Shown piece by piece: positions 1-52,752 of a stretch of 52,752 nucleotides of DNA. Position 1 is the stretch's first letter, and every line of letters begins with the position of its first letter. The position numbers and the translations under genes are program-made. The notes under the pieces are model-generated. The model saw only the letters and a list, made by a program, of their open reading frames with translations, was not told the origin of the DNA and ran no database searches. The stretch covers positions 1 to 52,752 of the forward strand of contig CAJWGB010000010.1 in assembly GCA_913031625.1 (NCBI GenBank), given 5' to 3'. This DNA is from an uncultured Planctomycetaceae bacterium. GTDB lineage: Bacteria > Planctomycetota > Planctomycetia > Planctomycetales > Planctomycetaceae.

Positions 1-723
1 AGGATGGAATTGGCTCGACAGAAACGAGCACTTGAAGAACTGGAAAGCTGCGTAATTCGAGCGGAACGGCCTGGACTGGTGATCTATCCATCGGCTGCTG
101 CGTGGAAGGACGCGCCGGATATCGATGTGGGAGCCACCGTTCGCCGCGATCAGGTTCTGTTGCTGATGCCGGATCTGACAAAGATGCAGGTGAAAGTTGG
201 AGTGCATGAGTCGATTGTTGACCGCGTGGAACCGCATCTGCCAACACGTGTCACTCTGCCGGACCGTGTCCTGGACGCGGACGTATCTACGGTGGCCAAT
301 GTGACTCAGCCCGCTGGTTGGTGGACGGGCAATGTTGTCAGATATTCCACTGTGATCGACCTTCCTCCGGACGAGGGGCTCAAGCCGGGAATGAGTGCCG
401 AGGTTGAGATCATCGTTGAAGAGCACAAAGACGTTCTCACGATTCCTGTGGCGGCTGTCGTCGAAACAGATCAGGGAGACTTCTGCTGGATTGAGATTGA
501 TCCCGATGGTCCACCGAAACGCAGGACGATTGAACTGGGTGACAGCAATGATGTGTTTATTGTCGTGAAGTCGGGACTGGACGAAGGTACAAAAGTTGTT
601 CTGAATCCGCTGGATCATATTGACGAAGCGCAGGCTCAGGCCATGCGTTCGCTGGCGGATCCCGGTCAGACTTCGGATACCTCTGCTTCTGAACTTCCGG
701 CAGGAGGGGAAGACAATGATTGA
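1..723 (+). CDS. HlyD-family efflux adaptor, C-terminal part (cut by window start)
   Basis: Only the C-terminal ~240 residues of a periplasmic adaptor (membrane fusion) subunit are inside the window. The frame is open to base 1, so the true start lies upstream and the ATG at 4 is internal. Visible are the second half of the lipoyl-like hinge (CVIRAERPGLVIYPS), the beta-barrel region and the membrane-proximal domain (PAGWWTGNVV, LKPGMSAEVEI). It aligns almost block for block with residues ~270-500 of the next protein, so the two are tandem paralogues. It ends in a short Ser/Asp/Glu tail. Such adaptors link an inner-membrane ABC or RND transporter to an outer-membrane channel. The stop codon overlaps the next start by 8 bp, implying one operon and coupled translation. 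The substrate cannot be told. Confidence 0.85.
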   Translation, partial: RMELARQKRALEELESCVIRAERPGLVIYPSAAAWKDAPDIDVGATVRRDQVLLLMPDLTKMQVKVGVHESIVDRVEPHLPTRVTLPDRVLDADVSTVANVTQPAGWWTGNVVRYSTVIDLPPDEGLKPGMSAEVEIIVEEHKDVLTIPVAAVVETDQGDFCWIEIDPDGPPKRRTIELGDSNDVFIVVKSGLDEGTKVVLNPLDHIDEAQAQAMRSLADPGQTSDTSASELPAGGEDND

Positions 724-2596
724 AGAGTTGCAGGTTGAGGATAAGCGTTCGGACTTTGCGTCTCCGAAGTCCGGATGGCGGTCCGGGATCATCTTTCTTC
801 TGGGTCTGTGTCTGATCGCTGCTGCTGCGGGTGCGTTACTTCCTCGTGCCATCGAACCCGAGGTCAACACAGACTACCTCACCTCCAAAGTGATGCGGGG
901 TAACCTTGCCGTTACGGTCACAGAGCAGGGCACTCTTGAAAGCTCAAATAACACAGAAATCAAATGTAAAGTGCGTGGCCAGAACACGGTCATCGAGGTC
1001 GTTGAAGGTGGGGCACAGGTCGAAAAGGGCGAGGTGCTTCTGCGGCTGGATACACTTCAACTGGACGAATCAATCGCGGAACGAACCAAGTACGCATACT
1101 GGTCGCTTTCTGCGGCTTACCGTTCCCAGGCAGATGTCGCACGATCAGAAATCGCCATCGAAGAGTATGAAAAAGGCCGGTTCAAAGCGCAGTTGATGAC
1201 GCTCGAGAAACAGCTGGCCGTGGCAAAGTCGACGTTAACTTCAGCTCAGAATCAGCTGGAACATACGCAGCGCATGTTTGCTCGAGGATTTCGCAGTGAA
1301 CTGCAAGTTGAGGCGCAGAAGTTTCAGGTGAAACAGGCCACGCTGGAGGTTGACCTGAAGAACACAGAGATCGATGTCCTCAATAAATACACAAAAGAGG
1401 AAGAGGTTGAGACACTCAGAGGCAATCTCAAGGCAACGATCGCCCGCCACCAGGCGGACCACGAACGAGCCTATGCAGACGTTCATCGACGCGATCGGGC
1501 ACTGGAAGAACGCAAACACTGTGTCATTCGAGCCCCACGCGACGGGCTTGTGATCTACCCTTCAGCCGCAGCATGGAAGAATGCTCCTGATATCGAAGAA
1601 GGGGCAACCGTGCATAAAGAGCAGATCCTGCTGTTGATGCCCGATCTTACGCAGATGCAGGTCAAAGTGGGGGTTCATGAATCTGTTGTGGATCGTGTGC
1701 ATAAGGGGCTCAAAGCCATCGTGACTTTTGCTGGTCGAAGAGTGGAGGCGGAAGTCAGCTCGGTGGCGACTGTGACCAGTCCAGCCGGCTGGTGGACGGG
1801 GAACGTAGTTAAGTACGACACAATCATAAAACTCCCTTACGAAAAAGGACTCAAACCCGGCATGAGCGCCGAGGTCCAGATCGTGATGGCCACCCATTCT
1901 GATGTGCTGATGGTCCCCGTTGCCGCAGTGATCGAGACCATGGAAGGGGCATTCTGCTGGGTAAAGACGGAGTCCGGACCGGAACGCCGAAGCGTGGAAA
2001 CCGGCGACAGCAACGATGTCTTTATCGTCATCGAAAATGGTGTTGAAGAAGATGAGGACGTCATTCTCAATCCGCTTGCATTCGTACAGGAAGCGCAGCT
2101 TGAAGTCCTCCGGCCCAGCGACAAGACGCGGATGAACGAGATCCGCAAAAAGAAGAAAGAGGAACAGGCAGAGGCGACTCAGTCGCAGTCGAGTGGCGAC
2201 GAGCCACACGAAGAAGGAGTGACGCCTGAAACAAAAGAAACTTCAGGGCAGCAGAGCAAGGAAGAGCAGGAAGACTCCAGACAAAGGCTGCCTGCTCTGG
2301 ATGAATTAAGAAGAATCCTTCTGCCGGAACACCAGCGAGACGAACAGGTGGGCGATTCAGAAAATCGTCCGAGCAAAGCCCCGTCTTCTGACGAAGATTC
2401 TTCAGAGTCGACTCCTCTGAAGGCCGGACGGCCTGCCGGTGAGCAGACAGATACGGAGCTGAAGTCTTCTGAAACAGATGACAAGATAGAACCTGAAGCT
2501 GACACGGAGGTGTTCGAAGAACCAGCGACGTTAGCGGGCGAGAATGCTGATGACGATGGTTCGTCTGACGAGGCCACCGAGTCACCTGCTTTATGA
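716..2596 (+). CDS. HlyD-family efflux adaptor with long acidic C-terminal tail
   Basis: A 626-residue membrane fusion protein. The ATG at 716 is chosen because an AGGAGGGG ribosome-binding site lies at 701-708 and upstream in-frame sequence (from 620) only shadows the preceding gene. Order: short cytoplasmic N-terminus, one membrane anchor (~residues 23-42), first lipoyl half (~60-115), a long alpha-helical hairpin (~130-275), second lipoyl half with CVIRAPRDGLVIYPS, beta-barrel and membrane-proximal domain (~310-490). The last ~125 residues (about 2225-2593) are Glu/Ser/Asp-rich low complexity, unusual for the family. It shares PAGWWTGNVV and LKPGMSAEV with the upstream adaptor, so the pair arose by duplication. 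Its stop overlaps the permease start by 4 bp. Role inferred: adaptor of a MacB-like ABC efflux or lipoprotein-type transporter. Confidence 0.9.
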   Translation: MIEELQVEDKRSDFASPKSGWRSGIIFLLGLCLIAAAAGALLPRAIEPEVNTDYLTSKVMRGNLAVTVTEQGTLESSNNTEIKCKVRGQNTVIEVVEGGAQVEKGEVLLRLDTLQLDESIAERTKYAYWSLSAAYRSQADVARSEIAIEEYEKGRFKAQLMTLEKQLAVAKSTLTSAQNQLEHTQRMFARGFRSELQVEAQKFQVKQATLEVDLKNTEIDVLNKYTKEEEVETLRGNLKATIARHQADHERAYADVHRRDRALEERKHCVIRAPRDGLVIYPSAAAWKNAPDIEEGATVHKEQILLLMPDLTQMQVKVGVHESVVDRVHKGLKAIVTFAGRRVEAEVSSVATVTSPAGWWTGNVVKYDTIIKLPYEKGLKPGMSAEVQIVMATHSDVLMVPVAAVIETMEGAFCWVKTESGPERRSVETGDSNDVFIVIENGVEEDEDVILNPLAFVQEAQLEVLRPSDKTRMNEIRKKKKEEQAEATQSQSSGDEPHEEGVTPETKETSGQQSKEEQEDSRQRLPALDELRRILLPEHQRDEQVGDSENRPSKAPSSDEDSSESTPLKAGRPAGEQTDTELKSSETDDKIEPEADTEVFEEPATLAGENADDDGSSDEATESPAL

Positions 2597-3903
2597 ACTC
2601 TCTGACTCGTACAGTTCGGCTTGGTCTCAAGAGCCTGCTCGTTCAAAAGATGCGAGCGGGCCTTGCCGCGCTGGGAATCTTCATTGGCACATCGACCGTC
2701 ATCTGGCTGGTTGCGATGGGGGAAGGTGTGAGTCATCGTGCTCAGCAGCAGATCAAAGAGCTTGGTGCCAACAATATTATTGTCAGAACACGAAAGCCAA
2801 ACTCCGATGATGACTTCGCCGGCAATAACCGGATGAAGATCTATGGACTCAAGCGGAAAGATCACGAACGCATCGAGAAGATTATTCCCGGGATACGGCG
2901 TATCGTGCCGATGCGCGAAGTCCGGTTTCAGTTGCGACTCGACAACCGCACTGCGGACTCCATCCTTGTGGGCTGCACGGAAGACTATCTCGAACTCAAC
3001 CGGCTTGAGATGGCCCGCGGTCGCTGGCTGGCCGGTCGGGACCATGGCGAGAAAGTGGTGGTGCTTGCGGATGAAACCGCGAAGCGACTGTTTCCGTTCG
3101 AGAATCCGATTGGTCGCACGATTTGGGTGGGGAGTGAATTCTACGTAGTCATCGGGCAGACTCGCTCACGCGAAGCGTCAGCTGCGATTGGGGGAAGTCT
3201 GGATTCACGAGACTACAACCTGGACGCATATATTCCACTGGCCACCCTGGAAGAACGGGTGGGGGACTTCGTCGCCAAACGTGTGGGAGACGATTTTCAG
3301 GGTGAGAAAGTTGAACTCAGCCAGATTACTGTGGAGGTGCGAAAGACAGAAAACGTCGACGCCACGGCCGGCATCATTACAGCACTGCTGCAGAAGTATC
3401 ATGACCAGGAAGACTATTCCGTGGTAATTCCCAAGGAACTGCTGCGACAGGCGGACCGAACCCGGGCAATGTTTAATGTGCTACTGGTTGTGATTGCGGG
3501 AATTTCACTGCTTGTGGGTGGCATTGGGATCATGAATATCATGCTGGCGACGGTAACCGAGCGAACGCGCGAAATTGGTGTGCGTCGTGCTCTGGGAGCG
3601 ACTCGCAAGCATATCATTTCTCAGTTCCTTATTGAGACTGTTGTGCTGACCAGCGGTGGTGGCTTGCTTGGAGTGTTGTTTGGCCTGCTGTGCGGCCCCA
3701 TTTTTCGCATGCTGAGGCGGGCTGTGACGATGCTGTCACCGGATGCTCTTCCCGAGATCGTGCATTCCCTCGAGCCGCGGATTGCTCCATGGTCGATCGG
3801 GTTGTCGCTGTTTATCTCACTGGGAGTAGGCCTGCTGTTTGGGGTTTACCCGGCGCGACAGGCAGCTCACATGGATCCGATCGACGCATTGCGCCACGAG
3901 TAG
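2593..3903 (+). CDS. MacB/FtsX-like ABC transporter permease
   Basis: A 436-residue inner-membrane permease of the MacB family. The N-terminal segment (~residues 18-45) carries the first membrane helix. A large extracytoplasmic MacB-type domain follows (~50-275). The C-terminal FtsX domain (~285-430) has three hydrophobic helices and the typical cytoplasmic loop ERTREIGVRRALGATR. It ends with the usual YPARQAAHMDPIDALRHE. No ATPase domain is fused, so a separate ATP-binding subunit is expected, probably upstream of the window. The start is fixed by an ATGA overlap with the preceding adaptor gene. Together with the two adaptors it suggests a tripartite export machine driven by mechanotransmission, but the substrate is unknown. 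Confidence 0.92.
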   Translation: MNSLTRTVRLGLKSLLVQKMRAGLAALGIFIGTSTVIWLVAMGEGVSHRAQQQIKELGANNIIVRTRKPNSDDDFAGNNRMKIYGLKRKDHERIEKIIPGIRRIVPMREVRFQLRLDNRTADSILVGCTEDYLELNRLEMARGRWLAGRDHGEKVVVLADETAKRLFPFENPIGRTIWVGSEFYVVIGQTRSREASAAIGGSLDSRDYNLDAYIPLATLEERVGDFVAKRVGDDFQGEKVELSQITVEVRKTENVDATAGIITALLQKYHDQEDYSVVIPKELLRQADRTRAMFNVLLVVIAGISLLVGGIGIMNIMLATVTERTREIGVRRALGATRKHIISQFLIETVVLTSGGGLLGVLFGLLCGPIFRMLRRAVTMLSPDALPEIVHSLEPRIAPWSIGLSLFISLGVGLLFGVYPARQAAHMDPIDALRHE

Positions 3904-4057
3904 AGCATAGACCCGGACCCAGCGCAGCGAACTCCGGCGCCTGTGTCGTCGCAGAGAAGCTGTCTTCCCGCATTCGGCATGAGTTGTGTGGTCCTCTCAA
4001 CGCCAGACGATTCATTCCTGCATGAATCGCACGCGAAACAGAGGCCACTGTGGATCT

Positions 4058-4897
4058 TCAGATACTGCCAGTTTCGGAAGAAGTGCTGTCTTGAGAATGT
4101 TCTTCGAGGCGGTGATAAAGCACCGCGGTACCGGCAGCTGTCGTGCAGAGCATCATTGCGCCCAGGAACGGGATCAGCAGCAGGCAAAGAATGGATGCTC
4201 CGACTCCGATCGTGTACCAGCGATATTGTCTCGCAAATTGACGACGCTGTTTGCGTCGCTGTCCGCGAACCACCATTGGGTAATCAAGGAATTCGTATCC
4301 AGCAACGAGGCTGTTGAACAGTGGCACAGCGACAGCTGCACAGGGCGTTCCGATAAACGGCACCAGACCCAGTAACAGGAGGGCGACCGAGATCACGATG
4401 AACTTCGTGATGTCAACGATACTGTCAATGGTTTGCTGAACGAACGGAGCCTCCTGCAGTCGATCTGCCGGCACACCTAAACGCTGTTCCACCTGGACCA
4501 GCAGTACGGAGTAGAAGTATCCCACAAAGACTGTCTGGCACAGGAGCCACGTTGTAAACGCCAGCAGGACTCCCAACCCGATGACGCCAACGAAGCTGAG
4601 GATCTCCAGTGCCCAGCCACTCCAGTTGTGTTCGAAATAATTATGGAGCGGCTCGTATGCGTACCAGAGGCCGACGATGAGCCCCACGACCACTGCCAGA
4701 GTCACGAGCAGGCTGGCAACGGCCGGTGCGACTCCGTAACGCCACAGCCCCTTCATGGAATTCATGAGTCTCAGCCCAACGAATGGCGTCTTGAAGCCGT
4801 CAACGAACTGTCCCACGAATGTCCGCGGCAATGGTGCTGACAGCATCTTCGCCACGGGTTCGGGGATTGTTTGACGGGGATCTTCGTTGGGTCCCAT
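4058..4897 (-). CDS. EI24/CysZ-like integral membrane protein
   Basis: A 279-residue membrane protein resembling the EI24 domain family, which includes E. coli CysZ. The N-terminal ~35 residues are polar. FVDGFKTPFVGLRLMNSMKGLW then leads into hydrophobic stretches at about residues 57-78, 95-122 and 168-200 plus further segments near 225-255; the helix hairpins fit the family pattern. The LVPFIGTPCAAVAVPLFNSLVAGYEFLDYP stretch, read in pieces, is typical of EI24 proteins. CysZ is a sulfate permease, but many family members are uncharacterised, so sulfate transport is only a possibility. It is convergent with the permease gene on its left and divergent from the amidohydrolase on its right, so it is probably transcribed alone. 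Confidence 0.8.
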   Translation of the reverse strand: MGPNEDPRQTIPEPVAKMLSAPLPRTFVGQFVDGFKTPFVGLRLMNSMKGLWRYGVAPAVASLLVTLAVVVGLIVGLWYAYEPLHNYFEHNWSGWALEILSFVGVIGLGVLLAFTTWLLCQTVFVGYFYSVLLVQVEQRLGVPADRLQEAPFVQQTIDSIVDITKFIVISVALLLLGLVPFIGTPCAAVAVPLFNSLVAGYEFLDYPMVVRGQRRKQRRQFARQYRWYTIGVGASILCLLLIPFLGAMMLCTTAAGTAVLYHRLEEHSQDSTSSETGSI

Positions 4898-5055
4898 GGA
4901 ACAGGAGTGATTGAGTGCAGGAGATGTCCGGAGTCAGCAGGGACGGGTTGAGACGTGTTGGTCGGACGTTATAGTGAATTCCAGTGAACGGCGCAATTGA
5001 TCAGCGGTTCACGAAATTTGTCAATCCAGACTGATCCAGCCAACAGGACTCCTCC

Positions 5056-6000
5056 ATGAAACCTCTGACTCTGGCTCTGCTTCTTGCAGCCTGCAGCAGT
5101 TCCGCATTTGCTCAGAATGAGCTCAAAGATCTTCCGTTTCCCGAGGTCAAGCATCTGATTGACACTCACATTCATCTGTACGATACCACTCGACCGGATG
5201 GTGTGCCGTGGCCGCCGGAAGATGACAAGGTGCTCTACAAGCCTCACCTGCCTGCGGAGTATTCAAAACTCGCCAGGGCGGCCAAAGTCACGGGCGTGGT
5301 CATTGTTGAAGCCAGCGACCGACTCGAAGATAATAAGTGGGTCCTCGACCAGGTAAAGGGCGATCCGTTCTACGTAGCGCTGGTTGGCAACATTGACCCC
5401 ACCAGGAAAGCCTTCGGCAAACAGCTGCGAAACCTCCGCAAGGATCCTCGCTTCGTCGGAATCCGTGCTCGCAACGCCGGGCCCATCGATTACACAGACG
5501 CCCAGGTTATCGCGAACTTCAAAAAGCTTGAAAAGGCAGGACTGTCACTGGACATCCTTGCCAATGGCAAAGGTGTTGAGGGTGTGAAGGAAGTCGACGA
5601 ACTGGCGGGCAAGGTTCCAAATCTGCGAATCGTTGTTGACCACGTCCTTGGGTACGACATCGACGGCAATCCTCCGGGGCAGGACTGGCTTGATGCTGTG
5701 GAGAGTCTGGCAAAACACAAGAATGTTTACTGCAAGGTTTCCGGTCTGTATCAGCGCTGCAAACTTCAGCCGGCCCCTCAGGACCCGGACCACTACCGCA
5801 CCGTTCTTGACCCTCTGTGGCAGAACTTCGGAGAAGATCGCCTGATCTATGGCAGCAACTGGCCGTGTACGAAAAAGAGCGGTAATTACGAGAGCTTTGT
5901 GAAGCTCGTGAACGCGTACTTCTCTGAAAAGGGCAACGACGCGTGTGAGAAATATTTCTGGCAGAACGCTTCGAATGCGTATGGTCTCAAACTGAAGTAG
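5056..6000 (+). CDS. secreted TIM-barrel amidohydrolase (amidohydrolase_2 family)
   Basis: A 314-residue protein with an N-terminal signal peptide (cleavage likely after AFA, residue 19). The mature part is an amidohydrolase_2 barrel of the fuconolactonase/dicarboxylate-hydrolase type. The first metal or substrate motif is DTHIHLYD (His38, His40), with a further His in VVDHVLGYD. The C-terminal strand reads YGSNWP, where lactonases characterised in this family usually have G-[ST]-D-[WY]-P. Asn in place of the catalytic Asp may change or weaken activity, although Asn versions are seen in many annotated homologues. Family members open lactones in sugar or aromatic breakdown; the substrate here is unknown. 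It is followed by a repeat cluster and a convergent gene, so it is probably monocistronic. Confidence 0.85.
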   Translation: MKPLTLALLLAACSSSAFAQNELKDLPFPEVKHLIDTHIHLYDTTRPDGVPWPPEDDKVLYKPHLPAEYSKLARAAKVTGVVIVEASDRLEDNKWVLDQVKGDPFYVALVGNIDPTRKAFGKQLRNLRKDPRFVGIRARNAGPIDYTDAQVIANFKKLEKAGLSLDILANGKGVEGVKEVDELAGKVPNLRIVVDHVLGYDIDGNPPGQDWLDAVESLAKHKNVYCKVSGLYQRCKLQPAPQDPDHYRTVLDPLWQNFGEDRLIYGSNWPCTKKSGNYESFVKLVNAYFSEKGNDACEKYFWQNASNAYGLKLK

Positions 6001-6011
6001 ATCTGAGCTTT

Positions 6012-6110
6012 AACCACAGAGACCACAGAGTTTCACAGAGGCGTTCCTCTGTGCTCTCTGTGGTTTCTCTGTGCTCTCTGTGGTTTCTCTGTGCTCTCTG
6101 TGGTTTCTCT
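6012..6110. repeat. CACAGAG/CTCTGTG repeat cluster
   Basis: Three perfect head-to-tail copies of the 20-mer CTCTGTGCTCTCTGTGGTTT occupy 6047-6106, with a partial fourth CTCT. To their left, 6012-6045 carries the reverse-complement motif (AACCACAGAG, ACCACAGAG, TTCACAGAGG), so the block can fold into a long hairpin around the GCGTT at 6041-6045. It lies between two convergent genes and could terminate transcription from both sides. Similar CACAGAG-type repeats recur between genes in several environmental phyla, to my recollection; their function is unclear. Confidence 0.85.
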
Positions 6111-6132
6111 TCCTGGGACGGTCGGCCAGCGA

Positions 6133-6936
6133 CTAAAGAGCCAGTTCGTGGTCCGGCTTCTTCGGTTCGTTGACGGCAGTGACCAGAACAAAGCTGAGAA
6201 TTAACAGCAGGAACCACGCGACAAGCTTGCTGAACGGAACCATGACCCAGGTTTCCGTTTGATTTGGATAAACCCAGATTCTTGCCCAGGTACTCACGTT
6301 TTCCGCAATCCAGATAAAGAGTGCTCCGAGGAATGTGCTGAGCGGAACCGGCATGTGGCGATGCACCCGATACATGCGAAAGTAGATCGTTGAGCGGCCA
6401 AAGCAAACCGCTGTAAACGCCAGCAGTCCCAGTCGGATGTCGATGATGTAATGGTGCGTGAAGAAGTTCGCATAGATCAGAGTCACAAGGACCCACGTCG
6501 CCGCCTTCGGTGGATACTTTGAGAATCGAAAATCAAAGATCTTCCAGACTCGCGCGATGTAACTGCCGACCGCACTGTACATGAAGCCGGCGAACAGGGG
6601 CACGTTGCCGATCCCAAGATCAAATTCCTCCGGGTACTGCCATGAACCGATCGACTCTGAGGTCTTAAACACTTCCATGATCGTCGCCACGATGTGGAAG
6701 ATCAGGATCACGAGTGCTTCTCTGGGCGATTCCAGACGGAACAGGAGCAGGATAACCTGAAATCCGAGGGCTGCGATGAAGAGAAAGTCGTAGCGGTGCA
6801 GTGACTCGAGCGGGTACCACAATCGAGTTACCAGAATCAGCAGCAGCAGGTATCCGCCAAAGATACTGGCCCATGCCTGCTTGATGCCAAACAGCCAGAA
6901 CTCATAGAGACCAGATTTAAGTCGTGGCGAAACCAT
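6133..6936 (-). CDS. DUF817 family membrane protein
   Basis: A 267-residue polytopic membrane protein matching the DUF817 family in length and motifs. Seen are [20 protein letters not shown] near the N-terminus, [24 protein letters not shown] in the middle, and the C-terminal part with [16 protein letters not shown] and a final KPDHELAL. About seven hydrophobic segments are spread along the chain. The FHI...EVFK and [11 protein letters not shown] stretches hold conserved His and acidic residues that could sit inside the membrane. The biochemical function of the family is not established. It is convergent with the amidohydrolase gene and has no obvious operon partner; the ABC permease gene upstream on the same strand is separated by 343 bp. 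Confidence 0.82.
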
Positions 6937-7110
6937 GGTCGGGGAAGATCGGATAGCGGGGCCTCAATCTGCTCCCGTGCATACGTGTTCCCGCTGAGAT
7001 TGCTGAGTGGAATGCTACGATTTGAGATCAGAGCCGGGCCGAAGACTAAGTCGAGTTGCGTCGCACGCACCCATCTGTAGTCCGCAGTATCGGTTCTGGA
7101 ACTGCCGTAG

Positions 7111-7130
7111 CTGAAGTCGTGAGACTTCAG
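7111..7130. repeat. palindrome with GTGA tetraloop
   Basis: CTGAAGTC-GTGA-GACTTCAG forms a perfect 8-bp stem closed by a GNRA-type loop. The core AAGTCGTGAGACT recurs inverted, with one change, at 7151-7166. Confidence 0.7.
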
Positions 7131-7150
7131 GCGACCTGCTGAAAACCTTC

Positions 7151-7166
7151 TGAGTCTCGCGACTTA
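7151..7166. repeat. second copy of the AAGTCG-GAGACT palindrome (inverted)
   Basis: TGAGTC-TCGC-GACTTA folds into a 6-bp stem including one wobble. Its reverse complement (AAGTCGCGAGACT) matches the core of the 7111-7130 element at 12 of 13 positions, suggesting a dispersed small palindromic repeat. Confidence 0.55.
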
Positions 7167-7279
7167 AGCGATGAAAAAGCGGTCAGCGGATACCCGACGG
7201 CGAACACTATCAGCCCATACGGGTCGCAGGGCTCTGCCAGTTCGGTGCAACTGTTCTGAGACGCGGTTCTCACGCTGGG

Positions 7280-8251
7280 CTAAGCCAGGTCACGGTCTTC
7301 AAACAGAATGAAGGCGAACAGGATGGTAGCTGCCACGTAGGCCACCGCATACAGCATGGCAGTGGCGAGGTAGGTGGGAGGCACGGAACCTCCGCGGGCA
7401 AGCACACCATAGATGTCGAATGAGTTGAGCGACGGCATGATTGTCGCCACAAGTCTCGCGACAAAGATTGCCTGCTCGTTCTCGATGGAAGACTTGGAGT
7501 GAGCCACCATCTGAGGAGTCAGGTTTCCAATAATGAAGATCACAAAGCAGTTGATCAGATTGGCGATCATGGGCAGGCGAGTTGCCACTGCTACGCTGAT
7601 CCCTGTCAGGACTGCAATCTGGAAGAACGCCAGAATGATTCCCGGCAGGACCTGAGTCACTTCTGCGAGCCGGTCCATATTGGGGCCCGGCAGACTGACG
7701 CTGCCAACCTTGATCCAGTCGAACCAGCCCGGGATCTCACCTGCGAGGTTGGCTCGGTTTTCAAACCCAACCTTATAGTAGATCAGGAAGGAAAAGATCA
7801 GGGTGAGTGGAATCAGCAGACAGAGAACTCCCTGCAGAATTCCCAGGTACTTTCCAATGATGAACTGACGACGATTGATCGGTTTCGACAGCAGAGTCAT
7901 GGCTGTCTTTCCCTCAATCTCGCTGGTGATCGTGTTTCCTGCCGTCCAGACGGCCAGCAGAATCCCGGAGATGAGGAGTGTTGAGAGTCCCGTGTTCTTA
8001 AGTTCTCGAATGTCATCCCCAAGGGTGAAGAAGGGGATAAATGTGTTCAGGACGAGCAGAACAGTCGCCATGAAGAAGATCAGGAAAAACAGCGGCTGTC
8101 GAACAGCTTCTTTGGTCGTAGCACGAGCAATAATCCCTGAGCGGGAGGTGTATGAGAAGACGATCAGCCCGACGAACAGGGCCACACCGACAACCCACAC
8201 CAGTGACCACTGAGTCGATTCTTGCAGTCCGAGCAGAAGAAGTTGGTTCAT
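7280..8251 (-). CDS. ABC-2 type transporter permease
   Basis: A 323-residue membrane protein with about six hydrophobic segments. ABC-2 permease features are the EIEGKTAMTLLSKPINRRQFIIGKYLG stretch (read in pieces) around residues 130-155, located after the second or third helix, with following helices LLIPLTLIFSFLIYY and VLPGIILAFFQIAVLTGISVA. Such proteins pair with an ATPase to export polysaccharides, drugs or sodium. No ATP-binding partner lies next to this gene in the window, so the ATPase must be elsewhere. The gene is followed by a 343-bp gap and preceded by a 351-bp gap, so it is probably monocistronic. The substrate cannot be inferred. Confidence 0.82.
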   Translation of the reverse strand: MNQLLLLGLQESTQWSLVWVVGVALFVGLIVFSYTSRSGIIARATTKEAVRQPLFFLIFFMATVLLVLNTFIPFFTLGDDIRELKNTGLSTLLISGILLAVWTAGNTITSEIEGKTAMTLLSKPINRRQFIIGKYLGILQGVLCLLIPLTLIFSFLIYYKVGFENRANLAGEIPGWFDWIKVGSVSLPGPNMDRLAEVTQVLPGIILAFFQIAVLTGISVAVATRLPMIANLINCFVIFIIGNLTPQMVAHSKSSIENEQAIFVARLVATIMPSLNSFDIYGVLARGGSVPPTYLATAMLYAVAYVAATILFAFILFEDRDLA

Positions 8252-8602
8252 GAATCCGATTTCCGCGATGGCAATTCAGGCGCACGAGATGCACGCCAGG
8301 CAATATGCATACGCCGGAATTCGGTCTGCGTTGGAGGGGAATTTCAGATTCCTGTGGTCTGCTGAGTCAGCCTGATCGCTGCCGATTCCGCAGATTTCCC
8401 ACAATCCGCGCCAACCGTACAGACTGCACGCCAGCCCCGCGCATACTCTGTGAATCCCTGTGTCCTCTGCGGTGAAATTGCACTGACTGGAGCGGTGATT
8501 CTTCAGCCTCTGTATGTACAGCCGAAGATTCGACCGACCGGATCAGCCCAATCTCCGATCCAGCCGGCCGAATCAGTAGCCATTCATCAGTAGCCATTCG
8601 CT
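8252..8602. other. 351-bp intergenic region with an exact 14-bp tandem duplication
   Basis: No convincing gene is seen. It separates two minus-strand genes. ATCAGTAGCCATTC occurs twice back to back at 8572-8585 and 8586-8599, just beyond the stop of the secreted-protein gene. No terminator with a T tract is visible. Confidence 0.55.
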
Positions 8603-9253
8603 CTACCGAAATCGTGTCGGAACGCTCAGGGGGGCCGGTGCCGCTGGAGGCGCGTGCGGGATCGGAGTCGGCGGAGGAGGTGCCTGGTCCAGTCCCGGAG
8701 TTGGTGCCACTCCAATGTCCTTCATCAGGCAGCAGAGAGTCTCTTCCACCATCTTCATCCTGGTCTGCATTCCTCCCAACCCCACCTGTCGGCGGTGAAT
8801 GCGAGTCCACGGCATCACGCAGTCACAGATGTGCTTCAGCAGTGCATCCGCCCCCGCCAGCTGTCGTTGTGCCGTGACCGCATTCAGGCGGTGAGCTGAA
8901 ACGCGAAGAGTCTTTGCCGTCTGCAGCAGCGAGTAGGTCTCAGTGTAAGTCGCCTGGAATTCGACGTTGTGGGAGTAGTTGTAGTACAGATCGAGGCACA
9001 GGTCGTTCAGCAGGAACTCGAGCTTTCCAGTGAGGTATGGCACGTGTTCACAGGCTCCGAACCGAATGCTGTCGGGATCCGGCGCGATTTCCTGCGGGAG
9101 GATTGGCTGTGCAATCAGTTGAGTGCGATGAACGGGAAACGACTGTGTCGGATAGAAGGAAGGGACTGGTCGCCGCAGACATTGTGCATGAAGTTCGTCT
9201 GTGTTGAGTGCTGCAATGGTCAGCAGTCCGGTCAGGACGGTTCGAATCGTCAT
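8603..9253 (-). CDS. secreted hypothetical protein with Pro-rich C-terminus
   Basis: A 216-residue protein of unknown function. The N-terminus looks like a signal peptide (MTIRTVLTGLLTIAALNTDELHA, then QCLRRP). The mature region has two parts. Residues ~65-185 form a helical segment with conserved-looking Cys residues (FGACEHVPYL, LNDLCLDLYYNYSHNVEF, HICDCVMPW, ETLCCLMKDIGV). The last ~30 residues are Pro/Ala-rich (APPPPTPIPHAPPAAPAPL). A good ribosome-binding site (AAAGGAAAG on the coding strand) precedes the ATG. Six or so cysteines suggest disulfides outside the cytoplasm. I recognise no family; small secreted proteins of this kind are common in planctomycetes. It has no clear functional neighbour. 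Confidence 0.75.
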   Translation of the reverse strand: MTIRTVLTGLLTIAALNTDELHAQCLRRPVPSFYPTQSFPVHRTQLIAQPILPQEIAPDPDSIRFGACEHVPYLTGKLEFLLNDLCLDLYYNYSHNVEFQATYTETYSLLQTAKTLRVSAHRLNAVTAQRQLAGADALLKHICDCVMPWTRIHRRQVGLGGMQTRMKMVEETLCCLMKDIGVAPTPGLDQAPPPPTPIPHAPPAAPAPLSVPTRFR

Positions 9254-9582
9254 GGTTCTTTCCTTTCCAGAAAGAGTGGAGTCATGGCCTGATCAGAATT
9301 GAGACAGCTCGCCCTTGTCTCTCCAAGGGCGCATATGGGGCGCGGGAGCTGATCGCGGGCAATCGTCTCATTCAGGCGGTTGGATGTTTGCACGGGCTGA
9401 CTTCCCTGCTGGCCCTCGTTTGACTCTTTGCCAGGTGTGTGCCAAAACACCAAATCGAACGTAAACGTTCTGCAGCTAACGACTTATCCGCGAGTGAGCA
9501 GCAATGGGACGGGCATAAATGCCGTTGCGCAACGGTCTCACACGTAATCAGACTGAATACAGGAACAAACGGAGAGCAGACC
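9254..9582. other. 329-bp divergent intergenic region
   Basis: It lies between the minus-strand secreted-protein gene and the plus-strand aldo/keto reductase, so it should hold both promoters, though no clear -35/-10 pair stands out. One hairpin is visible at 9311-9330 (GCCCTTG, 6-nt loop, CAAGGGC). An in-frame upstream extension of the reductase gene reaches 9439 but lacks coding character. Confidence 0.5.
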
Positions 9583-10617
9583 ATGGAACGACGAACACTT
9601 GGTGGCAGCGGTATTTCTGTCACAGATATCTGCATGGGAACGATGACGTTTGGAGCGCAGTGCGACGAGAAACTCTCCTTCGAGATTATGGATCGTGCCT
9701 TCGATGCCGGCATCGATTTCTATGACGCGGCCGAGATGTACCCGGTGCCTCCGAAAGTGGAGACCTACGGCATCACCGAAGAAATCGTCGGGCGATGGCT
9801 GAAGACCAAGCCCCGCGAAGCTGTGATTGTGGCGACAAAAATTACCGGGCCCGGACATGGGTGGTTTGTGCCTCCTGTCCGCCATGGACGGACAGCTTTG
9901 GATCGACTTCAGATCGTTCGAGCGGTGGAGGAGAGTCTGGGTCGCCTGCAGACGGACTATATCGATCTCTATCAGACTCACTGGCCGGACCATTCAGCGC
10001 GGTACGAAGATGTGCTGGATGCACTCACGATGTTGATTAAACAGGGAAAGATCCGTGCAGCAGGATGCAGTAACGAGACCTGTTGGGGACTGATGAAGAG
10101 CCTTTGGGCCGCGGAACAGCACGGCCTGAGCAGGTACGACTCAGTGCAGAACAACTTCAGCATTCTTAATCGGCGGTGCGAAAGTGAACTGGCTCAGGTA
10201 TGTCGGCAGGAGCAGGTGAGTCTGCTTCCTTACTCCCCACTGGGCGGGGGAGTCCTCACTGGTAAGTACACAGATGACTGGCCGGAGGGAGCTCGATTCT
10301 CTGCCTATCGCACGGCAGGTGAGCGACAGCAGAAGATACTCGAGCGTTTTCTGAATGGTCGTTCGCGTCAGACTGTGGAACTGCTGCGACCGATCGCTGC
10401 CGATATTGGGGTGACTCTGACAGCTCTGTCTGTTGCGTGGAGCCGACAGCATGACTTCGTGGCATCAACGATTATTGGCGCGACCACTGTGGAGCAACTC
10501 GACGAAAGTCTGGCTGCAAAAGATCTGATTCTGGACGACGAGACGATGCGACGCATCGATGAGATCGATGAACTGATTCCGACTCCCCTCAAAGAAGATG
10601 GATTGCGCAGGAAGTAG
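9583..10617 (+). CDS. aldo/keto reductase, Tas-like
   Basis: A 344-residue NADPH-dependent oxidoreductase of the aldo/keto reductase superfamily. The ATG at 9583 follows GGAGAG and starts a canonical [20 protein letters not shown]. The catalytic tetrad is complete: Asp48 and Tyr53 in YDAAEMY, Lys86 in VATKITG and His133 in LYQTHWPD. The [17 protein letters not shown] stretch and the wide spacing before the Lys are hallmarks of the E. coli Tas type. NADP-binding signatures appear late ([25 protein letters not shown]). Tas-like enzymes reduce aldehydes or ketones in the cytoplasm, and their natural substrates are mostly unknown. It stands alone between two long intergenic regions. Confidence 0.92.
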
Positions 10618-10916
10618 TCGGCTTGTCCACGTCCGATCACAGCGTCGGCCCTCGCTTGCTCGTCCCGGCGGACTGTAGGCCGGAGTGGCGAAGTCCGGCG
10701 GCAAAACATGTCAATGAACTGGAAGTCGCGAAACGGCGTCAGCGGTGCACGATGCTGCTGAGGTCCGGGCTCACACAGCCCAGCTACAGGGCGGCCGGCT
10801 GGCCAGCAAAACGGCCGCAATTCCGAATCGCATCCTCGCACTCATTTGCTGCGCCACGCTTTGGCATTGATAATCGCCAGCCCGCCTCCTGATCCTCAAT
10901 CGACCAAAGGTCCCTC
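10618..10916. other. 299-bp intergenic region with GTCCGG-type palindromes
   Basis: No gene is seen. An imperfect palindromic element sits at about 10664-10702, with the inner stem GCCGGA (10679-10684) and TCCGGC (10694-10699). A second short stem, GGGCT-CACAC-AGCCC, lies near 10768-10783. Elements of the form 'GTAGGCCGGAGT..GAAGTCCGGCGG' look like dispersed intergenic repeats, but no second full copy is present here. Confidence 0.5.
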
Positions 10917-13415
10917 ATGTTGATTCGTCTGTGTCCTTCTGCATTGATCGTTCTTCTTCTGCTTCCGGGGGCCGTCGCCCAGCAGCTTACCAAAACAAAT
11001 TACGACCGCCTTGTTCCTGCGGGCAAGGAAGTGGACGCCATTTACGGCGATTATGCACTCGGCAATGAAGCGGCTCGAGCCGTCATCGCTCGTCCGGTTA
11101 TTACTCGCAACGCCAACATGACAGTCCGGTCAGTGGGTGGTGCGTTGATTGACTTTGCAGTCAGACAGCATGAAAGCGATCAGCTCAGTGCGTTTTACCC
11201 GGGCCGAAGAAAGACTCGATTCACTGACGTAACTGCGAAGAACGGTCGCGTGATCGTGAGCGCTGAAGGAACTGATTCTGAGCTCTCCTGCTCAGTGCGG
11301 TACTCGTTCCTCGACAATCTGCCTGTCATTCAGGTGGCGACAACATGGAAGAACACCTCTGCAAAGAAAATGACTCTGCCGCTGGAAGACGACATTCGTG
11401 CTGACGGGGGCAACGAAGACATGATCAAGTCTTCCAATGGTCGTCATGAGCTGTTCTTCATTCACGATATCCACTGGCAGCAGGCATACGCTGTGATTGC
11501 TCCGGGATTCACCATCCGTTCCAACAGCAACTCACGAGAAAGTGTGCTCAGTTACGAACTCGATGGAGTCGCCCAGCGCTCTCTTGAACCGGGCGAGGAA
11601 TTTACGCTCAAGCGGAGCATCATTGTTGGGCGGGATCTGCCTGACGTTCGTGCCACCATCGATGATCTGGGCGACATCGATGTCGAGGATGCAGTCATCC
11701 TGACAGTTCAGGATGCCAATGGAGAACCCATCTCAGATGCACGCGTCCAACTGCTGTCTGAAGATGGTGAACGGGGCACCTGTGTGACAGACGAAGATGG
11801 CAGGGTTGACGTTCGTCTCCCAACGGGTGTTTACTCGGTCAACGTATCGGTTGCGGGAATCACGGTTCGTAAGTCGAGCGATACAAAGATTGAGGTTAAT
11901 GCTGAGCAGAATCAGGGCTTCATTCTGCGGTGCGTCGACTATCGCGAGAGTACTATTCAGGTAACAGTCACCGATGAGACAGGACAACCGATTCCTGCCA
12001 AGGTGGAGTTCCGAGGAACCAATGGTACCCCCACGCCTGACTGGGGACCTGACTCAGGAGAATTCTTCGTCCGGAATCTGGCTTACACGGCAAACGGAAC
12101 GATTGAACGTCGCATGGCCACCGGCACATACGACGTGATTGTGAGTCGAGGTCCTGAGTACGATGCTGTTTTCACAAAGCTGGACCTGGGAAAGCAGAAT
12201 CAGCTTAACGTGAAACTCAATCACTCCGTGAAGACTCCCGGCTGGGTTAGCAGTGACTTCCACAGTCATAGTTCTCCTTCCGGGGACAACACCGGCAGTC
12301 AGCTGGGAAGAATTCTCAACCTCGCCGCGGCCAACATTGAGTTCGCTCCATGTACGGAACACAACCGGGTGAGTACCTATGAGCAACACATCAGCGGGCT
12401 GAAACTGTCAAAGTTTATCGGGACGGTGACCGGGATGGAGTTGACGGGAACTCCGCTACCGCTGAACCATCAGAATGTGTTTCCGATGATCCACCGTCCG
12501 AGAACTCAGGACGGAGGAGGTCCGGTGACGGACGTGAGTCCCGAATCGCAGATCGAACGGCTGCACCTGTGGGATGATCGCAGTCAGAAACTGATTCAGC
12601 AGAACCATCCTGATATCGGCTGGCTGTTCTACGACAAAACCGGAGACGGCAAACCGGACGGCGGATACGCACGCTCGTTTGAGCATATAGACGTGATGGA
12701 GATACACCCGATCGATCGGATGCTCGCCCGAAAACAGTTCGATGTACGCAGTGGAAAACCGGCGGGTAACAATCGCATGTTCAACTGGTTGCAGCTCCTG
12801 AACCAGGGCTTTCGCGTTTATGGAGTCGTGAACACGGACGCGCACTACAACTTTCACGGCAGTGGTCCGCTGCGGAACTGGATTCGTTCTGAAACAGACG
12901 ATCCGTCGAAGATTGACCCCATGGACATCGTACGAGCTTCAGAGGCCGGACAGGTACTGATGTCGAATGGCCCATTCCTTGAAGCAACCTTTAACAGTGA
13001 CTCAGCCAAAGCGGCAACCTATGGCGACGACATCCAGGCGAAGAATGGGCATGTTACGATCGGTATCAAGGTGCAATGCCCGGATTGGCTCGATGTCGAT
13101 ACGGTGTTTGTGCTCGTGAACGGGGTAAAGAGTCCTGAACTTTCATTTACCCGAGACGAGCATGCGGATGCATTTGGGGACGGAACGGTCAAGTTTGAGA
13201 AGCAGCTTTCAGCAACCCTGAAGGAAGATGCTCACCTGATCGTCGTGACCGGCCATCGCACAGAGATTATCGGTGATGTGGAAGGGCCGTCATGGGGCCG
13301 CAGCCACCCGGCCGCCGTGACGAATCCAGTCTTCGTAGATGTCGACGGGAATGGATTCAAATCGAATCAGGACACGCTGGGATACCCACTGCCAGTGAAG
13401 TTTAAGGCGCCGTAG
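10917..13415 (+). CDS. secreted CehA/McbA-like PHP-domain metallohydrolase
   Basis: An 832-residue exported protein. A signal peptide covers residues 1-21 (cleavage after GAVA). The first ~250 residues form a beta-rich domain. Two carboxypeptidase-regulatory-like or Ig-like modules follow (~255-325 with GEPISDARVQLLSEDG, ~335-430 with DETGQPIPAKVEF). A PHP-type hydrolase domain then begins at ~440. Metal-ligand motifs are FHSH (His449, His451), TEHN (Glu481, His482) and NTDAH (Asp641, His643). This layout resembles proteins annotated CehA/McbA-family metallohydrolases, named after carbaryl-hydrolysing enzymes. The substrate here is unknown, and the usual natural targets are probably phosphoesters or esters. 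ATG at 10917 is the first Met of the signal peptide. Confidence 0.85.
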   Translation: MLIRLCPSALIVLLLLPGAVAQQLTKTNYDRLVPAGKEVDAIYGDYALGNEAARAVIARPVITRNANMTVRSVGGALIDFAVRQHESDQLSAFYPGRRKTRFTDVTAKNGRVIVSAEGTDSELSCSVRYSFLDNLPVIQVATTWKNTSAKKMTLPLEDDIRADGGNEDMIKSSNGRHELFFIHDIHWQQAYAVIAPGFTIRSNSNSRESVLSYELDGVAQRSLEPGEEFTLKRSIIVGRDLPDVRATIDDLGDIDVEDAVILTVQDANGEPISDARVQLLSEDGERGTCVTDEDGRVDVRLPTGVYSVNVSVAGITVRKSSDTKIEVNAEQNQGFILRCVDYRESTIQVTVTDETGQPIPAKVEFRGTNGTPTPDWGPDSGEFFVRNLAYTANGTIERRMATGTYDVIVSRGPEYDAVFTKLDLGKQNQLNVKLNHSVKTPGWVSSDFHSHSSPSGDNTGSQLGRILNLAAANIEFAPCTEHNRVSTYEQHISGLKLSKFIGTVTGMELTGTPLPLNHQNVFPMIHRPRTQDGGGPVTDVSPESQIERLHLWDDRSQKLIQQNHPDIGWLFYDKTGDGKPDGGYARSFEHIDVMEIHPIDRMLARKQFDVRSGKPAGNNRMFNWLQLLNQGFRVYGVVNTDAHYNFHGSGPLRNWIRSETDDPSKIDPMDIVRASEAGQVLMSNGPFLEATFNSDSAKAATYGDDIQAKNGHVTIGIKVQCPDWLDVDTVFVLVNGVKSPELSFTRDEHADAFGDGTVKFEKQLSATLKEDAHLIVVTGHRTEIIGDVEGPSWGRSHPAAVTNPVFVDVDGNGFKSNQDTLGYPLPVKFKAP

Positions 13416-13442
13416 GCGACGGGTGCCCGCGACAAATGCATC

Positions 13443-13517
13443 GCCGCACGAACGCTCGACGCGTGCGGCTTCGGCGACCGGTTAAACGAGGCGACTTGGC
13501 TCCGTCGGCAGAGCCAA
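13443..13517. other. pair of hairpins between convergent genes
   Basis: Two stem-loops follow the PHP hydrolase gene: GCCGCACG/CGTGCGGC (13443-13469, 8-bp stem) and TTGGCTC/GAGCCAA (13496-13517, 7-bp stem). Neither has a T tract, so they are not textbook terminators, but they lie between convergent genes where transcripts must end. Confidence 0.45.
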
Positions 13518-13622
13518 TGCCCCCCCCGCAATGGCAGGCAGCTCAAAAACAGAGCCGGTTACCGCACGGCCTGGGTGTGATGTCAGTGGGTGAAACCGTA
13601 GAGGGCTTCGGGGAATGAGCCT

Positions 13623-14066
13623 TCACACGTCTGTCGACGTGCTCCGCTCCAGTCCGTGTGCTTCCCGAACTTCATCGAGAGCGTCCTGCAGTGAATCGCA
13701 GACGCGTCGATGTTTGCGATCCAGCTTTCCGGCGTAAATGCGGGTGGCAAGGACGTCGCTGAGCGCCAGCAGTACCAGCCATGCTGCAAGGACCAACATG
13801 CCAATGAGGTACAGGGTGGCCAGAACCGGGAACTCTCGTACGTTAAACACGCCCCAGAGTCCGATCACACCACCGAACAAAACAGTCAGTGCGGATGTCT
13901 GAATGCGACGGGAATACTGACGGGTAAAGAACTCAAGGTCTGAATCCGTGAGTTCCTCGTCTGCCTGGTGGCGCCGATGAGCCCGGACGTTGAAGACCAC
14001 CATCGCGATTCCCGCTGCCGCGACCACGGAGCCAAAGGCCAGGCATGGGATTTGAAGGTCGTCCAT
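13623..14066 (-). CDS. small membrane protein of unknown function
   Basis: A 147-residue protein with three likely membrane helices: ~residues 6-25 (CLAFGSVVAAAGIAMVVF), ~58-76 (ALTVLFGGVIGLWGVF) and ~80-103 (VLATLYLIGMLVLAAWLVLLAL). The loop between helices 1 and 2 is charged (RAHRRHQADEELTDSDLEFF). The C-terminal ~40 residues are polar and probably cytoplasmic helix (DRKHRRVCDSLQDALDEVREAHGL). No family is recognised. It is convergent with the PHP hydrolase and divergent from the sigma-factor gene, with 700 bp between the two starts. Confidence 0.7.
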   Translation of the reverse strand: MDDLQIPCLAFGSVVAAAGIAMVVFNVRAHRRHQADEELTDSDLEFFTRQYSRRIQTSALTVLFGGVIGLWGVFNVREFPVLATLYLIGMLVLAAWLVLLALSDVLATRIYAGKLDRKHRRVCDSLQDALDEVREAHGLERSTSTDV

Positions 14067-14766
14067 TGAGGGGTCCTGCCAGTTCAGGGGGCGATTGTTG
14101 AATTTGCAGAGTTCAGTCTACTAACCGTAAGTGGCAAATAGTGCAACTGCCGTTCCCATTATGAGACTTCTGTGCCGCTCTGAGTTGTTCACATAAGTCA
14201 ATAATTTGTCAGAAGTTACGAATAGCGTTCGGACAATCATTGTCGTGCGGCAACCGTAACCGTGTGCGTTTTGAAACACGTGACTGATTGCGACACAGTT
14301 GTGTCATTTTGATCCGTGGGTCGTCACTGTGACGGCGCACTGACACGGCTGTGCGTAAGGGTTGAAGTGTGAGTTGCGTCAGATCTCAGGTTTTAGGGTT
14401 TTGGTCAATTCTTCATGTGTGTGAATACTGGTTCATTTCGGGCGTTTTTCTGAACGTTTTTAGGCAGAAAGTGTCTTAAAGCTGCTGGATATCACGGTAT
14501 CTCCTTGATGGAGGGTGAATTCGGCCTACGGGAAACGGTTGTACGGGCGCAGTCGTCGGATGCAGGAATTACAAGATCCAGGCGTTGTGTGATGCCGTTT
14601 ATAAACATGAGAGAAAGTCCATTTGGCTGGAAATCGCGTGCCCACGAAGGGCTACAGGTCATCGGAAGGGGGCATGATCAAGACGGTTATGTCGCGTCCG
14701 GCACGAACTTTGCCTCAGGTTTGTGCTGACAGCCGGAGTCTTCCGGCAGGGTGAAGGAGGTTCAAA
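14067..14766. promoter_or_regulatory. 700-bp leader/regulatory region upstream of the sigma-factor gene
   Basis: No convincing gene is present; a 74-codon frame at 14505-14729 lacks a good start signal. The stretch 14100-14500 is noticeably more T/A-rich than its surroundings. Between 14275 and 14350 there is a run of short dyads built on GTGTC/GTCAC half-sites: CACGTG, GACAC-AGTT-GTGTC (14292-14305), GTCAC-T-GTGAC (14323-14333) and a further ACTGACACGGCTGTG. A hairpin GCCGGA-GTCT-TCCGGC (14732-14747) ends seven bases before the AAGGAGG ribosome-binding site at 14754-14760. Together this looks like a regulated promoter with a structured leader, but no -35/-10 pair could be fixed. Confidence 0.45.
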
Positions 14767-16422
14767 ATGTCACGATACCGAAACGAACGTATTCGCGAGC
14801 TTGCTGAACAGCAGGTTCGGTTTGCCCCCCAGGCAGTCAAAACACGCCAGATCTCCCAGGCCGAGGATTTTCTGTTCTCGGTGAAGGGCGGACTTGAGTA
14901 CCGCTTTGGCGAAGTGTGCTTTGCTGTGACTGGGTACCGGCCAGAAACCGACGTCGTCGTGAAGGGCCGAGATCTCGCTCATGATCTCCGGTGTCTTGTG
15001 GAGGATCTGTCCGGTAGTCTCAATCAGCCGATTTCGGAGCTCGGTGAGCCAGCGCTGACAGTAAAAGAAGTGAGTGAGCTGTTCAGCGTTTCGGCCAAAA
15101 CGGTCGATCGGTGGCGTGATCGTGGCCTTCCCAGTCGCCGCATGAATGTGGGTGGGCGTCTGAGAGTTGTAATTCCACAAAGCATCCTCAATCGGTTTGT
15201 CGCTGATCATCGAGATGAGATTGATCGCGGCAGCAGCTTTCGGCAGATGACGCAGGAAGAGCGACAGGAGGTGATTTTGGCCGCCCGCGAGTTGGCGGCG
15301 GAAGGGCTTGGGTTAACGGAGGTCAGTCGGCGAATCGGTGAGCGGTTCAGTCGAGCGACTGAGACGATCCGTTACACGCTTCGTGATTTTGACAAGGCTC
15401 ACCCGGAAAACGCCATTTTTCCACGTGTTACAGCTCAGGTTTCGGGTGAGCATCAATCGCTCATATTTGACCTGCACGCTCAGGGCGTGGTTATTGAGGA
15501 CCTCGCTCGGCGTTTCTCTCGCACTAAGTCCTCCATTCAGTCGATCCTCGCAGATGTCCGCGTCCGTCGACTCAGGGCGATGCCGGTTGAGTACATGGAT
15601 TCCGAGGAATTCCGAATGGATGACGCCGAGTCTACCATTCTTGGCGAGCCGCCTGCCTACGACGAAAAGTCCTCCGTGCGTGTTCCGAAAGGGCTACCCG
15701 CCTATCTGGCAGAGCTGTACAAGGTGCCGCTGCTGAACAAGCCACAGGAGCAGTACTACTTTCGGAAAATGAATTACCTCAAATTCCGGGCCGCGGAGCT
15801 CCAGAAGGAGCTGAATGACGGCAGGGCGAATGCCCGAGTGGCACGCCGGATGGAGGCGCTGCTGGATGATGCGAATAGGGTGAAAAACCTGCTGACTCGC
15901 TCGAATCTCAGGCTGGTTGTGTCGATCGCGAAACGGCACCTGAAGCCAGGGGTGAACTTTTTTGAGCTGGTCAGCGACGGCAATATGTCGTTGATCCGCG
16001 CCATCGAGAAGTTTGACTACGCTCGAGGCAACAAGTTTTCGACATACGCGTCGTGGGCCATCATGAAGAATTATGCTCGTAGTGTGCCCGCTGAGCACAC
16101 TCGGCTCGACCGATTTCGTACCGGGTACGAGGAGGTCTTCTACGATTCGCAGGATGGTCGCGGCAATGCTTTTGCTGACGAGTTGGTCAATAAGGCTCAG
16201 CGGGCTGCCATTATGGAGATCCTCGAAGAGCTGAATGGCCGGGAGCGAAAGGTGATTTCGTACCGCTTCGGGCTCGCCAAAGGTACTGAGCCGGAGACGC
16301 TTGAGCAGGTCGGCAACAGGCTGGGGGTGACCAAGGAACGCGTTCGTCAGATTGAGGTCCGCACCCTTGAGAAGCTGCGCAGGATAGCTCGAGTTAAAGG
16401 GGTGGATATCCCCGGGATCTAA
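14767..16422 (+). CDS. sigma-70 family factor fused to N-terminal helix-turn-helix domains
   Basis: A 551-residue protein with a strong AAGGAGG site 6 nt before the ATG. Residues 96-146 form an excisionase/MerR-like HTH (LTVKEVSELFSVSAKTVDRWRD...GRLRVV). Residues ~158-206 (MTQEERQEVILAARELAAEGLG..., RFSRATETIRYTLRD) and ~228-270 (VIEDLARRFSRTKSSIQSIL) look like further HTH modules. Sigma regions follow: 1.2-like at ~308-335, region 2 at ~372-455 (NLRLVVSIAKRH, FFELVSDGNMSLIRAIEKFDYARGNKFSTYASW) and region 4 at ~485-543 (GVTKERVRQIEVRTLEKL). Only ~35 residues join regions 2 and 4, so region 3 is essentially absent. It should direct RNA polymerase to a specific promoter set and may bind DNA through the extra HTH modules. 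It sits just upstream of the tRNA-tuf-rpoBC block. Confidence 0.9.
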   Translation: MSRYRNERIRELAEQQVRFAPQAVKTRQISQAEDFLFSVKGGLEYRFGEVCFAVTGYRPETDVVVKGRDLAHDLRCLVEDLSGSLNQPISELGEPALTVKEVSELFSVSAKTVDRWRDRGLPSRRMNVGGRLRVVIPQSILNRFVADHRDEIDRGSSFRQMTQEERQEVILAARELAAEGLGLTEVSRRIGERFSRATETIRYTLRDFDKAHPENAIFPRVTAQVSGEHQSLIFDLHAQGVVIEDLARRFSRTKSSIQSILADVRVRRLRAMPVEYMDSEEFRMDDAESTILGEPPAYDEKSSVRVPKGLPAYLAELYKVPLLNKPQEQYYFRKMNYLKFRAAELQKELNDGRANARVARRMEALLDDANRVKNLLTRSNLRLVVSIAKRHLKPGVNFFELVSDGNMSLIRAIEKFDYARGNKFSTYASWAIMKNYARSVPAEHTRLDRFRTGYEEVFYDSQDGRGNAFADELVNKAQRAAIMEILEELNGRERKVISYRFGLAKGTEPETLEQVGNRLGVTKERVRQIEVRTLEKLRRIARVKGVDIPGI

Positions 16423-16754
16423 GATCAGCTGAATAGCGGCCCGAGTCTTGTCATTGGCCGGGGTGATTTGTGTGTCCGGGATGCCCGGTGGTCTCAATTG
16501 CGGGTGTGGCGGGTTGAATATTCGTGCAGTCTGAAATTGGCTTCATTTCCGGCTGCTGCACGCCGACAAGAACCGCATTGTGATCTGTGACCGCAGTGCT
16601 GAGCTCCTTTGAATTGACGGATTTGGGAATGGGAATGGCTTTCCGCCGAACCTTTCCGAGACTGTTTTCTCATAAATCCTGTGAATCAGGGTTCGGCCTT
16701 GTTTGCAGTAAGTCGATTGCTATACTGCCCGGCTCGCCACGGCGGTCGGTCTGC
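16423..16754. other. 332-bp intergenic region before the tRNA cluster
   Basis: No gene is seen. The left two thirds show no clear terminator for the sigma-factor gene. The right end carries the probable tRNA promoter, listed separately. Confidence 0.5.
16699..16726 (+). promoter_or_regulatory. probable promoter of the tRNA-tuf operon
   Basis: TTGTTT (16699-16704) and TATACT (16721-16726) are separated by 16 bp. Transcription would start near 16733, about 20 nt before the first tRNA. The GC-rich CCCGGCTCGCC just after the -10 resembles a stringent discriminator. Inferred by eye only. Confidence 0.5.
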
Positions 16755-16827
<73 letters not shown>

Positions 16828-16915
16828 TTCGCATTTTAGTTGAGGATTGTTGGTTGCCAGAGTCTGATTGCCTACATTCCGCAGCGGAATAGTCTCCGTT
16901 GTGTCACACACAGAG

Positions 16916-16998
16916 GGGGGTGTTCCAGAGCGGCCAAATGGGCCAGACTGTAAATCTGGTGGCGTACGCCTTCGCAGGTTCGAATCCTGCCGCCCCCA
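16916..16998 (+). tRNA. tRNA-Tyr (anticodon GUA)
   Basis: An 83-nt class II tRNA with a long variable arm. The acceptor GGGGGTG pairs with CGCCCCC. The anticodon stem CCAGA/TCTGG encloses CTGTAAA, anticodon GTA. The T-loop is GGTTCGAATCC. The discriminator is A, with no encoded CCA. Confidence 0.96.
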
Positions 16999-17049
16999 AT
17001 CGTGAGTAGCTGTAAGCGAGAGGGTCTGGCTTGGAAAGTCAAGGTTTTT

Positions 17050-17120
17050 GCGGGTGTAGTTCAATGGTAGAACTCCAGCCTTCCAAGCTGGTCGTGAGGG
17101 TTCGATTCCCTTCACCCGCT
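17050..17120 (+). tRNA. tRNA-Gly (anticodon UCC)
   Basis: A 71-nt tRNA. The acceptor GCGGGTG pairs with CACCCGC. The anticodon stem CCAGC/GCTGG encloses CTTCCAA, anticodon TCC. The T-loop is GGTTCGATTCC. The discriminator is T; CCA is not encoded. Confidence 0.96.
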
Positions 17121-17142
17121 CTCTTCCAGGAGCCAATTAATT

Positions 17143-17217
<75 letters not shown>

Positions 17218-17342
17218 GGGTATGGTTGGCGTGGTTTGGTGTCCCGTGTGGGGTGCCAGGTTTGTGTTTCTTGGTTGTGTTTTCTTTACGTTTTTGTTGG
17301 TGCTGACTGTGAAAGGGCAGTTGGCGTCATCTGGAGTTTGAG

Positions 17343-18539
17343 ATGGCAAAAGCAGTTTTTGAGCGGACAAAGCCTCACGTTAACGTGGGAACGATCGGTC
17401 ATATTGACCATGGTAAGACCACAACTACGGCCGCAATCCTTGCTGTTCAGGCAGCCAAGGGGCTGGGTGAGGTGAAGAGTTACGCAGATATCGCCAAGGG
17501 TGGTACTGTTCGTGACGAGACCAAGACGGTGACCATCGCTGCGAGCCACGTGGAGTATGAAACTCCCAATCGTCACTATGCTCACATCGACTGCCCGGGT
17601 CACGCTGACTTTATTAAGAACATGATCACTGGTGCCGCTCAGATGGACGGTGCCATTTTGGTTGTTGCTGCAGATAGTGGTCCGATGCCACAGACGAAAG
17701 AGCATATTCTGCTTGCTCGTCAGGTGGATGTTCCGGCTCTGGTTGTGTTTATGAACAAGGTTGACCTTGTTGATGACCCGGACCTGATCGAGCTGGTTGA
17801 AGAGGATATTCGTGACCAGCTGAACAAGTACGGCTTCCCTGGGGATGAGATTCCCATCATTCACGGGAATGCAAAGGGTGCTCTGGATAATCCGGATGAT
17901 GAGGCGTTCAGTGAGTGTGTCACGAAGCTGATGGAGGCTCTGGATAGTTACATTCCTCAGCCTGAGCGAGATCAGGACAAGCCATTCCTGATGGCGGTCG
18001 AGGATGTCTTCTCAATTGAAGGTCGTGGTACTGTTGCGACTGGCCGTATTGAGCAGGGTATCGTTCATGTTGGTGACAAGGTAGAGATTCTGGGTCTGCG
18101 AGACACTCAGGAGACGACCTGTACTGGTGTTGAGATGTTCCAGAAGACTCTGGAGGAGGGGCAGGCTGGTGACAATGTTGGTCTTCTGCTTCGTGGTTTG
18201 AAGAAAGACGACGTTCAGCGTGGTCAGGTTCTTGCTGCACCAGGCTCTATTCAGCCTCACACCAAGTTCGAGGGTGAGGTTTATGTTCTGGACAAAGATG
18301 AGGGTGGTCGTCACACGCCATTCTTCTCAGGCTACCGTCCTCAGTTCTACTTCCGTACGACTGACGTGACTGGAACGACAACTCTGCTCGGTGGGGCTGA
18401 GATGTGTACTCCGGGTGACAATGTCAAGGTGGAGGTTACTCTTGGTAAGCCGATTGCTATGGAAGACGGTAGCCGCTTCGCGATTCGTGAGGGTGGTCGA
18501 ACTGTTGGTTCCGGCGTTGTGACCAAGATTGTCGAGTAG
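17343..18539 (+). CDS. tuf: elongation factor Tu
   Basis: A 398-residue EF-Tu, the GTPase that delivers aminoacyl-tRNA to the ribosome. The G1 loop GHIDHGKT (residues 19-26), the G3 DCPGHADF (83-90) and the G4 NKVD are intact. Domains 2 and 3 are well conserved ([34 protein letters not shown]). Two parts are odd. The switch I block, normally ARGITINTSHVEY, reads [13 protein letters not shown] (about residues 60-72), so the near-invariant RG is replaced by KT while the Mg-binding Thr64 remains. The G5 motif reads GNAKGAL instead of GSALKAL. I believe other planctomycete EF-Tu proteins share this divergence. The gene follows four tRNAs, not fusA, and ends at a hairpin terminator (18570-18611). 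Confidence 0.97.
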
Positions 18540-18569
18540 TTCACCCTCGTTTTTAAGGGTTGATGGATC

Positions 18570-18611
18570 AACTGCCTGTTTGTCGTTTGGTGGACAGGCA
18601 GTTTTCTGTTT
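18570..18611 (+). terminator. intrinsic terminator after tuf
   Basis: AACTGCCTGT (18570-18579) and ACAGGCAGTT (18594-18603) form a perfect 10-bp stem with a 14-nt loop, followed by TTCTGTTT. Being ahead of rpmG-secE-nusG, it may be partial, setting tuf level above the downstream genes. Confidence 0.75.
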
Positions 18612-18636
18612 GCTGGTTTTTTGAAAGGGCGGTTTC

Positions 18637-18789
18637 GTGCGAGAGTATGTTTGGCTGGAATGCACGGAGACTGGTCTTCGCAACTATCGAGTGATCAAGG
18701 AAACCCGCGGTACCGAGCGGCTTGAGTTGATGAAGTATTGTCCTAAGCTTCGTCGTCATACGCTGCACAAGGAATCGCGTAAGAAGTAA
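18637..18789 (+). CDS. rpmG: ribosomal protein bL33
   Basis: A 50-residue large-subunit protein starting at GTG, with GAAAGGG about 8 nt upstream. The sequence begins MREYVWLECTETG and ends RRHTLHKESRKK. Zinc-type L33 proteins have two CxxC pairs. Here each pair keeps only its first Cys (CTET and CPKL), so the zinc site is half lost and probably does not bind metal in the usual way. The order tuf-rpmG-tRNA-Trp-secE-nusG is a common bacterial arrangement, which supports the call. Confidence 0.93.
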   Translation: MREYVWLECTETGLRNYRVIKETRGTERLELMKYCPKLRRHTLHKESRKK

Positions 18790-18799
18790 CTGGTCCTCT

Positions 18800-18872
<73 letters not shown>

Positions 18873-18928
18873 TTTCTGCGTTGTGCTGCAGTCAGGCGTT
18901 GTGATCCTCAAGGCGGAAAGTGGGAGAG

Positions 18929-19369
18929 ATGGCAGAGAAAAGTGCCATTGCGTCCTTTAGGGCGGAACTGTTCAGTGCAAGGATACATAAGCCGAATCAG
19001 GGGCGTCTGGTTCGGCAGGCTTCCTTCGTTGGGATTGTTCTCGTTGCTGCGTTTGGCTGTTTCAGTCTGTCCAATGAGCTTCTTGGTGAGTATGAGCAAC
19101 GGGTTCGAGTTGGCGTTCCCATCGGAATTTGGGTGCTCCTTGCGTGGGTGGCCTTCCGGGTTGTGAATCTTCCTCGGTTCGTGGACTTTCTTGCAGCTGT
19201 AGATTCTGAGCGGGAAAAGGTGGTTTGGCCGGACAAGCCTCAGGTGCTGCGGTCGACCGTGGTTGTCATTACGACAATGTTGCTGATGGGGGTCTTCCTG
19301 TTTCTGGTGGATGCCTTTTGGCGTTTTCTGTTCAGTGTGATCCACTTTATCGAGTACACGCCAGGGTAG
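18929..19369 (+). CDS. secE: preprotein translocase subunit SecE
   Basis: A 146-residue SecE, the small clamp subunit of the SecYEG channel. Three hydrophobic helices are visible: ~residues 32-50 ([18 protein letters not shown]), ~64-84 ([19 protein letters not shown]) and ~113-138 ([20 protein letters not shown]). The diagnostic amphipathic stretch is [24 protein letters not shown], read in pieces, just before the last helix. The three-helix form matches E. coli SecE. The ATG at 18929 is preferred; an in-frame GTG at 18920 would add three residues. It is co-directional with nusG and separated from it by 139 bp. Confidence 0.93.
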
Positions 19370-19508
19370 GCGGGTGATTTGCGGTAGGGATGTGAGCCGA
19401 GTGCTTCAAATCCCTGAGTCTCGCCGGGGCTGTGGTTGCAATGAGCCAGGCAGGCGGTCAGGATACCCGGCTTCCTTTTTTTCCGGTCGTGGATGCGGCG
19501 GTGAAATA

Positions 19509-20060
19509 ATGTCCGACACTGAATCAGGCGAAAAACTGTGGTATGTGCTCAAGGTTCAGACGAACCGAGAGCGCACAATCCGCGACGCGCTGTTGAAAAA
19601 GATTCGGCTGGAAGGGCTGGAGGATTCCTTCGGGGAAATCATGATTCCCTCGGAGAAGGTGGTGGATACAAGAAGCGGAAAGGCCCGAGAACACGATCGG
19701 AAGCTTTTTCCCGGTTACATCATGATCAACATGATTCTGAATGATGAAACCTGGTACCTCGTCCGCGATACAGGTGGTGTAGGTGATTTTGCCGGATCGG
19801 CCGGGAAGCCGCTGCCAATGGAGCAGCATGAGGTGGATCGGATGCTCGGTAAGGCAGAAGAGGAGTCGGGTGCTCAGCCCAAGGTTAAGATTGCCTTTTC
19901 TGTTGGTGATGTAGTCAAGATTCGAGAAGGTCCATTTGAGTCATTTGAGGGCACGATCGAAGGGGTCGATGAGCACAACGGTAAGATTTCCGTGATGATC
20001 GACTTCTTCGGCCAGTCGAATCAGCTGGAACTCGACTACTGGCAGGTTGAGTCCGTCTAG
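19509..20060 (+). CDS. nusG: transcription termination/antitermination factor NusG
   Basis: A 183-residue NusG. The start ATG at 19509 begins [21 protein letters not shown]; upstream in-frame codons to 19374 are unlike NusG and are left out. The NGN domain (residues ~10-115) shows [22 protein letters not shown] and [13 protein letters not shown]. The KOW domain (~130-180) shows [23 protein letters not shown]. NusG binds the RNA polymerase clamp, suppresses pausing, and links polymerase to S10 (NusE) or Rho. Its place between secE and rplK is universal in bacterial operons of this type. Confidence 0.97.
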
Positions 20061-20082
20061 AGATATTTGAGGTTGGTTGGCA

Positions 20083-20508
20083 ATGGGTAAGGAACTCACA
20101 GCACAGATTAAGGTACAGGTCCCTGGTGGGCAGGCAACGCCTGCTCCTCCTGTGGGTACTGCGCTTGGTCCGCATGGTGTGAACATTGGGCAGTTTGTTC
20201 AGCAGTTCAATGACCAGACGCGTGATCAGATGGGCGTTACGATTCCGGTCGTGATCAATGTCTATAATGACCGGTCGTTTGACTTCTCGCTGAAGAGTCC
20301 GCCGGCTGCGGTTCTGCTGAAGAAGGCGGCAGGCATTGCCAAGGGGTCTGGTAACCCGCTGAAGAACAAAGTGGGGACGGTCACTCGGGCTCAGCTTGCT
20401 GAGATCGCAGAGGCTAAGAAGGATGATCTTAACTCCAGTTCTGTGGAGCAGGCAGTCAAGGTGATTGCCGGCACTGCTCGCAGTATGGGGCTTGAGGTTG
20501 TTGAATAG
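20083..20508 (+). CDS. rplK: ribosomal protein uL11
   Basis: A 141-residue protein of the GTPase-associated centre, the usual family length. The ATG at 20083 is preferred over the in-frame TTG at 20077, since [25 protein letters not shown] matches the family start. The [16 protein letters not shown] segment contains the prolines of the thiostrepton-binding N-terminal domain. The C-terminal rRNA-binding domain ends [12 protein letters not shown]. Together with L10 and L7/L12 it recruits translation factors. It is 22 bp after nusG and is followed by rplA. Confidence 0.97.
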
Positions 20509-20564
20509 TAATTGCTGGTTGGCATTAGAACACAACAGGTGAATCCCTTTTTGCAGGTGTAAAA

Positions 20565-21269
20565 ATGGCTCGTCGCTCCAAGCGAATGCAGGCTCTGGTG
20601 AAGAAAGCAGCGGACTACGGGGCTCTTGAGTTGGGTCCGGCCGTTGAGGCGTTGTTGTCTCTCGAGCAGGGGCTCCCCAAGGGGGTCAAGGCGTGTGGGT
20701 TCGATCAGGCTGTTGAGGTTGTTCTGCGGCTGGGTGTTGATCCTAAGCAGGCTGACCAGATGGTGCGTGGTTCCATTGTGCTGCCTCATGGGATTGGTAA
20801 GTCTCAGCGGATCATTGTGTTTGCTCAGGGCGACAATGTTAAAGTGGCTGAGGATGCTGGTGCGGAGGCTGTGGGCGGGAAAGAGCTTGCAGACAAAATT
20901 AAAGATGGCTGGCTGGACTTCGATGTGGCGATTGCTGCTCCCGACATGATGGGGGTTGTTGGTCCGCTTGGTCGAGTGCTTGGTCCTCGTGGTCTGATGC
21001 CTTCTCCTCGGGCGGGTACGGTCACGCAGGATATTGCGACGGCTGTAAGAGAATATAAGGCTGGTAAGGTTGAGTTCCGCGTTGATGCGGGTGGCAATGT
21101 TCACTGCCTGGTTGGGCGGATGTCGTTTTCGGCTCAGCAACTGCACGAAAACATCGACGCGCTTCTGCAGATGGTAAATGGGATGAAGCCGTCGGCCAGT
21201 AAGGGTGTTTACCTCAAGGGGATGAACATCTGTGGAACGATGACTCCCGCCATTTCAGTAGCTGTCTGA
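20565..21269 (+). CDS. rplA: ribosomal protein uL1
   Basis: A 234-residue L1-stalk protein of normal length. Signatures include the domain II segment [27 protein letters not shown] (read in pieces) and the C-terminal [22 protein letters not shown]1 moves deacylated tRNA out of the E site and in many bacteria represses its own operon by binding the mRNA leader. No obvious L1 target-like structure could be confirmed upstream of rplK. It follows rplK by 56 bp. Confidence 0.97.
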
Positions 21270-21322
21270 TCAGGATCATCTCGTGAATGCTGTGTTGATC
21301 GGCACGGTGAGAGGCAAGAATA

Positions 21323-21847
21323 ATGAGTCGTGAAATCAAGAGCATGCTGATCGCTGAGATCCAGGGGCGCCTGGGTGAGCATCGGGATATGCTGGTTGTG
21401 GATTGCTCAAAGCTGGATGCCAATGAGGCGAATCGCTGGCGGTTGGGCATTCGTGAAAAGAATATTTGTGCGTTAACTGTCAAGAATTCCATTGCTCGAA
21501 ATGCTCTGGCACAGCTGGGGATTGAGGGGCTGGATGAGATTCTGGCAGGGCCGTCGACCCTTGTGTGGGGCGGCGAGGATGTGGTGGCTCTTTCTAAGGA
21601 GATCACCAACTGGGCTAAGGAAATTGAGAGCCTTGAGGTCAAGGGGGCCACTGTTGAGGGGCAGAGCCTTGATCAGAAGGGTGTCACTGCACTCAGTAAG
21701 AGTCCGGGGCGAGCAGAGCTGATTGGCCAGATTGCCGGTTTGCTGCTGTCACCGGGGGCTCAGCTGGCAGGTGCTCTCCAGGGGCCTGGAGGTCAGCTGG
21801 CTGGCTGTCTGAAGGCGATCGCCGACGAAGAAGGTGGCGACGAGTAG
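21323..21847 (+). CDS. rplJ: ribosomal protein uL10
   Basis: A 174-residue stalk-base protein. The N-terminal rRNA/L11-binding domain starts [27 protein letters not shown]. The C-terminal helix that carries the L7/L12 dimers follows [29 protein letters not shown]. It anchors the L7/L12 stalk. The gap to rplA is only 53 bp, so there is no long rplJL leader such as the L10-binding leader of E. coli. The gap to rplL is 86 bp. Confidence 0.96.
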
Positions 21848-21933
21848 TCCAGGTAATTGCAATTGAAACACTTTGGAGGGCCGGCCGCCCTTCATGGCGA
21901 TAGCTTCTTTACAGAACGAAAGGTTAAGGAATT

Positions 21934-22359
21934 ATGTCAACTGCAGAAGCAGATGCTCCGGCACAGGAATTTGATGATGCCACAAAGGCGCTGGGTGACC
22001 AGATTGTCAAGCTGACTCTGCTGGAAGCCAAAAAGGTAGTCGACTACCTGAAGGAAGAGCATGGTATTGAACCTGCTGGAGGTGGTGCCGTTGTGATGGC
22101 AGGTCCTGCTGCTGGCGGCGACGACGATGGTGGTGGTGCAGCTGCCAAGACTGAATTCGACGTTATTCTGACCAGCGATGGTGGAAATAAGATTCCAGTC
22201 ATCAAGGCTGTCCGTGCTGCAACAGGTCTCGGCCTGAAGGAAGCCAAAGAGCTCGTCGAAGGTGCTCCGAAGCCCATCAAAGAGGGGATTTCGGAAGACG
22301 ATGCCAACAAGCTCAAAGAGGAAATCGAAGGAGCCGGTGGTTCCGTCGAGATCAAGTAG
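21934..22359 (+). CDS. rplL: ribosomal protein bL12 (L7/L12)
   Basis: A 141-residue stalk protein, longer than the usual ~120-125 residues owing to a longer N-terminal part ([21 protein letters not shown]). The flexible hinge is Gly/Ala/Asp-rich ([13 protein letters not shown]). The C-terminal factor-binding domain is canonical: [40 protein letters not shown]. It contacts EF-Tu, EF-G and IF2. A 383-bp gap with a strong hairpin separates it from rpoB, which suggests a step-down in expression between ribosomal and polymerase genes. Confidence 0.97.
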
Positions 22360-22742
22360 TTCGATGCCACATTTGTGGCTGAACTGTTGAGAAGCTTTGC
22401 TGGGGCGCTGAGGCGACGCAAGTCGCCTCAGCTGCTCAGTTTAGGTGGCACACGCGATTTCGATTTGTTACGCTTAGCGGCGGAGAATCGCTGTGCAACG
22501 GACTTTTGGTCGACGGCTGGTTGGATCATCAGAGCTCAATTGCCATCCGAATGTGGTGAAGAGAAGACAGGTGCCTCCTTGGCAGTTGTCTTTTGTCGCG
22601 CGCTTTGCGTAATTCAAAAATCATTCCGTGAATCGCTGCGCCCGCGTTGGCGGCATGGTGACCGATGTTGTCTGACCATACCAGCTCCGTACCAGTACTC
22701 TCCGTGTTTTGTCTGTCCTGTTGACAACTGAAGGCACCTCCT
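22360..22742. other. 383-bp rplL-rpoB intergenic region
   Basis: No credible gene is seen; a 118-codon plus-strand frame at 22375-22731 is composition noise. Its main feature is the stem-loop at 22407-22432. The rest has no recognisable promoter, though this spacing leaves room for one ahead of rpoB. Confidence 0.6.
22407..22432 (+). promoter_or_regulatory. stem-loop with GCAA tetraloop between rplL and rpoB
   Basis: GCTGAGGCGAC-GCAA-GTCGCCTCAGC is a perfect 11-bp stem closed by a GNRA tetraloop, followed 7 nt later by only three T. Its place matches the attenuator/RNase III region of the E. coli rplL-rpoB gap. It may be an attenuator, a processing site or a small palindromic repeat. Confidence 0.6.
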
Positions 22743-25700
22743 ATGCCAGTTCCCGCTGTTCGTACCATCGACCAGGATACGGTTCGCAACTTCGGCAAAA
22801 TCCAGGCCGACTACGAGATTTCCGATCTCACTCGAATTCAGACTGAATCCTATGCCAGGTTTCTGCAACTTGATCGTTCATCGCGCGATCGGCTGGAGCA
22901 GGGTTTGGAAGGGATTCTCCGTGAGGTTTTCCCGATCGAGAGTTACGACGGGCAGTTCCGTGTGGAATATGTCCGCTACGAACTTGGTAAGCCCCGGTAC
23001 GCTCCTGCCGAATGTCGTCAGCTTCGATTGACATATGGCATGCCCTTTCGGGTCTGGTTGCGTCTTATCAAAGAGCAACCGGTCGAGGAAGAGGTATATC
23101 TCGGCGATATCCCCATCATGATTGGTGGCGGTGAGTTCATCATCAACGGTGCAGAGCGTGTTGTTGTTTCGCAGCTGCATCGTTCGCCCGGTGTTGACTT
23201 CGTAATGGCAGAAGAGACTGCCAGCAGCGACCGCAAGACACAGTCCTGCCGCATCATTCCCGAACGCGGCAGTTGGATTGAGCTGATCGTGACCAAGAAG
23301 GATGCGGTTGCAGTTCGAATTGACCAGAGTGGTAAGTTTTCTGCGATGACACTGCTGCGAGCAATGTCACCAGACTACTCAACAGACGCCAATTTGATTC
23401 GTCTGTATCACGAGACAGAAGATCTGAAGGTTAGTCCGCGTTCCAAGCCGGAAAAGTATATCGGACAGTACGTTGTTGATGACGTGGTCTTCCCGGTTGG
23501 GCATGACAAGTGTGGCGAGATCCTCTGTGATGCCGGTGGCAAGCTGACTGAGCAGATGGTTGAAGACCTGATGGGTTCCGGCCTTCAGTCGATCGAAGTG
23601 GCCACTGATGTCAAGGATCCTGTGATCCTGAATTCACTGACGGAAGACACTACGTCCACGCACGAAGAGGCGTTGCTGCGGATCTATCAGCGTCTGCGTC
23701 CTGGTAATCCGCCGAACCTTGATAAGGCGGCTGACCTGTTTCGTGAAAAGTTTTTCGATCTCAATCGTTATCGACTGGGACGAGTTGGGCGATTCCGTAT
23801 TAATCGCAAGTTCAATCAGGACGTGCCTGATGATGAGATGACGCTTCGCCCCGAAGACTTTATCAACGCGATTCGTTACCTGATGCGTCTTCGGTTGAAT
23901 GACGAAACGGCGCATATTGACGATATCGATAATCTTGGTAACCGCCGTCTGCGAACGATTGATGAGCTGGCTGCCGATGAAGTGCGCAAGGGTTTTCTGA
24001 AGCTGCGACGCACGGTTCAGGAACGCATGGGAATGAAGGAAGTCGATGGCATGACGCCACGGACTCTGATTAATCCCAAGAGTGTTTCCGCGGCTATCGA
24101 TTTCTTCTACGGCCGAAGTGAGTTGTCGCAGGTCGTTGACCAGACCAATCCACTTTCGATGTTGACTCACGAGCGACGTCTGAGTGCGTTGGGGCCGGGT
24201 GGTCTGAACCGTAAACGTGCCGGTTTTGAGGTACGCGACGTTCACATTTCTCACTACGGTCGAATTTGCCCGATTGAAACTCCTGAAGGAACGAACATTG
24301 GGCTGATTTCGAGCCTTGGGATCTTTGCGAAGGTTGATGACTACGGCTTCCTGATCACGCCTTATAAAAAGGTGGTTGAAGGTAAGGTTACGGATGAGGT
24401 TGTCTGGCTGAGGGCCGATGAGGAATCGTTTGCTCATGTTGCTCCGGCTGACACGCCTATTCGAGATGGTGAGCTCCAGGACAATCTCGTTCTCGCTCGT
24501 TACAAGAGTGACGTGGTCTGGATTCCAAAAGGGCAGGTTGAGTACACAGACGTGGCTCCCTGCCAGATGGTTGGGGTTTCTGCCGGTCTGATTCCGTTTC
24601 TTGAGCACGACGATGCCAACCGTGCTCTCATGGGATCCAACATGCAGCGGCAGGCTGTGCCTCTGCTGATTACCGAGCGTCCGGTTGTTGGTACCGGCAT
24701 GGAAGACTTCGTTGCTCAGCACTCCGGGATGCTCCTGCGTGCTGAAAAGGCGGGGACCGTCAACTATGTGGATGCGGACAGAATTGAGGTGGATGGTCGC
24801 AACTATCCACTGAGGAAGTTTGTTCGCCTGAATGAGCGTACCTGCCTGAACCAGAAGCCAATTGTCGCTGTGGGTGACAAAGTGAAGGCCGGGCAGTTGA
24901 TGTGTGACAGTGCTGCCACAAAGAGCGGGACACTCGCTCTGGGCCGTAACGTGCTGGTCGCGTTTATGTCATGGTCGGGCTACAACTTTGAAGATGCGAT
25001 TATTCTATCTGAGCGTCTGGTGAAAGAAGATGTTTACACGTCGATTCACCTTGACGAGTTTGATGTCGAAATTCGCGACACCAAACTGGGGACGGAAGAG
25101 TTCACTCGCGACATTCCCAACGTCAGTGAAAAGGCGCTTCATCATCTTGATGAAGACGGCATTGTGAAGATCGGTACTCGAGTTCATCCGGGCGACATTC
25201 TCGTCGGTAAGGTGACTCCGAAAGCCAAGTCTGAACTGACGCCGGAAGAGAAGCTTCTGCACGCGATCTTTGGTCGTGCGGGTGAGGATGTGAAGAATGA
25301 ATCACTGGAAGTGCCCAGTGGTGTTGGCGGGATCGTGATTCACACCGAAAAGTTTTCTCGTCGTATGAGTCTTTCAGATCATGAACGCAATAAGTTCGAG
25401 AGCGATCTGAAGAAGATGGAGCAGGAGGGTGACGCTCGAATCACTACTGCTTTCAAGGATTTTGCGAAGCTGATGAAGGCTGAGCTGGGAGAGCCGCTGA
25501 CAGATCCTGATGGTCGTGACATCGCGACACTGGATGATGAGAAAGCCGTTGCGGAATTCGCTCGCGGTTTCGTGTCGTGGTTCGAAGGACTCGACATTCG
25601 CAGTGCTCAGAAGAAGACGGCCGCTCGTAAGCTGATGAAGAATGAGTGGTCGACGGTCGAGCTGATTATTGACGAAGAGGATCATCGGCTGAACAGCATG

Positions 25701-26465
25701 AAGCGAGGAGATGAGCTTCCGAGCGGCGTGTTGCAGATGGTTAAGGTCTTTGTCGCGTCCAAGCGGCAGATTTCTGTGGGCGACAAAATGGCTGGTCGTC
25801 ACGGAAATAAAGGGGTGATTTCCAAGGTTCTGCCTGTGGAAGACATGCCTTACCTCGAAGATGGAACACCAGTTGACATCATTCTGAACCCACTGGGTGT
25901 ACCAAGCCGTATGAACGTAGGGCAGATTCTGGAAACTCACCTTGGCTGGGCAGCCGGCAAGATGGGTTACCGAGCTGTTTGCCCTGTGTTTGATGGTGCC
26001 ACTGAAGAGGAAGTTCGTGGAGCTCTGGCGGAAGCCGGTTTGCCTGAGGAAGGTAAAGCTGTTTTGCGGGATGGCCGAACAGGCGATTCGATGGAGCAGA
26101 AGACCACTGTGGGTTACATCTACATGCTGAAGCTGCACCATCTTGTCGACGACAAGGTGCATGCTCGAGCAACCGGGCCTTACTCACTGATTACACAGCA
26201 GCCGCTGGGTGGTAAGGCTCGCTTCGGAGGTCAGCGATTTGGAGAGATGGAAGTCTGGGCGCTGGAAGCGTACGGGGCTGCATACATCCTTCAGGAACTG
26301 CTGACTGTGAAGAGTGACGATGTCGAAGGTCGTACCAAGATCTACGAGTCGATGGTGAAGGGTGAGAATACGCTGGAGGCTGGTACCCCCGCCAGTTTTG
26401 ACGTGTTGAACAATGAGATTCGGGGTCTGTGTTTGAATCTGCAGCTGGAAAAAGCTGGTCACTGA
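22743..26465 (+). CDS. rpoB: RNA polymerase beta subunit
   Basis: A 1240-residue catalytic subunit, about 100 shorter than E. coli RpoB. The fork-loop and rifampicin pocket reads [29 protein letters not shown] in pieces; the positions equivalent to E. coli Gln513, Asp516, His526, Arg529 and Ser531 are all wild type, so the target looks rifampicin-sensitive. Other landmarks are [19 protein letters not shown], the switch region [23 protein letters not shown] (in pieces) and the C-terminal clamp segment [24 protein letters not shown] (in pieces). It pairs with RpoC and RpoA, both in the window. The rpoC start follows after 75 bp. Confidence 0.98.
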
Positions 26466-26540
26466 TTTCATTCAACTGTTCATCACGCGTGTTCTTTCCG
26501 CTGATCCAGACAACGACGAATTTTATTTGAGGAGTCAGAC

Positions 26541-30854
<4,314 letters not shown>

Positions 30855-30868
30855 TTCGGGACCATGCG

Positions 30869-30894
30869 GCCGCCGATTCCGTGGAAACGGCGGC
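30869..30894 (+). other. GC-rich hairpin after rpoC
   Basis: GCCGCCG (30869-30875) and CGGCGGC (30888-30894) form a 7-bp stem with a 12-nt loop 14 bp after the rpoC stop. There is no T tract, so it is more likely an mRNA 3'-end or processing structure than an intrinsic terminator. Confidence 0.45.
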
Positions 30895-31010
30895 TGGATG
30901 TAGGGAATTAGATTGATTGCGGAAACGCAAGGTTGACGATCAAAGTAGGCACCGGTAGAGTGCCCCGTTCTATTTTTCAGCAGCTGTGGCGGCGAATAAG
31001 AAAAACTCTC

Positions 31011-31382
31011 ATGCCCACAATTAATCAGCTCGTACGCAAGCCTCGCAAAAAGCAGAAGGCCAAAAGCAAGACTCCTCTCCTGGAAGGTTGTCCGCAGAAA
31101 CGCGGTCACTGTCTGCAGGTGAAGACTGTAACGCCCAAAAAGCCGAACTCTGCTCTTCGAAAAGTGGCTCGTGTTCGACTGTCGAACAATAAAGAGTGCA
31201 CCGCCTATATTCCCGGTGAGGGCCACAACCTTCAGGAACACTCCATTGTGCTGGTGCGTGGTGGTCGTGTTCGCGACCTCCCCGGTGTTCGATACAAAGT
31301 GATCCGCGGCGTGCTTGATACGCTTGGTGTCAACGATCGACGCCAGGCTCGCAGCCGTTACGGCCAGAAGCGTCCTAAATAA
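31011..31382 (+). CDS. rpsL: ribosomal protein uS12
   Basis: A 123-residue decoding-centre protein. The ATG at 31011 begins the canonical [14 protein letters not shown]; the in-frame region back to 30933 is not S12-like. The alignment with E. coli S12 is gap-free to residue 90. The Lys43 loop ([11 protein letters not shown]) is wild type, but the second loop reads GGRVRDLPG, so residue 88 is Arg where E. coli has Lys. K88R is a known streptomycin-resistance change in other bacteria. S12 monitors codon-anticodon pairing. It heads the str group ahead of rpsG. Confidence 0.98.
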
Positions 31383-31432
31383 CCTCTCTTTTGAAACTGC
31401 AGGACGGGGCATTCCCCGCACGGCATTGACTC

Positions 31433-31906
31433 ATGGTTAGAAAATTTACAGCCAGTCAGACTCAGCTGAAGCCGGACACGCGGTACAACAGCAAGCTGCT
31501 CAGCAAGTTTGTCAATTGCCTGATGTATGATGGCAAGAAGAGCATTGCGACTCGCGTGGTTTACGATGCTCTGGACAGAATTAAAGAGCAGCTTCCCGAA
31601 GAGGATCCTCTGGACGTTTTCGTCTCAGCGATCGAGAACGTGAAGCCTGCGATTGAAGTTCGATCTCGCCGCGTCGGTGGAGCGACCTATCAGGTTCCGA
31701 CTCCTGTGAGTCCAAAGCGTCAGCAGGCATTGTCAATTCGCTGGATTCTGGAGGCAGTTCGTGGTCGCAAGGGTCGGCCGACGGATCGCTCACTGGCGGA
31801 TGAGTTGCTGTCTGCATTCCGCCGTGAAGGTCAGGCAATGAACAAGCGGGAGAATGTGCATCGAATGGCTGAGGCCAACAAGGCGTTCTCGCACTTCGCC
31901 TGGTAA
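31433..31906 (+). CDS. rpsG: ribosomal protein uS7
   Basis: A 157-residue small-subunit head assembly protein. Typical features are [53 protein letters not shown] (in pieces) and the C-terminal [19 protein letters not shown]7 nucleates 3' domain assembly and lies near the E site; in E. coli it represses the str operon. It follows rpsL by 50 bp. A strong intrinsic terminator lies between it and fusA. Confidence 0.98.
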
Positions 31907-31933
31907 GCATCAGTCGAATCAGAACACAGACAC

Positions 31934-31968
31934 CGCCAGGCAGGCCTTTTCCTGTTTGGCGTTTTTTT
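31934..31968 (+). terminator. intrinsic terminator between rpsG and fusA
   Basis: CGCCAGGCAGG (31934-31944) pairs with CCTGTTTGGCG (31951-31961) over 11 bp with two G-T wobbles and a 6-nt loop, followed by seven T. The fusA start is only 25 bp further on, so fusA either depends on read-through or has a promoter overlapping this structure. Confidence 0.8.
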
Positions 31969-31993
31969 ATGCCACCTGCACGAAGTACGGATC

Positions 31994-34063
31994 ATGGCAC
32001 GTTCAATCGACGGAATTCGAAACATCGGCATTATTGCTCATATTGATGCCGGTAAGACGACTACCACGGAGCGAATCCTATATTACACGGGGGCTTCGTA
32101 CCGGATGGGGAATGTCGATGACGGGACGACTCAAACGGACTTTGATCCGGAAGAGGCGCAACGCGGCATTACGATCTATTCCGCAGCCGTCACGTGCGAG
32201 TGGAAAGATCGCACCATTAACATTATTGACACGCCCGGGCACGTCGACTTTACGGCTGAGGTGGAGCGTAGTCTGCGAGTCCTTGACGGCGCGGTGGTCG
32301 TGTTCAGTGCTGTTGAAGGGGTTGAGGCCCAGAGCGAAACGGTGTGGCGGCAGGCGAATCGCTATCAGGTGCCGCGGATCTGCTTTGTTAACAAGATGGA
32401 TCGGATCGGAGCTAACTTCCAGCGGGTGGTTTCTGCGATGACGGACCGTCTGGCGGCGACCCCGTTGCCCGTTCAGATACCATACGGGGAGGGCCCGGCA
32501 ACAAATGACAACGGGTTTACCGGTGTCATTGATCTGATGCTGATGAAGGTGGTTTTCTGGGATGCCGAGTCTCGAGGAGCTGAATATCGAGTCGAAGAGA
32601 TTCCGGAGTCGCATCGCGAAGATGCTGAATTGATGCGGGCGGAGCTATTGGATGCTCTGGCAGACGTTGATGAAGAGGTGATGGAGTTGCTGCTTGAGGA
32701 ATCCAGTGTTCCACCGGAGTTGGTGACTCGCGCATTACGCACAGGGACGATTGACGGTGCGTTTCAGCCTGTGTTTTGCGGATCCTCTCTGGATTACATC
32801 GGGGTGCAGCCCGTCCTGGACGCGGTTGCAGATTTGTTGCCAAGCCCGCTCGATCGGCCCCCCGTGGAGGGGATGGATCCGTCGCCAAAGTCAGAGGGGG
32901 CGGTGATCACCCGGAAGGCGACTGTCAACGAACCGGTCAGCGCGCTCGTATTCAAAATTCAGACTGAAACGCATGGGGATTTGTATTTTGCGAGGGTCTA
33001 TTCGGGGGTTCTGAAGAGTAACTCTCGATTGGTTAATCCTCGAACAAAGAAAAAAGAGCTGATCACACAGCTCTGGCACATCCAGTCTGATTCACGTGAA
33101 AAGGTGGAGCGGGTTGAGGCCGGGGATATCTGCGGAATTGTGGGGCCAAAGGACACTGCAACCGGTGACACCTTATGTGATCCACAGAATCAGGTTCTTT
33201 TGGAGCAGATTCGTTTTCCGGATACTGTGATTTCGATGGCGATTGAGCCTGAGTCCAGTGCGGATCGAAAGAAGCTGAATCAAATTCTTGAAAAGCTGCA
33301 GCGGCAGGACCCGACTTTTACTGCTCGCATGGATGAGGAGACGGGTCAGACGATTATTAGTGGTATGGGGGAGCTCCATCTCGAAGTGGTCATTCACCGT
33401 ATGGAGCGGGATTTCAATATGAAAGTGCGGGTTCACAAGCCGCGCGTGAGCCATCGGGAAAAACTGGCAGAGCCGATTTCGGTGGATGCTCGGTTTGAGG
33501 TGACTACTCCGGCTGGTCCCCTGTTCTTTGCTTTGACTCTTGAGGCAAAAGAGGATGCAGCGGCTTCCCCGATTGCGATCGGGCACAAGCTGAAGCCGGA
33601 TGTAATTCCCTCGACCTTCGAAAAAATCATGATGGAGGCTTTGGGGGATGCGGCAAATGCGGGGGGCCGGCTTGGATTCCCGCTGATGGACTTCTCAATG
33701 ACGGTGACCTCTGCGGAAGTCCGGGAAGAAGAGACAACAGAGACCGCGATTCGCTCGGCTGTGACTCAGGCGTTTAATCGGATTCTGCAGGACGGCAAAC
33801 TCGTTCAGATGGAGCCGGTGATGGCGTTGGAGGTTGTCACGCCTGAGGAATTCCTCGGGAATATTCAGGCAGATTTGAATGCTCGACGGGCGATGATTGT
33901 GGATTCGGGCCGGCAGGGTGAGCTGTGTATTTTGAAGGCGGAAGTGCCGTTGATTGAGATGTTTGGGTACTCTTCCCAGATTCGCAGTCTTTCTCAGGGA
34001 CGGGCATCTTACTCAATGGAGCCCTGTCGGTACTCTGAGGCACCACCGGACTCAACTCTATAG
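31994..34063 (+). CDS. fusA: elongation factor G (EF-G2-like sequence features)
   Basis: A 689-residue translational GTPase. G1 AHIDAGKTTTTERILYY, G3 DTPGHVDF and G4 NKMD are intact. All EF-G domains are present, including domain IV and the C-terminal GYSSQIRSLSQGRASYSMEP. Switch I reads GNVDDGTTQTDFDPEEAQRGITI in pieces, unlike the usual MDWMEQEQERGITI. This segment, with SAAVTCEWK and VEAQSETVWRQANRYQVPRICFVNKMD, recalls mitochondrial EF-G2 and the spirochaete/planctomycete/delta second EF-G, which in Borrelia acts in ribosome recycling. By position it is the str-operon fusA; whether it does translocation, recycling or both cannot be told here. Confidence 0.93.
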   Translation: MARSIDGIRNIGIIAHIDAGKTTTTERILYYTGASYRMGNVDDGTTQTDFDPEEAQRGITIYSAAVTCEWKDRTINIIDTPGHVDFTAEVERSLRVLDGAVVVFSAVEGVEAQSETVWRQANRYQVPRICFVNKMDRIGANFQRVVSAMTDRLAATPLPVQIPYGEGPATNDNGFTGVIDLMLMKVVFWDAESRGAEYRVEEIPESHREDAELMRAELLDALADVDEEVMELLLEESSVPPELVTRALRTGTIDGAFQPVFCGSSLDYIGVQPVLDAVADLLPSPLDRPPVEGMDPSPKSEGAVITRKATVNEPVSALVFKIQTETHGDLYFARVYSGVLKSNSRLVNPRTKKKELITQLWHIQSDSREKVERVEAGDICGIVGPKDTATGDTLCDPQNQVLLEQIRFPDTVISMAIEPESSADRKKLNQILEKLQRQDPTFTARMDEETGQTIISGMGELHLEVVIHRMERDFNMKVRVHKPRVSHREKLAEPISVDARFEVTTPAGPLFFALTLEAKEDAAASPIAIGHKLKPDVIPSTFEKIMMEALGDAANAGGRLGFPLMDFSMTVTSAEVREEETTETAIRSAVTQAFNRILQDGKLVQMEPVMALEVVTPEEFLGNIQADLNARRAMIVDSGRQGELCILKAEVPLIEMFGYSSQIRSLSQGRASYSMEPCRYSEAPPDSTL

Positions 34064-34151
34064 TTCCGGTAGCCGATAATCTGCGAAACACTTTTGAAAC
34101 TAAAGTTCCGATCGTTGACATGCAGGGCCTTCGTCCCTAACATGTGCGATT

Positions 34152-34165
34152 CCCCGCTTTCGGGG
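34152..34165 (+). other. small hairpin in the fusA-rpsJ gap
   Basis: CCCCG-CTTT-CGGGG, a 5-bp stem, is followed by GTGTGGTGATTTTA. It could be a weak terminator of fusA or a leader element ahead of the S10 genes. Confidence 0.35.
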
Positions 34166-34207
34166 TGTGGTGATTTTACGTAAACTCTTTGGTGAAGGTG
34201 ACTTACA

Positions 34208-34519
34208 GTGCCAGCTGGTGATGATATCCGAATTCGGATGGAGGCTTACGACCATTCGGTGCTGGATCAGTCGGCGGCGGACATTGTCGACACGGCGAAA
34301 CGCACCGGAGCCATTGTGCATGGGCCGATTCCACTGCCCACGCGTATAGAGCGATACACGGTTCTGAAGAGCCCTCACATTGACAAGAAGTCACGTGAGC
34401 AGTTCGAGATTCGGACCCATAAGCGACTGGTTCATATTCATGAGCCAACAGCGAAGACGATCGAAGCGTTGAATAAGTTGTCTTTGCCTGCTGGTGTGCA
34501 TATCAGGATTAAGGCCTGA
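34208..34519 (+). CDS. rpsJ: ribosomal protein uS10 (NusE)
   Basis: A 103-residue protein starting at GTG. Signatures are [28 protein letters not shown] (in pieces), the ribosome loop [29 protein letters not shown] (in pieces) and [23 protein letters not shown]10 sits in the 30S head and, as NusE, joins NusB and NusG in antitermination. It is the first gene of the S10 group, 144 bp after fusA. rplC follows by 83 bp. Confidence 0.98.
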
Positions 34520-34602
34520 TCTGAACGAGTTGAAGTTTAAATGCTGGGACCGCCACAAGGTGTGGCTGGGATTCTTTTGTCATTCGGCGCACGGGTGCTG
34601 TA

Positions 34603-35313
34603 ATGCCTGTTGGTCTGCTTGGTAGAAAAATTGGAATGACTCAGGTTTACAATGACGACGGCGTCATTGTGCCTGTGACGGTCATTGAGGCTGGTCCCTG
34701 TGTGGTGACTCAGGTTCGGACTGTGAGTCGAGACGGCTACGACGCTGTGCAGTTGGGCTTTGGTGATAAGCCTCGCCGCCTTGCGTCGCGTTCGGAGCGT
34801 GGTCACGTTGCGGATATTTCCGGTCGTCGGCAGAAGCAGCGAGCTGCTGCTGGGGTTGAGGCTGTTCCGAAGCCTGATTGTGAGCCTCAGGAGTTTGTTC
34901 GCGAGTTCCGCTGCGAGGATGGCAGTCATGGGCTCGAGGTTGGTCAGGTTCTGTCGGCTGATGCTGTTGCTGACTGGCGGTTCGTGGATGTGATTGGCAC
35001 GTCCAAGGGGCGTGGTCATGCGGGGGTTATGAAGCGTCATAACTTTAGTGGCCAGCGAGCTACCCATGGTGTGAAGCGTGTTCACCGTCATCCGGGGTCG
35101 ATTGGTCAGTCTGCTGATCCGGCCCGCGTGATTAAGGGGACTCGAATGGCGGGGCGTTACGGTGGGGATCGCGTGACTGTTCGCAATCTGAAGCTGGTTC
35201 GCGCCGATGCGGAGAATAATCTGATCCTTGTTGAGGGTGCGATTCCGGGGCCGAATGGTGGTTCTGTGGTTGTTCGCTACTCCGCTAAGAATCGGAAGAA
35301 GGTGCAGTCATGA
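34603..35313 (+). CDS. rplC: ribosomal protein uL3
   Basis: A 236-residue protein that starts assembly of the large subunit and reaches the peptidyl-transferase centre. Landmarks are LLGRKIGMTQVYNDDG, the long central loop KGRGHAGVMKRHNFSGQRATHG, HRHPGSIGQSADPARVIKGTRMAGRYGGDRVT (in pieces) and DAENNLILVEGAIPGPNGG. The Gln of GQSADP corresponds to the residue methylated by PrmB in E. coli. It is ~27 residues longer than E. coli L3, mostly between residues 50 and 110. Its stop overlaps the rplD start (ATGA). Confidence 0.98.
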   Translation: MPVGLLGRKIGMTQVYNDDGVIVPVTVIEAGPCVVTQVRTVSRDGYDAVQLGFGDKPRRLASRSERGHVADISGRRQKQRAAAGVEAVPKPDCEPQEFVREFRCEDGSHGLEVGQVLSADAVADWRFVDVIGTSKGRGHAGVMKRHNFSGQRATHGVKRVHRHPGSIGQSADPARVIKGTRMAGRYGGDRVTVRNLKLVRADAENNLILVEGAIPGPNGGSVVVRYSAKNRKKVQS

Positions 35314-35951
35314 TTAGTGTGCCTGTTCGCGGAATGGATGGCAGTGAGTCTGGGTCGTATGAGTTTGATCCGACTGATCTTGTGTCCGGTGAAATTAATC
35401 GGCAGTTGCTGCATGATGTTGTTGTGATGTATGAAGCTGGTGCTCGCCAGGGTACTGTGCGGACCAAGTCGCGCGGCATGGTGAAGGGGAGCACTAAGAA
35501 GTTGTTCCGCCAAAAGGGGACTGGTCGAGCACGTGCGGGTAACGCACGCACTCCTGTTCGTCGTGGTGGTGGGCATGCTTTTGGGAAAAAGCCTCGTGAC
35601 TATCGATATCGTCTTCCGCGGAAGGCTGTTCGTCTGGCTATGAAGATGGCTCTTTTGAGCAAGTTTCAGGATGGGCAGGCGGTTGTGCTGTCCGAGTGGA
35701 AGTGTGATGCTCCCAGGACGAAAGTTGTTGCCGGGGCTCTGTCTCAGTTGGGGGTGGCTGACTCTTCTGTTTTGATTGCCACAGATGGTGTTGATCAGAA
35801 CGTTTATCGGTCGGCTCGCAATATTGCGGGTGTTCAGATTTTGCCTGCGTCAGATTTGAATGCTTACTCGTTGCTGCGGAATCGCAACTTTGTAGTGACT
35901 GTTTCTGCGATGGATGCATTGCTCGGCCGTGCAACTGCGGCGGCGGAGTAG
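35310..35951 (+). CDS. rplD: ribosomal protein uL4
   Basis: A 213-residue protein lining the polypeptide exit tunnel. The extended loop shows ARQGTVRTKSRGMVKGSTKKLFRQKGTGRARAGNARTPVRRGGG in short pieces, including the conserved KQKGTGRAR-like core. The C-terminal globular part ends AMDALLGRATAAAE. L4 represses the S10 operon in E. coli; whether it does so here is unknown. It starts within the rplC stop (4-bp overlap), implying translational coupling, and rplW follows after 16 bp. Confidence 0.97.
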   Translation: MISVPVRGMDGSESGSYEFDPTDLVSGEINRQLLHDVVVMYEAGARQGTVRTKSRGMVKGSTKKLFRQKGTGRARAGNARTPVRRGGGHAFGKKPRDYRYRLPRKAVRLAMKMALLSKFQDGQAVVLSEWKCDAPRTKVVAGALSQLGVADSSVLIATDGVDQNVYRSARNIAGVQILPASDLNAYSLLRNRNFVVTVSAMDALLGRATAAAE

Positions 35952-35967
35952 TTGAGGTTTTAAAGTT

Positions 35968-36273
35968 ATGTCTGCGACAAAGTCCGGAATCCAGCTTGAG
36001 TCTCACATGGTCATCCGTCGTCCGCTCGTGACGGAGAAGGGTGTTCATGCCTCTGAGGCCCTGAATGCATATGCGTTTGAGGTGCATCCGCAGGCAACCA
36101 AGGTAGATATCAAAAAGGCGGTTGAGGAGTTGTGGGAAGTGCGGGTTGTGGCCGTGCGGACTCAGACTCGCAAGGGAAAGCCTCGGCGGGCGCGAATCGC
36201 AATGGGTCGCACTCGTAGCTGGAAAAAGGCAATCGTCAAACTGCATGAAGACGATCGGATTTCGTTCTTCTAG
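35968..36273 (+). CDS. rplW: ribosomal protein uL23
   Basis: A 101-residue tunnel-exit protein where signal recognition particle and trigger factor dock. Core motifs are VIRRPLVTEKGVHA, NAYAFEVHPQATKVDIKKAVEELW (in pieces) and RKGKPRRARIAMGRTRSWKKAIVKL. The first ~12 residues precede the usual start of homologues. The gene lies between rplD and rplB in the standard S10 order, with 16-bp and 10-bp gaps. Confidence 0.97.
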   Translation: MSATKSGIQLESHMVIRRPLVTEKGVHASEALNAYAFEVHPQATKVDIKKAVEELWEVRVVAVRTQTRKGKPRRARIAMGRTRSWKKAIVKLHEDDRISFF

Positions 36274-36283
36274 GAATTGATCA

Positions 36284-37141
36284 ATGGGTATTCGATTCTA
36301 CAAGCCAGTGACACCAGGGCGCCGCGGGGCGTCTGTGTCTGACTTTGCCGAGATCACGGATCGCAAAAAGCGTCCGGAGAAGTCGCTGACAGTTCGCGCC
36401 AGGAAGACTGGTGGTCGCAATAATCAGGGCAAGATCACTGCTCGTCATCGTGGTGGTGGGCATAAGCGGCTCTATCGTATTATTGACTTCAAGCGGAATA
36501 AGGATGGTGTTGAAGGCACCGTGACTCACATCGAGTATGATCCCAACCGCAGCTGCCGAATCGCGCTCGTGCAGTACGAGGATGGTGAGAAGCGATATAT
36601 TCTGGCACCGGAAGGTGTTGCTGCCGGCGCAAAGGTGATGAGCGGCGAGAGTGTGGAGCCAAATGTTGGTAACTGCATGCCGCTTTCGTCGATTCCGCTG
36701 GGCACCGAGATTCATAACATAGAGATGCAGCCTGGCCGCGGCGGACAAATGGTTCGTAGTGCTGGTACTCGGGCAGTTCTGAATGCTCGGGAGGGTCGCT
36801 GGGCTCAGGTCACTCTTCCGAGTGGTGAAGTGCGGCGTCTGCCAAGCAAGTGCCGCGCCACCATTGGTGTGGTCGGCAATTCAGAGCACAGTAGTATTGT
36901 GTACGGTAAGGCGGGTCGCCGTCGCTGGTTGGGATGGCGACCACATGTTCGTGGTACGTCTATGAACCCGGTTGCCCACCCGATGGGTGGTGGTGAAGGG
37001 CGGAATTCCGGGGGTCGACATCCCTGTAGTCCGACTGGTCGTCTGGCCAAGGGTGGGAAGACACGCGCGAAGCGTAAGGCTTCCAATAAGGCAATTATTC
37101 GTCGGCGACGTTCGCGGCGGTATGGTGAAGTTAAGGTTTAA
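36284..37141 (+). CDS. rplB: ribosomal protein uL2
   Basis: A 285-residue protein needed for subunit joining and peptidyl-transferase centre structure. Landmarks are [40 protein letters not shown] and the C-terminal [20 protein letters not shown]. The His equivalent to E. coli His229 (mature numbering) is kept. Its neighbours differ from the common VDHPHGGG: Asp is Ala and the second His is Met. The length is close to the family norm (~275). Gaps are 10 bp to rplW and 33 bp to rpsS. Confidence 0.98.
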
Positions 37142-37174
37142 CGTTAGCTGGCTGGGAAGTACAGGATCTGATTC

Positions 37175-37444
37175 ATGGGTCGTTCGCTCAAAAAAGGACC
37201 TTTCGTTGATGAAAAGCTTCTGAAGAAGGTTGAGAAGCAGAATGCGGAAGGTCGGAAAGAGCCGGTCAAAACATGGGCTCGGGCGTCAACCATCTCGCCT
37301 GAGTTCGTTGGCCATACATTCCTGGTGCACAACGGACGTGCGCATATCAGCGTGTATGTGACGGAAGATATGGTTGGCCATAAGCTGGGCGAGTTTGCTC
37401 CAACTCGAACATTTCGTGGTCATGGTGCGAAGGGTAAGAAGTAG
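37175..37444 (+). CDS. rpsS: ribosomal protein uS19
   Basis: An 89-residue 30S-head protein of typical length. It begins [20 protein letters not shown] and contains [26 protein letters not shown] (in pieces) and the C-terminal [21 protein letters not shown]19 contacts S13 and the A-site region. rplV starts 2 bp after its stop, so the two are probably translated together. Confidence 0.98.
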
Positions 37445-37446
37445 TC

Positions 37447-37791
37447 ATGAGTTTGGTGACAGCATCACATCGGCACGCTCGAATTTCGGCAACGAAAGTG
37501 CGTCCGTTTGCAGATCTGATTCGTGGCATGACAGCCGGCGACGGTGTCGAGGCCCTTCGGTACGTGCCAAACCGCGGCGCGCGGTTTCTTGAGAAGGTCC
37601 TCAAGAGTGCGATTGCCAATGCGGAGGATCGTGGCGTGCGGAATCCGGATCGTCTGAAGATCGCGGAATGCCGCGTAGACGGCGGTCCAATGTTCAAGCG
37701 GGTACAGCCCCGGGCACGTGGAATGGCGTTTCTGATTCGCCGTCGAACCGCACATATTCATGTGGGCGTGGAAGCCCCGGAGCTGGGCTAA
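37447..37791 (+). CDS. rplV: ribosomal protein uL22
   Basis: A 114-residue protein whose beta hairpin lines the exit tunnel at the macrolide constriction. Features are HRHARISATKVRPFADLIRG, FLEKVLKSAIANAEDR, and the hairpin region DGGPMFKRVQPRARGMAFLIRRRTAHI in pieces. The MFKRVQPRARGMA tip is of wild-type length, with no deletion of the macrolide-resistance type. It starts 2 bp after rpsS and lies 44 bp before rpsC. Confidence 0.98.
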   Translation: MSLVTASHRHARISATKVRPFADLIRGMTAGDGVEALRYVPNRGARFLEKVLKSAIANAEDRGVRNPDRLKIAECRVDGGPMFKRVQPRARGMAFLIRRRTAHIHVGVEAPELG

Positions 37792-37835
37792 ACGCTACTG
37801 TGGATGGTTCCCTAAGGAAACATTGAGGGTTAATT

Positions 37836-38537
37836 ATGGGTCAAAAGGTTAGGCCAACCGGATTTAGAATTGGCGTCATGGAAACATGGCGTAGTCGTTG
37901 GTACGCGCCCAAGCGGTTGTACGGCGACCTGCTGGCCGAGGATTTTCGAATTCGTCAGTTCATTAACAGTCGATACGAATTCGCTGAGATTGCCCGGGTA
38001 GAGATCGAGCGGACACACCGTGATGTGGTTGTCCATCTGTGGACAGCCAGGCCTGGTGTAATTATTGGGCGAAAGGGCCAGTCAGTTGATCGTCTCAAGG
38101 GGGACCTTGAGGACCTGACCGGCAAAGTCATGGAGGTGAAGATCAAAGAGATTGGCAATGCCAATCGCGACGCCAAGCTGGTATCGAGCAAGATTGCCCA
38201 GCAGTTGTCAAAACGTGGGAGTTTTCGTCGGGTCATTAAGAAGACTCTCGACGAAGTCATGAATGCCGGCGTGCATGGGATTAAGGTGGAGCTTTCTGGT
38301 CGTCTTGGCGGCTCGGAAATGTCTCGGAAGGAAAAGGCCAGTCGTGGCTCAATTCCACTGTCGACTCTGCGTCGCCATGTGGACTATGGATTTTCAGAAG
38401 CAAAGACACCACAGGGTGTGATCGGCGTCAAAGTCTGGATCGACCTTGGGGATTATTCGGACGAGGAGACTGCAGATGGCACTAATGCCAAAACGGGTCA
38501 AGCATCGAAAAAGCCAAAGAAGACGTATAAAAGGTGA
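37836..38537 (+). CDS. rpsC: ribosomal protein uS3
   Basis: A 233-residue mRNA-entry protein with ssRNA helicase role. It shows the KH domain loop GRKGQSVDRLKGDL, the N-terminal GQKVRPTGFRIGVMETWRSRWYA, and the C-terminal domain GIKVELSGRLGGSEMSRKEKASRGSIPL (in pieces). After the core (GVKVWIDLGDYSDEE) a ~20-residue basic tail ([11 protein letters not shown]) runs out of frame over the start of rplP. The two genes overlap by 62 nt (38476-38537). The overlap looks genuine since both reading frames keep family sequence. Confidence 0.97.
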   Translation: MGQKVRPTGFRIGVMETWRSRWYAPKRLYGDLLAEDFRIRQFINSRYEFAEIARVEIERTHRDVVVHLWTARPGVIIGRKGQSVDRLKGDLEDLTGKVMEVKIKEIGNANRDAKLVSSKIAQQLSKRGSFRRVIKKTLDEVMNAGVHGIKVELSGRLGGSEMSRKEKASRGSIPLSTLRRHVDYGFSEAKTPQGVIGVKVWIDLGDYSDEETADGTNAKTGQASKKPKKTYKR

Positions 38538-38898
38538 TGCCCATCGTGGCAACACAGTGGTATTCGGTGAATGGGGCCTGCAGTCAATGGAAGCAGGTCA
38601 CGTGACCGCTCAGACCATTGAGGCGTGTCGTATCGCGGCAACGCAGTATGTGCGTGGCATCGGTAAAGTTTACATTCGGATCTTTCCGCACAAGTCAGTG
38701 ACATCTCGCCCCCTCGAGACTCGAATGGGTAAGGGTAAGGGTGAGCCGGATCGCTGGGTGGCAATCGTTAAGCCCGGAACGGTTTTGTTCGAGCTGACGG
38801 GTGTTGACAGGGCTGGTGCGCGGGACTGTTTCAATCGTGTTGCTCACAAGCTGCCCGTGCGGGTTCGGCTTGTTGGGCGACGACCTGTCCTTCAGTAG
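38476..38898 (+). CDS. rplP: ribosomal protein uL16
   Basis: A 140-residue large-subunit protein beside the A site. The start [17 protein letters not shown] (ATG at 38476) matches the family N-terminus and has a GAGGAG site at 38464-38469, both inside the end of rpsC. Further motifs are [26 protein letters not shown] (in pieces), [22 protein letters not shown] and [12 protein letters not shown]. The first ~20 codons are dual-coding with the S3 tail in another frame. It is followed by rpmC after 26 bp. Confidence 0.97.
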
Positions 38899-38924
38899 AT
38901 TTGGTACAGGTTGTGAGGTGAGTG

Positions 38925-39128
38925 ATGAAGGCCAGTGAACTTCGTGAAATGTCGGATGAACAGCTGGAGCATGAGCTGCGGGAAACGCAGCGTGAGATGT
39001 TTCGGATTCGTTTTCAGACGGCGACAGAGAGAAATGATACTCCGAGCAACGTTCGCAAGCTGCGGGCGGTGATTGCTCGGGTGAAAACTATTCAGCGTGA
39101 ACGGCAGATTGCCGCCTCACAAAGTTAA
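38925..39128 (+). CDS. rpmC: ribosomal protein uL29
   Basis: A 67-residue helical hairpin protein near the tunnel exit. The ATG at 38925 after GAGGTGAG is preferred over the GTG three bases earlier. The start is MKASELREMSDEQLEHELRE and the second helix includes NVRKLRAVIARVKTIQRER. Length and order (rplP-rpmC-rpsQ) are standard. It lies 25 bp before the S17 start. Confidence 0.96.
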   Translation: MKASELREMSDEQLEHELRETQREMFRIRFQTATERNDTPSNVRKLRAVIARVKTIQRERQIAASQS

Positions 39129-39153
39129 TTCGTCCGGATCGGTTTGGTTGGCG

Positions 39154-39519
39154 ATGAAAAGAACTCTGACAGGCACAGTTGCCAGTGACAAGGCGTCCAA
39201 GACGCTGCGAGTTGAGATCGAACGCAGGTTTCAGCATCGTAAGTACGGCAAGATTGTTCGTGCTCGTACTGTTTGTCACGTTCACGATGAAGAAGAACAG
39301 GCAGCAGAAGGTGATGTTGTAGAGATCGTGGAGTGTCCTCCGCGTTCAAAGACGAAGCGATGGGACCTTGTCCGCATCGTGAAGAAAGCAACTGACGTTT
39401 CTCGCGCTGCTGAGGAAGCTGCTTCTGCTGAAGATGAGCCGCTGGAGGCTCCTGCAGAAGAAGCATCTGCTGAAGAGACGACGGAAGACACAGCGGAAGC
39501 TTCCGCAGAAGAAGAATGA
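39154..39519 (+). CDS. rpsQ: ribosomal protein uS17 with acidic C-terminal extension
   Basis: A 121-residue protein. The S17 core occupies residues 1-~82: MKRTLTGTVASDKASKTLRVEIER, HRKYGKIVRARTVCHVHDEE, GDVVEIVECPPRSKTKRWDLVRIV (in pieces). The remaining ~38 residues are Ala/Glu-rich (AEEAASAEDEPLEAPAEEASAEE...), giving a highly acidic tail on a normally basic protein. In-frame sequence before 39154 overlaps rpmC and is not S17-like. S17 is a primary 16S-binding assembly protein. A similar acidic tail is found on L17 in this window. Confidence 0.96.
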   Translation: MKRTLTGTVASDKASKTLRVEIERRFQHRKYGKIVRARTVCHVHDEEEQAAEGDVVEIVECPPRSKTKRWDLVRIVKKATDVSRAAEEAASAEDEPLEAPAEEASAEETTEDTAEASAEEE

Positions 39520-39559
39520 TTGTGAGCCCTGATCTTTCAGGGCAGATTGAGGTGAGCTC

Positions 39560-39928
39560 ATGATTCAGATGCAGACAATCCTGGACGTGGCGGATAACTC
39601 CGGTGCCAAGCTGGTGCGCTGTATCAAGGTGCTGGGTGGGTCCCGACGTCGATATGCCACTGTTGGTGATGTCATCGTTGTGAGTGTTCAGAAGGCACTG
39701 CCAGGTTCCAACGTGAAGACGGGTTCTGTGGTGAAGGGCGTGATTGTCCGAACCCGCAAAGCGTGTCGTCGCGAGGATGGTAGTTACGTTCGATTCGATC
39801 GCAACGCTGTGGTCATCGTCGACAACGATGGCAACCCGCGTGGCACTCGAATTTTTGGTGCCGTTGCTCGTGAGCTACGGGATCGAAAGTTCATGCGGAT
39901 TGTGAGCCTGGCAAGCGAAGTGGTTTAA
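39560..39928 (+). CDS. rplN: ribosomal protein uL14
   Basis: A 122-residue protein of standard length at the subunit interface. It begins [27 protein letters not shown] and contains [24 protein letters not shown] (in pieces), NRDG-like [23 protein letters not shown] and ends [11 protein letters not shown]. It opens the spc group. The following gene is directly rplE after 31 bp; rplX (L24), normally between them, is absent. Confidence 0.98.
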
Positions 39929-39959
39929 TTCCGGGTGACAAACCTTCGGGATTGGAGAG

Positions 39960-40514
39960 ATGGCAAGACTTCTTGAAAAATACAGAGCGGAAATAGTTCC
40001 AGCGCTGACTGAAGAGCTGGGGCATTCCAACGTACATGCGGTTCCACGCCTTGAAAAGATTGTGGTCAGCATGGGGGTTGGCGAGGCCGTTCAGGACCGA
40101 AAGCGGCTTGATGCTGCGGTTGACCACCTGACGACTCTGAGTGGTCAGAAGGCTCAGGTTTGCCGTGCCAGGAAATCAGTTTCCGGTTTCCGCCTGCGTG
40201 AAGGGATGCCTATTGGCTGCCGAGTCACGCTGCGTGGCAAGCGGATGTACGAGTTTCTTGATCGTCTGATTACGCTCGCGCTTCCGCGAGTACGTGACTT
40301 TCGTGGAGTGAATCCCAGGAGCTTTGACGGTCGGGGTAACTACAACTGTGGTTTGCAGGAACAGTTGGTGTTTCCTGAAGTTGACCCTGAGACGGTCAAT
40401 CACCCTCAGGGGATGAACATCACAATCGTCACCACAGCAAAGAATAATGATGAAGGCCACGCGCTGCTGAAGGCGCTGGGTGTTCCATTTCAGAATGAAG
40501 ACTCAGACAGGTAA
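39960..40514 (+). CDS. rplE: ribosomal protein uL5
   Basis: A 184-residue 5S rRNA-binding protein. Motifs are YRAEIVPALTEELGHSNVHAVPRLEKIVVSMGVGEA (in pieces), KSVSGFRLREGMPIGCRVTLRG, DFRGVNPRSFDGRGNYNCGLQEQLVFPE (in pieces) and GMNITIVTTAKNNDEGHALLKALG. It bridges the central protuberance to the P-site tRNA. It normally follows rplX; here it follows rplN directly. Confidence 0.98.
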   Translation: MARLLEKYRAEIVPALTEELGHSNVHAVPRLEKIVVSMGVGEAVQDRKRLDAAVDHLTTLSGQKAQVCRARKSVSGFRLREGMPIGCRVTLRGKRMYEFLDRLITLALPRVRDFRGVNPRSFDGRGNYNCGLQEQLVFPEVDPETVNHPQGMNITIVTTAKNNDEGHALLKALGVPFQNEDSDR

Positions 40515-40541
40515 CAGCAACCTGGAAGGTAGTTAGAAGCA

Positions 40542-40727
40542 ATGGCAAGCAAGGCAAAGATCGCGAAGGCAAAGCGTACGCCGAAGTTTTCATCTCGACA
40601 GGAGAACCGCTGCAATCTGTGCGGTCGCCCACGGGGTGTCTACCGCAAGTTTAAGGTCTGCCGAATCTGTTTCCGAGACCTGTGTCTGGACGGTTTGGTC
40701 CCTGGAGTCAAGAAAGCCAGCTGGTAG
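40542..40727 (+). CDS. rpsN: ribosomal protein uS14, zinc-binding type
   Basis: A 61-residue short (type Z) S14. The four zinc ligands are Cys24 and Cys27 (CNLC) and Cys40 and Cys43 (CRIC). The C-terminus [18 protein letters not shown] is canonical. It sits in the 30S head. With all Cys present it is the zinc-dependent form, in contrast to the half-lost zinc site of L33 in this window. It is 27 bp after rplE and 30 bp before rpsH. Confidence 0.97.
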
Positions 40728-40757
40728 TCCCGGCCGGAAGAGAAAGAGACAAACGCC

Positions 40758-41159
40758 ATGATGACCGACCCGATTGCGGATCTGCTGACGAGAATTCGAA
40801 ATGCGATCCATGTGAGAAACCCATCAGTCGATATGCCTGTGTCGAAGATGAAGATTCGTGTAGTAGAGGCGCTCGCACGGGAAGGGTTCGTGTGGGATCA
40901 CGAAGTTGTTGAAGTTGAAGATGCTCCAGTGGCAACGCTGCGGGTGAATTTGAAATACGGACCAAACGAAGAGCGTGTGATCCAGCACATTGAACGGATC
41001 AGCAAGCCAGGTCGTCGGGTTTACGTTGGTGTGGAAGACGTGAAGGAAGTCCGCCAGGGACTGGGAGTTTCCATTCTGTCTACATCTCGCGGAGTGCTCA
41101 GCAACCGCGAGGCTCGTAAAGAAGGCGTCGGCGGCGAACTGCTTTGTCAGGTCTGGTAG
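40758..41159 (+). CDS. rpsH: ribosomal protein uS8
   Basis: A 133-residue primary 16S-binding protein. It starts MMTDPIADLLTRIRNAIHVRN (ATG at 40758; the ATG at 40761 is equally possible) and ends with the conserved GVSILSTSRGVLSNREARKEGVGGELLCQVW, read in pieces. The length is typical (~130). In E. coli S8 represses the spc operon by binding near the rplE start; no such site was checked here. It is 25 bp before rplF. Confidence 0.97.
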   Translation: MMTDPIADLLTRIRNAIHVRNPSVDMPVSKMKIRVVEALAREGFVWDHEVVEVEDAPVATLRVNLKYGPNEERVIQHIERISKPGRRVYVGVEDVKEVRQGLGVSILSTSRGVLSNREARKEGVGGELLCQVW

Positions 41160-41184
41160 ACCGCTTTGGAATTGATGGTGTCTT

Positions 41185-41727
41185 ATGTCCAGAATTGGAA
41201 AAAAGCCGGTTGAGATCCCGTCCGGTGTGACGGTGACTCAGGACGGGCAGGACGTGACAGTGAAGGGCCCCAAGGGGGAACTGACACTGGCCGTTCATCC
41301 TAACATGAGTGTGGGGATCGAGGACAATGCTTTGCAGGTGTCTCGGCCCGACGATGCTCGGGAAAACCGGGCGCTGCATGGCCTGACGCGTAGTCTGATT
41401 CAGAATATGGTGGACGGCGTTCAAAAGCAGTTTGAGCGTCGTTTGACGATTGTCGGGGTCGGCTATAACGCGACTCTGATTGGCAATAAGCTGCAGTTGC
41501 AGGTTGGATTCGCAAACACGGTGGTGCTTGAGATTCCTGCCGGAGTCGATGTCGAGGTTCCAACACCGACCAATGTGATTGTCAGAAGCTGCGATAAGCA
41601 GGCGGTTGGTCAGTTTGCTGCAAACGTGCGGCTTGTCAGGCCTCCCGAACCTTATAAGGGTAAGGGTATTCGTTACGAGAACGAACAGGTGCGTCGTAAG
41701 GCGGGTAAGGCATTCGGTTCCAAGTAG
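41185..41727 (+). CDS. rplF: ribosomal protein uL6
   Basis: A 180-residue protein near the sarcin-ricin loop. Features are [33 protein letters not shown] (in pieces), [39 protein letters not shown] and the C-terminal [25 protein letters not shown] (in pieces). Two similar domains of ~80 residues give the usual L6 fold. Standard position in spc between rpsH and rplR. Confidence 0.98.
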
Positions 41728-41767
41728 CGTCAGTTCTCTGACCTGCATTTGATATGTGGTTGAAACA

Positions 41768-42139
41768 ATGAAGGCTCAAAAACGACTCGCAAAACGAAAA
41801 CAGCGTCGTGATAATCGGATCGGTAATCGGATCCGTCGCGACGCCCACGGGCGTCCGCGCCTGTCGGTCTTCAAGAGCAATCGTCATATCTATGCACAGA
41901 TTATTGACGATGTGGAAGGTCGAACAGTCGCTGCTGCCAGTTCTCTGGAAGCGTCCGTTGGCGGGCCCGGAAAGCCGGCCAGTAACTGCGAAGCGGCTCA
42001 GTCCGTAGGCAGGCTGATCGGAGAACGAGCCAAAGAGAAGGGCATTGAGGAAGTCGTTTTTGACCGCGGGTCGTTTCGGTATCACGGTCGGATTGCCGCG
42101 CTTGCAGATGCCGCTCGGGAACAGGGTTTGAAATTCTAG
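41768..42139 (+). CDS. rplR: ribosomal protein uL18
   Basis: A 123-residue 5S rRNA-binding protein. The ATG at 41768 is preferred to a GTG at 41756. It begins [48 protein letters not shown] (in pieces) and ends [28 protein letters not shown] (in pieces). Length and motifs are standard. It is followed by rpsE after 27 bp. Confidence 0.97.
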
Positions 42140-42166
42140 GCGAACTGCCGTCGTTTGAGGTGAATT

Positions 42167-42652
42167 GTGTCAGTAACTGAACAACAGCGAGATTCCGGCG
42201 AATCCGTAATTCAGATCAGACGCTGTGCGTGTGTGGTCAAGGGTGGTCGTCGCTTCAGTTTTGCAGCTCTGGTTGTTTCCGGAGACCGTAACGGAAGCGT
42301 TGGGTATGGCTATGGCAAAGCAGTTGAGGTTCCACTCGCTGTCGAGAAAGCTACGAAGTCGGCCAACCGCTCTCAGCAGAAATATGCAATTGTAGATGGC
42401 ACGATTCCTCACCAGGTCACGGGCCACTTTCGAGCGTCTCGTATTCTGCTGTTGCCGGCGAAACCCGGTACAGGAGTCATCGCCGGCGAGTGTGTTCGTC
42501 TCGTTCTTGAGGCGGCAGGCGTAACTGATATTTTGACGAAGAGTTTTGGGTCTTCCAATCCTCTGAATCTGGTGAAAGCAACGTTTGATGCGTTGTCGCA
42601 GCTGCAGACGCGTGAACAGGTTGAGCGTCTGCGAGGAGTGTCACTGTCATGA
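42167..42652 (+). CDS. rpsE: ribosomal protein uS5
   Basis: A 161-residue protein starting at GTG, with a TTTGAGGTG site upstream. The N-terminal double-stranded RNA-binding-like domain shows [23 protein letters not shown] and [20 protein letters not shown]. The C-terminal part shows [41 protein letters not shown] in pieces. S5 with S4 guards fidelity at the mRNA entrance. Its stop overlaps the rplO start (ATGA); rpmD (L30), often between them, is absent. Confidence 0.97.
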
Positions 42653-43095
42653 TTCTGAATGATGTACATACCGGAATTCAGAAGCGGAAGCCTCGCAAGC
42701 GAATCGGACGTGGTCCCGGCTCCGGCCATGGAAAAACGAGTGGTCGCGGGCATAAGGGCTATTACAGCCGTTCGGGATCTCGACGACGTCACGGGTTTGA
42801 AGGTGGCCAGATGCCATTCTTCCGCCGGGTGGCGAAACGCGGCTTCAATAATGCTGCATTCGCCGACCGGGTTGTCATTGTCAATGTAGGGCAACTGGAC
42901 AGGGCGTTTGACGACGGAACCGAGATTACAGTAGAACTGCTGGTCAGCAAGGGAATGGTTCCCAGCCGTCATGACGCCCTGAAGGTCCTGGGCGATGGCG
43001 AATTGACCAAGAAGTTCACTGTCAAAGCGAACCACTTTTCTCGATCGGCAGAGGAAAAGATTGTTGCTGCCGGCGGACGGTTCGACCGCGTGTAA
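42649..43095 (+). CDS. rplO: ribosomal protein uL15
   Basis: A 148-residue late-assembly protein. Its Gly/Arg-rich N-terminus reads [55 protein letters not shown] in pieces, ending in the conserved GGQMP.RR..KRGF motif. The C-terminal domain ends [19 protein letters not shown]. The start overlaps the rpsE stop by 4 bp. secY follows after 45 bp. Confidence 0.97.
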
Positions 43096-43140
43096 CTGGA
43101 TGGTTGAAGCTTCGAATGGACTGAAGTTTCGGATAGACAG

Positions 43141-44481
43141 ATGTTTAGCAAGCTAATCACAGTATTTCGTGTACCGGAACTTCGACGGAAGATCTTCCTG
43201 ACCCTCGGGTTATTGGCGGTCTACCGGATGGGTTTTTCGATCACGTTGCCGTTCATCGATCATTCGGCCATCAATTCTGGTGGCGGAGATGGTCTGGGTG
43301 GCATGCTGCAAATGGTGCAGGTCTTTTCGGCCAGTAATATCACCAGCGGATCAATCTTTGGTCTCGGCATCATGCCGTACATTACGGCGTCCATCGTCTT
43401 TCAACTGCTCGGGACGGTCTATCCGCCTCTTGAGGCTCTCCAGAAGGAGGGCGAATCGGGAAGACGCAAAATCAATGAATATACTCGGTATGCAACGGTC
43501 TTAATCTGCATGCTGCAGAGCTTTTTCCTTCTGAATTCAGGTGCGATGGGGCAGGAGCTGATTCTTGCCGAGTACAACACCTGGCCATGGCTCATTATGG
43601 GAACGCTCGTCATGACCACCGGGACTGTGTTCCTGATGTGGATCGGTGAGCAGATTGATGAGTATGGAATTGGCAACGGAATCAGCCTTCTGATCATGGC
43701 AGGGATCCTTGCTCGGCTCCCTTTGACTGCCGGGAATTACCTGAGCGGTTTCATGACTGAAGACGGTGGTCTGGTTGGAATTGGACAGGGCACGCACGGT
43801 ATTGAGCGACTCCTCGTTCTGGCTGCTCTGTTTGTCTCCGTGATCTGGGGAGTTGTGTTCATTACTCAGGGGCAGAGAGTGATTCCGATTCAGAGTCAGA
43901 AGCACGTCCGGGGGCGAAAACAGGTTGGTGGACAGCGTCATTCGATGCCGCTGCGAGTCAATCAGGCTGGTGTGATGCCCATCATCTTTGCCAGCAGCCT
44001 GCTCTTGATTCCCTACTTCGTCTTCAATCAGGTGAACAAGATCTGGGACCACGAGTTCCTTTCCATTCTTGCGACTGCATTCGGTCCCGGGGATGGGTTT
44101 GTCTACAACCTGTGCTACATCGTGATGATTTACTTCTTCTGTTACTTCTGGACTGCGATCACCTTTAATCCAAAGGACATGGCGGAAAACCTGAAGGACA
44201 GCGGAAGCTTCATTCCCGGGTATCGTCCAGGGGCACGCACGGCGGCTCACCTTGAACAGGTCATGGTTCGAATCACATATATCGGTGCGGCATTTCTGGC
44301 TTTGATTGCCGTGTTCCCGACAGTCGTTTCCACAACCCTCACAGGTAATTATGCGGTGGCGACATTCTTCGGGGGGACTGGTTTGTTGATTATTGTTTCT
44401 GTGGCACTGGACCTGGTTCAGAAAATCGACTCGCATCTTGTCATGCGAAATTACTCGGGCCTGCTGGAAGCAGACGAGTAG
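43141..44481 (+). CDS. secY: preprotein translocase subunit SecY
   Basis: A 446-residue channel subunit with ten expected membrane helices. Landmarks are the first helix KIFLTLGLLAVYRMGFSITLP, the plug-side GLGIMPYITASIVFQLLG, the EQIDEYGIGNGISLLIMAGI segment, the cytosolic loop QSQKHVRGRKQVGGQRHSMPLRVNQAGVMPIIFA (in pieces) and the C-terminal DLVQKIDSHLVMRNYSGLL. With SecE (also in this window) it forms the protein-conducting channel. It follows rplO and precedes rpmJ; adk, map and infA, often found here, are missing. Confidence 0.98.
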   Translation: MFSKLITVFRVPELRRKIFLTLGLLAVYRMGFSITLPFIDHSAINSGGGDGLGGMLQMVQVFSASNITSGSIFGLGIMPYITASIVFQLLGTVYPPLEALQKEGESGRRKINEYTRYATVLICMLQSFFLLNSGAMGQELILAEYNTWPWLIMGTLVMTTGTVFLMWIGEQIDEYGIGNGISLLIMAGILARLPLTAGNYLSGFMTEDGGLVGIGQGTHGIERLLVLAALFVSVIWGVVFITQGQRVIPIQSQKHVRGRKQVGGQRHSMPLRVNQAGVMPIIFASSLLLIPYFVFNQVNKIWDHEFLSILATAFGPGDGFVYNLCYIVMIYFFCYFWTAITFNPKDMAENLKDSGSFIPGYRPGARTAAHLEQVMVRITYIGAAFLALIAVFPTVVSTTLTGNYAVATFFGGTGLLIIVSVALDLVQKIDSHLVMRNYSGLLEADE

Positions 44482-44496
44482 CGGGAGAAACAGATC

Positions 44497-44613
44497 ATGA
44501 AAGTACGATCCAGCGTTAAACGCATTTGTGAACACTGTAAGACAGTCCGGCGACGTGGCCGTACTTATGTCATTTGTTCAGCCAACCCACGCCATAAACA
44601 GCGTCAGGGCTAA
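44497..44613 (+). CDS. rpmJ: ribosomal protein bL36
   Basis: A 38-residue zinc-ribbon protein of typical size. It starts [20 protein letters not shown] with a GGGAGAAA site upstream. The zinc ligands Cys11, Cys14, Cys27 and His33 are all present ([13 protein letters not shown]). The end is HKQRQG. It lies between secY and rpsM, 15 and 19 bp from its neighbours. Confidence 0.96.
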
Positions 44614-44632
44614 TCTGTCGGAGTTGTAAGAC

Positions 44633-45019
44633 ATGCCACGTGTCCTAGGTGTAGACATTCCCAACAACAAGCCAGCGTATATCTCGCTGACTTACCTGTA
44701 CGGCGTCGGTCGTGTTCAGGCGGTAAACATCTGCTACGAGCTCGGGATTGATCCCCATCTTCGTGCGAGTGAACTGTCGGAAGACGAAGTAGCCCGGATT
44801 ACTAACCATCTGGACAAGAATTACATCGTAGAGGGGCCTCTTCGCCGTCGAGTGAAGCAGGATATTGACCGTCTGCGTGAGATCCAGTGTTACCGAGGGA
44901 TTCGACATCGTCGCGGTTTGCCAGTACGAGGGCAGCGTACCAAGACAAACGCACGAACGCGTAAAGGACGTAAGAAGACAGTCGCGGGTAAGAAGGGTGT
45001 GAAGGATATGAAGCACTAG
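44633..45019 (+). CDS. rpsM: ribosomal protein uS13
   Basis: A 128-residue 30S-head protein that contacts the P-site tRNA and the B1 bridge. Motifs are RVLGVDIPNNKPAYISLTYLYGVG (in pieces), the Lys-Asn YIVEGPLRRRVKQDIDRLREIQCYRGIRHRRGLPVRGQRTKTNARTRKG (in pieces) and a basic C-terminus. The length is slightly above the E. coli protein (118). It is followed by rpsK after 93 bp. Confidence 0.98.
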   Translation: MPRVLGVDIPNNKPAYISLTYLYGVGRVQAVNICYELGIDPHLRASELSEDEVARITNHLDKNYIVEGPLRRRVKQDIDRLREIQCYRGIRHRRGLPVRGQRTKTNARTRKGRKKTVAGKKGVKDMKH

Positions 45020-45112
45020 GATCGTTCCGGTCCAGGTCCGTCAGCACGGGCCGTGATCAGGCCGGCGTGTCAGTGTTTCATCAGTTTCCTCTTCAGAATG
45101 TGAGTATCAGTT

Positions 45113-45496
45113 GTGGCTAAGGCAAAAACTAAAAAACGAATTCGCCGAAACGTGACCAAGGGGATCGCCTACATCAAGGCGACGTTCAACAACACCATTG
45201 TCACGATGACAGACACCAACGGAGACGTACTGTGCTGGGCAACGGCTGGTACAGTCGGCTTCAAGGGCAGCCGAAAAAGCACGCCGTTTGCCGCTCAGCG
45301 AGCGTCTGAGACGGTGGCGGAGCGTGCTGCCAAGTGTGGTGTTCGCGAAATCGAGATTCGGGTCAAGGGGCCTGGGTCCGGTCGAGAAAGTGCTATTACC
45401 GGACTACAATCCTCCGGCATCACTGTTCGCTCAATTGAGGATGTGACGCCGTTGCCTCACAATGGCTGTCGACCTCCCAAGAAACGACGTGTCTGA
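45113..45496 (+). CDS. rpsK: ribosomal protein uS11
   Basis: A 127-residue platform protein starting at GTG. Typical are [48 protein letters not shown] (in pieces), [20 protein letters not shown] and the C-terminal [15 protein letters not shown]. The DTNGDV stretch includes the Asn-Gly site that is an isoaspartate hot spot in E. coli S11. rpsD (S4), which many bacteria carry between rpsK and rpoA, is not here; rpoA follows after 74 bp. Confidence 0.98.
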
Positions 45497-45570
45497 ACTG
45501 AGCTGGTCTCAACCGCCTGTCTCCTGCTCTGGTCCCGACACGGGACACCCATCATCCGGAAAGAATTGCA

Positions 45571-46581
45571 ATGCGAATCCGTTGGCGTGGTCTGGAACTT
45601 CCCAGTCGTGTTTACCCGGTCCGAGATACTCTGACTGCATACTACGGCAAGTTTATTGCCGAGCCTTTCGAGCGTGGATTTGGATCTACTGTCGGCAACA
45701 GCCTAAGACGGATCCTCCTGTCCAGTCTCGAAGGTGCCGCGATTACCCGCGTACGTGTTCAGGGCATTCAGCACGAATTCACCACGATCCCAGGTGTTGT
45801 GGAAGATGTAACGGACATCTGCCTGAACCTTAAGTCGCTTGTCCTGAAGAATCACAGTGCGTCAACCAAGACGGTACGCATCGAAAAGAACACACGTGGT
45901 GTGGTCACCGGTGCTGACGTCATTTGTGATGATCAGATCGAGGTCATCAACAAGGATCTCGTCATTGCGACAATGACGGATGACGTTCCCTTCAACATCG
46001 AAATGACTGTTGAGAACGGACGTGGATACGTCCCGGCTTCTGAGCATTATCAGAATGATCCGGAAGTCGGCGTGATCCCCCTGGATGCAGCGTTCTCGCC
46101 AATCGTGCGCGTTCGGCACCAGATCGAAGAGACACGTGTTGGTCAGCGAACTAACTACGACAAGCTGAATCTGGAGATCTGGACAAACGGAACTGTGTCA
46201 CCTGCCATGGCGCTGGTGGAAGCAGCCAAAATCCTCCGCAAACATCTCAACTGCTTCATTACCTACCGCGAGCCAGGCCCTGAGTCTGCTCCGGAAGGCG
46301 GGTTGAAGGGCATGATGGAGTCAACAGGGTACTCCCCTGTTGATATGGAACTGGAAGAGAAACTGAACAAGAGCCTGGCAGAGTTGAATCTGTCTGTTCG
46401 TGCTACGAACTGTCTTGAGTCAGTGGGAATTAATACTGTTCGTGACCTTGTCGTGCGAACCGAAGACGAACTGCTTCAGGTTCGTAACTTTGGGGAGACT
46501 ACTCTGGATGAAGTTCGCGAACGCCTCGAAGAGATCGATTTGAGGCTCGGCATGCGGTTGCCGAATCAGCAGCCGGGTTAG
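45571..46581 (+). CDS. rpoA: RNA polymerase alpha subunit
   Basis: A 336-residue subunit of usual size. The N-terminal assembly domain shows [33 protein letters not shown] (in pieces) and [29 protein letters not shown] (in pieces). After a linker, the C-terminal domain (~260-330) reads [47 protein letters not shown] in pieces. It keeps the Arg equivalent to E. coli Arg265 that binds UP elements and activators. Together with RpoB and RpoC it makes up the core enzyme. Confidence 0.98.
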
Positions 46582-46700
46582 AATGGACGCTCCACAAATC
46601 CCACGCTCCAGCGTCCGTTGACGTCTGGGGCGTTTGTCATTCACAGGTCGTCTGTGTTTGAGTGTCATTGTCAATCACAATTGTTTGAGAGAGTGTCGCC

Positions 46701-47459
46701 ATGCGGCATCGAGTAAGAGGACGAAAGCTGGGTCGCAACGCGTCGCATCGCAAGGCGATGTTTCGCAATATGGCGGTCAGCCTCATTAAGACGGTTCGTG
46801 TCGACGAGGAAGATCCGGATCGTCCTCGCGTAGCGGGGCGTATCGTCACTACCGTACCCAAAGCAAAAGAGCTGCGGCCATTCATCGAGAAGCTGATTAC
46901 TCTGGCTAAGAAGGCGGCTGTCCATGAGTCCGCCGCAGCTGAGTATGCCACGGACGCTGACAGAAACTCTGAAGAGTATCAGCAGTGGCGAAAGTCTGAT
47001 CGCTGGCAGCAGTGGTCTCAGAAAATCTCACCTGCTGTCGCGCTTCGCCGTCGAGCTTTCTCAATGCTGCGGGATCGTGACGCTGTTTCGATTCTTTTCG
47101 ATGAACTGGCAGAGCGATTTGCAGATCGTGAAGGTGGCTACACGCGAATCGTTCGACTTGCGGAAGTGCGGCTTGGTGACGCTGGGGCGCAGGCCCTCAT
47201 CGAGTTTGTCGGTGAACGCGATCGCGAGAAAGCGAAACGTCGCGCGGCACCAGTTGTTGAGGAAGAGACTTCGGGCGAGTCCGCAGTTTCGGACGACGAT
47301 GCTGAGGAGATGATGGCATCGGATCTTTCCGGTGATGAGTCCGCAGAGAGTTCAGAATCCGATGACGCTCCAGCTGCTGAAGAAGATTCGGCAGATGCTG
47401 CCGAAGACGGCGGTGAAGACACTGCAGCAGACACAGAAGAAGAGGAAGCCAAAGAGTAG
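46701..47459 (+). CDS. rplQ: ribosomal protein bL17 with insertion and long acidic tail
   Basis: A 252-residue protein, twice the usual ~120-130. The L17 core is present in two blocks: [30 protein letters not shown] through [20 protein letters not shown], and [22 protein letters not shown] through [27 protein letters not shown] (read in pieces). Between them is an insertion of ~30 residues rich in Glu, Gln and Trp ([17 protein letters not shown]). After residue ~180 comes a ~70-residue tail, overwhelmingly Glu/Asp/Ser/Ala. L17 lies near the tunnel exit. The gene ends the alpha group and is followed at once by a terminator. Confidence 0.96.
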
Positions 47460-47476
47460 GCTTTCCCTGATTTGCA

Positions 47477-47503
47477 GGCCGTCCGACAGGACGGCCTTTT
47501 TTT
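47477..47503 (+). terminator. intrinsic terminator of the ribosomal protein superoperon
   Basis: GGCCGTCC-GACA-GGACGGCC, a perfect 8-bp GC-rich stem, is followed by seven T, 17 bp after the rplQ stop. It is the clearest terminator in the window. Confidence 0.93.
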
Positions 47504-47575
47504 GTGCGCGGATGATCTTGCCCGGCTCATTAACCCGATCTAGTCTAATATCTGGCATATGGATCGGATTCTCGG

Positions 47576-48217
47576 ATGAAGGGGTGCTTCATCAGCCGGT
47601 CTGCCACAGCCGACTTCGCGACAGGGACTGCCGTGGCTCGGAAGCACTTTGATTTCTGCGCAGCAATGCACCGATTGTGTGCTGACATTTGCGGACGCCA
47701 TTCAGCTTTCGCACACATTGACATGGAACGTGTTGTCGTAACCTACGCACAGACGCGATCACCTGTCGAGTGGGGCATGATGGCAAAACTCACGCCCATG
47801 CGACTGGAAGGCGGGGCCCTGACGGAAGTGCGAGACGGCCGAAAATGGACCTGTCAACGTGTGATGCACAACGGCCGCGAGATGCTGTACATGCTGACGT
47901 TTTATTTGCCGCGGTTCCAGAATCAGACATACCAGGAAAAGCTTGTGACAGTCTTTCACGAGCTTTATCACATCAGCCAGTCGTTTGATGGCGACATACG
48001 TCGATTTGCAGGCTCGTGCTACATGCACACTGGCAGTCAGGCAAATTATGACCGACAGATGGAAGTCTTCCTCGGTCAGTACGTAGAGCACGGAGCCCCG
48101 GAGCGGCTTCGCGAGTTCCTGAAATATGATTTTTCGGTGCTGTCCCGCATTGCAGGCACCGTAATTGGTCTGCGTCTTCCGATCCCTCGTATGGTGCCGG
48201 TTGAGGATGTTGCCTGA
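47576..48217 (+). CDS. putative zinc metallopeptidase (HExxH, phage-metallopeptidase-like)
   Basis: A 213-residue protein with a zinc-protease signature TVFHELYHISQSFDGD (His128, Glu129, His132). The Asp of SQSFDGD and nearby residues could complete the site. The surrounding layout, with ARKHFDFCAAMHRLC near the N-terminus and MLTFYLPRF before the motif, resembles proteins annotated as putative phage metallopeptidase. There is no signal peptide or membrane segment, so it should act in the cytoplasm. No ribosome-binding site is clear, and the ATG at 47666 is an alternative start. It lies ~70 bp after the superoperon terminator and 23 bp before the flavin-reductase-like gene. Confidence 0.7.
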   Translation: MKGCFISRSATADFATGTAVARKHFDFCAAMHRLCADICGRHSAFAHIDMERVVVTYAQTRSPVEWGMMAKLTPMRLEGGALTEVRDGRKWTCQRVMHNGREMLYMLTFYLPRFQNQTYQEKLVTVFHELYHISQSFDGDIRRFAGSCYMHTGSQANYDRQMEVFLGQYVEHGAPERLREFLKYDFSVLSRIAGTVIGLRLPIPRMVPVEDVA

Positions 48218-48240
48218 TCAATCAGTGAAGAGAGACCTCA

Positions 48241-48849
48241 ATGGATTTTGACCCGCGTGAAGTCAGACCGGCTGTCTTTTATCAGCACATGATCCGAACG
48301 ATCGTGCCGCGACCAATTGCCTGGGTCTCGACAGTCTCGGGTGCAGGGGTCTCCAATGTGGCTCCGTTCAGCTACTTTACGGGCGTTGGGTCCCGCCCAC
48401 CGTCGCTGCTTTTTTGCCCGGCAAACAACACAGAAGGTGAGTCGAAGGACACGCTTCGGAATATCGAAGAGAACGGCGAGTTTGTTGTTAATATCGTTTC
48501 CGGTGACGTTGCCCGGCCCATGAATGATTCAGCTGCCAGCCTGCCGCCGGATCAGTCCGAGTTTGCTGCGTGTGGCCTTACGGAAGCGAAGTCTCATAAG
48601 GTGGCGCCGCCGTCTGTTGCGGAATCGCCTGTGCAGTATGAGTGTCGAGTAATGCAGCTTTTAAATATTGGTGACGGGCCTGGCGGCGCGAACATCGTGC
48701 TGGGTGAGGTCGTGCATCTGCACATCGACGAACGGGTGATTGGAACAGACGGATTCGCGGATCCACAGCTGCTGGATGCTGTTGGGCGGATGGGGGGCCT
48801 GACTTATTGCCGAACCACGGATCGGTTCGAGCTTGATCGGCCGCAGTGA
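48241..48849 (+). CDS. flavin reductase-like FMN-binding protein
   Basis: A 202-residue split-barrel flavoprotein of the flavin reductase-like family. The FMN-binding part shows IVPRPIAWVSTVSGAGVSNVAPFSYFTGVGSRPPSLLFCP (in pieces) and KDTLRNIEENGEFVVNIVS. The C-terminal part GEVVHLHIDERVI...LDAVGRMGGLTYCRTTDRFEL is typical of the family. Members reduce FMN with NAD(P)H or act as small flavin oxidoreductases. A GAAGAGAG site precedes the ATG. It follows the putative metallopeptidase closely, and the next gene is convergent. Confidence 0.87.
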   Translation: MDFDPREVRPAVFYQHMIRTIVPRPIAWVSTVSGAGVSNVAPFSYFTGVGSRPPSLLFCPANNTEGESKDTLRNIEENGEFVVNIVSGDVARPMNDSAASLPPDQSEFAACGLTEAKSHKVAPPSVAESPVQYECRVMQLLNIGDGPGGANIVLGEVVHLHIDERVIGTDGFADPQLLDAVGRMGGLTYCRTTDRFELDRPQ

Positions 48850-48880
48850 ATGTCAGCGTGCTCCGCAGAGCGAGGCTCAG

Positions 48881-50167
48881 TCATCTTGCTGTGCGAAGCA
48901 TGAACGGTGTCACAATACAGCGAAAACCGGTATGGAATGCTCCCGTGTCTTCTTCGCCCTTCATTCGAGCGCTGACCCGGTAGCCAACACAATATTCGTC
49001 GCTGCACATAAATGAACCTCCTCGCTGGACCCGTTTGATGATGCCAGGCTCCTGAGGGTCGAAGCTTTCCTTCGGGCCAGGCGGGTTCTTTGGAGGGCTC
49101 ACCGTGTAATAGTCGGGCTGGTAGTAATCTGAGCACCATTCCCACACATTGCCACTCATGTCGTGCAGCCCATAGGCGTTGGCTGGGAAGGTTGCGACTG
49201 GCGCCGTTGATTTGAATCCGTCGACTCCTTTGTCATCCACAGGAAAGAGTCCCTGCCAGATGTTCTGGCGCCATTCTCCATTCGGCGTTCTGTCATTGCC
49301 CCATGGATAAGATTTGCCGTCGAGTCCTCCGCGCGCGGCGTATTCCCATTGTGCCTCCGTAGGTAGTGCGGCACCTCGCCATTTGGCGTACTCAACAGCG
49401 TCCAGCCATGTGACATGAACCACCGGATGATCCATGCGGTCATCAATCGTGCTCCTGGGGCCTTCCGGATGTTTCCAGTTCGCTCCTGGTATGTATTGCC
49501 ACCAGCTGTAAGCGCCTTTCTCCGGATCGATCTCATCCAGACTGTCGATTGGTCTGCTGCAGATGGAACCGGGTTTGTTGAATTCTTCCAGGATCTGTTC
49601 CGGACGCGGGAACCCAGGCTTAAGACTGCGCAGTTCAGGAGGCTTTTCCGGCAGTGTGACGTAGCCTGTGGCGTCGACAAACTCTTTGAACTGCGCGTTG
49701 GTCACCTCAGTTATGTCCATCCAGAAACCATCCAGCGCTACGGGATGAGGAGGCGTTTCATCAGGAGGTCCGGCGTCGCTTCCGATGATTCCAATTCCAC
49801 CGGGAATCCAGACCATTCCTTTCAGCCGATCACCGGCTGAATTGCCGAGGTCTTCGGGAGCGTCGTGAATCAGTGAAGACACAGTCTGGTCAGTTATTTC
49901 GTCTTTGAGCGCAGCAACGATTTTGGGATTCTCGAGAATTGAGGACTCGCGAATTACGGGAATTGGGGTTCCCAGCGCGTTGCAGGCAGTCATCGGCGTC
50001 TGCCTGCTTGTGTCCGCCCCGGGATCAGTTGTCTCGGCTGCGCCGGAGTCCGTGATGTTGCCGTTGAGATCCTCGCTCGTATCGTCTGGTTGAAAACTCC
50101 AGAGTGCAGCACCGAGTGCGGCAACACAAAAGACAAGAACAGCGATGGGGGTGTAGAAGTTATTCAT
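48881..50167 (-). CDS. membrane-anchored formylglycine-generating enzyme (SUMF1 family)
   Basis: A 428-residue protein. The start MNNFYTPIAVLVFCVAALGA (ATG at 50167) gives an N-terminal membrane anchor or signal (~8-25); upstream in-frame sequence is not supported. A Ser/Asp/Thr-rich linker follows. The FGE-sulfatase domain fills ~140-425: MVWIPGGIGIIGS, DGFWMDITEVTNAQFKEFVDATGYV, PVVHVTWLDAVEYAKWRGAALPTEAQWEYAARGG (in pieces), YGLHDMSGNVWEWCSDYY. The active-site segment GGSFMCSDEYCVGYR keeps both cysteines (Cys388, Cys393) equivalent to human FGE Cys336 and Cys341. It should convert a sulfatase Cys to formylglycine outside the cytoplasm. No sulfatase gene lies in the window. Confidence 0.88.
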   Translation of the reverse strand: MNNFYTPIAVLVFCVAALGAALWSFQPDDTSEDLNGNITDSGAAETTDPGADTSRQTPMTACNALGTPIPVIRESSILENPKIVAALKDEITDQTVSSLIHDAPEDLGNSAGDRLKGMVWIPGGIGIIGSDAGPPDETPPHPVALDGFWMDITEVTNAQFKEFVDATGYVTLPEKPPELRSLKPGFPRPEQILEEFNKPGSICSRPIDSLDEIDPEKGAYSWWQYIPGANWKHPEGPRSTIDDRMDHPVVHVTWLDAVEYAKWRGAALPTEAQWEYAARGGLDGKSYPWGNDRTPNGEWRQNIWQGLFPVDDKGVDGFKSTAPVATFPANAYGLHDMSGNVWEWCSDYYQPDYYTVSPPKNPPGPKESFDPQEPGIIKRVQRGGSFMCSDEYCVGYRVSARMKGEEDTGAFHTGFRCIVTPFMLRTAR

Positions 50168-50246
50168 TGTGCCGTGCGAAAAGTGCAGAACATCGTACGG
50201 GCCATTATGACGCAGAATGCGAGAATTTCGCCCGAAAACTGTGCAT

Positions 50247-51122
50247 TCAGAGCGCGGATGACGGGAACAGTCGTCGAATCGACTGGACGCCTCGAACGAC
50301 ATCTGCGTTTCTGTGATCACCGCCCGTTCGTTCTACGGAGACCCATCCCTGGTAGTCGGCTTCGGCAAGCGTTGGCAGCAGTTCGATCCACTCAACGATG
50401 CCGTCTCCGACAGCAACTTCAACACCTGCTCCGTCGACGTCACGGAGAGCATCGCGTCCCCGCACAAATCCCACGTGCTGGTAGAGGCTGCGATAGACGG
50501 GGATCACGGCTGCTCCGGTCATGATCGCAGTGGCTGGATCAAAGCTGATTTGCAGCGGGCCGCCCTTAACATCGGTCAGGAGCCGTTCAATTCTGCCGAG
50601 GTCGTAATTGGCGAGCTGGAGCGTGAGTGTACAGCCGACGTGGTTCCCATATGTTGTGAGTTCGTTCAGAAGCTCGCAAAGCATGGAGTACTGTTCAGAC
50701 TCTGACTTTTGGGCTGCAGGCGTGAGGATCCCGAGTGGGTCTTCGGAGCTGATCCCGGAATCAGAAAGTGGCGTCTGTTGCTCAGTTGGGTCCGGAATTC
50801 GACCGACGCGGATGATGAGCTTGTCGGTTTCGAAGTTGCGCACGATGCTCATGGATCGGCGAATGACTTCGATGCGCTGTTCAAGATATTCTTCGTCGAA
50901 CAGTGCCTGACGGGTGGGGCACGACAGTGCGGCGATATTCAGCCGATGCTCGCGGGCATAGAGCAGAATCTGGCGCTGAGCTGACGTTGTCAGGCCGGCA
51001 TTCTCCAATTCAGTGCGCGCATTCAGGCGAACTCCATCAACGGAAGCCTGTCCTGCTTCCACGATGGCTTTTTTGAGAGAACCGTGCAGATCTTCTGTTG
51101 CGGCACAAATTCGCAGTGACAT
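50247..51122 (-). CDS. sugar phosphate isomerase/epimerase-like TIM barrel
   Basis: A 291-residue protein of the AP endonuclease 2/xylose-isomerase-like barrel family. The start MSLRICAATEDLHGSLKKAI (ATG at 51122) is chosen since the longer frame to 51203 overlaps the divergent gene. Family features are ASVDGVRLNARTELENAGL, RLNIAALSCPTR, LIIRVGRIPD and the C-terminal VSVERTGGDHRNADVVRGVQSIRRLF (in pieces). The Glu of VERTGGD is a likely metal ligand. Members isomerise or epimerise sugars or inositol derivatives; many are uncharacterised. Its 5' end faces the Nif3-like gene across 52 bp. Confidence 0.82.
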   Translation of the reverse strand: MSLRICAATEDLHGSLKKAIVEAGQASVDGVRLNARTELENAGLTTSAQRQILLYAREHRLNIAALSCPTRQALFDEEYLEQRIEVIRRSMSIVRNFETDKLIIRVGRIPDPTEQQTPLSDSGISSEDPLGILTPAAQKSESEQYSMLCELLNELTTYGNHVGCTLTLQLANYDLGRIERLLTDVKGGPLQISFDPATAIMTGAAVIPVYRSLYQHVGFVRGRDALRDVDGAGVEVAVGDGIVEWIELLPTLAEADYQGWVSVERTGGDHRNADVVRGVQSIRRLFPSSAL

Positions 51123-51174
51123 GATGAGCGTTCCGAATACAAACTGGAATGCGCTATCATAGTGTGGGAAAGGG

Positions 51175-51981
51175 GTGAATCCGTTGCCGACTGCTGGAGA
51201 CATCGCGGGATTTTTGGATCAGCTGGCTCCTTCCGCTCTCGCGGAAGACTGGGATAACACCGGTCTGCTGGTTGGACGTCGGGAATCTGTCGTTACAGAC
51301 GTCTTAACGTGTCTCACGTTGACGCCCGATGTTGCGACCGAAGCGATCAAAAAGGGCGTGAGCCTGATTGTGACACACCACCCGGTCATGTTCCGGGCAG
51401 TCAGGCAATTGACGGGAGACACGGTTGAGGGGCGGATGTTGCTGGCTTTGATTGAGGCAAGGATCGCCGTCTATAGTCCTCATACTTCATTCGACAGTGC
51501 CCTTCAGGGAATCAATCAGCAGCTTGCGGAGGCATTCGGCCTGCTTGACGTTCGCCCGATTCGCCCGGATGCGATGGATGAGTCCATTGGAGCTGGACGG
51601 TGGGGCCACCTGCCCGAAGAGGTATCGCTTCCGGTTTTTCTGGCAACGGTTAGGTCCGGATGTTCGGCCAGATACCTTGAGTACTCGGGTATGAATCGAA
51701 GTACTGTGAAAACCGTGGCCGTTGCCTGTGGAGCCGCCGGAGAGTTTCTTGACGACGCGCGACGATTGGGATGCGACACATTTGTCACGGGCGAGGGCCG
51801 GTTCCATTCGGCCCTGGAGGCGCGGAACAATGGAGTGACTCTGATCTTCACGGGGCATTATTCGAGCGAACGCCCAGCCGTTGAATGGCTTGCGAATCGC
51901 ATCGGTTCGGAGTTTTCCGAGGTGACTTCAGTTGCCTCCGTCGAAGAACGGGACCCTCTGGAGTTGTACACCGATGAGTGA
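51175..51981 (+). CDS. Nif3-like dinuclear metal centre protein
   Basis: A 268-residue protein of the Nif3/YbgI (DUF34) family starting at GTG with an AAAGGGG site. Signatures are the N-terminal LAEDWDNTGLLVGRRES, the metal-site VTHHPVMFR, the middle YSPHTSFDSALQGINQQLAEAF, and the late FTGHYSSERPAVEWL. Homologues form hexamers with a dinuclear metal centre; GTP cyclohydrolase I type 2 has been suggested for some, but the true function is not settled. Its last 8 bp overlap the DUF983 gene, so the two are coupled. Confidence 0.92.
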   Translation: MNPLPTAGDIAGFLDQLAPSALAEDWDNTGLLVGRRESVVTDVLTCLTLTPDVATEAIKKGVSLIVTHHPVMFRAVRQLTGDTVEGRMLLALIEARIAVYSPHTSFDSALQGINQQLAEAFGLLDVRPIRPDAMDESIGAGRWGHLPEEVSLPVFLATVRSGCSARYLEYSGMNRSTVKTVAVACGAAGEFLDDARRLGCDTFVTGEGRFHSALEARNNGVTLIFTGHYSSERPAVEWLANRIGSEFSEVTSVASVEERDPLELYTDE

Positions 51982-52411
51982 GGATCAGCCGGTCGAGGAT
52001 CTGCCGAAAATCAGTCTTGGCAACGCGGTGTCGCGAGGGTTGCGGCTGCGTTGTCCGCTGTGTGGGGCCGGGCATCTGTTTGGCTCAGCGTTCAAAATGC
52101 ACGCTGAATGTGACGAATGCCGATTTCGTTTCGAGCGTGAAGCGGGCTATTTCCTGGGCAGTACCTATATTAACTATGGGGTGACTGCGTTGCTGGCGAC
52201 GGGCACGTATGTTGTCCTGCTGTTTGGTTTCGAGATCGAGAAGTCGTGGATCTTGCCGGGATTGCTGGCATTTTGCCTGATTTTTCCTCTCGTTTTCTTC
52301 CGGTTTGCCCGATCATTGTGGCTATCTCTCGATTGTTTCTTCGATCGAGTAGGTGCGGCTGAGGCTCAGTTTCGGCCGCCGGCTGAAAATCCAAAAAATA
52401 ATTCTGGATAA
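51974..52411 (+). CDS. DUF983 family protein
   Basis: A 145-residue protein. The ATG at 51974 overlaps the end of the Nif3-like gene and gives MSEDQPVEDLPKISLGNAV. The DUF983 signature is clear: RGLRLRCPLCGAGHLFGSAFKMHAECDECRFRFEREAGYFLGSTYINYG in pieces. It contains two CxxC knuckles (CPLC, CDEC) and then two membrane helices (~75-95 and ~100-122). The function of the family is unknown; the Cys pairs suggest a metal site. The rRNA promoter follows within 16 bp. Confidence 0.88.
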   Translation: MSEDQPVEDLPKISLGNAVSRGLRLRCPLCGAGHLFGSAFKMHAECDECRFRFEREAGYFLGSTYINYGVTALLATGTYVVLLFGFEIEKSWILPGLLAFCLIFPLVFFRFARSLWLSLDCFFDRVGAAEAQFRPPAENPKNNSG

Positions 52412-52426
52412 ACTCAGCCCGAAGTG

Positions 52427-52454
52427 TTGACATGAAATCGTGTCTAGATACACT
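52427..52454 (+). promoter_or_regulatory. probable rRNA promoter
   Basis: A perfect TTGACA (52427-52432) and TACACT (52449-52454) are 16 bp apart, ahead of 16S rRNA by about 240 nt. The TTGACA lies only 15 bp after the DUF983 stop. This spacing would give a long leader, typical of rRNA operons. Confidence 0.55.
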
Positions 52455-52549
52455 TCCCCGCTCGCCAAAAACGACTGGCGAACCCCGGTCTAAAACGGTT
52501 GTCTAACAGTAGTTGCGTAAGTGACGAAATGACGGTCGACTGACCACCG

Positions 52550-52563
52550 GATCTTTGACAATT
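52550..52563 (+). promoter_or_regulatory. boxA-like antitermination element in the rRNA leader
   Basis: GATCTTTGACAATT resembles the boxA sequence TGCTCTTTAACAATT of E. coli rRNA operons, which binds NusB-S10. It lies about 130 nt before 16S. It also contains TTGACA, but no convincing -10 follows, so a second promoter is less likely. Confidence 0.5.
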
Positions 52564-52608
52564 TGATTGAGATTGTGAGTCTGTGAGTTTTAGCTTAACG
52601 GGAGCGCA

Positions 52609-52630
52609 GCTGTCCTTTGACCGGGACAGC
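52609..52630 (+). other. hairpin in the 16S rRNA leader
   Basis: GCTGTCC (52609-52615) and GGACAGC (52624-52630) form a 7-bp stem with an 8-nt loop in the transcribed leader, about 65 nt upstream of mature 16S. It may take part in leader folding or processing. Confidence 0.45.
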
Positions 52631-52694
52631 GAACAGGTATCTCACTTTTCTTCTGCTGATAGCTGGTCTGTTTAGGCAGGCTGGTCTAAGCATA

Positions 52695-52752
<58 letters not shown>

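Follow-up and report, generated by a model that had tools for sequence, protein, structure and literature searches.

A planctomycete sigma-70-type protein with an N-terminal helix-turn-helix arm and a short linker in place of region 3

The gene examined lies next to a tRNA-tuf-rpoBC-ribosomal block in an uncultured member of the Planctomycetaceae, in a window (the whole stretch of DNA that was analysed) of 52,752 nucleotides. By sequence, its 551-amino-acid product is a member of the sigma-70 family, as regions 2 and 4 both score above the curated cut-offs. These regions are preceded by an arm of three helix-turn-helix (HTH) modules and are joined by a linker too short for region 3. The protein may well be a planctomycete alternative sigma-70 factor with a DNA-binding arm of its own. 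A sigma factor and a transcription factor are ordinarily two distinct proteins; if this reading is true, a class-wide and mostly single-copy fusion would have given a polymerase subunit upstream recognition while dispensing with region 3. Searches of open-licence papers, PMC8567305, PMC11119718 and PMC8999054 among them, yielded neither an account of such an architecture nor a functional study; the initial annotation had known of no such study either.

Domain layout, predicted structure and the missing region 3

The gene and its parts, all on the + strand, are as follows (window coordinates).

14767..16422, +: whole gene of the HTH-sigma fusion, 551 amino acids, stop codon included
14767..15042, +: N-terminal domain, residues 1-92 (helices and short strands in the predicted model)
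15052..15207, +: HTH1, winged, excisionase/MerR/BldC-like, residues 96-147 (Pfam HTH_17; weak fold matches)
15253..15399, +: HTH2, tri-helical, residues 163-211 (helices of the predicted model)
15445..15579, +: HTH3, tri-helical, residues 227-271 (HTH_38, HTH_23 and Mor matches in orthologs; fold)
15691..15801, +: sigma region 1.2, residues 309-345 (aligned with principal sigma factors; mean conservation 0.78)
15874..16092, +: sigma region 2, residues 370-442 (Pfam; hhalign 99.8 to planctomycete region 2)
16093..16197, +: 35-residue linker replacing region 3 (model confidence below 50 at residues 440-467)
16198..16401, +: sigma region 4, residues 478-545 (Pfam; hhalign 99.7)

In the sigma half, the Pfam model Sigma70_r2 matched residues 377-432 (50.5 bits, cut-off 24) and Sigma70_r4 residues 486-538 (60.8 bits, cut-off 24.1), and alignment with solved principal sigma factors held from residue 306 onward, region 1.2 included, in agreement with the three sigma regions first proposed. 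Region 2 was the best-conserved part within the class (mean 0.81). In the family consensus, built from 22 members and compared with 32 rows that have region 3, FSTY and one tryptophan were retained in region 2 and TKERxRQ in region 4, the second tryptophan of the usual region 2 pair being an alanine. By sequence, regions 2 and 4 keep the motifs for binding of the core polymerase and of promoter DNA.

In the arm, HTH_17 matched residues 97-147 with 28.3 bits (cut-off 27), where an excisionase/MerR-like HTH had been expected at residues 96-146; in several orthologs its score fell below the cut-off. HTH2 and HTH3, the two further HTH-like segments initially noticed, were weak in the 551-amino-acid protein alone and clear in orthologs. 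Indeed, at E<=0.01, HTH_17 and HTH_23 matched all N-terminal halves examined (50/50 each, although these two models may land on either HTH) and HTH_38 matched 41/50, scoring above its cut-off at residues 225-262 of ortholog L012. The N-terminal domain (residues 1-92) had no Pfam family at E<=1. It was kept in distant family members and replaced in the divergent subfamily L071-L087, which has a different N-terminus and retains the three HTHs and the sigma half.

The AlphaFold2 model (alignment A1, 60 orthologs) had a mean pLDDT of 84.3 and a pTM of 0.50, and its helix patterns were those of three HTHs. Its N-terminal domain spanned residues 7-92 and was followed by the winged HTH1 (96-147) and the tri-helical HTH2 (163-211) and HTH3 (227-271); confidence was low at residues 440-467, between regions 2 and 4. 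Modelled alone, the arm reached a pLDDT of 89.6. The N-terminal segments are thus predicted HTH folds, and Pfam, the model and the ortholog matches agree on a sigma-70 factor fused to several HTH modules. Regions 1.2-2 superposed on the sigma-70 structure 6k4y with Z 14.5 and rmsd 2.7 over 135 residues; for the entire sigma half, Z rose up to 15.7 with an rmsd of 22.8 over 218 residues, owing to a different placement of regions 2 and 4. The fold of HTH1 resembled, by weak matches, BldC (6ama/6amk) and a phage small terminase subunit (7lwr); for BldC, the probability was 0.99 and the TM 0.67 by target, but E was 0.23. The tri-helical fold predicted for HTH3 is a common one (best Z 8.2, rmsd 1.5, 52 residues). 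A Foldseek search with the arm gave no match at E 0.001, the best E being 0.2. That the arm is a built-in transcription factor, which would recognise DNA upstream of the core promoter, is a reasonable hypothesis.

The idea that HTH2 and HTH3 are displaced sigma regions 3 and 4 was not supported, as profile comparison gave 8.8 % for HTH2 with region 3 and 6.3 % for HTH3 with region 4, and structural alignments across both HTHs had an rmsd of about 20. A general HTH likeness was visible in the same kind of comparison, namely 63.5 percent for HTH1 with region 4, 41.4 percent for HTH1 with region 3, 54.1 percent for HTH2 with the family's own region 4, 79-82 percent for HTH2 with HTH3 and 82-84 percent for HTH1 with HTH3. 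Similarly, Sigma70_r4 also matched 10/50 N-terminal halves at E<=0.01, so that the idea keeps a small probability.

As to region 3, Sigma70_r3 had no match in the 551-amino-acid protein at E<=1 (Pfam), nor at this gene of the family in 15 of 16 genomes searched, namely those with a listed gene place (G421, the sixteenth, has none). The gap between regions 2 and 4 was 35-37 residues in 34/34 rows of the arm-bearing family in the class (32 distinct), as against 96-99 residues in 34/36 planctomycete sigma rows (32 of 34 distinct proteins), and the segment between both regions had one length in 81/81 aligned sequences. A region 3 hidden in the linker was not found either, the hhalign probability with the region 3 profile being 0.1, compared with 99.7 and 99.8 for the positive controls. 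The architecture first noticed is thereby confirmed and exceeds chance. The absence of region 3 was noticed correctly at the outset but is not unique, since it is shared with short paralogs: the remaining two of the 36 rows are L002 (G000 C55) and L003 (G000 C224), two sigma factors of about 300 amino acids from the same genome, without arm and with gaps of 39 and 41 residues.

When a tree was built from regions 2 and 4, the region-3-less proteins split from the rest with a local support of 0.975, indicating that the missing region 3 marks a clade; the tree rests on a short alignment of planctomycete sequences only (80 tips, without ECF factors), holds two genes twice (L005/L142 and L002/L147) and leaves out L125 and L126. 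The arm-bearing protein is the widespread member of this clade, the short arm-less members, including relatives of L002, occurring, among 60 genomes, mainly in family f1. The genome carrying the window gene contained 43 sigma region 2 matches, 42 of them over the cut-off, and region 3 in only three proteins, one of them borderline, the large remaining set consisting of probable ECF-type factors.

Upstream elements and control of the gene

Four features precede the coding sequence.

14452..14476, +: copy of an ECF-like element, GAAC-N16-TGTCT (CGTCT in relatives)
14638..14754, +: four-hairpin RNA leader, supported by covariation, own genus only
14699..14714, +: sigma-54-like -24/-12 element CGGCACGAACTTTGCC, within hairpin 3 in this genus
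14753..14763, +: ribosome-binding site, AAGGAGG

Many Planctomycetaceae copies of the gene were preceded by GTTCGCATGCGAAC-TTTTT-N-GCGTC-N8-CGTA, in which the spacer from GAAC to CGTC measures 16-17 nt and CGTA lies about 8 nt beyond. GAAC and CGTC at such a distance are ECF-like. The copy in the window deviates, with TGTC instead of CGTC and without the palindrome, the latter being absent throughout its genus; in other Planctomycetaceae, GAAC is the end of the palindrome GTTCGCATGCGAAC. The element is a putative ECF-like promoter overlaid by a palindrome. After rows had been dropped (104 to 90) and upstreams sharing a 60-mer had been merged (90 to 82), the core pattern with TTT was present in 34/90 and 30/82 upstreams, respectively, and absent in 52/82 distinct ones; first-order Markov shuffles predicted 0.07, orthologs being non-independent even once merged and start codons being partly chosen by alignment. 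The reverse strand had 0/82, off-register spacers were at chance (3/82, 2.6 expected), and the pattern occurred before 2/233 other genes of the same loci. CGTA followed the core pattern in 23/30 cases. The upstream 10 nt plus GAAC had on average 8.3/14 palindromic positions, compared with 3.9 in shuffled sequences, the palindrome being perfect in 5/30 upstreams. In one pattern search, of loci centred on the gene, all 30 contexts preceded this gene, that of L030 at a distance of 638 nt. In addition, the upstreams of L046, L047, L049, L050, L052, L063 and L068 (Pirellulales) seemed, by eye, to share a motif around CGCAGGGAA.

The strict pattern was also sought genome-wide in 19 genomes, with 45 matches compared to 28 in a reversed control; 9/45 lay before this gene. 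Thirty of the 45 were examined as loci, of which 7 preceded this gene and 23 lay elsewhere. None of these 23 carried the full element and 21 overlapped an open frame, so that no wider regulon of the element was found among the matches examined.

If the protein is indeed an alternative sigma factor with a DNA-binding arm, this dedicated element provides a concrete candidate for its DNA target. The arm would dock the holoenzyme at the upstream palindromic DNA, which would compensate for the lost region 3, while the linker may thread the active-site cleft, as it does in ECF sigma factors, where it is required for transcription (PMC6411747). The protein would then act at few promoters, its own included. 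A one-component, self-regulating sigma factor, uniting a reader of an upstream site and a reader of the promoter in one chain and served by a composite site before its own gene that both halves would recognise, is a tentative extension of this reading, and on the whole a doubtful one. Several points argue against the preferred explanation. Region 4.2 resembles that of RpoD, which reads TTGACA and not GAAC. The element was found almost only in the Planctomycetaceae and the arm is conserved throughout the class, suggesting that the arm may read something else. The RpoD likeness, and a palindrome less widely distributed than the arm, also weigh against self-regulation. The core pattern is missing from 52/82 distinct upstreams, the window copy deviates, and 18/397 genomes of the class have no arm match. 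Finally, with 43 region 2 matches in the genome, the element could be driven by an ECF factor.

This last point leads to the possibility, an unlikely one though deserving attention, that the protein is a sigma factor whose gene is transcribed from its promoter by an ECF factor; the palindrome would then belong to an unrelated repressor, and the arm would serve for protein contacts or other targets. The ECF-like spacing and the supply of region 2 proteins in the genome are consistent with this, as is the lack of even a loose version of the pattern before the short region-3-less paralogs (0/17). Against it, further genes in the regulon of an ECF factor should also be preceded by the full element, which was the case for none of the 23 matches examined elsewhere.

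The RNA leader lies about 160 nt downstream of the ECF-like element and would hence be transcribed from it. In the own genus (8 genomes), it comprised 34 pairs, 11 of which were changed on both sides, with 95.6 percent of cells paired; as this alignment of only 8 related sequences also served to derive the structure, these pair counts lean towards it. In each of five measures, 0/500 shuffles equalled the observed value, and the values were far lower when the structure was slid. The alignment contained 50 G-U and 3 A-C, an excess pointing to an RNA of the sense strand, and the window strand folded better than 198/200 shuffles (z -2.7). No Rfam family matched the leader, apart from one chance match on the other strand (12.8 bits, cut-off 80). 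Outside the own genus, none was found in 69 sources (L104, E 0.7, being a chance match), and the five matches below E 1e-19 were the own-genus records underlying the model.

Sigma-54-like sites (GG-N10-GC) with a score of at least 10, by weights not fitted to these upstreams, occurred in 27/87 upstreams and, after merging of shared 60-mers (97 rows to 87, then 79), in 25/79, 20 of them outside the own genus. By chance, 2.4 were expected; the reverse strand had 1/79 and other genes 2/233. It is accordingly conceivable, if improbable, that sigma-54 controls the gene, which would then be the second step of a sigma-54 cascade. Besides this enrichment, the single rpoN copy found in each of 22/22 genomes is compatible with such a cascade, and sigma-70/32 genes (COG0568) are among sigma-54 targets in general, this gene not being named in the part of PMC12316311 seen. 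However, the relatives are non-independent, 54/79 upstreams have no site, and the site of the own genus sits inside a covarying hairpin, implying a start further upstream.

Distribution of the arm and decay of the sigma half

The protein family appears restricted to planctomycetes as far as the scan of genome contigs reached, in line with the initial annotation: among the best 80 of 143 relatives, 78 had planctomycete titles and two were unlabelled bacterial MAGs. A profile of the HTH trio matched 379/397 genomes of the class, mostly once per genome. The 18/397 genomes without a match indicate that the gene is not indispensable to the class, although the misses may be overstated, only 8 candidates having been scored per genome. 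Ten of the 18 belong to genus g270, of which twelve genomes were without a convincing match of the arm (in ten there was none, and the two marginal ones are counted among the 379); loss of the arm is likely there, or else its divergence beyond the profile. The taxonomic survey extended further into the phylum, with matches in 92/392 genomes for a narrow profile; a broader profile raised this to 112/392, largely by weak matches in many of the added genomes.

Outside the class, 20 of the 52 matches from the narrow-profile scan were inspected (L186 being counted among them and absent from alignments A4 and A5). The arm was conserved throughout, and both sigma regions were recognisable in 7/20 members and not in 13/20. 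All five members of family f67 (L179, L182, L192, L193 and L196) ended without region 4, and in eight members from families f7, f89 and f96 region 2 was unrecognised (E 0.44 or no match) and region 4 weak. An alignment of 30 rows (11 from the class, 19 distant) contained five invariant columns, all within the arm, with L338, A342 and D417 of the sigma half nearly invariant. The conservation of the arm while the sigma half decays suggests a separate role for the arm; in distant lineages, the decayed sigma half may have left mainly the arm, as a regulator. If true, these decaying halves document, as a natural series, the passage of a sigma factor into a regulator.

The same data bear on a further alternative, namely that the protein is mainly a DNA-binding regulator throughout, whose sigma half serves as an anchor on RNA polymerase or as a competitor of other sigma factors and not as an initiator. 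This is the least probable of the alternatives weighed here. The preservation of the arm in all 20 distant members, with both sigma regions left in just 7, and the location of the five invariant columns would fit such a regulator. In the class, by contrast, region 2 is the best-conserved part, its promoter-melting and core-binding motifs are intact, and three columns of the sigma half are nearly invariant.

Relation to known systems and genomic neighbourhood

As an alternative sigma factor with an arm, the protein would combine traits of several known groups. Like ECF (group 4) factors, it has no region 3 but a short variable linker between regions 2 and 4, an ECF-like element before the gene, and a match to the superfamily model TIGR02937 (92.0 bits, cut-off 42.9), which is a broad model; unlike them, it has a region 1.2, RpoD-like regions 2 and 4, a length of about 550 amino acids and an N-terminal HTH arm. 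Other fused domains are known for non-canonical ECF factors, as reviewed in PMC8999054. With group 1-3 factors (RpoD, RpoS and SigF types), it shares regions 1.2, 2 and 4, the first two superposing on 6k4y, but it differs by the lack of region 3 and the replaced tryptophan. In sequence, HTH1 is like BldC and excisionase/MerR-like HTH proteins, whose fold it may also share by prediction, although it is here joined to two further HTHs and a sigma factor. The paralogs L002 and L003 share the short gap and the side of the tree with the arm-bearing proteins, from which they differ by their small size, the missing arm and, in related short paralogs, the missing element. MzaA, the sigma factor of the anti-phage MZA system, was the best partial NCBIfam match (154.5 bits), but this score is far under the cut-off of 800 and the match is limited to two sigma stretches.

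Downstream of the gene lies a block of translation and transcription genes.

16755..18873, +: genes for tRNA-Thr, tRNA-Tyr, tRNA-Gly and tRNA-Thr, tuf and tRNA-Trp; then secE and nusG

In the L008-L070 loci that extend 3 kb or more beyond the gene, tuf was found on the same strand within 4 kb in 16/47, spread over several orders, and was absent in 31/47, which makes the adjacency old but dispensable; it was found in 0/12 eligible loci of the divergent subfamily L071-L087. The order tRNA-tuf-secE-nusG was mostly the same in the 16 loci, L063 being without one tRNA-Thr. A link to growth control had been proposed from this position. The adjacency is real, but the link is weak.

As for expression and essentiality in other planctomycetes, PMC2754498 reports that RB12251 of R. 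baltica (567 amino acids, pI 9.4) is repressed, as ribosomal genes are, by heat, cold and salt. RB12251 may be the ortholog, but its identity is doubtful: besides the ortholog (557 amino acids, pI 9.34), a related genome contains three other sigma factors of similar length or pI (520-566 amino acids, pI 9.15-9.72). In transposon sequencing of Planctopirus limnophila, the sigma factor passage seen in PMC10632474 names the housekeeping one.
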